A DNA stretch of 35,737 nucleotides, taken from an uncultured Oscillospiraceae bacterium (GTDB lineage: Bacteria; Bacillota; Clostridia; Oscillospirales; Acutalibacteraceae). This document shows, piece after piece, positions 1 to 35,737 of the stretch. Positions within the stretch are counted from its first letter, which is position 1. Each line of letters begins with the position of its first letter. Made by a program: the position numbers and the translations under genes. Under the pieces are notes generated by a model, which did not search any database, was not told the DNA's origin, and saw nothing but the letters and a program-made list of their open reading frames with translations. Where the stretch lies: positions 1-35,737 of the forward strand of contig CAOKRG010000027.1 of assembly GCA_948471095.1 (NCBI GenBank), given 5' to 3'.

Positions 1-100
1 GCGAAGTTGCCGTTCGCTCCGCGAAGTTGCCGTTCGCTCCGCGAAGTTGCCGTTCGCTCCGCGAAGTTGCCGTTCACTCCGCGAAGTCGCGGCCCTCTCC
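1..100. repeat. 20-bp tandem repeat array, TTCGC-TCC-GCGAA hairpin unit
   Basis: Three identical 20-bp units (GCGAAGTTGCCGTTCGCTCC) lie at 1-60. A fourth at 61-80 differs by one base, and a degenerate fifth follows. Each junction forms a small hairpin with arms TTCGC and GCGAA and loop TCC. The array begins at the window edge and may continue upstream. Related units, with GTTGACA or GTTGACG in place of GTTGCCG, occur at 10480-10544 and 25884-25965, always inside the same larger element. Not CRISPR: there are no unique spacers. Confidence 0.9.
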
Positions 101-145
101 GGGACGACTTGGCGAAGCCAATGTCATAAGTCCCGGCTTTCATCG
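101..145 (+). repeat. Fragment of interspersed hairpin element A
   Basis: This carries the element's diagnostic hairpin (arms TTGGC and GCCAA, loop GAA) followed by TGTCATAAG. The hairpin is enclosed by GGGAC on the left and GTCCC on the right. It directly follows the tandem array, as in the longer copies at 10445 and 25869. It lies just downstream of the minus-strand acetyltransferase gene that ends at 185. No gene is visible in 1-184. Confidence 0.75.
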
Positions 146-184
146 GGAGGAAAGCGGGGCACTCTTCCCCCCAAACCGCGCGCT

Positions 185-904
185 TTACTCCTCCGGCCCG
201 TCCCCCAGCCAGCATAAGGGCTTTTCCGAGACCGTGTAGCCCAGCCTTCGGTAGAGCTTCAGCAGGCGCTGGTCCCACTGGGGGATGTGCGCCAGGGGCG
301 CGAAGCATTTTTCCAGGCACCAGCCGGTGATGTGCCCCACCAGGGCCCCGGCGGTCTTTTCCCAGTCCTGGTCCGGCCGCACGGCCAGCATGCCTATGCC
401 CCCCTCGGGGTAAAGGCCGATGACGCCGGTCAGCTCCCCCGCCGTGAACGAGCCGTGCATCGTCCCGCTCTGCAGGCGCTGAAAAATCTCTTCCTCGCTG
501 AATTCCCCGGGAAAAGCCTCCAAAATCTCCTCGCCAAAGCGTTCGTCCAGCTCCCGCACCCCGTAGCGGCTGGGCACGAAGGGCGGCTCCGGGTCCAGGT
601 AGGCGGCGGCCCAGCACTCCATCATCTGGCTATAGTTGAAAATGTCCCGGAACAGCTCGCCGCCCGCGCTGCCGTGCACGGCCAGCTGCACGGGCTTTTT
701 CAGGCCCATCACCAGCCGCTCGCCCGCCTCGCTGTTCTCCGCGGCCAGCATATAGGCCCGGCTGTTCCGCTCGCAGATGAGCGCGCCCTCCTCGCTGACC
801 GCGTACACGCTGCCATCGCCCCGGCGCAGGGCCTCCAGCATATCCATGCACAAAACCGGGTGCCTGCCCAAAAAGGAATAGGCCCGCTGTTCCATCTCTC
901 TCAT
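185..904 (-). CDS. GNAT-family N-acetyltransferase
   Basis: A 239-residue protein whose C-terminal half resembles a GNAT acetyltransferase. A strand-like GVIGLYPEGGIGMLAVRPD segment (about residues 165-183) is where acetyl-CoA-binding strands lie in the family. Near the end, LLKLYRRLGYTV is the usual terminal helix and strand of the fold. The N-terminal half is less conserved and may set substrate specificity. I chose ATG 904 because AGGTGG sits just upstream; the in-frame GTG nine bases earlier overlaps that ribosome binding site. It is last in an operon with the cyclase-family gene (27 bp away) and the nucleosidase. Substrate unknown. Confidence 0.75.
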   Translation of the reverse strand: MREMEQRAYSFLGRHPVLCMDMLEALRRGDGSVYAVSEEGALICERNSRAYMLAAENSEAGERLVMGLKKPVQLAVHGSAGGELFRDIFNYSQMMECWAAAYLDPEPPFVPSRYGVRELDERFGEEILEAFPGEFSEEEIFQRLQSGTMHGSFTAGELTGVIGLYPEGGIGMLAVRPDQDWEKTAGALVGHITGWCLEKCFAPLAHIPQWDQRLLKLYRRLGYTVSEKPLCWLGDGPEE

Positions 905-931
905 AGGGTCCACCTCCGTCCCATTACCAGC

Positions 932-1528
932 TCATTCCAGACGTTCTATCCCCCCGCCTTTCAGCAGCAGGGGCCGGGCCGGGGAGCCGTCCAAACCAGC
1001 CATCTTTAGGGGCTGGCACACCAGAAAATAGTCCCCCTCCGGCACGCCGTCCAGCACGCAGGCCTCCAAAACGGCGGTCTCGTTCCCCAGCAGTTCCCGG
1101 TGGATGGGCCCCGTGTCTCCCCCCAGGGGGCCCACGGTCATGCCCTCCACGCCCAGGAACCACAGTCCCAGCTCCGTCATCCGCCGGGCCGCTTCCAGGG
1201 TAATGGCAATCTCCCCGGCGATCAAAAGCCGCCGGACTCCGCCGGCCAGGGCCTCCTCCACCCACCAGGGGTCCAGCGGCCCCTGGGCCCGGACCACCCG
1301 GCAGGGGCCCAGGCACTTTTCCAGGTCCATCCGGTCCACGCCGCGGCCCCCGGACACAAAGTGCCTGGGCGCGTCCATGTGGGTGCCGTTGTGGCTCCCC
1401 AGGGTGAGGACGGACACGTTGCAGGCCTCCCCGGCCTCCATGCTGAAAAAATCCCGCCGCTCCGGCCTGGGGTCGCCGGGGTAGACGCTGGCGGCAAACA
1501 GCTCTTTGGAAATGTCGTAAATCTTCAT
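932..1528 (-). CDS. Cyclase-family protein (kynurenine formamidase-like metal hydrolase)
   Basis: A 198-residue protein of the cyclase superfamily, which includes arylformamidase and isatin hydrolase. It starts with the family's MKIYDISKEL and carries the metal-binding signature SHNGTHMDAPRHF at about residues 49-61, where His and Asp bind Mn or Zn. IYPGDPxP-like residues at 16-22 (VYPGDPRP) are also typical. The start has AAGGGG upstream. It lies 12 bp after the MTA/SAH nucleosidase stop and upstream of a GNAT gene, so all three are probably co-transcribed. True kynurenine formamidase activity is unproven, and nothing nearby points to tryptophan degradation. The family assignment is firm; the substrate is not known. 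Confidence 0.85.
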   Translation of the reverse strand: MKIYDISKELFAASVYPGDPRPERRDFFSMEAGEACNVSVLTLGSHNGTHMDAPRHFVSGGRGVDRMDLEKCLGPCRVVRAQGPLDPWWVEEALAGGVRRLLIAGEIAITLEAARRMTELGLWFLGVEGMTVGPLGGDTGPIHRELLGNETAVLEACVLDGVPEGDYFLVCQPLKMAGLDGSPARPLLLKGGGIERLE

Positions 1529-1540
1529 CGCGCCAGCCCC

Positions 1541-2257
1541 TTACAGCCGGCCCAGGGCCCGGGTAAGCAGGCGGGCGGTCTTGTCCGCGCACTCCTGGGT
1601 AAAGGCGGGAAAATCCGCCGGGGACTCGTCGTTGGCGTTGTCGGAGATGGCCCGCAGCACGGCGAAGGGGACGCGGTTCATATAGCACACCTGGGCGATG
1701 CTGCCGCCCTCCATCTCCACGGCCTTTGCCCCAAAGGTCTCGCCAAGCCAGCGGTTCTTCTCCTTGTCCGCCACAAACTGGTCCCCCGTGGCGATGACCC
1801 CGGAACAGGCCCCGCCATAGATGCTTTGCGCCTCTTCCAGCAGCACGGCCGCCGCGGCCCCGTCGGCGGGCAGCTCCACCCGCTCCTCCGGCTCTCCCTC
1901 GTCCCAGTAGAGGAACAGATTCCCCAGGGGGTAGCCCATGGGCGTGGCGTCAAAATCGTGCTGTACGCAGGCGCTGGCCACCACCAGGCCGCCGATGCTC
2001 ACGCCCACGCCTCCGGCCACGCCCACGTTGATCACCAGGCGGGGGGCATACTTTAAAATCATGGTCTGGGCGCAGACGGCGGCGTTGACCTTGCCCTCGC
2101 CGCACTGGGCGATGACGCAGGGGACTCCCGCCAAGGAGCCCCAGTGGAACACCAGCCCGGCAAAGCGGTCTTGGCCGGACTCCTCCATTTGGTCGATCAG
2201 GGCGCGGACCTCCACGCCCATGGCGCCGATGATTCCGATTGGCTGTTTTTTCTCCAT
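1541..2257 (-). CDS. mtnN: 5'-methylthioadenosine/S-adenosylhomocysteine nucleosidase
   Basis: Cleaves adenine from methylthioadenosine and S-adenosylhomocysteine, recycling by-products of polyamine synthesis and methylation in the cytoplasm. The 238-residue protein has the family's opening IGIIGAMGVEVRAL and a glycine-rich GVAGGVG stretch near residue 75. VEMEGGSIAQVC (about residues 175-186) holds the ribose-contacting Met-Glu. AISDNAND (about 200-207) holds the catalytic Asp. I chose ATG 2257 because AAAGGA lies ten bases upstream; the ATG nine bases earlier would sit directly on that site. It is the first gene of a three-gene operon with its own promoter at 2281-2309. A polyamine uptake operon lies elsewhere in the window, a loose functional link only. 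Confidence 0.95.
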   Translation of the reverse strand: MEKKQPIGIIGAMGVEVRALIDQMEESGQDRFAGLVFHWGSLAGVPCVIAQCGEGKVNAAVCAQTMILKYAPRLVINVGVAGGVGVSIGGLVVASACVQHDFDATPMGYPLGNLFLYWDEGEPEERVELPADGAAAAVLLEEAQSIYGGACSGVIATGDQFVADKEKNRWLGETFGAKAVEMEGGSIAQVCYMNRVPFAVLRAISDNANDESPADFPAFTQECADKTARLLTRALGRL

Positions 2258-2280
2258 GCAAAGCACATCCTTTTCTGTCT

Positions 2281-2309
2281 ATTATAGAAAATTTGCGGGG
2301 CTTCGTCAA
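2281..2309 (-). promoter_or_regulatory. Sigma-A promoter of the mtnN operon
   Basis: Read on the minus strand: -35 TTGACG (2304-2309), a 17-bp spacer, and -10 TATAAT (2281-2286). The -10 box lies about 24 bp before the mtnN start, so the leader is very short and leaves little room for RNA-based control. Confidence 0.85.
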
Positions 2310-2365
2310 GTGTGAAATGGAGGGGGGAGTGTCCAGACGCGTTGATAAAGGGAGATGGGATGGTC

Positions 2366-2470
2366 AGTGCGCCAGTAAAAGTTTTGTCCGCTTCTTGGGG
2401 GGTGAGCGTCTGCCGGGTACTTGGCCTGCCAAGTACAGCAGACCACGCCGCGAACATGAGTTGGCAGGCG
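2366..2470 (+). repeat. Interspersed hairpin element B, copy with inserted inner hairpin
   Basis: Shares AGTTTTGTCC and GGTGAGCGTCTGC with element B copies near 4816, 10684 and 35166. Here the outer stem (GTCTGC 2408-2413 with GCAGAC 2438-2443) encloses a second perfect stem (GTACTTGGC 2417-2425 with GCCAAGTAC 2428-2436, loop CT) that other copies lack. The rest of 2310-2574 shows no gene. Confidence 0.65.
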
Positions 2471-2574
2471 AGGCCCTGACGAATCCCTCTCCAACACTCC
2501 CATAGAGGGGAGGCGGAACACGCTCCACATGGTCAAGGGCGGGCCCTCCCTTTCGCGCCTTTCCGCCCGGCCCC

Positions 2575-2614
2575 AAAAAGAAAAAGGCCGCAGGCTTTAT
2601 CCTCCCGCGGCCTT
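2575..2614 (-). terminator. Rho-independent terminator after the lipoprotein gene
   Basis: Read on the minus strand, AAGGCCGCGGG and a CCTGCGGCCTT arm form a GC-rich stem followed by TTTTCTTTTT. It starts about 17 bp after the lipoprotein stop codon. Confidence 0.85.
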
Positions 2615-2631
2615 ATAAATTTCCCTGCTCT

Positions 2632-3192
2632 TTACTTGGCGCTGAACTCCTGGCTGTAAATCTCCGTCCCGTCCGCCGCGTTGTAGGCCACGACCACCTT
2701 CGGGTCCGCCACATCGACCACTTCCTTGATCGAGGTGGCGATGTTCTCGAACACGGAGGCCTGATCCGCCATGTTCTTCTTCAAGGAGTCCGCAATGGCC
2801 GTTGTGTCCGTGCCCTCCTCAAACTCGGCAAAGGTGAAGGTATACACCAGCTTGTCGTCGTTGGCGCTCACGGCAATGCCCATGTCGCCCTGGGCCAGGG
2901 CGTCCACCATGGCGTTGATCTGCTCGCTGATCTGGGGATCGTCCAAAAACGCCTGAATGGAGGCGTACTTCCCGTCTACCAGGCCGCTGGTTTCCCCGCC
3001 GGCCTCAGAGCCCTCCTCCGGCGCGCTGGATTCCGGGGCCTCGCTGGAGCTGGAAGCTTCGCTGGAAACGGCGGAGGAAGCGGAAGAGCCGTCCTCGCTG
3101 CTGGAGCCCTCTTGGCCGCCGCAGGCGGCTAAAGCCAGCATCATGGCAATGGCCAGGACCCCGGCCAAGAGGCGGAACAAATTCTTTTTCAT
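2632..3192 (-). CDS. Secreted lipoprotein with Ser/Glu-rich linker and small C-terminal domain
   Basis: A 186-residue predicted lipoprotein. MKKNLFRLLAGVLAIAMML is a signal peptide, and LAAC at about residues 20-23 is the lipobox whose Cys would be lipidated and anchored outside the membrane. Residues 24-68 form a low-complexity Ser/Glu/Ala linker. The remaining ~115 residues are a compact acidic domain, including a VYTFTFAEFEEG strand-rich segment, repeated in many Firmicute lipoproteins and possibly of the DUF4854 type. ATG 3192 is preceded by AAAGGTG; the TTG one codon upstream is less likely. It is a single-gene unit with its own promoter (3288-3316) and terminator. Function unknown. Confidence 0.85.
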   Translation of the reverse strand: MKKNLFRLLAGVLAIAMMLALAACGGQEGSSSEDGSSASSAVSSEASSSSEAPESSAPEEGSEAGGETSGLVDGKYASIQAFLDDPQISEQINAMVDALAQGDMGIAVSANDDKLVYTFTFAEFEEGTDTTAIADSLKKNMADQASVFENIATSIKEVVDVADPKVVVAYNAADGTEIYSQEFSAK

Positions 3193-3287
3193 CAAAGATC
3201 ACCTTTCTTTTCGTTAACGTATTCTAGGGCTAGTTCCAAATGTACACACTGCCGCGCCCGGCACGGTCGGGCCGGACGCCAATCACA

Positions 3288-3316
3288 AGTATACTCCGGT
3301 ACGGCCGTGATGTCAA
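3288..3316 (-). promoter_or_regulatory. Sigma-A promoter of the lipoprotein gene
   Basis: Minus strand: -35 TTGACA (3311-3316), a 17-bp spacer, -10 TATACT (3288-3293). Both hexamers are near consensus, suggesting strong constitutive expression with a leader of about 90 nt. Confidence 0.85.
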
Positions 3317-3398
3317 TAACAAAACAGTTACAGGTTTGAAAGTTTTCTCCACCGCTTCGAGGGCAAACAAAAATTTTCGTTTCAAAAGCGCCGGGTTC

Positions 3399-3561
3399 AG
3401 AACCTGTATCCATAGGCGGGGGATGCCGGGTGGGCGAGGAATTTTGCGGTCCAGCAAGGCAAAAAATCGCAGGAATGCTGGCGCATTGCAAGATTTTTTA
3501 ACGCCGCTGGACTGCAAAAGTCCCGCCCATACGGCGTCCATCGACTATGAATACAGGTTCT
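3399..3561. mobile_element. 163-bp MITE-like element with 17-bp terminal inverted repeats
   Basis: AGAACCTGTATCCATAG at 3399-3415 and CTATGAATACAGGTTCT at 3545-3561 are inverted repeats with one mismatch. Inside, TTTTGCGGTCCAGC and GCTGGACTGCAAAA form another 14-bp near-perfect inverted repeat, around an AAAAATC/GATTTTT pair. There is no ORF. The right end shares its last base with the lacI-family stop codon, so the element abuts the 3' end of that gene and may serve as its terminator. Related ends occur at 8179 and at 30176-30367. Confidence 0.75.
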
Positions 3562-4649
3562 CAGTCCTGCTCTCTCAGATCCCGCACGCTGTCCCGCTCC
3601 ACCAGCCGGGCGGGCAGCTCATAGCGCAGCCAGGGGTCCTCCTCCCGCTCCCGCAGCCGGATGAGGTTTTGCAGCAGCATCACGCACTCCCGGCCCATCA
3701 GGTGGGGGGAGTTGTGGACGCTGGTCAGGTTGGGCTCGATGGCCGTGCACAGGGCCTGGTCGTCAAAGCCGACGATGGACACGTCCTCCGGCACCCGCAG
3801 GCCCAGCTGCTTCAGGGCCTTGACGGCCCGCCAGGCCTGCCGGTCGTTCTCGCACACCAGGGCGGTGGGCAGGCGCCGGGCCGCGGCCAGCCGGTCCGCC
3901 AGGCGCTGGTACTCAAAGAGCTCCTCTCCCGCGCCCCCCTCGAAATAGTATTCCGGCCGTTCCTCCACGCCGAACTGCTTCATCGCCCGGCCGAACCACT
4001 TGCGCCGGTCCACCTCCACCGGGGTCTCCCAGCCGCTGAGCACATACCCGATCTCCCGGTGCCCCTTTTCCACCAGATGCCCCACCGCGCTGTTCATCCC
4101 CCGCCGGTTGCTCACGCACACGCTGGGGGGCTCCCAGCCGCTGGGCATGGGGGAGAACGCGTCCATGAAGACGCAGGGCACGCCGGCCGCCCTTACGTCC
4201 TGCTCCACCCGGGCGTCCAGCCTGCAGGGGTGCACGATGGCCCCCACCACGTTGCCGGCCCGCCGCAGCTGCCGGGCGATGTCCAGGTCCCGCCGCCGGT
4301 TCATGTGCAGCATCACGATGCAGCAGTCGTTCTCCCAGGCCTCGTACTCAATGCCCTCCAGCACCTGGGTGAAGAACTGGTAGGGGTCGTTCATATCCTC
4401 TTGAAAATTGTTATACATTATATAGGCGATGGACTTGCAGGCGCAGCGCTCCTCCTGGGGCTCGGGCCTCGCGCCGGGGGCCCCGCCCTCCCGGCAGGCG
4501 GGGGAGAGCATCTCCTCGTGGCCCAGCTCCTGGATCTTTTCCAGCAGCGCCTTGCGCAGGGAGTCGCTGATGCCGGGCTTGTTGTTCAGCACCAGCGAGA
4601 TGGTGGCGGGGGAAACGCCTAATTTTTTCGCCAAGTCTTTTGCCTTCAT
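3561..4649 (-). CDS. LacI-family transcriptional regulator
   Basis: A 362-residue sugar-responsive-type repressor. The N-terminal helix-turn-helix is at residues 3-23 (AKDLAKKLGVSPATISLVLN). A hinge follows, then a periplasmic-binding-protein-like effector domain starting near SIAYIMYNNF (about residue 73). The C-terminal segment VPEDVSIVGFDDQALCTAIEPNLTSV has the family's diagnostic FDD and T-S pattern. The insert between DNA-binding and effector domains is Cys/Pro/Glu-rich (SPACREGGAPGARPEPQEER) and longer than usual. No sugar transporter or catabolic gene is adjacent, so the target is unclear; the rhamnose genes 13 kb away are a possibility only. An AT-rich palindrome over its own promoter suggests autoregulation. 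Confidence 0.9.
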   Translation of the reverse strand: MKAKDLAKKLGVSPATISLVLNNKPGISDSLRKALLEKIQELGHEEMLSPACREGGAPGARPEPQEERCACKSIAYIMYNNFQEDMNDPYQFFTQVLEGIEYEAWENDCCIVMLHMNRRRDLDIARQLRRAGNVVGAIVHPCRLDARVEQDVRAAGVPCVFMDAFSPMPSGWEPPSVCVSNRRGMNSAVGHLVEKGHREIGYVLSGWETPVEVDRRKWFGRAMKQFGVEERPEYYFEGGAGEELFEYQRLADRLAAARRLPTALVCENDRQAWRAVKALKQLGLRVPEDVSIVGFDDQALCTAIEPNLTSVHNSPHLMGRECVMLLQNLIRLREREEDPWLRYELPARLVERDSVRDLREQD

Positions 4650-4671
4650 GTGAAAACCACCCCGGAGAGAG

Positions 4672-4723
4672 ATTTATAAAATCTTTATAAATTAAGTATA
4701 AACCAAACCGCGCATAAAATCAA
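4672..4723 (-). promoter_or_regulatory. Promoter of the LacI-family gene with overlapping palindromic operator
   Basis: Minus strand: -35 TTGATT (4718-4723), a 17-bp spacer, -10 TATACT (4695-4700). Directly downstream, over the expected start point, is a perfect inverted repeat: ATTTATAAA (4672-4680), three bases, TTTATAAAT (4684-4692). Its position suits repression, probably by the gene's own product. It lacks the central CG common in LacI-family operators, so another regulator is possible. Confidence 0.7.
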
Positions 4724-4815
4724 GGCCGGATTTCACAAAATCGGGAAATATCCGCCAAAAAAGAGGCCGGCGGGCAGGAGGCCCCTCTTCCGCCACAGGG
4801 AGCGTCCGAAGAGCG

Positions 4816-4960
4816 CATTTTAACAAGAGAAAAGTTCGCTGAGTGCAACAGGAAAAGTTTTGTCCTTCTCAGCTGCCGCTTCGGTCGGTTCGTAGCTTGT
4901 GTGCCACTGGCACACACTCACCTTTTTCAAGAAGTGGACGAGTTATCCAAAGGATAACTC
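4816..4960 (+). repeat. Interspersed hairpin element B, full copy
   Basis: Begins TTTTAACAAGAGAAAAG and includes GTGCAACAGG and AGTTTTGTCC. It then has a hairpin with arms GTGTGCC (4899-4905) and GGCACAC (4909-4915), loop ACT, and a second hairpin with arms GAGTTATCC and GGATAACTC. The copy at 10684-10826, on the other strand, has GTCTGCC/GGCAGAC at the first position, a compensated base-pair change. Confidence 0.8.
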
Positions 4961-4961
4961 G

Positions 4962-5095
4962 TGGGTTCTTAGGGGGACTTGGCGAAGCCAACGTCATAAG
5001 CCCCTAAGCCGCCGGAGGGGGAAGGTCCCCAATGGGGACCGTTCTGACCACGAGTTGACTTTGTCAACTCGACCGAGCCGGGAGGCGAGACCCCA
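4962..5095 (+). repeat. Interspersed hairpin element A copy plus accessory hairpins
   Basis: Contains GTTCTTAGGGG, the TTGGC-GAA-GCCAA hairpin, CGTCATAAG and CCCCTAAGCCGCCGGAGG, as in the copy near 8179. It continues into two more perfect hairpins: GGTCCCC/GGGGACC with loop AAT, and CGAGTTGAC/GTCAACTCG with loop TTT. With the element B copy before it, this fills the gap between the LacI-family gene and the ACT operon; no gene is visible there. Confidence 0.8.
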
Positions 5096-5153
5096 CTCCG
5101 TATGACTCTATTAAAAACTGCGTGCTTTGACCACTCCCCCGCCACACTCCCGC

Positions 5154-5182
5154 TTGACATTCCGCCGGTTCTGCTTCATAAT
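5154..5182 (+). promoter_or_regulatory. Sigma-A promoter of the ACT-PFL-MBL operon
   Basis: -35 TTGACA (5154-5159), 17-bp spacer, -10 CATAAT (5177-5182). The predicted start is about 30 bases before the ACT-domain gene. Confidence 0.8.
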
Positions 5183-5219
5183 AGTAGCGTATCATTCAAT
5201 CGGGAAAGGATCGGTCTTT

Positions 5220-5501
5220 ATGGAAAAATCGGAAAAAGCCGTGATTACGGTCATTGGCAAGGATATGGTGGGCATTCTGGCGAAGGTCACGGCCCTGTGC
5301 GCGGAAAAGGACGTGAACGTGCTGGAGGTCACCCAGTCCATTTTGCAGGATCTGTTCGTGATGGTGATGCTGGTGGACATCACGAAGGCAACCGCAAGCG
5401 TGGCGGAGCTGGCGGACATTTTTGATGAACTGGGCGAAAAGATGGACTTGAAAATCCACATTATGCACGAGGATATCTTCAACTCCATGCATAAGATTTA
5501 A
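5220..5501 (+). CDS. ACT-domain protein (UPF0237 family)
   Basis: A 93-residue single-domain ACT protein. AVITVIGKDMVGILAKVTAL at residues 7-26 is the first strand and ligand-loop helix of an ACT fold. NVLEVTQSILQDLFVMVMLV follows as the second and third strands. ACT domains bind small ligands, often amino acids, usually as dimers. ATG 5220 has GGAAAGGA upstream. This small protein is typically encoded next to a PFL/UPF0210 protein in Firmicutes, as here, so it may be that partner's regulatory subunit. That is inference from conserved neighbourhood; neither protein has an established function known to me. Confidence 0.9.
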   Translation: MEKSEKAVITVIGKDMVGILAKVTALCAEKDVNVLEVTQSILQDLFVMVMLVDITKATASVAELADIFDELGEKMDLKIHIMHEDIFNSMHKI

Positions 5502-5540
5502 GGCTCACTGGCGTTCGCGTTAAATCGCCAAGTTTTGCTT

Positions 5541-5573
5541 GATGCTCGAGGAGCATCATTTTGCTTCGCAAAA
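5541..5573 (+). repeat. Two short perfect hairpins between ACT and PFL genes
   Basis: Arms GATGCTC and GAGCATC with loop GAG (5541-5557), then TTTTGC and GCAAAA with loop TTC (5559-5573). The second also appears in the 101-bp tandem repeat near 11900. The hairpins fill the 145-bp gap between two genes usually closer together. Confidence 0.6.
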
Positions 5574-5646
5574 GCGCAAAACCTTTGGCTGGGTGGGGAC
5601 TGCGGGCCAGGATGGAAAGAGATTGGACCCAAAAGGGGGAAATACA

Positions 5647-7005
5647 TTGAACACCAAAGAAATTTTAGAGACCATCAACATGATCGACAACGAGGACTTG
5701 GACGTGCGCACCATCACCATGGGCATATCTCTGCTGGACTGCGCCGGGCCCGACCCGGAGGCCGCGGCCCGGCGGGTCTATGACAAGATATGCGCCTACG
5801 CCCAGGACCTGGTGAAGACCGGGGAGGACATCAGCCGCCAATACGGCATCCCCATTATCAACAAGCGCATCTCCGTCACGCCCATCGCCCTGCTGGCGGG
5901 GGCCTGCCCCGGCGCGTCCCCCCTTCGCTTCGCCAAGGCCCTGGACCGGGCCGCCCACACGGTGGGGGTCAACTTTATCGGCGGCTACTCCGCCTTGGTC
6001 CAAAAGGGCTTCGGCCCCGGGGACTACGCCCTCATTGAGAGCATCCCGGAGGCTCTGAGCGAGACGGAGCTGGTGTGTTCCTCGGTGAACGTGGGCAGCA
6101 CTAAGGCGGGCGTCAACATGGACGCGGTGGAGAAGATGGGCCGGGTGGTCCGGGAGACCGCCCAGCGCACGGCGGACCGGGAGTGCATCGGCGCGGCCAA
6201 GCTGGTGGTCTTCTGCAACGCGCCGGAGGACAACCCCTTTATGGCCGGAGCCTTCCACGGCCCCGGCGAGCCGGACTGCGTGATCAACGTGGGGGTCTCC
6301 GGCCCCGGGGTGGTCCGGGCCGCCATCGAAAAGGACGGCAGGGGCCGCTCCCTTACAGAGATCGCGGAGCTGATCAAGCGCACGGCCTTTAAAATCACCC
6401 GCATGGGCCAGCTGGTGGCCCAGGAGGCCTCCCGGCGGCTCAGCGTGCCCTTCGGCATTGTGGACCTCTCCCTGGCCCCCACCCCGGCGGTGGGCGACAG
6501 CGTGGCCCACATTTTAGAGGGCATGGGTCTGGAGCAGTGCGGGGCCCACGGCACCACCGCCGCCCTGGCCCTTTTGAACGACGCGGTGAAAAAAGGCGGA
6601 GTCATGGCCTCCTCCAGCGTGGGCGGGCTCTCCGGGGCCTTCATTCCCGTCACCGAGGACGCGGGCATGATCGCCGCCGCCCAGAGCGGGTGCCTCACCC
6701 TCTCCAAGCTGGAGGCCATGACCGCCGTGTGCTCGGTGGGCCTGGACATGATCGTCATCCCCGGCGATACCCCGGCGGAGGTCATTTCCGGCATCATCGC
6801 GGACGAAGCGGCCATCGGCATGGTCAACTCCAAGACCACCGCCGTGCGGGTCATTCCGGCCATTGGCAAGCGGGCCGGGGAGGAGCTGGACTTCGGCGGG
6901 CTGCTGGGCCGGGGTCCGGTGATGCCGGTAAACGCCGCCTCGCCCGCGGAATTTGTGCACCGGGGCGGGAAGATCCCCGCGCCCCTGCAAAGCTTGAAGA
7001 ATTAG
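5647..7005 (+). CDS. PFL family protein (UPF0210, DUF711)
   Basis: A 452-residue protein of the UPF0210 family, whose fold is related to pyruvate formate-lyase-type glycyl-radical barrels. The family opening [28 protein letters not shown] is complete. Other hallmarks are [20 protein letters not shown] and the C-terminal [22 protein letters not shown] chose TTG 5647: it has GGGGGA six bases upstream and gives the family's usual N-terminus and length. An in-frame ATG 108 bases upstream would add residues encoded by repeat hairpins. It lies between the ACT gene and the MBL gene (13-bp gap) in one operon. No glycyl-radical motif is evident, and enzymatic activity is unknown. Confidence 0.93.
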
Positions 7006-7018
7006 GAGGGCTCAATTT

Positions 7019-8026
7019 ATGCCGCAGCGCGGAACAAACCAGAACTACCGCCGGAGCCGCTACACCTTAGGACCCGTGGGCGGGCTGCTGGTGCTGATCT
7101 TGCTGTTTTTCCTCTCCAGCCGGTTCAACCTTTCCGGCACGGCCCCCGAGGGAGTGGAGTCCGTCCCCCTGCCGGAAAGCCCCGGGGCGGAGCCCTTGCA
7201 GGTCTACTTCCTGGATGTGGGCCAGGGGGACAGCCAGCTGATCCGCATTCCGGGAGAGGCCGGGTACTTCAACGTGCTCATCGACACCGGGGAGTACCAG
7301 TATGCCGACGGCCTGACCGCCTACCTGGAGGGCCTGGGCGTGGAGCGCGTCGACGCGCTGATCGCCACCCACCCGCACACGGACCATATGGGCTGCATGA
7401 ACCGGGTCATTGAGCGCTTCGAGATCGGCGGGCTCTACATGCCCCTGCTGCCCGAGGACAAAACCCCCACCAGCGTGGGCTATGAAAAGCTGCTGGACGC
7501 GGCCTCCGCCAAGGGCCTGACCGTCAGTCCGCTTCATGAGGGCTCGGCCATCGAGAGCCCGGCGGGCTCCCAGTTCCAGGTTATGTCCCCCCAGGTGGAC
7601 GCGGACTGGGAGGGGGCCAACAACTACTCCGCCGTGATCCGGCTGGTATATGGGGGGACCGCCTTCCTCTTTACCGGAGATGCGGAGCAGGAGAGCGAGG
7701 AAATCATTTTGGAGGCGGGCTACCACCTGGATTCCGACGTGCTGAAAATGGGCCACCATGGGTCCAGCACCTCCACCTGCGAGGCCTTCTTCCAGGCGGT
7801 TTCGCCGGGGCACGCGGTGATCAGCTGCGGGGAGGGCAACCGGTACGGCCACCCCCACCGGGAGACCCTGGCCATGCTGAAGGAGGAGGGCGTCCCCTAT
7901 TACCGCACGGACCAGGACGGCACCATTTTGGCCCAAAGCGATGGGGCGGTCATTACATTTACCACCGGGCTGGACCCGGTGCTGGACCGGGACGCCTACC
8001 GGGCCGCGCAGAAGCGGGCCGCGTAG
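7019..8026 (+). CDS. Membrane-anchored MBL-fold hydrolase, ComEC C-terminal-like
   Basis: A 335-residue protein with one N-terminal membrane segment (about residues 19-38, GGLLVLILLFFLSS) and an extracellular metallo-beta-lactamase domain. The domain opens with YFLDVGQGDSQLI, as in the C-terminal domain of the competence protein ComEC/Rec2. The metal-binding motif THPHTDHMG follows near residues 117-125, then TGDAE (about 221) and KMGHHGSS (about 242). Homologous domains hydrolyse nucleic acid or phosphodiesters. It lacks the ComEC channel, so DNA uptake is not implied. AGGAGGG precedes the start. It is the third gene after ACT and PFL. Substrate unknown. Confidence 0.88.
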   Translation: MPQRGTNQNYRRSRYTLGPVGGLLVLILLFFLSSRFNLSGTAPEGVESVPLPESPGAEPLQVYFLDVGQGDSQLIRIPGEAGYFNVLIDTGEYQYADGLTAYLEGLGVERVDALIATHPHTDHMGCMNRVIERFEIGGLYMPLLPEDKTPTSVGYEKLLDAASAKGLTVSPLHEGSAIESPAGSQFQVMSPQVDADWEGANNYSAVIRLVYGGTAFLFTGDAEQESEEIILEAGYHLDSDVLKMGHHGSSTSTCEAFFQAVSPGHAVISCGEGNRYGHPHRETLAMLKEEGVPYYRTDQDGTILAQSDGAVITFTTGLDPVLDRDAYRAAQKRAA

Positions 8027-8114
8027 CCGGATGTTTGCAGTCGTTCCAAAGGACATAGTTTTTGGGAGTAATACGGAGTGGCCTCCGGCGGCCAGGGTTT
8101 CACCCTGGACTGGA

Positions 8115-8155
8115 CCAAACTTTTTGAAAAAAGTTTGGATCAAAAACTTTTAATG
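8115..8155 (+). repeat. Interspersed hairpin element C, 11-bp stem copy
   Basis: CCAAACTTTTT (8115-8125) and AAAAAGTTTGG (8128-8138) pair perfectly around loop GA. The tail CAAAAACTTTT could instead pair with the second arm. Other copies at 26171, 30439 and 32965 keep loop, core and tail but differ in both arms in a compensated way. Confidence 0.85.
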
Positions 8156-8178
8156 CCGCGCTTAGGGGGCTTTCTCTT

Positions 8179-8401
8179 AGAACCTGTATTCACAGCCGAA
8201 AACCGATTTACGCTGACAGTTAAAAATAGGAGAAATACGCGGTCCAGGGGCGTTAGGCCCCTGGTAGGGTTCTTAGGGGGACTTGGCGAAGCCAATGTCA
8301 TAAGCCCCTAAGCCGCCGGAGGCCACACATTACAAAATGGGCCGTAGGCCCACTTCGGGACATAGTCCCGATTTTGCTTTTCCTATCATTTAGCGCAGGA
8401 G
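8179..8401 (+). repeat. Interspersed hairpin element A, full-length compact copy
   Basis: Starts AGAACCTGTATTCACAG and runs through GCGGTCCAGG. Paired parts in order: CCAGGGGC/GCCCCTGG with loop GTTAG (8244-8264); CTTAGGGG (8272-8279) with CCCCTAAG (8305-8312), enclosing TTGGC-GAA-GCCAA; GCCGCCGGAGGCC; TGGGCC/GGCCCA with loop GTA; CGGGAC/GTCCCG. The copy on the other strand at 30176-30367 has the same order. This copy and its neighbours fill 8027-8705, where I see no gene. Confidence 0.85.
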
Positions 8402-8508
8402 TATAGTAAACACACTTAAAAATCGGTAGATACCGATTTTTAAGTTGGGCGGCTACGCCGCCTGGTTCAAAAGAGGTATTCTACCTCTTTTGAACTGTGT
8501 TAACTATA
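8402..8508 (+). repeat. 107-bp cloverleaf-like inverted-repeat structure
   Basis: An outer pair TATAGTAAACACA (8402-8414) and TGTGTTAACTATA (8496-8508) has one mismatch in 13. It encloses three hairpins. Arms ACTTAAAAATCGGTA and TACCGATTTTTAAGT have loop GA (8414-8445). GGCGGC and GCCGCC have loop TAC (8448-8462). GTTCAAAAGAGGTA and TACCTCTTTTGAAC have loop TTC (8465-8495). All three inner stems are perfect. There is no ORF. Confidence 0.85.
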
Positions 8509-8518
8509 ATATATACGA

Positions 8519-8559
8519 AACGAGGACGGAAAGCGGCGGGCTTTCTGTCCTCGTTCTTT
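8519..8559 (+). terminator. Terminator-like hairpin before the mazF-type gene
   Basis: AACGAGGAC, one mismatch, GAAAG pair with CTTTC, one mismatch, GTCCTCGTT around a GC-rich loop, followed by CTTTG. The U-tract is short, so termination is uncertain. It would separate the MBL operon and the repeats from the toxin gene. A second inverted repeat, GGAAGTTT/AAACTTCC at 8619-8648, follows it. Confidence 0.5.
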
Positions 8560-8705
8560 GTGGGGCGGCAACGGGCGCTCTCTGGAACCAATTCTTGTCC
8601 TTCTGAGTAGAATGGCATGGAAGTTTTTCCCCTCCTGTTTAAACTTCCCTGTTTCCGGTTAGAATAACGGTGAAAACAAAGGCAGGAAAGGAAAGTGGTT
8701 TCAAG

Positions 8706-9062
8706 GTGAACGTGCGCAGAGGAGACATCTATTACGCGGACCTGAGCCCCGTGGTGGGCTCCGAGCAGGGCGGCGTGCGCCCGGTGCTGATCATCCAAAA
8801 CGATGTGGGCAACAAGTTCAGCCCCACCGTGATCGCGGCGGCCATTACCAGCCAGCACGACAAGGCCAACCTGCCCACCCACATCGAGGTGGACGCCCAG
8901 GGCAGCGGACTGATTAAAGACTCCGTGGTGCTCTTAGAGCAGGTCCGCACCCTGGATAAACACCGGCTGCGGGAAAAAATGGGCAAGCTGGACTCCGACT
9001 CCATGAGCCGGGTGAACCAGGCCTTGTCCATCAGCTTCGGCTTGGGCCCTACATATGGTTAG
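8706..9062 (+). CDS. mazF: MazF/PemK/EndoA-type endoribonuclease toxin
   Basis: A 118-residue protein matching the EndoA (MazF) class of sequence-specific mRNA endoribonucleases. [20 protein letters not shown] at residues 3-22 includes the catalytic-loop Arg and the conserved [32 protein letters not shown] and [17 protein letters not shown] follow in family order. I chose GTG 8706 because it aligns exactly with the B. subtilis EndoA start and has GGAAAG ten bases upstream; a GTG at 8670 would add 12 residues. No EndoAI/MazE-like ribbon-helix-helix antitoxin is visible upstream, where there are only repeats. Its 3' end overlaps the convergent cca gene by 14 bp. Confidence 0.92.
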
Positions 9063-10395
9063 GGCCTTCTTCCAGCAGCTCCAAGGCCCGGGCCATGAGC
9101 CCGGGCTTTTCGTTTGCCAATTTTCCGGCCAGCACCTCTTCCAAAAGCTGGCGCAGGGTCCGCCCCAGCCGGGGCCCCGGCGGAACGCCCAGGGCCAGCA
9201 GGTCCCCGCCCCGCAGGGCCAGGCCCCCCAGGGTCAGGCAGTCGCCCCGGGCCAAAATGGCTTGGGCCTCCTCCCGGGCTCGGTCGATGAGGGGCAGGCG
9301 CTCCGCCGCCAGATGGGGCGCTTGGGCCAGCACATCGGCCCGCATCAGCCCCAGCAGGCGGCCAAAGCCCTGGGGTCCCAGCCGGGCCAGCAGCCTTTTC
9401 AGCCGCTTTTCCGAAAAAGGCAGGACCTGGCCGTGAAGCTCCACCAGGTCCAGCACCGTCTCCCGCTCCTGATTGGAAAAACGCAGGCGGGCCAGCAGCG
9501 CCCGGGCCAGTTCCACCCCGGCCTGGGCGTGGCCGTAAAAATGGGCGCGGCCGTCCGGCCCGTAGGCCTTTACGCCGGGCTTGCCGCAGTCGTGGAGCAG
9601 CGCGGCCCAGCGGTCCAAGGGGGCGGCGGGCGCGGCCTCCACCGCCCGCAGGGTGTGCCCCCAAACGTCCCAGCAGTGGTAGGGGGACTCCTGAGCGCAG
9701 CGGGACAGGGGCTCCAGCTCCGGCAGGGCGGCGAAGAGCAGGGCGGCGTTTTCCTCCAAAACCAGGCGGACGGAGGAACCGCAGAGCAGCCGGTCCAGCT
9801 CCGCCCGCACCCGCTCCGGCGAAAGGCAGGCCAGCAGGCCCCGGCATTGGCAGGCCCCGGCCTGGGCGGCGGGGTGGATGGAAAAGCCCAGCACGGCGGC
9901 AAAGCGCAGCAGGCGCAGAATCCGCAGGGCGTCCTCCTGAAACCGGAGAACCGGGTCCCCCACGCAGCGCAGAACGCCCGCCTCCAAGTCGGCCCGGCCC
10001 CCAAAGGGGTCCCGCAGGCCCCGCGCCGGATGCCATGCCATGGCGTTGACCGTAAAATCCCGGCGGGCCAGGTCCTCCTCCATGGCGGCGGCATAGCGGA
10101 CGGACTGGGGGCGGCGGTGTCCGGAATAGGGGCCGTCCGTACGAAAGGAAGTGACCTCCACCGGGCCCTCCGGCAGAAGCAGGCGGACGGTCCCAAAGGC
10201 GCGGCCCGCCTCTACGGCGGAAAACTCGGGAAACCACGCCAGCACCTCCTCCGGCCGGGCGGCGGAGGCCACGTCCCAGTCGGCGGGAGCGCGCCCCAAG
10301 AGGCTGTCCCGGACGCAGCCGCCCACGCACCAGGCCTGACGGCCCCGGGCCTCCAGACGGTCCAAAACAAAGCGGATATGGTCGGGGATTCTCAT
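9049..10395 (-). CDS. cca: CCA tRNA nucleotidyltransferase with HD domain
   Basis: Adds or repairs the 3'-CCA end of tRNAs using CTP and ATP in the cytoplasm. The 448-residue protein is a class II enzyme. The polymerase-beta-type head has the [11 protein letters not shown] motif (about residues 25-35) and the metal-binding DWD (about 40-42). [11 protein letters not shown] follows, then the [11 protein letters not shown] segment of the neck. An HD phosphohydrolase domain has [10 protein letters not shown] (about 268-277). ATG 10395 has AGGAGG at ideal spacing; the longer reading (to 10449) lacks one. It is encoded tail-to-tail with the MazF-type toxin. The tRNA gene in this window already encodes CCA, so the enzyme's role for that tRNA would be repair. 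Confidence 0.93.
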
Positions 10396-10444
10396 GGCGC
10401 TGCCTCCTGGGGCCGCTGGGAAGCGTGAATTTTGGGCGGAGCTT

Positions 10445-10625
10445 ATCAAACGGTAGGAAAAATTGCGCGGTCCAGGGGCTTACAACATTCGCTTCGCGAA
10501 GTTGACATTCGCTCCGCGAAGTTGACATTCGCTCCGCGAAGTTGGCCCCTGGCAGGGTTCTTAGGGGGACTTGGCGCAGCCAACGTCATAAGTCCCGACT
10601 TTGCTTTTCCTATCGTTTAGCGCAG
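10445..10625 (+). repeat. Interspersed hairpin element A with tandem array inside its loop
   Basis: CCAGGGGC (10472-10479) and GCCCCTGG (10545-10552) form the same stem as at 8244. The loop here is replaced by a tandem array with GCGAAG at 10496, 10516 and 10536, a period of 20. Each unit contains a TTCGC-NNN-GCGAA hairpin. The element then continues TTCTTAGGGG, TTGGC-GCA-GCCAA, CGTCATAAG and TTTGCTTTTCCTATCGTTTAGCGCAG, the last shared with 8379-8400. Confidence 0.85.
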
Positions 10626-10683
10626 AAGTAATATTTGAAGTGTTAGAAGGCCTTCATGCGCAAAGGCCGCGCATTACGGCAAG

Positions 10684-10826
10684 GCCGCGAGACTCTGTCT
10701 CGCGCTCTGCAACCTTTGAAAAGGGCGAGCGTCTGCCAGTGGCAGACAAGCTGCGAACCGACCGAGACGGCAGTCGAGAATGACGAAACTTTTCATGTTG
10801 CGCTCAGTTTGCTTTCTCTTTTACCA
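10684..10826 (-). repeat. Interspersed hairpin element B, minus-orientation copy
   Basis: On the minus strand it contains AAAAGAGAAAGC, GCGCAACA and CGGTCGGTTCGCAGCTTG. It also has the hairpin GTCTGCC/GGCAGAC (10731-10747 on plus, loop AGT), where the 4816 copy has GTGTGCC/GGCACAC. A further hairpin of GCGAGAC/GTCTCGC lies at 10686-10702. No gene is visible in 10396-10911. Confidence 0.75.
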
Positions 10827-10853
10827 CACAGCTTCGGCTACCCGCCGTAAACC

Positions 10854-10888
10854 AAAAAGGCGGGCCGGAAACGCTCCCTCCGCCCGCC
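10854..10888 (-). terminator. Rho-independent terminator after the 10912-11697 gene
   Basis: On the minus strand GGCGGGC and GCCCGCC pair, with CGGA/TCCG extending inside, followed by TTTTTGG. It begins 24 bp after the stop codon. Confidence 0.8.
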
Positions 10889-10911
10889 AGCTGGAGCTTT
10901 CCCACGCCGCC

Positions 10912-11697
10912 CTAACCGGGCAGCCGGGCCTCCACCTTTTTGCCGGAGCGCTTCTTTTTCTTCTCCGGCTTAATGGTCTTGCCGATCAGCTTGCGGGAGA
11001 AGCCCGCGTTTTTCTTCAGCTCCTCCCCCAGCCTTTCCTGGGCGGCCTGGAAGCTCTCCTGGCTCAGTCCGTTGAGCAGGGTGTAGGTGAGGATGGAACG
11101 CAGGTCCAGGTCGCCGTTTTTATACATATCGTCCAACAGGGCACAGAGCTTGGCGGCGGGCTCGCTGTCCGGGTACTGGCGCAGCAGGTCGTCGCAGCGC
11201 CCGACCACATGGGACTTGACGAACGTTACGTACCGCACCTGCCCATACACGATCTTTTCCCCATTGAGCTCGTCCTTCAGCTCGGGAAAAACGCCGACCA
11301 GCCGGTTGATGAAAAACAGGGGGTCCACATTGCGGTCCTCGCCCTTGGCGGACTTTTTCCGCTGCTGGACCATGGCCACCCGCTTGGGGCCGCGGACCAC
11401 CTCGGTAAAGTCGTTTACAATGCTCTCCGCGTCGCTTCTCTCGCCGGTGTGCAGGTCGAACAGCCAGGTGGAAAGCTGCCGCCACTGGCCGGGCTCGCCC
11501 TTTTCGTCCAGAGAGGTGGAACGCAGGACGAAGCTCTGCTTTTTGCTGTCATACAATACGCTGTAGGCCACCTCGTCCGTGGCGAAGAGGACGGCCCGGC
11601 CGGCCGGGTCCTCCAAGGGCTCCGGGTCCCGGAAGCCCTGCTGGGACAGCTCCTGGGCCAGGGCGTTTTGTATCAGGTCGAAGGGTTTAAAATCCAT
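10912..11697 (-). CDS. Conserved protein of unknown function, 261 aa
   Basis: I do not recognise this family with certainty. The protein is soluble, with no signal peptide or membrane segment. Residues 1-110 look like a small alpha/beta domain (VLFATDEVAYSVLYDSKKQ; STWLFDLHTGERSDAESIVNDF). The middle has DPLFFINRLVGVFPELKDEL. The C-terminal part is helical (SEPAAKLCALLDDMYKNGD, LRSILTYTLLNGLSQESF) and ends in a Lys/Arg-rich tail, EKKKKRSGKK, that could bind nucleic acid or membrane. It is transcribed alone, with its own terminator at 10854. The upstream side is a four-copy hairpin repeat. Coding bias matches the neighbours, so the gene is real. Confidence 0.8.
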   Translation of the reverse strand: MDFKPFDLIQNALAQELSQQGFRDPEPLEDPAGRAVLFATDEVAYSVLYDSKKQSFVLRSTSLDEKGEPGQWRQLSTWLFDLHTGERSDAESIVNDFTEVVRGPKRVAMVQQRKKSAKGEDRNVDPLFFINRLVGVFPELKDELNGEKIVYGQVRYVTFVKSHVVGRCDDLLRQYPDSEPAAKLCALLDDMYKNGDLDLRSILTYTLLNGLSQESFQAAQERLGEELKKNAGFSRKLIGKTIKPEKKKKRSGKKVEARLPG

Positions 11698-11744
11698 AGG
11701 TTTTCACTCCAGTTAAGAGATATTTGGTCCGGCTATCACAAATC

Positions 11745-12069
11745 CGCAATGTGCGTCTCGCGCACGTTATGACATAAATCCGCTTGGAGCTTTCGCCGGA
11801 AGCAAAAGCCCGCGCCTCGCGCGAAGGGCAAAAACTCGCAATGTCAGCCTTGCGGACATTATAACATAAATCCGCTTTGAGTTTTGGCCGGATTTTTGCG
11901 AAGCAAAAACGAGCGCTTCGCGCGAAGGGCAAAAACTCGCAATGTCAGCCTTGCTGACATTATAACATAAATCCGCTTTGAGTTTTGGCCGTATTTTTGC
12001 GGAGCAAAAACGAGCGCTTCGCGCGAAGGGCAAAAACTCGCAATGTCAGCCTTGCTGACATTATAACAC
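11745..12069. repeat. Tandem repeat, period about 101 bp, three hairpins per unit
   Basis: AAATCCGCTT recurs at 11776, 11868 and 11969 (spacings 92 and 101). Each unit holds AATGTCAGC/GCTGACATT with loop CTT, TTTTTGC/GCAAAAA with a 3-nt loop, and the self-complementary CTTCGCGCGAAG. The first copy of the leading hairpin (from 11747) has AATGTGCG paired with CGCACGTT instead. Repetitive minus-strand open frames here are by-products. No gene lies in 11698-12506. Confidence 0.9.
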
Positions 12070-12132
12070 ATCGGTGCAAAAAAGTCCAGGGCGAAAGGCG
12101 GCGGGGCCGCGCCGCGCGCCCCGCTTTTTTTC

Positions 12133-12161
12133 TTGACAAATCCCCCTTTTTTTCGTATAGT
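12133..12161 (+). promoter_or_regulatory. Sigma-A promoter of the polyamine transporter operon
   Basis: -35 TTGACA (12133-12138), 17-bp spacer, -10 TATAGT (12156-12161). The start point near 12168 leaves an unusually long leader of about 340 nt before potA. Confidence 0.85.
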
Positions 12162-12167
12162 TAATAC

Positions 12168-12506
12168 ATTGCGTTTGCATCTGAAAAAGGCCGCGCTTTT
12201 AGGAGGTCCGCGGCCATAAAAGCGGCCCGGTTTTACGCTGCTCCGGCCTGTCCCCGTTAGCGCCCCTGTCCCTAGGCGGGCGCTGAAATTGGGGAGGACC
12301 TGAAATCCTTTGCTGGGAGCGGCGCGTTCCAGTCCGGGCTGGGTTATGTTGTGAATAACGAAAGACACGCAACTAATTTCCAGCGCGGCACGCCGTTTTT
12401 GCGCCAGCCCCTCCCCGCTTTTCTTCCGGCGCCCTCTGGGGCGCCCCTTTTCCGCGGCAGAGGCGGCCCGCGGCCCGCGCTGGCAGCAAAGGAGATGCAC
12501 TGACCT
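12168..12506 (+). promoter_or_regulatory. Long structured leader of potABCD with terminator-like hairpin
   Basis: Visible pairings: GGCCGCG/CGCGGCC (12190-12216) around a loop containing AGGAGG; AGCGCCC/GGGCGCT near 12260-12287; and GGCGCCC/GGGCGCC with loop TCTG (12429-12446), followed by CCTTTT. The last resembles an intrinsic terminator about 55 nt before the potA start, so transcription attenuation is possible. I recognise no known riboswitch class. potA has AAAGGAG at 12488-12494. Confidence 0.5.
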
Positions 12507-13661
12507 ATGAACCAAACGATCATTTCCCTCAAAGACGTCGCTGTGTCCTACGATGGCGAGCCGGTCCTCTCCGGGTTTAACCTGGAGATCCGGGACGGAG
12601 AGTTTATCACCCTGCTGGGGCCCTCCGGCTGCGGAAAGACTACCGTGCTGCGCACCATCGGCGGCTTTATTAAGCCGGACGCGGGCGAGGTCTTTTTCTC
12701 TGGGAAAAACATCACCGCCCTGCCCCCCCACAAGCGGGAGGTCAACACCATTTTTCAAAAGTACGCCCTGTTTCCCCATCTAAACGTGTACGACAACATC
12801 GCTTTCGGCATGCGCCTTAAGGGCAAAAGCGAACGGCAGGTGAAAGAGACCGTCCACGAGATGCTGGGCATGGTGAACCTCTCCGGCTACGCCCACCGGG
12901 GCGTCAGCCAGCTTTCCGGCGGCCAGCAGCAGCGGGTGGCCATGGCCCGGGCCCTGGTCAACGAGCCTAAGGTCTTGCTGCTGGACGAACCCCTTTCCGC
13001 TTTGGACCTGAAGCTTAGAAAGGACATGCAGGTGGAGCTGAAAAAGATTCAGCAGCAGACCGGCATCACCTTCGTGTTCGTCACCCACGACCAGGAGGAG
13101 GCCCTTTCCATGTCGGACCGGGTGGTGGTGATGGACGGGGGCGTGATCCAGCAGACCGGCAGCCCCACGGATATCTACAACGAGCCCCAAAACGCCTTTG
13201 TGGCGGACTTCATCGGGGAATCCAACATTCTGGACGGCCTGATGCTGGAGGACTATTCCGTAAAATTTGCCGGGCATAAGTTCCAATGCCTGGACAAGGG
13301 CTTTGGCCGCAACACCCCGGTGGACGTGGTCATCCGGCCGGAAGACATCGACGTGGTCCAGGCGGATTCCACCCACATCACCGGCGAGGTCACGGGCGTG
13401 ACCTTCAAGGGCGTGCACTATGAGATTATTGTGGACGTGGCGGGCTTTAAATGGATGATACAGTCCACGGACTACCGGGCCGTGGGGGACCGCATCGGCC
13501 TCTCCCTGACCCCGGACGACATCCACGTCATGTCGAAGTCCGCCTATTCGGGCAGGTTCGGCGATTACAGCACCTTCTCCGACGAGATGGAGGAGGACAG
13601 GGCCGCCACGGAGGAGGCCATGGAAAGCGGGGAGGGCGAAGCGGATGAAGACAAACTCTAA
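12507..13661 (+). CDS. potA: Spermidine/putrescine ABC transporter, ATP-binding protein
   Basis: The cytoplasmic ATPase that powers polyamine import through PotB/PotC. All ABC motifs are present in the 384-residue protein. Walker A is GPSGCGKTT (about residues 38-46). The Q-loop is [13 protein letters not shown], the signature [15 protein letters not shown], Walker [13 protein letters not shown], and the switch His is in [13 protein letters not shown]-terminal TOBE domain follows from about residue 240, with [11 protein letters not shown], as in PotA-type importers. The acidic tail ([21 protein letters not shown]) is longer than usual. It overlaps potB by 17 bp and begins the operon behind the long leader. 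Confidence 0.95.
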
Positions 13662-14472
13662 GCTCCTTTCCGCCCCCTACACGGTGTGGATGACCATATT
13701 CATTATCCTGCCCATGCTGCTGGTGGCCTGGTTCGCCTTTACGGACCAGTCCGGTGCCTTTACTCTGGAGCATATTTTAAGCGTGGGGCAGTATTCCAAC
13801 GTGTTCCTGCGCTCCATCTGGCTGGGGGCGGTGGCCACGGCGGTTTCCCTGATCTTGGGCTATCCGATGGCCTACATTATCGCCAAGCTCCCGGCCAAGC
13901 GCCAAAGCGTTATGGTAATGCTGGTGATGCTGCCCATGTGGATGAACTTCCTGCTGCGCACCTACGCCTGGATGACCCTTTTGGAGGACAACGGGCTGAT
14001 CAACGCGGCCCTCTCCGCCATCGGCCTGCCCCGGGTCCACATGATCAACACCGCCGGGGCCGTGGTGCTGGGCATGGTCTACAACTACATTCCCTATATG
14101 ATTCTGCCCCTGTATTCGGTGCTCACCAAAATCGACCCCAGCGTCATCGAGGCCGCCCAGGACCTGGGCGCCGACGGTAAAAAGGTCTTTTTAAAGGTGG
14201 TGGTGCCCATGAGTATGCCCGGGGTCATCTCCGGGGTCACCATGGTCTTCGTGCCCGCGGTCAGCACCTTCATCATCTCCAAAATGCTGGGGGGCGGCGG
14301 GAACCTTCTTATTGGGGACCTGATCGACATGCAGTTTTTGGGCAGCGCCTACAACCCCAACCTGGGCTCCGCCATCTCCCTGGTGCTCATGGTGATCATT
14401 CTCATCTGTATGGGCATTATGAACCAGTTCGACGAGGACGGCGCAAGCCAGGAAGGGGGGCTGATGCTGTGA
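13645..14472 (+). CDS. potB: Spermidine/putrescine ABC transporter, permease
   Basis: A 275-residue inner-membrane permease of the PotB type with about six membrane segments. The first is TVWMTIFIILPMLLVAWFAF (about residues 12-31). The cytoplasmic coupling loop is EAAQDLGADGKKVFLKVVVP (about 169-188), the EAA motif that docks on PotA. Also typical is PMWMNFLLRTYAWMTLL. The start overlaps the end of potA, and its stop overlaps the potC start by four bases, so translation is coupled. With PotC it forms the membrane channel. Confidence 0.95.
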   Translation: MKTNSKLLSAPYTVWMTIFIILPMLLVAWFAFTDQSGAFTLEHILSVGQYSNVFLRSIWLGAVATAVSLILGYPMAYIIAKLPAKRQSVMVMLVMLPMWMNFLLRTYAWMTLLEDNGLINAALSAIGLPRVHMINTAGAVVLGMVYNYIPYMILPLYSVLTKIDPSVIEAAQDLGADGKKVFLKVVVPMSMPGVISGVTMVFVPAVSTFIISKMLGGGGNLLIGDLIDMQFLGSAYNPNLGSAISLVLMVIILICMGIMNQFDEDGASQEGGLML

Positions 14473-15278
14473 AAAAGGCGGCGGCAAGGCTATACACCTT
14501 TCTTATGTTTTTGTTCCTTTACGCGCCCATTTTGGTGCTCATCGTGTTCTCCTTCAACGACACGGAGACCGCCAGCCGCACGGTTTGGAGCGGATTCTCC
14601 CTGAAATGGTACCAGAAGCTCTTCGAGGACCGGCTGATTCTGGAGGCCCTGCGCAACACCCTGATCATCGCCGTGGCCGCGGCGGCGGCTTCCACGGTGC
14701 TGGGTACCATGGCGGCCATTGGCATCAACTCCATGAAGCGCCTGCCCAAGCGGGTGATGATGAACATCACCAACTTCCCCATGGTCAACCCGGAGATCGT
14801 CACCGGCGTCTCCATGATGCTGCTGTTCGTGTTCGCGGTGGGGCTGTTCGGCGGGCGCAGCCTGGGGATGGCCTCCATCATCGCGGCCCACATCACCTTC
14901 TGCCTGCCCTATGTGATCTTGCAGGTGCTGCCAAAGCTGCGGCAGATGGACGAGAGCCTCTTCGAGGCGGCCCAGGACCTGGGATGCCCCCCGGCAAAGG
15001 CCTTCTTCAAGGTGGTGCTGCCGGAGATCATGCCCGGCGTTGTCACGGGCATGATTATGGCCTTTACCCTCTCCATCGACGACTTTGTGATCAGCTACTT
15101 TACCAGCGGCACCACCCAGACCCTGCCCATCTACATCTACTCCATGACCCGCAAGCGGGTCAGCCCGGAGATCAACGCCCTGTCCACGGTGCTGTTCGCG
15201 GCGGTGATGGCCCTTTTGATCGTGGTCAACGTGCGCACGGCCAAGGCAAGGGGCCAGGCAAAGGAGGAGCGCAGATGA
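14469..15278 (+). CDS. potC: Spermidine/putrescine ABC transporter, permease
   Basis: A 269-residue permease, the PotC partner of PotB. The first membrane segment is FLMFLFLYAPILVLIVFSF (about 12-30), followed by the family's FNDTETASRTVWSGFSLKWY. The coupling loop is EAAQDLGCPPAKAFFKVVLP (about 170-189). SIDDFVISYFTSGTTQTLP (about 207-225) is characteristic of PotC. It starts at GTG 14469 within a GTGA overlap with potB and overlaps potD by four bases. The gene order and tight overlaps show a single four-subunit transporter. Confidence 0.95.
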   Translation: MKKAAARLYTFLMFLFLYAPILVLIVFSFNDTETASRTVWSGFSLKWYQKLFEDRLILEALRNTLIIAVAAAAASTVLGTMAAIGINSMKRLPKRVMMNITNFPMVNPEIVTGVSMMLLFVFAVGLFGGRSLGMASIIAAHITFCLPYVILQVLPKLRQMDESLFEAAQDLGCPPAKAFFKVVLPEIMPGVVTGMIMAFTLSIDDFVISYFTSGTTQTLPIYIYSMTRKRVSPEINALSTVLFAAVMALLIVVNVRTAKARGQAKEERR

Positions 15279-16447
15279 AAAAGCTTTCCCTTTTCCTCAC
15301 GCTCGCCCTGTTTTTCGTTTTGGCGGCCCCGGCGGCCTATGCCCAGGACGCCCCGGACCGTGGCGTGACCCTCAACGTGTACAACTGGGGGGAATACATC
15401 GCCAACGGCACGGACGGCTCCATGGACGTGAACGCGGAGTTCACCCGCCGCACGGGCATTAGGGTGAACTACACCACCTTTGACAGCAACGAGTCCCTCT
15501 ACTCCAAGCTGGCCGGGGGCGGGGCGGATTACGACGTGATCTTCCCCTCGGAGTACATGGTCTCCCGGCTCATCAACGAGGGCCGTTTGGCGGAGCTGGA
15601 CTTTGCCAACATCCCCAATTTTCAGTACATTGACCCCCAGTTCCGGGACCCCAACTACGACCCGGGCAACCGGTACTCCGTGCCCTACACCTGGGGCGTG
15701 GTGGGAATCTTCTACAATACGGACTACATTGAGGAGGTAACCAGCTGGCAGAGCCTGTGGGACAGCCAATACGCCGGAAAGATCCTCATGTTCGACAACC
15801 CGCGGGACAGCTTCGCCATCGCCCAGTTCATGCTGGGCCAGGACGTGAACACCACAGACCCGGCGGACTGGCGGGCGGCGGCGGACCTATTAAAAGGCCA
15901 GAAGCCCCTGGTGCAGGCCTATGTGATGGACCAGATTTTCGACAAGATGGAAAACGGCGAGGCCTGGATTGCCCCCTACTATGCCGGGGACGCGGCCATT
16001 CTGGTGGACAACAGCGACAACATCGCCTTTGCCGTGCCGGAGGAGGGCACCAACTTTTTTGTGGACTGCGCCTGCATTCCCATCACAGCCAGCCATAAGC
16101 GGGAGGCGGAGGAGTACATCAACTTCCTCTGCGACCCGGAAATCTCCGGCGCCAATATGGACTATGTGGGCTACTCCACCCCGGAGACCGCCGCCCGGGA
16201 GTACCTGAGCCCCGAGGTGGTGGAAAGCCCCCTGCACTACCCCAGTGAGGAGACCCTGAGCCGCACCCAGGCCTTTGTGAACCTGCCCGAGGACGCCGCC
16301 AAGCTGGTAGACCAGCTTTGGGCCGAGGTAAAGATGGGCGGGCCGGGAGAGTCGGCGGTGCTCATTGCCATCATTCTGGGCTTTTTGGCGGCGTACCTGG
16401 CCATTATCGCATACAAGCGGCGCAAGCGCCGGCGGGAGCTGCGCTGA
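15275..16447 (+). CDS. potD: Polyamine-binding protein with signal peptide and C-terminal membrane anchor
   Basis: The extracytoplasmic receptor of the Pot transporter, 390 residues. The signal peptide is MKKLSLFLTLALFFVLAAP. The mature part has the PotD hallmark LNVYNWGEYI and ADYDVIFPSEYMVSRL, with aromatic and acidic residues that contact polyamines, including YTWGVVGIFYNTD. Instead of a lipobox Cys, the protein ends in a membrane helix (AVLIAIILGFLAAYLAIIAY, about 359-378) and the basic tail KRRKRRREL. It is therefore probably tethered as a type I membrane protein. ATG 15275 has AAGGAGG upstream; the longer open frame from 14585 is not coding. It overlaps potC by four bases. Confidence 0.95.
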   Translation: MKKLSLFLTLALFFVLAAPAAYAQDAPDRGVTLNVYNWGEYIANGTDGSMDVNAEFTRRTGIRVNYTTFDSNESLYSKLAGGGADYDVIFPSEYMVSRLINEGRLAELDFANIPNFQYIDPQFRDPNYDPGNRYSVPYTWGVVGIFYNTDYIEEVTSWQSLWDSQYAGKILMFDNPRDSFAIAQFMLGQDVNTTDPADWRAAADLLKGQKPLVQAYVMDQIFDKMENGEAWIAPYYAGDAAILVDNSDNIAFAVPEEGTNFFVDCACIPITASHKREAEEYINFLCDPEISGANMDYVGYSTPETAAREYLSPEVVESPLHYPSEETLSRTQAFVNLPEDAAKLVDQLWAEVKMGGPGESAVLIAIILGFLAAYLAIIAYKRRKRRRELR

Positions 16448-16466
16448 GCGCCCCAAGGAGGCAGCG

Positions 16467-17312
16467 ATGAAAAACTTAGCCACTTTTTACGACCATATCT
16501 TGGAGATCGCGAAGCAGGAGCGCGTCTCCGCCGGAGAGGCCCTGGAAGAGGCGGCCCGGCTAGGGATCGCCTGGGTGGAGGTCTCTTACGCCAACGCCCA
16601 GGCGGACCCAAGGGCCCTGGCCGGGGAGCTGGCCCGCCGGGGTCTGGGGGTCTCGGCCATGCCCGCCTTTTTCGACTTCGGCCAAAACCCGGACGTGGAG
16701 GCCCAGGCCGCGCCGGTGCTGGAGGCGGCGGAAGTTTTGGGGGCCAAAACGCTCCTGGTGATTCCCGGCTTCTGGGCCGGGGACGAGGCGGGGCGCCCCG
16801 CCCAGACGGAGGCCATGCTGGTGGGCGTGGAGCGCCTGGGCGGGCTGGCGGACAGGCGGGGCATCCGGCTGGTGATGGAGGAATTCGACAATGCCGCCTC
16901 CCCCATTGCCACCCTGGAGGGCCTGGGCCGCTTTTTGGACCGCTGCCCCGGGCTTATGGCCTGCTTTGACACGGGGAATTTCCGCTTTGCCGCCCAGGAC
17001 GAGCGGGAAGCCTGCCGCGTCCTGGCGGCGCGGACCGGCCATGTGCACCTGAAGGACCGGCGGCTTACCCCGGAATTTGGCGGGGATTCCCTGACCGCCC
17101 TGGACGGGGCCGTGCTGTATCCCAGCCCGGTGGGCGGCGGCGTCATCCGGATGGAGGAGATCCTCCGCCGGCTGAAGGCGGCGGGCTACCAGGGCCTTTA
17201 CACCATCGAGCACTATGGCGCGGCCCCCATGCTGGACTGCCTGCGGCGCTCGGCGGAGTGGGCGCGGGGGAAAATCGAACCGTCCACACAGCCCGAAAGC
17301 GGGCCTAAGTAG
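16467..17312 (+). CDS. Sugar phosphate isomerase/epimerase family (TIM barrel)
   Basis: A 281-residue xylose-isomerase-like TIM-barrel protein (AP-endonuclease family 2 fold). Putative metal ligands lie in IRLVMEEFDN (Glu, about residue 137), CFDTGNFRF (Asp, about 168), GHVHLKDRR (His and Asp, about 190) and YTIEHYG (Glu near the end), the usual barrel positions. ATG 16467 has AAGGAGG at ideal spacing and lies 19 bp after potD, so it is probably co-transcribed with the transporter. A link between sugar isomerisation and polyamine uptake is not obvious. It faces the rhamnose cluster across a terminator. The family includes inositol and tagatose enzymes; the substrate here is unknown. Confidence 0.85.
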   Translation: MKNLATFYDHILEIAKQERVSAGEALEEAARLGIAWVEVSYANAQADPRALAGELARRGLGVSAMPAFFDFGQNPDVEAQAAPVLEAAEVLGAKTLLVIPGFWAGDEAGRPAQTEAMLVGVERLGGLADRRGIRLVMEEFDNAASPIATLEGLGRFLDRCPGLMACFDTGNFRFAAQDEREACRVLAARTGHVHLKDRRLTPEFGGDSLTALDGAVLYPSPVGGGVIRMEEILRRLKAAGYQGLYTIEHYGAAPMLDCLRRSAEWARGKIEPSTQPESGPK

Positions 17313-17317
17313 CATAC

Positions 17318-17360
17318 AAAAGAGCTTCGCCCCCTTTAAAGGCTGGGCGAAGCTCTTTTT
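17318..17360 (+). terminator. Rho-independent terminator of the pot operon
   Basis: AAAGAGCTTCGCCC pairs with GGGCGAAGCTCTTT around a loop of about 11 nt, ending in TTTTT. It begins six bases after the stop codon. The left arm starts with several A residues, so it could also work for the convergent rhaD transcript. Confidence 0.92.
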
Positions 17361-17395
17361 GTACGCTCGCTGATCAAGTTTGTTCGGACGCGGAA

Positions 17396-17421
17396 GAAAA
17401 AGCCGCGGGCCCGCTCTTTTT
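17396..17421 (-). terminator. Possible terminator immediately after rhaD
   Basis: The palindrome GCGGGCCCGC is flanked by AAAAAG on the left and CTTTTT on the right. The hairpin could act in both directions. It touches the rhaD stop codon, and mismatches in the lower stem keep confidence modest. Confidence 0.5.
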
Positions 17422-17423
17422 CC

Positions 17424-18248
17424 CTACGGCGCGTCCGCCTCCAGAAAGTCCTTCCGGTAATCTACCCCGAAGAACTCCGCCAGCTCCTTCATCTCGCTGT
17501 CCTTAATGGTGTTGACTCTGGGCAGATGGGCGGTAAGCATGTAAATCTGCGCGGCCTTCTCCACGGTCTCGATGAGCCCAAAGGTCTCGTCCATGGTCTT
17601 CCCCGCGCCGTAAATGCCGTGCATCCCCCACACCACCAGCCGGAATTCCTTCATCTTCTCCGCCGTGGCCTCGCCGATGGAGTTGGTGCCGCAGAGCATC
17701 CAGGGCAGCACGCCCACGCCGTCCGGGAACACCACAATGCACTCGGTGCACATCTCCCAGAGGGTGTGGGTAAACTTTTTCTCGTCCAGCTCATGGACAA
17801 AGTTCATGGCCAGGGTGTAGGTGGGGTGGCAGTGCATGACCACCCGGTTTTCCAGGTCCACGCCCAGGCGGGCCATGTGGCTCATCAGGTGGGCGGGCAG
17901 CTCGCTGGTAAAGCGGCCCCCGTCCTTATAGCCCCACAGAAGCCGGGCGGTCTGGCCGTCCGGGGCGATCCTGATAACGCCTAAGTTGGTTTCCGGGTCG
18001 TCCTGCACGTTTTTGAAATACTTTCCCGTGCCGGTGACAAGGAAGATTTTGCCAGCCAATGGCTTTGCCTCAAAGCCGATGGGGATCTCCCGGATCACCT
18101 GGCTGACGTCCAGATACTCCGCCGCTTCCTTCTCGTCCAGCAGGCGGCTGATGTTGCCGCCGTTGCGCTCGTCCCAGCCCAGACGGTACATGTTGGCGGT
18201 CGTTTTGCGCATTTCCGTGAGGAACGGCGCGTCCATGATGTTTTTCAT
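17424..18248 (-). CDS. rhaD: L-rhamnulose-1-phosphate aldolase
   Basis: Splits L-rhamnulose 1-phosphate into dihydroxyacetone phosphate and L-lactaldehyde, the last step of the phosphorylated rhamnose pathway. The protein is 274 residues, the same length as E. coli RhaD. It keeps the class II aldolase centre: Glu116 in SELPAH, His139 and His141 in MHCHPT, and His210 in WGMHGIYG. These match E. coli Glu117, His141, His143 and His212. The N-terminal WDERNGGNISRLL contains the phosphate-binding Asn-Gly-Gly-Asn. GGAGG precedes the start. It is last in the cluster, 18 bp after the isomerase-family gene. Confidence is high from the motifs together with rhaB nearby. Confidence 0.95.
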   Translation of the reverse strand: MKNIMDAPFLTEMRKTTANMYRLGWDERNGGNISRLLDEKEAAEYLDVSQVIREIPIGFEAKPLAGKIFLVTGTGKYFKNVQDDPETNLGVIRIAPDGQTARLLWGYKDGGRFTSELPAHLMSHMARLGVDLENRVVMHCHPTYTLAMNFVHELDEKKFTHTLWEMCTECIVVFPDGVGVLPWMLCGTNSIGEATAEKMKEFRLVVWGMHGIYGAGKTMDETFGLIETVEKAAQIYMLTAHLPRVNTIKDSEMKELAEFFGVDYRKDFLEADAP

Positions 18249-18266
18249 CCCATTGACCTCCCTCGT

Positions 18267-19685
18267 TCAGCGGGTGATGACGTCCACCGGCACGTTGAAG
18301 ATTTTTGCCACTTTCAAAATGGCTTCGATGTGCCGCCCGCTGGCCGCCGCCATATGGTGGGTGGGCCCGGCCCCGCTCCAACGGTTGCAGAATTTCCTGG
18401 CCCCGCAGGCAAAGCGGGTGCGCATGTTGGTGTCCCCAAAGTTGAAAATGGGCCCGTCCTCGTTCACGCCCTCGGCCGCCACGAACTTGAAGCGCCCGTC
18501 CCGGTCCTGGGTGACGGCCAGATAGGTGACCGGCCCCAGGCGGGGATAAAACTGGGTCAGGTACCCGCCGCCGGTCTTGCCGTGGAACACGTCCACCACC
18601 TTCATGGCGGGCTTTTTATAGGAGATGTCCGCGTCCCCGGAGCCGCTGTGGCCGATGATGCACAGGTCCTCGTTGAAGTCGATGGAGTACATCTCCGAGA
18701 GCTGGCCCGTGCCGGCGATGGTCTTTAAAATGCTCATGGCCATGGCCACTTTCACGTCCCCCTCCACCGCGCAGGCCACGCCCTGCTTGATGAGCATGGA
18801 GAAGGCCGGGATCAGCATGCTGTCCAGCACCCCGGCCCGCCCCTGGGCGAAGCCGTCGTAGTGGGAGGCAATGAGGGCGATATGCTCGTCCTTGACCCAC
18901 CGCTCAAAGGCAACCACATATTTGGCCATCTCCCAGACCTTTTCGATGGTCCCGCCGCCCTCGACGTCGAAGGTATCCAAAATGTCCTGGGCCTTCTGGC
19001 GGATGGCCGCTTCACCGGCAATACCGTCCGCGATGGCCCACATCTTCTCCCAGTCGAACTGCTTTGTATAGAGGAACATCCGGTGGTAGAGATTGGTCTC
19101 GTCAATATACAGGTCCATCATGCCCGGGTAGGGCCGGCCGATCTGGGCCAGGTTTGTGTCCCGGAAGCGCCGCCGCACCTGGGCGGCCCGGCACCATTCC
19201 TCAATCTCCGCCCGGGCTTCCGGGTCTCCGCCCTCTACCACGCCGGTGACGGCGGCATAGCGCTTGCCCGCCCGCTCCAGGTCCGCGGCCATCTCGCCCA
19301 CGGCCCCGCAGGCGTAGAGCTCCCCGAGCCACGTGGCGGTATCGGTGTTGGGGTAGTCGGGGGCCCTCCTCTTTTGCAGGTTCACCAGCACCACCGGCAC
19401 GTCCAGGTCCCGGACGGCCGGGAGCATGTTGTAGCTTGTGGCGTAGGTCAAAAGCTGCAAGATCACCAGGTCCACGTCCGCCGCGCGGAACTTGTCCCCA
19501 GCCTCCATGGCCTGCTCCTTGGTGGTGACCACGCCGCCGTCGATCGTTTCTACCGTATCGGGCAGGGTCTTTTTGAAGTCCTCATACTGCCCCTCGAACT
19601 CCGGCGCTAACGATGGGAACTGGGGCAGGTAGGCCCCCAGGGCAATGGCGAAAACCCCGATTCTCGCTTTGGTTTCCACTAGCAT
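18267..19685 (-). CDS. L-fucose/L-arabinose isomerase-family protein, candidate rhamnose isomerase
   Basis: A 472-residue protein of the FucI/AraA superfamily. It has an N-terminal Rossmann-like domain (KARIGVFAIALGAY; VDLVILQLLTYATS) and a central region with a DLYIDETNLYHRM stretch. The C-terminal part has LCIIGHSGSGDADISYKKP and GPTHHMAAASGRH, where the family's metal-binding His residues sit. It is not the RhaA family. Lying between rhaB and rhaD with no rhaA in view, it most likely supplies the aldose-to-ketose step (rhamnose to rhamnulose), which is inference. A second possibility is fucose or another 6-deoxy sugar sharing the kinase and aldolase. AAGGAG precedes ATG 19685. Confidence 0.8.
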   Translation of the reverse strand: MLVETKARIGVFAIALGAYLPQFPSLAPEFEGQYEDFKKTLPDTVETIDGGVVTTKEQAMEAGDKFRAADVDLVILQLLTYATSYNMLPAVRDLDVPVVLVNLQKRRAPDYPNTDTATWLGELYACGAVGEMAADLERAGKRYAAVTGVVEGGDPEARAEIEEWCRAAQVRRRFRDTNLAQIGRPYPGMMDLYIDETNLYHRMFLYTKQFDWEKMWAIADGIAGEAAIRQKAQDILDTFDVEGGGTIEKVWEMAKYVVAFERWVKDEHIALIASHYDGFAQGRAGVLDSMLIPAFSMLIKQGVACAVEGDVKVAMAMSILKTIAGTGQLSEMYSIDFNEDLCIIGHSGSGDADISYKKPAMKVVDVFHGKTGGGYLTQFYPRLGPVTYLAVTQDRDGRFKFVAAEGVNEDGPIFNFGDTNMRTRFACGARKFCNRWSGAGPTHHMAAASGRHIEAILKVAKIFNVPVDVITR

Positions 19686-19724
19686 AGTTGTCTCTCCTTA
19701 TGGTTTGGCTTCGATGGCGCCGCT

Positions 19725-20504
19725 TTACCGGCTCAGAGCGTCCGCAACGGCGGCCTTGATTCCTTCGGAGGAGATGGTCGCCCCGGTTATGGCGTCCACC
19801 TCCGTGGACTGGGCGGACAGGATGGAATCGATCACGCCTTTCGCGCTGGAAAAGTACCGGGGGGTCTCCCCATGGCCGGTCACCTCGATGCCGGCGATCT
19901 CCCCGGCGCTTACGGTCACGCTTACGGTTATGGGGCCGTTGCGGCCCTGTCCCGTACCGGTATACACCCCGTCCGGCAGCCCGGGCTCCGGGGTGGGCTC
20001 GGGCGTGGGGGTAGGTTCAGGCGTGGGCTCCGGGGTGGGAGCGGGAGCTGGCGCGGCGCTCTCCATGAGAGCGGGGCTCTTCCCGGCGGGCGGGCCCGCC
20101 CATCTGTCCGGCAGATGTATGCCCACGTCTGTCAGGTGCGCCGCCAGCAGGACAATCATCAGGACTGTCAGCGCCCGGTGGAGGGGCAGCCACCGTTTTC
20201 CAAGCCGCCTGCGGGGCAGGCAGCTGGCGGCAAGGAGCGCCGCACACAAAAAGCAGGCCGTGCCCCAGTTTGCGGTAAAGAGGACCGGGGCCAGCTCCGC
20301 GTCCCCCAAGGCGGCGGCGGGGAGGTTTCCGGCCAAGAGGCCGTGCAGGCAGCCGGTGAGCAGAAGCAGGACGCCCAGGGGAATGTGGATTTTGTGAAAG
20401 GCCCGGTTCAACCCCTTGGCCCGGCTTGCCCGGGCCGGATAGCGCAGGACCTCCAGCGCGCAGAGAAGCGCGGAAACCCAGGCCAAAACCTGACTGATTA
20501 CCAT
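19725..20504 (-). CDS. Membrane protein with C-terminal FMN-binding domain
   Basis: A 259-residue membrane flavoprotein candidate. Roughly four hydrophobic segments fill residues 1-130, with His residues in FHKIHIPLG, CLHGLL, PLHRAL and AAHL that could bind heme, as in ferric-reductase-like cores. A Pro/Thr/Glu linker (PTPEPTPEPTPTPEPTPE) leads to an FMN-binding domain. Its TEVDAITGATISSEG near residue 240 contains the T-G-A-T motif where ApbE attaches FMN to Thr. This suggests an electron-transfer role at the cell surface. I chose ATG 20504 because AAAGGA lies eight bases upstream; a GTG at 20534 has none. It sits between rhaB and the isomerase, an odd location. No ApbE gene is in the window. 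Confidence 0.85.
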   Translation of the reverse strand: MVISQVLAWVSALLCALEVLRYPARASRAKGLNRAFHKIHIPLGVLLLLTGCLHGLLAGNLPAAALGDAELAPVLFTANWGTACFLCAALLAASCLPRRRLGKRWLPLHRALTVLMIVLLAAHLTDVGIHLPDRWAGPPAGKSPALMESAAPAPAPTPEPTPEPTPTPEPTPEPGLPDGVYTGTGQGRNGPITVSVTVSAGEIAGIEVTGHGETPRYFSSAKGVIDSILSAQSTEVDAITGATISSEGIKAAVADALSR

Positions 20505-20564
20505 TCCAATCATCCTTTGCGTTGAGATTTTCACCTACAACACGGATGAAGGGCGGAAATCCGT

Positions 20565-21869
20565 TCACCGGACCGGAAGCTTTTCCCCCGCCGCTTTGAT
20601 TTGACTTCTCAGGTTGCCCAAAGCCGTGGCCTCGATGGGCAGGGCCGCGACTCTGAGGCCGGTCTCCTCTTCCGTCAGGCGGTTTAGGTATTGGTTCTTC
20701 GCCCCGCCGCCCACAATATAGAGCGTGCGGTACTGATTTCCCGTGAGGGCCTTCAGCTCCCGTACGCTTTCGCCGTAGCGCTTGGCCAGGGAGCGGTAGG
20801 CGCAGCGGAAGTAATCCCCCGGGCTCTCGGGACGGGCGAAGCCCGCCTCCTCCAGGGCCCGCCCCATCTCCCCGCTCATGGACCGGGGGGCCATAAAGCG
20901 CTGGGCGGTCACGTCCACCAGGCCCGGATAGGCGCTCTGCTCCGCGTCCGCCGCGAGGGCGGAGAACTCCCTGCCAGGGCAGAGCTCGCCCCGCAGGTTG
21001 TTGACCATCCACATGCCCATGATGTTTTTGAGATAGCGCACGTACCCCACGCCGCCCTCGTTGGAGAAGTTGGCGAAGCGGCTCTCGGGGGTGGCGGCGG
21101 CTTTCGGGAGCTTCGCCCCCAGCAGGCTCCAGGTGCCGGAGGACAGAAACAATTCATCCCCCTCCATGGGAATGCCCTCCACCGCGCTGGCGGTGTCATG
21201 GGTGGGGCAGAGGACCACCTTTATGCCCTTGTACCGGCCCAAAAGGGCCCCCGGCTGGCTCAGCGGGCCGAACAGCCGGTCCGGCAGGCCCAGCCGGGCG
21301 GTGATCTCCCGGTCGATCTCTCCGGTTTCCGCGTTGACCAGGCCCATGGTTGTGGCCTGGGTGTACTCGTGGGCCATGCCCCCGGACAAACGCCACATCA
21401 GGTACTCGGGCGTCATCAGGTAGCCGTCGGCCTCTTCCAGGCGGCCCGCCATTTTGTCGGCATAGAGCTGGTAGACGGTGTTGAAGGGCTGGAACTGGAT
21501 GCCGGTCCGGGCGTACAGCTCCTCGAAGGGGATGATTTCATGGACCTTGGGAACAGCCCTTTCGGTGCGCCCGTCCCGGTAGGCGTAGTAAGGGGCCATG
21601 GGCTGGTTCCCCTTCAGCAGCACATAGTCCACCCCCCAGGCGTCGATGGACAGGCTCTCGATTTGCGGGAACCGGTCCAGCGCCGCGTCCACGCCGGCCC
21701 GGACCTCCCGCTCCAGGCGGCCGGCGTCCCAGACGAGATGGCCCCCCTCCTCCACCGCGCCGTTGGGGAACCGGTAGACCTCGCGGGTCCGCAGCGCGCC
21801 GTCCTCCTGCCAGCCCACGATGTGCCGGCCCGAGGACGCGCCGATGTCGATTGCCAGATAGTATTTCAT
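20565..21869 (-). CDS. rhaB: Rhamnulokinase
   Basis: Phosphorylates L-rhamnulose at C1 using ATP. The 434-residue FGGY-family sugar kinase opens with YLAIDIGASSGRHIVGW, the phosphate-1 loop of the actin-like fold. SIDAWGVDYVLL supplies the conserved Asp, LSSGTWSLLG is typical of RhaB, and LYIVGGGAKNQYLNRL is the adenosine motif. It is about 50 residues shorter than E. coli RhaB and stops right after ALGNLRSQIKAAGEKLPVR, so the terminal helices are missing. AAGGAGG precedes ATG 21869; the open frame further upstream is not coding. It follows serA by 89 bp, with the FMN-binding gene 60 bp downstream. Confidence 0.92.
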   Translation of the reverse strand: MKYYLAIDIGASSGRHIVGWQEDGALRTREVYRFPNGAVEEGGHLVWDAGRLEREVRAGVDAALDRFPQIESLSIDAWGVDYVLLKGNQPMAPYYAYRDGRTERAVPKVHEIIPFEELYARTGIQFQPFNTVYQLYADKMAGRLEEADGYLMTPEYLMWRLSGGMAHEYTQATTMGLVNAETGEIDREITARLGLPDRLFGPLSQPGALLGRYKGIKVVLCPTHDTASAVEGIPMEGDELFLSSGTWSLLGAKLPKAAATPESRFANFSNEGGVGYVRYLKNIMGMWMVNNLRGELCPGREFSALAADAEQSAYPGLVDVTAQRFMAPRSMSGEMGRALEEAGFARPESPGDYFRCAYRSLAKRYGESVRELKALTGNQYRTLYIVGGGAKNQYLNRLTEEETGLRVAALPIEATALGNLRSQIKAAGEKLPVR

Positions 21870-21958
21870 GGATGGCCTCCTTGCCAGAAAATCCGTGGCG
21901 CGGCCCAGGGTTCGAGGCTTTTGCGCCCGCCGCAGCCTGATGGGGCCGCTTTGCCCGG

Positions 21959-23134
21959 TTATTGGGGCTGGCCGATTACCCGCACCCGGATAATGGCTTC
22001 CTGGCTCTCCAGGGTCTGGGCCGCGCCGTCCACATCGCCGCTGCCTACGTCCAGCACGGTGTAGGCATAGCCGCCTCGGGATTTGCTCTGCATGTTCTCG
22101 ATGTTGATGCCCTTCTGGCCGCACACGGAGGTAAAGGTGGCGATGGCTCCCGGTACGTTCTGGTGGATGACGCAGATGCGGCGGGTGCCGGGCTCCCGGG
22201 CCATGGCAAGGCCGGACAGGTTCACGGAGTTTATAATGTTGCCGTTCTCCAGGTACTCCTTCATCTGGTCCACGGCCATCTGGGCGCAGTTGTCCTCGCT
22301 CTCCGGGGTGGAGGCCCCCAGGTGGGGCAGGCCGATCACGTTCTCCGCGCCGATCATCTCGTCGGCGGGGAAGTCCGTGGCATAGGCCGCCGCCTTGCCG
22401 GATGCCAGGGCCTCCAGCAGGGCGGCGCTGTCCACCAGCCCGCCCCGGGCCAGGTTGACGATGCGCACGCCGTCCTTCATCTTGGCCAGGGTCCCGGCGT
22501 TGATCATCCCCTTAGTCTCCGGGGTCTCCGGCAGGTGCAGGGTGATGTAGTCGCAGTTCTGGTAGATCTCATCCAGGGACAGGGACCGGTGCACGGACCG
22601 GGACAGCCGCCAGGCGGCGTCTACCGAGAGGAAGGGGTCATAGCCGTATACCTCCATACCCAGGGAGTGGGCGGCGTTGGCCACCAGAATGCCGATGGCC
22701 CCCAGGCCCACCACGCCCAGGGCCTTTCCGGCGATCTCCGGCCCGGCGAACTGGGACTTGCCCTTTTCCACCAGCTTGCCTACTTCCGCGCCCTGGCCCT
22801 TGAGGGTCTTCACCCAGTCCATGGCCGGGGCGATCTTCCGGGAGCAGAGCAGCAGGGCGCACAGCGCCAGCTCCTTCACGGCGTTGGCGTTGGCCCCGGG
22901 GGTATTGAAGACCACCACGCCCTTTTTGGCGCAGTCCTCCACCGGGATGTTGTTGGTGCCGGCCCCGGCCCGGGCAATGGCCAGCAGCGAGGGCTCCATC
23001 TCCCGTTCGTGCATGGAGGCGGAGCGCACCAGAATGCCCTCCGGGTCCTTCATCTCCGTGGAGAAGGTGTAGCTTTCCCCAAAGCGCTTGGTGCCGGTGG
23101 GGCTGATCTTATTGAGGCAGAGAATTTTATGCAT
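21959..23134 (-). CDS. serA: D-3-phosphoglycerate dehydrogenase with ACT domain
   Basis: Oxidises 3-phosphoglycerate with NAD in the first step of serine synthesis. The 391-residue protein has the NAD-binding VGLGAIGILVANAA (about residues 145-158). The catalytic Arg is in NLARGGLVD, with Glu in the following helix and His in LPHLGASTPESE. A C-terminal ACT domain starts near TRRICVIHQNVPG and probably gives serine feedback control. I chose ATG 23134, with GAAAGG nine bases upstream; an ATG three codons earlier touches that site. It lies downstream of serC and a GNAT gene on the same strand. Related hydroxyacid dehydrogenases exist, but adjacency to serC supports this call. Confidence 0.93.
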   Translation of the reverse strand: MHKILCLNKISPTGTKRFGESYTFSTEMKDPEGILVRSASMHEREMEPSLLAIARAGAGTNNIPVEDCAKKGVVVFNTPGANANAVKELALCALLLCSRKIAPAMDWVKTLKGQGAEVGKLVEKGKSQFAGPEIAGKALGVVGLGAIGILVANAAHSLGMEVYGYDPFLSVDAAWRLSRSVHRSLSLDEIYQNCDYITLHLPETPETKGMINAGTLAKMKDGVRIVNLARGGLVDSAALLEALASGKAAAYATDFPADEMIGAENVIGLPHLGASTPESEDNCAQMAVDQMKEYLENGNIINSVNLSGLAMAREPGTRRICVIHQNVPGAIATFTSVCGQKGINIENMQSKSRGGYAYTVLDVGSGDVDGAAQTLESQEAIIRVRVIGQPQ

Positions 23135-23253
23135 GGGTATCATCCTTTCAATAATTTCAAGGTAACAGAGAATAGGGCCATAAAGGGGTCAAGGGGGCCC
23201 CGCTGGGGCAACGCCCCCGCCCCCAGAGCCGCGTCCGTTTAACAACGTGCTCC

Positions 23254-23709
23254 TCACTCCGGGAACCACTTGACCTTCTGCACAAAGTTCTTCGCGTCCC
23301 CGTACCCGGCCCTGTCATAAAAGCGCCGGTGGGGCTCGTCGTTAACGGAGCTCAGCTCCACTCCCGCCGCGCCCCGCTCTTGGACCCGCCGCTCCGCCTC
23401 GGCCAGAAGCCGGGAGCCCAGGCCCCGGCCCTGGCGGGCGCGGGCGATGACGATTTCCTCCAGGATAAAGGAGGTCAAATCATCGTAGGGCTTGAAATAG
23501 CCCATGACGAAGCCCGCCGGTTCGCCGTCCTCTTCCAGCAGCAGGCCCCAGCCACCGTCCATGCCCAGCACCTGCCGGATGCGCCGCCCGGCAGTATCCT
23601 CTGTCCACTGGCCGTCCTCGCAGGCGTTGTAATAGCCGATATAGAAGGGCAGCACCGCCTCCGCGTCAAAGAGGCCCATCTCCCGGAAGGAAAGGCGTGC
23701 TTTATCCAT
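23254..23709 (-). CDS. GNAT-family N-acetyltransferase
   Basis: A 151-residue GNAT protein. EEIVIARARQGRGLGSRLLA (about residues 87-106) is the acetyl-CoA pyrophosphate-binding motif with Q/R-x-x-G-x-G/A. The end RFYDRAGYGDAKNFVQKVKWF is the usual helix with catalytic Tyr, then the last strand. Its start overlaps the serC stop by eight bases, so translation is coupled to serC. serA follows 119 bp downstream. Its substrate is unknown; placement between serC and serA hints at an amino acid or amine but proves nothing. Confidence 0.88.
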   Translation of the reverse strand: MDKARLSFREMGLFDAEAVLPFYIGYYNACEDGQWTEDTAGRRIRQVLGMDGGWGLLLEEDGEPAGFVMGYFKPYDDLTSFILEEIVIARARQGRGLGSRLLAEAERRVQERGAAGVELSSVNDEPHRRFYDRAGYGDAKNFVQKVKWFPE

Positions 23710-24787
23710 TGTTTTTCTCGAATTCCTTCATGAATTCCACCAGTTTGTGCACGCCCTCCGGGGGCATGGCGTTGTAGATGGAGGCCCGCATGCCGCCCAC
23801 GCTCCGGTGGCCCTTCAGGTTGACAAAACCGGCCTCTGTGCTCTCCTTCACGAACTTGGCGTCCAGGTCCGGGTCGCCGGTGACGAAGGTGACGTTCATA
23901 ATGGAGCGGCTGTCCTTCTGGGCGCAGGGCTTGAAGAGCTTGGAGCCGTCCAAAAAGTCATAGAGCTCCTGGGCCTTTTTCACGTTCCGCTCCTCCATAG
24001 CCTCCAGTCCGCCAATCTCGTCCCGAATCCACTCCAGCACCAGCTTGCAGATGTAGATGGGCCAGCAGGGCGGGGTGTTGTACATGGACTCGTTCTTGGC
24101 CATCACCCCATAGTTGAACATGGTGGGCGTGCCCTCCTGGGGCTCGCCGGTCAGGTCCTCCCGGACGATGACGATGGTAAGGCCCGCGGGGGCCACGTTC
24201 TTCTGGGCCCCGGCGTACAGCAGGCCGAACTTCGTCACGTCAATGGGCCGGCTGAGAATGCAGGAGGAGATATCCGCCACCAGGGGCACATCGCCGGTAT
24301 CGGGCAGGGTGTGCCAGGTGGTGCCGTAAATGGTGTTGTTCAGGCAGATGTGGAAGTAGTCCGCGTCCGGGCGGCACTCCGCCGGGTCGATGGCCGGGAT
24401 GTGGGAGAAATTGTCCTCCTTGGAGGAGGCCACGGCCTTGCAGTCGCCATACCGGGAGCCCTCCTGGAAGGCCTTGGTGGAAAACTGGCCGGAGAGCACG
24501 TAGTCCGCCTTATGAGACTTGGTCATCAGGTTCATGGGCACGGCGGCAAACTGGCTGGAAGCGCCCCCCTGCAAGAACAGCACCTTGTAGTTGTCCGGAA
24601 TGTTCATCACCTGGCGCAGAGCCGCCTCGGCCCCCTTGATGATGCCGTCATAGACCTTGGAACGGTGGGACATCTCCATCACGGACTGCCCGCTGCCCTG
24701 GTAGTCCAGCATTTCAGCGGCGGCCTTTTGCAGCACCGGCTCCGGCAGCATGGAGGGGCCTGCGGAAAAATTGTATACACGAGACAT
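23702..24787 (-). CDS. serC: Phosphoserine aminotransferase
   Basis: A PLP enzyme converting 3-phosphohydroxypyruvate and glutamate to phosphoserine, the second step of serine synthesis. The 361-residue protein starts SRVYNFSAGPSMLPEPVL, the family signature. GGASSQFAAVPMNL binds cofactor phosphate. The PLP Lys is in YAGAQKNVAPAGLTIV (about residue 197). HRSVGGMRASIYNAMP near the end holds the substrate-phosphate-binding residues. ATG 24787 has GGAGG eight bases upstream. It heads the minus-strand unit serC, GNAT, serA, with the rhamnose genes continuing in the same direction. No serB is visible. Confidence 0.96.
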   Translation of the reverse strand: MSRVYNFSAGPSMLPEPVLQKAAAEMLDYQGSGQSVMEMSHRSKVYDGIIKGAEAALRQVMNIPDNYKVLFLQGGASSQFAAVPMNLMTKSHKADYVLSGQFSTKAFQEGSRYGDCKAVASSKEDNFSHIPAIDPAECRPDADYFHICLNNTIYGTTWHTLPDTGDVPLVADISSCILSRPIDVTKFGLLYAGAQKNVAPAGLTIVIVREDLTGEPQEGTPTMFNYGVMAKNESMYNTPPCWPIYICKLVLEWIRDEIGGLEAMEERNVKKAQELYDFLDGSKLFKPCAQKDSRSIMNVTFVTGDPDLDAKFVKESTEAGFVNLKGHRSVGGMRASIYNAMPPEGVHKLVEFMKEFEKNNG

Positions 24788-24864
24788 AAACAATACCTCC
24801 CTGGGGAAAATTTGCGGCGAACTTTATTTACCCTATTAATATGATAAAGCTTTTACCTGCCATT

Positions 24865-24893
24865 ATTATAGCGTTTGGAGCCCCCAAATGCAA
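24865..24893 (-). promoter_or_regulatory. Sigma-A promoter of serC
   Basis: Minus strand: -35 TTGCAT (24888-24893), 17-bp spacer, -10 TATAAT (24865-24870). It is divergent from the hydrogenase-locus promoter, with the -35 boxes about 60 bp apart. No separate promoter is obvious before serA or rhaB. Confidence 0.82.
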
Positions 24894-24950
24894 GGAAAAC
24901 CAGGCGAAAAGCGGCCGGCATGGAAAAAAGCGGCGAATTCGATAAAATAT

Positions 24951-24980
24951 TTGCACTAGCGCCCCTATATATGTTATAAT
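24951..24980 (+). promoter_or_regulatory. Sigma-A promoter of the hydrogenase-associated regulatory block
   Basis: -35 TTGCAC (24951-24956), 18-bp spacer, -10 TATAAT (24975-24980). The start point lies about 90 bp before the first DRTGG gene. Confidence 0.78.
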
Positions 24981-25076
24981 AACGGCAGAGACTTTGCTCC
25001 CGGGAGGCGGGGCCCATCAGAGCGCCCGCGCCCTCCCTTTGCATCCCCTTAATCCTGAAAGTTTGGAGGAAACACT

Positions 25077-25427
25077 ATGCAAGTAAAGGACATCGTAGAC
25101 ATCTTGAAATGCCAGGTGCTCATAGAGGGCGACCTGGAGCAGGAGGTCAAAACCGCCTGCGGCAGCGACATGATGAGCGACGTGCTGGCCTTTGTCAAGG
25201 ACCAGTCCGTGCTGCTGACCGGGCTTATGAACCCCCAGGTGGTGCGCACGGCGGAGATGATGGACATGCACTGCATCATCTTCGTGCGGGGCAAGCCCGT
25301 GAACCAGCAGGTGCTGGACCTGGCCGAGATGAAGGACATGACCGTGCTCTCCACGCCCTACCGGATGTTCACCGCCTGCGGGCTGCTGTTCGAGGGCGGG
25401 CTGAGGGGAGGCTGCGATATCCAATGA
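25077..25427 (+). CDS. DRTGG-domain protein, hydrogenase-associated
   Basis: A 116-residue stand-alone DRTGG-type domain (MQVKDIVDILKCQVLIEGD at the start; VLAFVKDQSVLLTGL in the middle). Such domains occur in phosphotransacetylase and HPr-kinase-like proteins and are thought to bind a small ligand or nucleotide. GGAGGA precedes the start. It overlaps the ATPase gene by four bases (ATGA). A second DRTGG gene lies at 27664. In Clostridia these short proteins are regularly found with [FeFe]-hydrogenase genes, so a sensing or partner-switching role is plausible but unproven. Confidence 0.82.
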   Translation: MQVKDIVDILKCQVLIEGDLEQEVKTACGSDMMSDVLAFVKDQSVLLTGLMNPQVVRTAEMMDMHCIIFVRGKPVNQQVLDLAEMKDMTVLSTPYRMFTACGLLFEGGLRGGCDIQ

Positions 25428-25855
25428 GTATGCTGCATTTGGAATATCAGGTGCCTGGCGACGACTTCACCCGGGCGGGCGAGGCCAGCGGCGACGTGAA
25501 GCACAAGCTGAAAAAGCTGGGCTACGAGCCGGACGCCATCCGCCGGGTGGCCATCGCCATGTACGAGGGGGAGATCAACCTGGTCATCCACGGCGGCGGC
25601 GGCGAGGCCGTGGTGGACGTGGACCCGGACCGGGTGGACATCGCCCTCATCGACCAGGGGCCGGGCATTCCGGACGTGGAGCAGGCCATGCAGGCGGGCT
25701 GGTCCACCGCCCCGGACAATGTGCGGGCCCTGGGCTTCGGCGCGGGCATGGGCCTGCCCAACATGAAGAAATATACCGACGAGATGACCATCGATTCCAC
25801 GGTAGGGGTGGGGACCACGGTGAAGATGACCGTCGTCCCCGGCAGGAAGGGGTAG
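25424..25855 (+). CDS. Anti-sigma-factor-like ATP-binding protein (RsbW/SpoIIAB type)
   Basis: A 143-residue GHKL/HATPase protein. The N box is in RVAIAMYEGEINLVIH (Glu and Asn), the G1 box is DQGPGIPD, and the G2 box is GFGAGMGLPNMKK. All ATP-binding elements are present, and no receiver or dimerisation domain is attached, which is the architecture of serine kinases/anti-sigma factors. It begins inside the stop of the DRTGG gene, so the two are translated together. Its target may be a partner in the hydrogenase locus rather than a sigma factor; no anti-anti-sigma (STAS) gene is seen. Confidence 0.88.
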   Translation: MSMLHLEYQVPGDDFTRAGEASGDVKHKLKKLGYEPDAIRRVAIAMYEGEINLVIHGGGGEAVVDVDPDRVDIALIDQGPGIPDVEQAMQAGWSTAPDNVRALGFGAGMGLPNMKKYTDEMTIDSTVGVGTTVKMTVVPGRKG

Positions 25856-25868
25856 GGCGTCCATCGCG

Positions 25869-25985
25869 GCCCAGGGGCTTGCAACATTCGCCTTGCGAAG
25901 TTGACGTTCGCTTTGCGAAGTTTGACGTTCGCTCCGCGAAGTTGACGTTCGCTCCGCGAAGTCAGGCCTTTTGGCGGGACAGCCG
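25869..25985 (+). repeat. Interspersed hairpin element A, array-rich copy
   Basis: After GCGGCCCAGGGGCTTGCAAC, GCGAAG recurs at 25895, 25915, 25936 and 25956. The hairpin arms TTCGC and GCGAA are constant while the loop triplet changes (CTT, TTT, TCC, TCC). The closing stem arm is degraded (AGGCCTTTTGG). The rest of 25986-26170 holds further short hairpins (for example GTGGGAC/GTCCCAC near 26150) and no gene. Confidence 0.85.
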
Positions 25986-26170
25986 GCCCCTTCCATAGCG
26001 GCTGGCCACGGTAAGCGGTCCACTGTTTCCGCTGCGCGGAAAGGCGTTAGAGAACGCGGCGCGGTCCGGGCGGCGCTATAGACGCTTCGCGTATGAACGG
26101 CTGCGATGCTCTAAGCAGAGATACCTGCGCCGCGTAAGGGCAAGGCCGTGGGACTTTGTCCCACACCCTA

Positions 26171-26225
26171 GGTAAGGAACTTTTTGAAAAAAGTTCCTTA
26201 CCAATCTTCAAAAACTTTTGCCGCT
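26171..26225 (+). repeat. Interspersed hairpin element C, 15-bp stem copy
   Basis: GGTAAGGAACTTTTT (26171-26185) and AAAAAGTTCCTTACC (26188-26202) pair perfectly around loop GA, followed by the tail CTTCAAAAACTTTTGCCGC. It lies about 115 bp before the sensory-type hydrogenase start codon. Confidence 0.85.
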
Positions 26226-26315
26226 TTTGTTGCCATCAACGTTTTGAAATTCTGCTCCGCGGGCCGCCGCGGGTTCCGGCCGGGCTTGCCCGCGGAGAAG
26301 GAGGAAGATCTAACC

Positions 26316-27638
26316 ATGTTTTACCATTCCGTCATACTAAAAGAAGATAAATGCGTGGGCTGCACCAACTGCGTGAAGCGCTGCCCCACCGAGGCCATCC
26401 GCATCCGGAACGGCAAGGCCTCCATCGCCACCGAGCGCTGCATCGACTGCGGCGAGTGCATCCGCATCTGCCCCCACCACGCCAAGCGGGCCCAGTTCAC
26501 CCACCTGGAGGACCTGGAAAAGTTCAAGTACCGCATCGCCCTGCCCGCGCCCTCCCTGTACGGGCAGTTCAACAACCTGGACGACATCGACTATGTGCTC
26601 ACGGGCCTGAAAAAGATGGGCTTCGACCAGGTGTACGAGGTCTCCCGGGCGGCGGAGCTGGTCAGCGAGGCCACCCGCAAGCTGATGTACAATTCCGAGG
26701 CCTCCCTGCCCCTGCCCCGGCCCATCATCAGCTCGGCCTGTCCGGCGGTGGTGCGGCTCATCCGGGTGCGCTTTCCGGACCTGTGCGACCATGTGCTGCC
26801 CCTCAAGTCCCCCATGGAGACCGCCGCCCTGATGGCCAAGGAGGAGGCCATGGAGAAGACCGGCCTGCGGGAGAAGGACGTCGGCTGCTTCTTCATCACC
26901 CCCTGCCCGGCCAAGGTGACGGACATCAAAATGCCCCTGGGCATGGAAAAGTCCAATGTGGACGGGGCCATCGCCATCAGCGAGGTGTTCCCCACCCTGA
27001 GCCATACCATGGACCGGCTGGAAAGCGTGGAGCCCATCGCCAACTCCGGCGTCATCGGGGTGGGCTGGTCCACCAGCGGGGGCGAGTCCGCCGCGCTGCT
27101 TAACGAAAAGTACTTAGCCGCCGACGGCATTGAGAACGTGATCCGGGTGCTGGAAGAGGTGGAGGACGAGCGCATCGGCGACCTGGACTTCATCGAGCTG
27201 AACGCCTGCGCCGGGGGCTGCGTGGGGGGCGTGCTGTGCGTGGAGAACCCCTATGTGGCCAAGGCCCGCATCCAGCGGCTGCGCAAGTACCTGCCCGTCA
27301 GCCAGAACCACCTGGCCGGAGGCCCGGTGCCCGGCAAAATGGAGTGGGACGGGGAGCTGGAATTCTCCAACGTGATGACCCTTTCCAGCGACCTCTCCGA
27401 GGCCATGCGGATGATGGTGGAGATCGAGGGGCTGGAAGAGGAGCTGCCGGGGCTGGACTGCGGGGCCTGCGGGGCCCCCACCTGCCGGGCCTTCGCGGAG
27501 GACGTGGTGAAGGGCGCGTGCAAAAAAACGGACTGCGTCTTCATTTACCGCAAGCAGATGCAGAAGGTGGCCAGCACCCTCTCCGAGCTGGAAAACGGCT
27601 TGGGCTGGCACCCCTGTGAAGAAAAGAACGAACCATAA
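26316..27638 (+). CDS. Sensory-type [FeFe]-hydrogenase-like H-cluster protein
   Basis: A 440-residue protein. Two [4Fe-4S] ferredoxin motifs come first (CVGCTNCVKRCP; CIDCGECIRICP, residues 13-55). A hydrogenase large-subunit domain follows, and a CGACGAPTCRAF Fe-S domain closes it (about residues 385-415). The H-cluster loops are divergent: SSACPAV (canonical TSCCPxW), TPCPAKVTD (MPCxxKxxE) and LNACAGGCVGG (MACxxGCxxGGG). All four cluster Cys remain, but the proton-relay Cys and the conserved Met and Glu are replaced. That pattern fits regulatory or low-activity hydrogenases. ATG 26316 has AAGGAGGA upstream; the frame continues to 26184 through repeat DNA and is not credible there. It precedes DRTGG and PHP genes. 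Confidence 0.88.
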   Translation: MFYHSVILKEDKCVGCTNCVKRCPTEAIRIRNGKASIATERCIDCGECIRICPHHAKRAQFTHLEDLEKFKYRIALPAPSLYGQFNNLDDIDYVLTGLKKMGFDQVYEVSRAAELVSEATRKLMYNSEASLPLPRPIISSACPAVVRLIRVRFPDLCDHVLPLKSPMETAALMAKEEAMEKTGLREKDVGCFFITPCPAKVTDIKMPLGMEKSNVDGAIAISEVFPTLSHTMDRLESVEPIANSGVIGVGWSTSGGESAALLNEKYLAADGIENVIRVLEEVEDERIGDLDFIELNACAGGCVGGVLCVENPYVAKARIQRLRKYLPVSQNHLAGGPVPGKMEWDGELEFSNVMTLSSDLSEAMRMMVEIEGLEEELPGLDCGACGAPTCRAFAEDVVKGACKKTDCVFIYRKQMQKVASTLSELENGLGWHPCEEKNEP

Positions 27639-27663
27639 TTACACGCAAAGGAGAGGAAGACTT

Positions 27664-28023
27664 ATGACCATCAACGATCTGGCCCAGGCCTGCGGCTGGA
27701 AGCTGCTGGCCGGAGAGGACGGCCAGGAAAACGAAGTGGACGGCTGCTACATCGGCGACCTGCTCAGCTGGGTGATGGGCCGGGCCCAGTCCGGCAATGT
27801 GTGGCTCACCGTAATGGGCAACCTGAACGCCATCGCCGTGGCCGCTTTGGCCGACGTGTCCGGCATCGTCCTGTGCGAGGACTCCGCCCTGGACCCGGAC
27901 GCCAAAAAGCGGGCCGGCATGCAGGGCATCCCCGTCTATGGCTGCTCCCCCAACCTCTACCAGACCGCCGTCAGCGTCTATGAACAGATCAGCGGCCTGG
28001 CGGAGCAGCTGGCGGACATTTAA
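27664..28023 (+). CDS. Second DRTGG-domain protein, hydrogenase-associated
   Basis: A 119-residue paralogue-like partner of the 25077 gene. MTINDLAQACGWKLLAG resembles its start. VDGCYIGDLLSWVMGRAQSGNVWLTVMGN is the DRTGG core, and the end is PVYGCSPNLYQTAVSVYEQI. AAAGGAG precedes ATG 27664. It lies 25 bp after the H-cluster protein and three bp before the PHP gene. Ligand unknown; a small-molecule switch in the hydrogenase signalling block is inference. Confidence 0.83.
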   Translation: MTINDLAQACGWKLLAGEDGQENEVDGCYIGDLLSWVMGRAQSGNVWLTVMGNLNAIAVAALADVSGIVLCEDSALDPDAKKRAGMQGIPVYGCSPNLYQTAVSVYEQISGLAEQLADI

Positions 28024-28026
28024 CGT

Positions 28027-28758
28027 ATGAAGGAGTATTTTTACGACTTTCACATCCACTCCTGCCTCTCCCCCTGCGGGGACAACGACATGACCCCCAA
28101 CAACCTGGTGGGCATGGCCGCCGTCATGGGCCTGGACATTATCGCCATTACGGACCACAACTCCTGCAAAAACGCCCCCGCCGTGCTGGCCGTGGCGGAG
28201 GAGGCCGGTATTCTGGCCCTGCCGGGCATGGAGCTGTGCACCGCCGAGGAGGCCCATGTGGTCTGCCTGTTCGAGACCCTGGAGGGTGCTATGGAGTTTG
28301 ACCGCTACATATATGATACTATGCCCCACATTCAAAACAAGCCGGAGATCTTCGGCGAGCAGCGCGTTCTGGACGCGGAGGACCGGCTGGTAGGCGCCTT
28401 GGACGATCTTTTGCTGGTGTCCTCCTTTGTGGCGGTGGACGATGTGAAGCGGCTGGCGGAGGAATATGGGGGCACGGCCTTTCCCGCCCACGTGGACCGG
28501 GACTCCTACAGCGTCCTCGCGGCCCTGGGGAGCATCCCCCCCGAGGGCGGCTACACCGTGGCCGAGGTCACCCGGGAGGCGGACCTGGAGGCCCTGCTGG
28601 CCCAGCACCCGGAGCTGCGGGGCATGGGCGTCGTCCGGGACTCGGACAGCCACTATTTAGATACCCTGGCCGGGTCCCAGGCGAAAACCATCGCCCTGCC
28701 CGAGCGCACCGCCAAGGCGGTGCTGGCAGCCCTGCAAAACGGCATATCAAACCCATAA
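28027..28758 (+). CDS. PHP-domain phosphoesterase
   Basis: A 243-residue PHP (polymerase and histidinol phosphatase) domain protein. DFHIHSCLSPCGDNDMTP (about residues 7-24) supplies the first metal-binding His pair. IIAITDHNS has Asp-His, LALPGMELCTAEEAHVVCLF has the Glu and His ligands, and GVVRDSDSHYLD is the closing Asp-x-His. Such enzymes hydrolyse phosphate esters or cyclic phosphodiesters. No clear ribosome binding site precedes the start, three bases after the DRTGG stop, so translation is probably coupled. It could reset a signal made by the neighbouring ATPases. Substrate unknown. Confidence 0.9.
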   Translation: MKEYFYDFHIHSCLSPCGDNDMTPNNLVGMAAVMGLDIIAITDHNSCKNAPAVLAVAEEAGILALPGMELCTAEEAHVVCLFETLEGAMEFDRYIYDTMPHIQNKPEIFGEQRVLDAEDRLVGALDDLLLVSSFVAVDDVKRLAEEYGGTAFPAHVDRDSYSVLAALGSIPPEGGYTVAEVTREADLEALLAQHPELRGMGVVRDSDSHYLDTLAGSQAKTIALPERTAKAVLAALQNGISNP

Positions 28759-28872
28759 TATCGATATCGCGGTAACTATTGCCAATTATATCGATAAAAT
28801 TTGTTGGAAATTGTTGTTCTTTTGGTTTTAATTCTTTTAAAGAATTAAAAATGGCCCCAACTTTGCTATATT
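28758..28872 (+). promoter_or_regulatory. AT-rich control region before hndA: paired ATCGAT sites, 25-bp palindrome, extended -10
   Basis: ATATCGATAT (28758-28767) and ATATCGATAA (28788-28797) lie 30 bp apart, on one face of the helix. A perfect 25-bp palindrome follows: TTTTAATTCTTT (28826-28837), T, AAAGAATTAAAA (28839-28850). An extended -10, TGC-TATATT, ends at 28872 with no clear -35, so the palindrome covers the -35 region. This suggests an internal, regulated promoter for the catalytic block. Confidence 0.6.
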
Positions 28873-28918
28873 ACCTACAGACACCCGACACGAAGACAAG
28901 AAAGGAAGATGGTCGATT

Positions 28919-29416
28919 ATGCAAAAACGTATCAGCTCTCTGCCGTTTCATGATACCGCCGAGCAGGCTCAAAAGCTTGACGAAGTCATAAATGGCCTCA
29001 AGGGCCAGCCCGGCGCGGTTATGCCCGCCCTGCACCAGGCCCAGGACATCTACGGCTACCTGCCGCTGGAGGTCCAGAAGAAGATCGCCGACGGACTGGA
29101 CGTGCCCCTGGAGGAGGTCTACGGCGTTTCCACCTTCTATTCCCAGTTCTCCCTAACGCCCAAGGGCCGCAACCACATCTCCGTGTGCCTGGGCACCGCC
29201 TGCTACGTAAAGGGCTCCGACAAGGTGCTGGACCGGATTGTCGAAAAGCTGCACATCCAGCCCGAAGAGTGCACCGAGGACGGCCTGTTCTCCCTGACGG
29301 CCTGCCGGTGCATCGGCGCCTGCGGCCTGGCCCCGGTTATGATGATCAACGAGGACGTTTACGGCCGCCTGGCCCCCGAGGACGTGGACGGCATTTTGGA
29401 TAAGTACCGGGAGTAA
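28919..29416 (+). CDS. hndA: HndA/NuoE-like [2Fe-2S] subunit of electron-bifurcating hydrogenase
   Basis: A 165-residue thioredoxin-like ferredoxin subunit. The [2Fe-2S] ligands are in CLGTACYVKG (Cys-x4-Cys) and ACRCIGACGLAP (Cys-x3-Cys), as in the 24-kDa complex I subunit and HydC/HndA. The N-terminal helical part has PALHQAQDIYGYLPLEVQ, typical of NuoE. It passes electrons between the flavin subunit and the rest of the complex. GAAAGGAAG precedes the start. It opens the catalytic block, followed by a 48-aa ORF, an ATPase, hndB, hndC and hndD. The name hydC would serve equally well. Confidence 0.93.
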   Translation: MQKRISSLPFHDTAEQAQKLDEVINGLKGQPGAVMPALHQAQDIYGYLPLEVQKKIADGLDVPLEEVYGVSTFYSQFSLTPKGRNHISVCLGTACYVKGSDKVLDRIVEKLHIQPEECTEDGLFSLTACRCIGACGLAPVMMINEDVYGRLAPEDVDGILDKYRE

Positions 29417-29445
29417 GCCTTTGAAGACGGGAGATGGATCACGGC

Positions 29446-29592
29446 ATGACAGACGCGCAGTTCAAGGTCTTTCTGGAGCTTTTGGCCCAGCTGGTGGAGG
29501 CCAAGGCCGATACCGGCAGCGAGGCCGCCGGTATCATCCGGCAGGCGAAGGACGAAGTGGAATGGTGGTCTATTTTCAAAAATAATCAGTAA
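29446..29592 (+). CDS. Small 48-aa protein between hndA and the ATPase
   Basis: A short ORF (MTDAQFKVFLELLAQLVEAK at the start, ending EWWSIFKNNQ) preceded by GGGAGATGG. It fits exactly between hndA (29 bp) and the next gene (11 bp). The predicted product is one amphipathic helix with a Trp-Trp end and no Cys, so it is not an Fe-S protein. An in-frame ATG four codons upstream touches the ribosome binding site and is less likely. The snug fit and good start signal make it likely real; function unknown, perhaps a partner of the adjacent ATPase. Confidence 0.7.
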   Translation: MTDAQFKVFLELLAQLVEAKADTGSEAAGIIRQAKDEVEWWSIFKNNQ

Positions 29593-29603
29593 GGAGCGCC
29601 GCC

Positions 29604-30176
29604 ATGCGGGAACTTTCTCTGAACGTAATGGACATTGCCCAAAACTCCATATCCGCCGGGGCGGGCCTTATCGCCATCCAGGTGGAGGAAGACCGGGATG
29701 CGGATACCCTGTCCATCTCCATCCGGGACGACGGCCGGGGCATGACCCCGGAGCAGGTGGAGCACGTGACCGACCCCTTCTTTACCACCCGCACCACCCG
29801 GAGCGTGGGGCTGGGGGTGCCGCTCTTTAAAATGGAGGCGGAGATGACGGGGGGCAGCTTCTCCATCCAGTCCAGGCTGGGGGAGGGCACGGTTACCACG
29901 GCGGTGTTCAAGCCCTCCAGCGTGGACATGATCCCCCTGGGGGACATCAACGGAACCGTCAACATGCTGGTGATGATGAACCCGGACCTGGACTTCCGAT
30001 ACACCCGCCGGTATACGCCCCCCGATGGGGAGCCCAGGGAATTCAGCCTGGACACCCGGGAGCTGCGGCAGGTGCTGGGAGAGGACGTGCCCCTAAACAT
30101 GCCGGACGTAACCCAGTGGGTAAAGGAATACCTGGAAGAAAACACCCGCGAGCTCCTAGATGGAGAGCCAAGCTAA
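29604..30176 (+). CDS. HATPase-domain protein, hydrogenase-associated
   Basis: A 190-residue protein whose first ~115 residues are a histidine-kinase-type ATP-binding domain. The N box is MDIAQNSISAGAGLI, G1 is DDGRGMT, and G2 is RSVGLGVPLFKMEAEMTGG. No phosphoacceptor His domain or membrane segment is present. The last ~80 residues (from about NGTVNMLVMMNPDLDF) form an extra domain without a clear match. AAGGAG lies just upstream, 11 bp after the 48-aa ORF. With the 25424 gene it makes two ATPases in one locus, perhaps kinases or regulators of the hydrogenase. The stop codon merges with the end of a repeat element. Confidence 0.88.
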   Translation: MRELSLNVMDIAQNSISAGAGLIAIQVEEDRDADTLSISIRDDGRGMTPEQVEHVTDPFFTTRTTRSVGLGVPLFKMEAEMTGGSFSIQSRLGEGTVTTAVFKPSSVDMIPLGDINGTVNMLVMMNPDLDFRYTRRYTPPDGEPREFSLDTRELRQVLGEDVPLNMPDVTQWVKEYLEENTRELLDGEPS

Positions 30177-30367
30177 GAACCTGCATTCATACATTTTAGC
30201 AAGAGAAATTCCGGGGTCGGGACTACGTCCCGATAAGGGCCTACGGCCCATTTAAGGACGGTATGGCCTCCGGCGGCTTAAGGCTCTGCCTTAAGAATCC
30301 GCCAGGTGCCTAACGCACCTGGACCGCGAATTCTTCCTACCATGACCAGCTGCGAGTACAGGTTTCT
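30176..30367 (-). repeat. Interspersed hairpin element A, full-length minus-orientation copy
   Basis: Ends AGAACCTGCATTC (from 30176) and GTACAGGTTTCT (to 30367) are inverted relatives. Stems: CCAGGTGC (30302-30309) with GCACCTGG (30315-30322), loop GTTAG on the minus strand; CTTAAGGC (30277-30284) with GCCTTAAG (30288-30295); GGGCC/GGCCC; CGGGAC/GTCCCG. The order matches 8179-8401, with compensated base changes. Its first base is the last base of the upstream stop codon. Confidence 0.85.
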
Positions 30368-30426
30368 AGCGGTGGACCACCCAGCTTCCCCCCACCAATC
30401 CGGCCCATAAAAGCAAACAGTGAAAG

Positions 30427-30470
30427 TTTTTGAAGATTGTTAAGAAACTTTTTTCAAAAAGTTTCTTAAC
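30427..30470 (-). repeat. Interspersed hairpin element C, minus-orientation copy
   Basis: GTTAAGAAACTTTTT (30439-30453) and AAAAAGTTTCTTAAC (30456-30470) pair perfectly, with loop GA on the minus strand. The tail CTTCAAAAACTTTC also reads on the minus strand. A further hairpin, GTGAGAC/GTCTCAC, follows at 30476-30492. hndB starts 50 bp downstream with AGAGGAG at 30501-30507. Confidence 0.85.
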
Positions 30471-30519
30471 CAGAGTGTGAGACAGCGTCTCACGACCTTA
30501 AGAGAGGAGCAGAACTTAT

Positions 30520-30900
30520 ATGAAATCTTTAGCAGAACTCCAGGCCATTCGCGACAAGGCCCGGGCTTCCGTCAACATTCGGGAGAACGCCGGGGCCGAG
30601 ACCCGCGTGATGGTGGGCATGGCCACCTGCGGCATCGCCGCCGGGGCCCGTCCGGTCCTCAACGCCTTTGTGGAGGAAGTGGCCAAGCGGGGCCTTAAGG
30701 ACACCATGGTCACCCAGACCGGCTGCATCGGCATCTGCCAGTACGAGCCCGTGGTGGAGGTGGTCACCCCCGGCAAGGAGAAGGTCACCTATGTGAAGAT
30801 GACCGCCGAAAAGGCCGTGCGGGTGGTCAACGACCACTTGGTCAACGGCAATGTGGTCACGGAGTATACAATCGGCGCCAACGCCATTGGCGCGAAATAA
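30520..30900 (+). CDS. hndB: HndB-like thioredoxin-fold subunit
   Basis: A 126-residue thioredoxin-like ferredoxin domain protein resembling HndB of Desulfovibrio NADP-reducing hydrogenase. The cluster-binding region has TCGIAAGARPVLNAF and TGCIGICQYEP. Only three Cys lie at typical ligand positions, because the second Cys of the first loop is Ala. As far as I recall, CGIAAGAR is characteristic of HndB and not a defect, though the cluster may be atypical. It lies 18 bp before hndC and is translated from AGAGGAG after a repeat-filled 343-bp gap. Its role in bifurcation is less defined than that of the other subunits. Confidence 0.88.
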   Translation: MKSLAELQAIRDKARASVNIRENAGAETRVMVGMATCGIAAGARPVLNAFVEEVAKRGLKDTMVTQTGCIGICQYEPVVEVVTPGKEKVTYVKMTAEKAVRVVNDHLVNGNVVTEYTIGANAIGAK

Positions 30901-30918
30901 GAATTGGAGGTATAACCT

Positions 30919-32709
30919 ATGTTCCGTTCCAACGTACTTGTCTGCGGCGGCACCGGCTGCACCTCCTCCAACAGCGAGCAGATCATCGAGAAGCTCAACG
31001 AGGAGATCAAGGCCCAGGGCCTGGATAAGGAAGTCAACGTCATCCGCACCGGCTGCTTCGGCCTGTGCGCTTTGGGCCCCATCATGGTGGTCTATCCCGA
31101 GGGCGCGTTCTACAGCCGCGTCACCCCCGAGGACGTGCCGGAGATCGTCTCCGAGCACCTCTTGAAGGGCCGCATCGTCACCCGCCTGCTGTACCAGGAG
31201 ACCGTGGTGGACGAGAACACCACCAAGAGCCTGAACGAGACCAAGTTCTATGCCAAGCAGATGCGCATCGCCCTGCGCAACTGCGGCGTGATCAACCCGG
31301 AGCTCATCGACGAGTACATCGCCCAGGACGGCTACGCCGCTCTCGGCAAGGTGCTGACCGAGATGACCCCCCAGCAGGTCATTCAGACCATGCTGGACTC
31401 CGGCCTGCGCGGCCGCGGCGGCGCGGGCTTCCCCACTGGCCTTAAGTGGAAATTCGCCGCCGCCAACCAGGCGGACCAGAAGTACGCCTGCTGCAACGCC
31501 GACGAGGGCGACCCGGGCGCGTTCATGGACCGCTCCGTGCTGGAGGGCGACCCCCACAGCGTGCTGGAGGCCATGGCCATCGCGGGCTACGCCATCGGCG
31601 CGTCCCAGGGCTATATCTACATCCGGGCCGAGTACCCCATCGCCGTGAAGCGCCTGCAGATCGCCATCAACCAGGCCCGGGAATACGGCCTGCTGGGCAA
31701 GAACATCTTCGATTCCGGCTTTGACTTTGACATCGACATCCGTCTGGGCGCGGGCGCTTTCGTGTGCGGCGAGGAGACCGCGCTGATGACCTCCATCGAG
31801 GGCAAGCGCGGCGAGCCTAGGGTTCGTCCTCCCTTCCCGGCGCTCAAGGGCCTGTTCGGCAAGCCCACGGTGCTCAATAACGTGGAGACCTACGCCAACA
31901 TCCCCCAGATCATCTTAAAGGGCGCGGACTGGTTCCGCTCCATCGGCACCGAGAAGTCCCCCGGCACCAAGGTCTTCGCTTTGGGCGGCAAGATCACCAA
32001 CACGGGCCTGGTGGAGGTTCCCATGGGCACCACCCTGCGCGAGGTTGTTGAGGACATCGGCGGCGGCGTGCCGGACGGCCACACCTTTAAGGCGGCCCAG
32101 ACCGGCGGCCCCTCTGGCGGCTGCATCCCGGCCAGCCTCATCGACACCCCTATCGACTATGACAACCTGATCGCCATCGGCTCCATGATGGGCTCCGGCG
32201 GACTGATCGTGATGGACGAGACCACCTGCATGGTGGATATCGCCAAGTTCTTCCTGGAGTTCACCGTGGACGAGAGCTGCGGCAAGTGCACCCCCTGCCG
32301 GGTAGGCACCAAGCGCCTGCTGGAGATCTTGGACAAGATCACCAAGGGCAACGGCACCCTGGAGGACATTGACAAGCTGGAGGAGCTGTGCTACTACATC
32401 AAGGAGAACTCCCTGTGCGGCCTGGGCCAGACGGCCCCCAACCCGGTGCTCTCCACCCTGAAATATTACCGCGACGAGTACGAGGCCCATGTGACCGAGC
32501 ACCGCTGCCCGGCCGGAGCCTGCAAGGCGCTGACCAACTTCCATATCGAGGCCGACAAGTGCAAGGGCTGCACCCTCTGCGCCCGCAACTGCCCGGTGGG
32601 GGCCATCTCCGGCAAGGTGAAGGAAGCCCATGTGATCGACACCGAGAAGTGCATCAAGTGCGGCGTGTGCATGGAGAAGTGCAAGTTCAACGCCGTTGTG
32701 AAAAAATAA
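30919..32709 (+). CDS. hndC: HndC/NuoF-like flavin subunit of electron-bifurcating hydrogenase
   Basis: A 596-residue subunit that binds FMN and NAD(P)H and is thought to be the bifurcation site in related Hyd/Hnd enzymes. Domains in order: thioredoxin-like [2Fe-2S] (CGGTGCTSSN; TGCFGLCALGP); NADH/FMN domain (GLRGRGGAGFPTGLKW; CCNADEGDPGAFMDRS; GAGAFVCGEETALM); [4Fe-4S] with CGKCTPCRVG and a later Cys in NSLCGLGQ; and a C-terminal ferredoxin domain with two [4Fe-4S] motifs (CKGCTLCARNCP; CIKCGVCMEKC). GGAGG precedes the start. The layout matches HydB/HndC, and length is as expected. Electrons from NAD(P)H and reduced ferredoxin would pass to HndD. Confidence 0.95.
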   Translation: MFRSNVLVCGGTGCTSSNSEQIIEKLNEEIKAQGLDKEVNVIRTGCFGLCALGPIMVVYPEGAFYSRVTPEDVPEIVSEHLLKGRIVTRLLYQETVVDENTTKSLNETKFYAKQMRIALRNCGVINPELIDEYIAQDGYAALGKVLTEMTPQQVIQTMLDSGLRGRGGAGFPTGLKWKFAAANQADQKYACCNADEGDPGAFMDRSVLEGDPHSVLEAMAIAGYAIGASQGYIYIRAEYPIAVKRLQIAINQAREYGLLGKNIFDSGFDFDIDIRLGAGAFVCGEETALMTSIEGKRGEPRVRPPFPALKGLFGKPTVLNNVETYANIPQIILKGADWFRSIGTEKSPGTKVFALGGKITNTGLVEVPMGTTLREVVEDIGGGVPDGHTFKAAQTGGPSGGCIPASLIDTPIDYDNLIAIGSMMGSGGLIVMDETTCMVDIAKFFLEFTVDESCGKCTPCRVGTKRLLEILDKITKGNGTLEDIDKLEELCYYIKENSLCGLGQTAPNPVLSTLKYYRDEYEAHVTEHRCPAGACKALTNFHIEADKCKGCTLCARNCPVGAISGKVKEAHVIDTEKCIKCGVCMEKCKFNAVVKK

Positions 32710-32790
32710 AGCGGGGAAAGCGGAATGGCCCGGGCGCGCGGGCGAAAGCTAAGAATGCCGGCTTAGAGGCAACGCCCTAATAAACTATGG

Positions 32791-32996
32791 GGCAAGCCCT
32801 CAAAATGAGCACTAGCCCGCGCCCCACCCTTCGCGCAACGGGGTAAAAGTCTTTGAAGGTTCTTAAGAAACTTCCTTAGACGAACCATGGCGCGCAAAGC
32901 CCTCAAACCGAGCGCTTGCCCGCGCCCCACCCTTCGCGTAACGGGGTAAAAGTCTTTGAAAATTCTTAAGAAACTTTCTTCAGAAAGTTTCTTAAG
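32791..32996 (-). repeat. Two direct repeats of about 100 bp containing element C
   Basis: GCCCTCAAA, CCGCGCCCCACCCTTCGCG and ACGGGGTAAAAGTCTTTGAA recur at 32791-32872 and 32893-32976, offset about 102 bp. The second copy carries a complete element C hairpin: CTTAAGAAACTTTCT (32965-32979) and AGAAAGTTTCTTAAG (32982-32996), minus-strand loop GA. The first copy has only one arm. The 380-bp gap between hndC and hndD holds no gene. Confidence 0.85.
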
Positions 32997-33089
32997 CCGC
33001 CGGAGGCCAGAATACCCGTACCCCGCAGAGTTTTCCCAACCCTTAAGCCAAGACCCGAGAGTAACCCGGAAAGGATTGATTATAAGTCT

Positions 33090-34832
33090 ATGGATATGGT
33101 CAACGTTAAAATCAACGGCGTGGACTATCAGGTGCCCAAGGACGCCACCATTCTGGAGGCCGCCCGGTTTGCCGGCATCGATATCCCCACCCTGTGCTAT
33201 CTGAAAGACATCAACCAGATCGGCGCGTGCCGCATGTGCATGGTAGAGGTCAAGGGGGCCCGCTCCCTGTGCGCCGCCTGCGTGTACCCGGTCAACGAGG
33301 GCATGGAGGTGCTCACCAACTCCCCCAGAGTCCAGGAGTCCCGGAAGATGACCCTGGAACTGCTGCTCTCCGTGCACGAGCGCAAGTGCCTGACCTGCGA
33401 GCGCAGCGGCAACTGCGAGCTGCAAAAGCTGTGCGCCGACATGGGCATTGAAGAGGACAGCCGCTTCGAGGGCGTGACGCCCGCGGGCAGCAAGGACCTC
33501 TCCACCAGCTATCTGGAGCGCAACAACGCCAAGTGCGTGCTGTGCCGCCGCTGCGTGGCCGCCTGCCAGAACCAGCATGTGGCGGTCATCGGCGCAAACA
33601 ACCGGGGCTTTGACACCGAGATCGGCTGCGCCTTTGAGAACACCCTGGATAATGTGTCCTGCGTGGCCTGCGGCCAGTGCATCGTCAGCTGCCCCACCGG
33701 CGCGCTGACCGAGAAGGACAACACCCAGGAGGTCATCGACGCCATCAACGACCCCGAGAAGATCGTGATTGTCCAGACCGCCCCCGCCGTGCGCGCGGCT
33801 CTGGGCGAGGAGTTCGGCCTGCCCATCGGCACCAATGTGGAGGGCAAGATGGCCGCCGCCCTGCGCCGCCTGGGCTTTGACAAGGTGTTCGACACCGATT
33901 TCGGCGCGGACATGACCATCATGGAGGAGGCCCACGAGTTCATCGACCGGGTGAAGAACGGCGGCGTGCTGCCCATGATCACCTCCTGCTCCCCCGGCTG
34001 GATCAAGTTCTGCGAGCACTACTACCCGGACCTGCTGGATCATCTGTCCAGCTGCAAGTCCCCCCAGAACATGGCGGGCGCCCTCATTAAGACCTGGTAC
34101 GCGGAGAAGGAGGGCATCGACCCCCAAAAGATCGTCTCCGTGTCCGTCATGCCCTGCACGGCCAAGAAGTTCGAGATCAAGCGGGACGACGAGGCTGCCG
34201 CCGGCCTGCCGGACGTGGACATCAGCATCACCACCCGGGAGCTGGCAAGGCTCATCAAGAAGGCCCAGCTGAACTTCAACGCCCTGCCCGATGAAAAGTT
34301 CGACGACGCCATGGGCGTTTCCACCGGCGCGGCGGTGATCTTCGGCGCTACCGGCGGCGTAATGGAGGCCGCCCTGCGCACCGCCGCGGACGTGCTCACC
34401 GGCGAGAGCCAGGAATCCATCGAGTACAACGAGATTCGCGGCACCGAGGGCATTAAGGAGGCCGTGTACAACGTGGCCGGCATGGACGTGAAGGTAGCCG
34501 TGGCCAGCGGCCTCTCCAACGCCGACAAGATTCTCAAGAAGGTCCGGGCCGGCGAGGCGGACTACCAGTTCATTGAGATCATGTGCTGCCCCGGCGGCTG
34601 CGTCAACGGCGGCGGCCAGCCGGTCCGCAGCGCCAACGACTGGGCATACAACGACATTAAGACCCTGCGCGCCAAGGCCCTGTACGACCAGGACAAGGCC
34701 ATGCCCCTGCGCAAGTCCCATGACAACCCCGTGGTGAAGAAGTGCTACGAGGAGTTCCTGGGCGAGTCCGGCAGCCACAAGGCCCACGAGATCCTCCACA
34801 CCAGCTATGTGAAGCGGGGCAATCAGTTCTAA
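33090..34832 (+). CDS. hndD: [FeFe]-hydrogenase catalytic subunit HndD/HydA (group A)
   Basis: A 580-residue enzyme producing or consuming H2. Domains: N-terminal [2Fe-2S] (LCYLKDINQIGACRMC); the His-ligated cluster (HERKCLTCERSGNCEL); two [4Fe-4S] motifs (CVLCRRCVAACQ; CVACGQCIVSCP); then the H-cluster domain with TSCSPGW, MPCTAKKFE and MCCPGGCVNGGGQP. A small C-terminal domain ends HKAHEILHTSY. The first H-cluster loop has Ser where many enzymes have the second Cys (TSCCPGW). AAAGGA lies 14 bases upstream of ATG 33090, a slightly long spacing. It is the last gene of the HndABCD set, with a terminator at 34854. The complex is probably NAD(P)- and ferredoxin-linked. Confidence 0.96.
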   Translation: MDMVNVKINGVDYQVPKDATILEAARFAGIDIPTLCYLKDINQIGACRMCMVEVKGARSLCAACVYPVNEGMEVLTNSPRVQESRKMTLELLLSVHERKCLTCERSGNCELQKLCADMGIEEDSRFEGVTPAGSKDLSTSYLERNNAKCVLCRRCVAACQNQHVAVIGANNRGFDTEIGCAFENTLDNVSCVACGQCIVSCPTGALTEKDNTQEVIDAINDPEKIVIVQTAPAVRAALGEEFGLPIGTNVEGKMAAALRRLGFDKVFDTDFGADMTIMEEAHEFIDRVKNGGVLPMITSCSPGWIKFCEHYYPDLLDHLSSCKSPQNMAGALIKTWYAEKEGIDPQKIVSVSVMPCTAKKFEIKRDDEAAAGLPDVDISITTRELARLIKKAQLNFNALPDEKFDDAMGVSTGAAVIFGATGGVMEAALRTAADVLTGESQESIEYNEIRGTEGIKEAVYNVAGMDVKVAVASGLSNADKILKKVRAGEADYQFIEIMCCPGGCVNGGGQPVRSANDWAYNDIKTLRAKALYDQDKAMPLRKSHDNPVVKKCYEEFLGESGSHKAHEILHTSYVKRGNQF

Positions 34833-34853
34833 AATCGTTTTCTCGTGATAGGA

Positions 34854-34892
34854 GTTCCGGGTCCGGCTTCGGCTGGGCCCGGAATTTTATTT
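34854..34892 (+). terminator. Rho-independent terminator of the hydrogenase locus
   Basis: TTCCGGGTCC pairs with GGGCCCGGAA (one G-U pair) around a GC-rich loop, followed by TTTTATTT. It starts about 22 bp after the hndD stop. Confidence 0.9.
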
Positions 34893-34929
34893 GGGGCGGC
34901 CTGTGGGGGTCCCGGTATTGTGGAAGTAT

Positions 34930-35070
34930 GAGGGGGCCTCCGGCGGCCAAGTTCATCAAAAATGAACTTGCGGGACTTACGGCATTCGCTGCGCGAAGTC
35001 CCCTAAGGACCCGCCAGGGGCCAACCTCGCGAAGCGAACGTTGTAAGCGCCCGGACCGCGCAATCGTTGT
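34930..35070 (-). repeat. Interspersed hairpin element A, minus-orientation copy
   Basis: On the minus strand: GCGCGGTCCGGGCGCTTACAAC, one TTCGC-TTC-GCGAG unit, GGCCCCTGG, CCTTAGGGGACTTCGC. The inner hairpin is TTCGC-GCA-GCGAA (34985-34997) instead of TTGGC-GAA-GCCAA, a compensated G-C to C-G swap. A further AAGTTCAT/ATGAACTT hairpin sits near 34950. No gene lies in 34893-35305. Confidence 0.8.
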
Positions 35071-35165
35071 AGCTTTCTGCATTTCAGTTGGCTTTGTACT
35101 TACGCGGAGTTTCTGCGGCCGTTCGAAAATTGATTTGCATGCCAGCCGCAGGGGAGTGCCCAAAA

Positions 35166-35250
35166 CGCGCGTTTTAACAAGAGAAAAGCTCGCTGGGTGC
35201 AACAGCGATAGTTTTGTCCACTTTTTCAAGAAGCGGACAAAACCTTTACC
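35166..35250 (+). repeat. Interspersed hairpin element B copy
   Basis: GTTTTAACAAGAGAAAAG, CTCGCTGGGTGCAACAG, AGTTTTGTCC and CTTTTTCAAGAAG match the 4816 copy, but the segment carrying the GTGTGCC hairpin is missing. It lies directly before the tRNA promoter. Confidence 0.78.
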
Positions 35251-35305
35251 GGCTCACCGGCCAGCCTCCCTTCGTCAGCGCCGCTCCCCCCCTGCAAAAA
35301 ATCAG

Positions 35306-35334
35306 TTGACACCCACGTGCTTTTCCAGTATAAT
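35306..35334 (+). promoter_or_regulatory. Consensus sigma-A promoter of tRNA-Pro
   Basis: -35 TTGACA (35306-35311), 17-bp spacer, -10 TATAAT (35329-35334): both hexamers and the spacing are perfect consensus. The start would fall a few bases before the tRNA. Confidence 0.95.
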
Positions 35335-35345
35335 AGAAGGCGCGG

Positions 35346-35421
35346 CGAGGTGTAGCTCACCCGGTAGAGCGCTTGGTTTGGGACCAAGAGGCACGGAGTT
35401 CGAGTCTCCGCACTTCGACCA
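35346..35421 (+). tRNA. tRNA-Pro (anticodon UGG)
   Basis: A 76-nt cloverleaf. The acceptor arm CGAGGTG pairs with CACTTCG (one G-U). The D arm has GCTC and GAGC. The anticodon arm CTTGG/CCAAG has loop TTTGGGA, anticodon TGG. The T arm CGGAG/CTCCG has loop TTCGAGT. The discriminator is A, and CCA is encoded. It has its own promoter and terminator, so it is a single-gene unit. An integrase remnant lies just downstream, suggesting the 3' end serves as an attachment site. Confidence 0.97.
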
Positions 35422-35423
35422 CG

Positions 35424-35464
35424 AAAAGCCGTAGAATCTAAGGATTCTGCGGCTTTTGTTTTTT
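35424..35464 (+). terminator. Rho-independent terminator of tRNA-Pro
   Basis: AAAAGCCG, one mismatch, AGAATC pairs with GATTCT, one mismatch, CGGCTTTT, followed by GTTTTTT. It begins three bases after the tRNA. Confidence 0.92.
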
Positions 35465-35497
35465 CCTATGGTTTGCAAAACGGCGCGAAAATTTCTC

Positions 35498-35519
35498 CTA
35501 TTACTAATCTATTACTAAT
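35498..35519 (+). repeat. Perfect 11-bp tandem duplication downstream of tRNA-Pro
   Basis: CTATTACTAAT occurs twice in direct succession between the tRNA terminator and the integrase remnant. It could be part of an attachment region or an integrase-binding repeat. No other copy is visible. Confidence 0.6.
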
Positions 35520-35541
35520 GAATTCTCCCTCGTTTTGGGCC

Positions 35542-35688
35542 CTACAGGGCGTCTGTGATCCGGCGCAGGTCTTCGTAATTAACGTCCTGGTAGTGGCGCA
35601 GCATTTCGGTGCTTGTGTGGCCCATAAGCTCCAGCTTATCCTTGTCCGGGGCCTCTACCCGCTTCATCAGGGTGGCGAAGGTATGCCC
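35542..35688 (-). pseudogene. Remnant of tyrosine-recombinase integrase (C-terminal 48 codons)
   Basis: On the minus strand the frame reads HTFATLMKR, then LELMGHTSTEMLRHYQDV and YEDLRRITDAL, then a stop. These are the last conserved boxes of phage-type integrases, including the second catalytic His and the nucleophile Tyr in RHYQ. The frame breaks just before HTF, where R-H-T-F is expected: the Arg is Gly and the preceding codon is a stop. The upstream 46 bases have further stops in that frame. The catalytic core is absent, so it is inactive as it stands. Its placement 120 bp beyond a tRNA is typical of an integrated element's edge. Confidence 0.85.
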
Positions 35689-35737
35689 TTACGGTATAAT
35701 AAGGACAAATCGGAAAACCCCTTATTACCAAGGTTGC

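Follow-up and report, generated by a model that had tools for sequence, protein, structure and literature searches.

REP, BIME and REPIN repeats are abundant extragenic palindromes, and in this they are like the repeats considered here (PMC2817692 and PMC3116915 are among the papers on such repeats). An unpaired GTAG or CGTC tag is a feature of REP elements; in the same account GTAG repeats are linked to RAYT genes and come in sub-families with alternative complementary stem residues, the frequent GT pairing in GTAG repeats is read as a sign of transcription, and CGTC repeats are said to be without a dedicated transposase (PMC3733652). Streptococcal BOX elements are described as modular and strongly folding, with a variable count of tandem internal modules, and the present repeats resemble them in these respects; in BOX elements, however, boxB units are placed between boxA and boxC (PMC3049150), whereas the modules described below are nested, one module's hairpin loop holding another module. 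The closest analogy in behavior is with the palindromic GC clusters of yeast mitochondrial DNA, small hairpins that are GC-rich, mostly intergenic and mobile, have constrained stems, and for which merger and shuffling are reported (PMC4478555). What sets the present repeats apart from GC clusters is their residence in a bacterial chromosome, their different sequences, the two-sided changes of their arms, and the fact that they are carried in part by a transposon with target duplication. One further precedent concerns mechanism: template switching between hairpin arms is reported to make compensatory changes in a single event (PMC8794818).

The window (the whole stretch of DNA analyzed, 35,737 nucleotides, contig C27) belongs to an Acutalibacter genome (family Acutalibacteraceae according to NCBI) of 2.52 Mb in 83 contigs, 86.6% complete. 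In this window the initial annotation had listed seven places (101-145, 4962, 8179, 10445, 25869, 30176 and 34930) as copies or fragments of a ~200-bp element, and copies or fragments are indeed present at every one. The repetition is real, but not the unit: the copies are mosaics, of which only that at 30176 has both ends (one of them imperfect) and that at 8179 the left end only, while at 4962, 10445, 25869, 34930 and 101-145 the modules occur in incomplete sets that lack the ends. The further suggestion of a mobile or REP-like element, lying in both orientations beside unrelated genes, is supported, and genomic copies are many (64 pieces matching 8179-8401 by blastn in its own genome). The earlier observation stands, and we read its object as a genus-specific variation on known kinds of repeat, a MITE that carries and shares nested palindromic modules. 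As an explanation of the whole, a community of non-autonomous mobile DNA in two layers is probable.

The 223-bp query is found in 12 of 118 genomes, its own and 11 more, every one of the same genus. With one mismatch allowed, a search of 394 genomes of the order for the core of module X (see below) yields 91 matches in the window's genome, 96 in G021 and 24 in G001; outside the genus there are 1 or 2 matches in 27 genomes (the reversed control gives 1 in 5 genomes), and the left end of X is present at none of 17 loci checked there. When up to two mismatches are allowed, G021 has 113 matches (2 for the reversed control) and the window's genome has 104 (1 for the control). The repeat families have 90 to 180 sites each within one genome. 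Plasmids and phages are without match to 8179-8401, and viral contigs are without match to one stem 1 pattern. Rfam identifies tRNA only in the whole window, no family for the element, and nothing in 7900-8700 at E up to 1; a search of the literature did not find these Acutalibacter repeats described.

Ends and bodies of the miniature element

The terminal inverted repeat AGAACCTGTATTCA occurs at 92 sites in the genome when up to two mismatches are allowed, versus 3 for the reversed pattern. The stretches of the genome that were sampled contain 32 inward-facing pairs of ends, 109-357 bp long (two pairs share one right end). With the element taken as GAACCTG...CAGGTTC, 20 of the 32 pairs are flanked by exact target duplications of 3 bp that fit TNA, versus 1 of 32 for the control, which consists of the next three bases. 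Relatives have exact duplication at 8 of 10 end pairs and at 0 of 10 in the control (the listing has 9 of 11, but one locus, L253, is a copy of the window's genome and is left out).

TNA is the target rule of IS5, and the likeness to an IS5-type MITE extends to the short, paired terminal inverted repeats and, in a sister species, to ends of this kind around a DDE_Tnp_1 remnant. This remnant lies in G021, of the same genus, in a decayed 580-bp element that is among the duplicated pairs of the relatives and is flanked by TAA/TAA; the enclosed match to PF01609 (DDE_Tnp_1, E 1.2e-8) has two stops. Two features are unlike an IS5-type MITE: one of the two bodies found here is a mosaic of independent palindromes, and the window's own 87%-complete genome has no PF01609 match. 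This first layer is almost certainly a miniature transposon.

Two types of body share the same ends. The simple one, ~160 bp, is represented at 3399..3561 (163 bp, no strand assigned), an end pair of the pair tables with the duplication TCA/TCA. The other contains five hairpins, although hairpin number and order vary between element copies. At 8179..8398 on the plus strand it is present as a truncated copy that keeps the left terminal inverted repeat (8179..8192, plus strand, exact AGAACCTGTATTCA) and is missing the right one; none of the tabulated pairs supplies a partner for its left end, and its right edge at 8398 is placed by eye against complete copies. Both terminal repeats are found in the minus-strand copy at 30176..30367, whose start coincides with the stop codon of the gene upstream; one of its ends has an extra base, and the corresponding pair (30177-30365) is without exact target duplication. 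That an element often abuts a stop codon, as seen at 30176 and at 3560/3561, fits the TNA target (TAA/TGA).

For 6 of the 28 element rows that could be classified, a predicted gene ends 1 base away (the gene calls are heuristic). The 30176 element has a HATPase_c gene on one side and, on the other, a gene whose 2Fe-2S thioredoxin-like match is weak (29604-34832), with an iron-only hydrogenase gene further along on the same strand. Downstream of the 8179 element, at 8670-9062, there is a PemK/MazF-like gene (type II toxin-antitoxin).

Hairpin modules and their nesting

The second layer is made up of hairpin modules (the stem 1/stem 2 unit, W/Y, X and Z), which are present in the element, outside it and within each other's loops, most copies being mosaics. 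In the 8179 copy all parts are on the plus strand. Stem 1 occupies 8238..8264 (CGCGGT followed by CCAGGGGC/GTTAG/GCCCCTGG) and is backed by flank-located pair counts and by covariation over 38 distinct rows. Stem 2, CTTAGGGG/CCCCTAAG, follows at 8272..8312 with module W (GACTTGGCGAAGCCAATGTCATAAG) in its loop at 8280-8304. Stem 3 (CCGCCGGAGGCC, 8313..8324) has received module X in other copies, just as stem 5 (CGGGACATAGTCCCG, 8356..8370) has received module W; between them lies stem 4 (GGGCCGTAGGCCC, 8339..8351), and the segment 8335-8371 is the inverted match of 30217-30253.

The partial copies of the window are assembled from such parts. Stem 2 with W and then stem 3, without element ends, make up 4963..5018 (plus strand, 98% identity to 8267-8322). 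At 10466..10630 (plus strand) the loop of a stem 1 holds three Y hairpins in tandem; next come the left arm of a stem 2, carrying W, and a tail also present at 8364-8403. At 25865..25964 (plus strand) the left arm of stem 1 precedes four tandem Y hairpins. In the minus-strand copy at 34935..35061, its edges counted by eye, stem 1 carries Y and stem 2 carries the TTCGC/GCGAA hairpin, and module Z and stem 3 are also present. At the contig edge, 1..140 (plus strand) is taken up by a run of Y hairpins and then module W; tandem arrays of the Y hairpin are located near 13-89, 10488-10544 and 25886-25964.

The W/Y pattern has 177 sites genome-wide, the reversed pattern none. Of 87 sampled W sites, 44 occupy the apex of a perfectly paired host stem 6 or more pairs long, versus 40 of 1584 control positions (2.5%), the hosts being chiefly stems 1, 2 and 5. 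Stem 2 occurs empty (CTTAGGGGC-AGA-GCCCCTAAG) as well as filled, either with W or with module X (~56 bp). Judged by eye, X has at least five contexts, namely stems 1 to 4 and an additional hairpin; only 12 of 39 candidates, a few of which resemble chance matches, have a host stem that is perfectly paired over 6 or more pairs at their site (control 29 of 741). In G021 the loop of stem 1 holds another hairpin, AAACTTGGC...GCCAAGTTT. Versions of stem 1 and stem 2 are found in many combinations. The modules are arranged within one another's loops and are, very probably, separately mobile. (The question that this nesting poses is what inserts a hairpin into another hairpin's loop.)

Paired changes, module movement and competing explanations

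Both five-hairpin copies fold strongly: 8179-8401 folded as RNA has z -4.47, with 0 of 200 dinucleotide shuffles as good, and 30176-30367 (minus strand) folded as DNA has z -3.96, with 1 of 200 as good. The three paired changes originally noticed between copies are real, the second with a qualification. The first, CCAGGGGC/GCCCCTGG versus CCAGGTGC/GCACCTGG with the loop GTTAG, is that of stem 1, for which all 31 short-loop copies in the window's genome are fully Watson-Crick (248 of 248 pairs), stem 1 having been located by its flanks and by the likeness of at least one arm to the consensus (6 of 8), with no use made of pairing. In the second, CTTAGGGG versus CTTAAGGC, the stem lengths differ and the 8179 stem has a hairpin inserted in its loop. 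The third, TTGGC/GCCAA versus TTCGC/GCGAA, distinguishes two subfamilies of one hairpin module.

In these short-loop copies of stem 1, pair 6 is G-C in 18 and T-A in 13, and pair 2 is C-G in 28 and A-T in 3. Long-loop copies of the same genome are fully paired in 16 of 31 cases; in relatives the corresponding figures are 21 of 23 for short and 1 of 8 for long loops, with pair 6 of the short-loop copies G-C in 14, T-A in 4, A-T in 2, C-G in 1 and T.G in 2. Pair 6 is matched in 31 of 31 short-loop copies versus 17 of 31 with a module between the arms (Fisher p 1.8e-5). Those 17 are more than the 10.0 that independence would give (permutation p 0.002), and 6 of the 14 unpaired copies constitute one A.A subfamily.

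The 29 short-loop copies of stem 2 read TTAGGGGC/GCCCCTAA (14), TTAAGGC/GCCTTAA (6), TTAGGGAC/GTCCCTAA (4) and TTAGGGC/GCCCTAA (2), or are imperfect (3); a G-C to A-T change of this stem is found in two stem backgrounds. Full pairing over 7 pairs holds for 26 of 29 short-loop and 26 of 32 long-loop copies (9 more long rows with a right arm lacking TAA were dropped), so that loop length has no significant effect (p 0.48), and this comparison does not support template switching. In W/Y the inner variable pair is C-G in 48, G-C in 39 and A.A in 1, that is, 87 of 88 paired versus 43.5 expected if the two sides were independent; the outer pair is paired in 77 of 88, versus 55.2 expected.

The covariation alignment comprises 38 distinct two-hairpin units out of 61 rows and 13 pairs, or 494 cells (stem 2 is counted for its inner five pairs only, owing to gaps); the copies being related, neither copies nor cells are independent events. 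Standard pairs fill 99.0% of the cells (shuffled mean 89.9), and standard pairing drops to 21.9-58.3% when partners are slid. Two-sided changes are found at 6 of 13 pairs (shuffled mean 3.5; 1 of 500 shuffles as high) and in 38 of 494 cells (shuffled mean 8.0; 0 of 500 as high), which places the covariation above that of shuffles; further pair types do not exceed them (48 of 500 as high). One-sided standard-pair changes account for 2 of the 494 cells, wobbles for 3 and unpaired states for 5. Mismatches on the element strand are G.T in 7, A.C in 17 and others in 14 (p 0.06 for G.T versus A.C, counting copies, not events).

Two-sided stem changes are normally taken as strong evidence for functional RNA, and the initial annotation took these changes to mean that a folded molecule is under selection. 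That conclusion is not established: one-step states are rare and G.T is not in excess over A.C, and a functional RNA is, by the same two observations, not indicated. Such an RNA (a small RNA, an attenuator or an mRNA 3'-end structure, with selection on RNA maintaining the pairing) would agree with pairing that is preserved with covariation across the genus, with the strong folding, and with the location of element rows, 0 of 28 classified ones lying within predicted genes. Selection on RNA of the element strand would favor G.T, however, and an excess of G.T is therefore expected, and not the 7 versus 17 that is found; Rfam is without match, hairpin number and order are variable, and orientation relative to genes follows background without preference (tandem 19, convergent 5 and divergent 4 of 28 rows, versus 70, 20 and 19, by an ORF heuristic that leaves 4 of 32 rows at an edge unclassified). 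A functional RNA is very unlikely; a processed RNA from the element may exist. Alternatively, no mechanism of correction need be invoked if a few old founder versions of the hairpins were spread by transposition and shuffled by recombination, the covariation then being inflated by copy number. In keeping with this, the W/Y module falls into two subfamilies, and single-mutant intermediates are absent at its inner variable pair; the many combinations of stem 1 and stem 2 versions and the lack of a significant loop effect in stem 2 also agree. On the other hand, stem 1 pair 6 shows all four Watson-Crick pairs in relatives, and this, together with the stem 2 change in two backgrounds, requires several events; the founder explanation is somewhat doubtful. 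An origin of the paired changes at the level of DNA is favored by the small number of one-sided and wobble cells, the lack of G.T excess, the difference between short and long loops of stem 1, the absence of an orientation preference, and the existence of a published mechanism. The arms of a compact hairpin would template each other in replication (quasipalindrome correction), generating matched arm changes, and whole hairpins would be swapped between copies, which again yields paired changes; selection, if any, would act on the DNA hairpin as a mobilizable unit and not on a transcript. Template switching together with hairpin exchange is the reading that we favor, at about even odds of being the main source of the covariation.

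Movement of the modules can be considered along similar lines. They, and X above all, could be passengers of the IS200/IS605 type, in which a Y1 (HUH) transposase cuts single strands, subterminal hairpins are recognized, and joining takes place 3' of a short target (GG) with no target duplication, as proposed for REP, REPIN and palindrome-associated elements. Sampled X copies are preceded by GG in 30 of 32 cases and by AG in 2 of 32, target duplication is not visible by eye, a 7-bp hairpin near the left end of X (GTCTGCC/GGCAGAC) is perfect in 25 of 27 located copies, single-stranded loops would be natural targets, and the window's genome has one Y1_Tnp match, near a contig end. Yet any of five module probes is found at only 1 of 10 Y1_Tnp loci (in stretches of up to ~1.5 kb per side), and the X-bearing genomes G014, G024, G026 and G007 are without a Y1_Tnp match (three of them are 85-87% complete), so that passengers of this type are unlikely. 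The nine loci without a module neighborhood are also a point of difference from REP/RAYT systems, as are nesting in loops and the lack of a G.T excess. Inspection by eye shows no unpaired GTAG or CGTC tag at W or at stem 1; the first hairpin of X does read ...CGTC in 25 of 27 copies, but the GTC belongs to the stem. Searches for Y1_Tnp, IS110, TnpB, PF01609 and PF02371 did not find the enzyme that moves the modules (for IS110 and TnpB nothing fitting was seen, and PF02371 has no match in the window's 87%-complete genome). A more specific proposal, namely that these are genus-specific mobile hairpins with another hairpin's loop as their preferred target, nesting recursively, moved by a single-strand or RNA-mediated mechanism, and with arms matched by replication template switching and not by selection, is doubtful. 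Repeat families in which covariation goes together with signs of a DNA-level origin are a natural case on which to test how covariation scans may call RNAs falsely, and whether template switching gives rise to compensatory changes.

Further repeats of the window

The sole module neighborhood among the 10 Y1_Tnp loci is in G010 (L228:1334), where a W hairpin lies ~150 bp from the Y1_Tnp match. In the window itself, a further composite repeat, with module X in it, is present in two inverted copies of 92 nt, 4839-4930 and 10716-10807, which are 85% complementary. Another repeat family is represented by a 77-nt inverted pair, 26142-26218 and 30423-30499, which is 86% complementary and built around a hairpin of the AAGAAACTTTTT/AAAAAGTTTCTT type. 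A tandem repeat of ~101 bp is present in three copies at 11737-12101, and at 32794-32980 a stretch of 84 nt is duplicated in tandem with 103-bp spacing.
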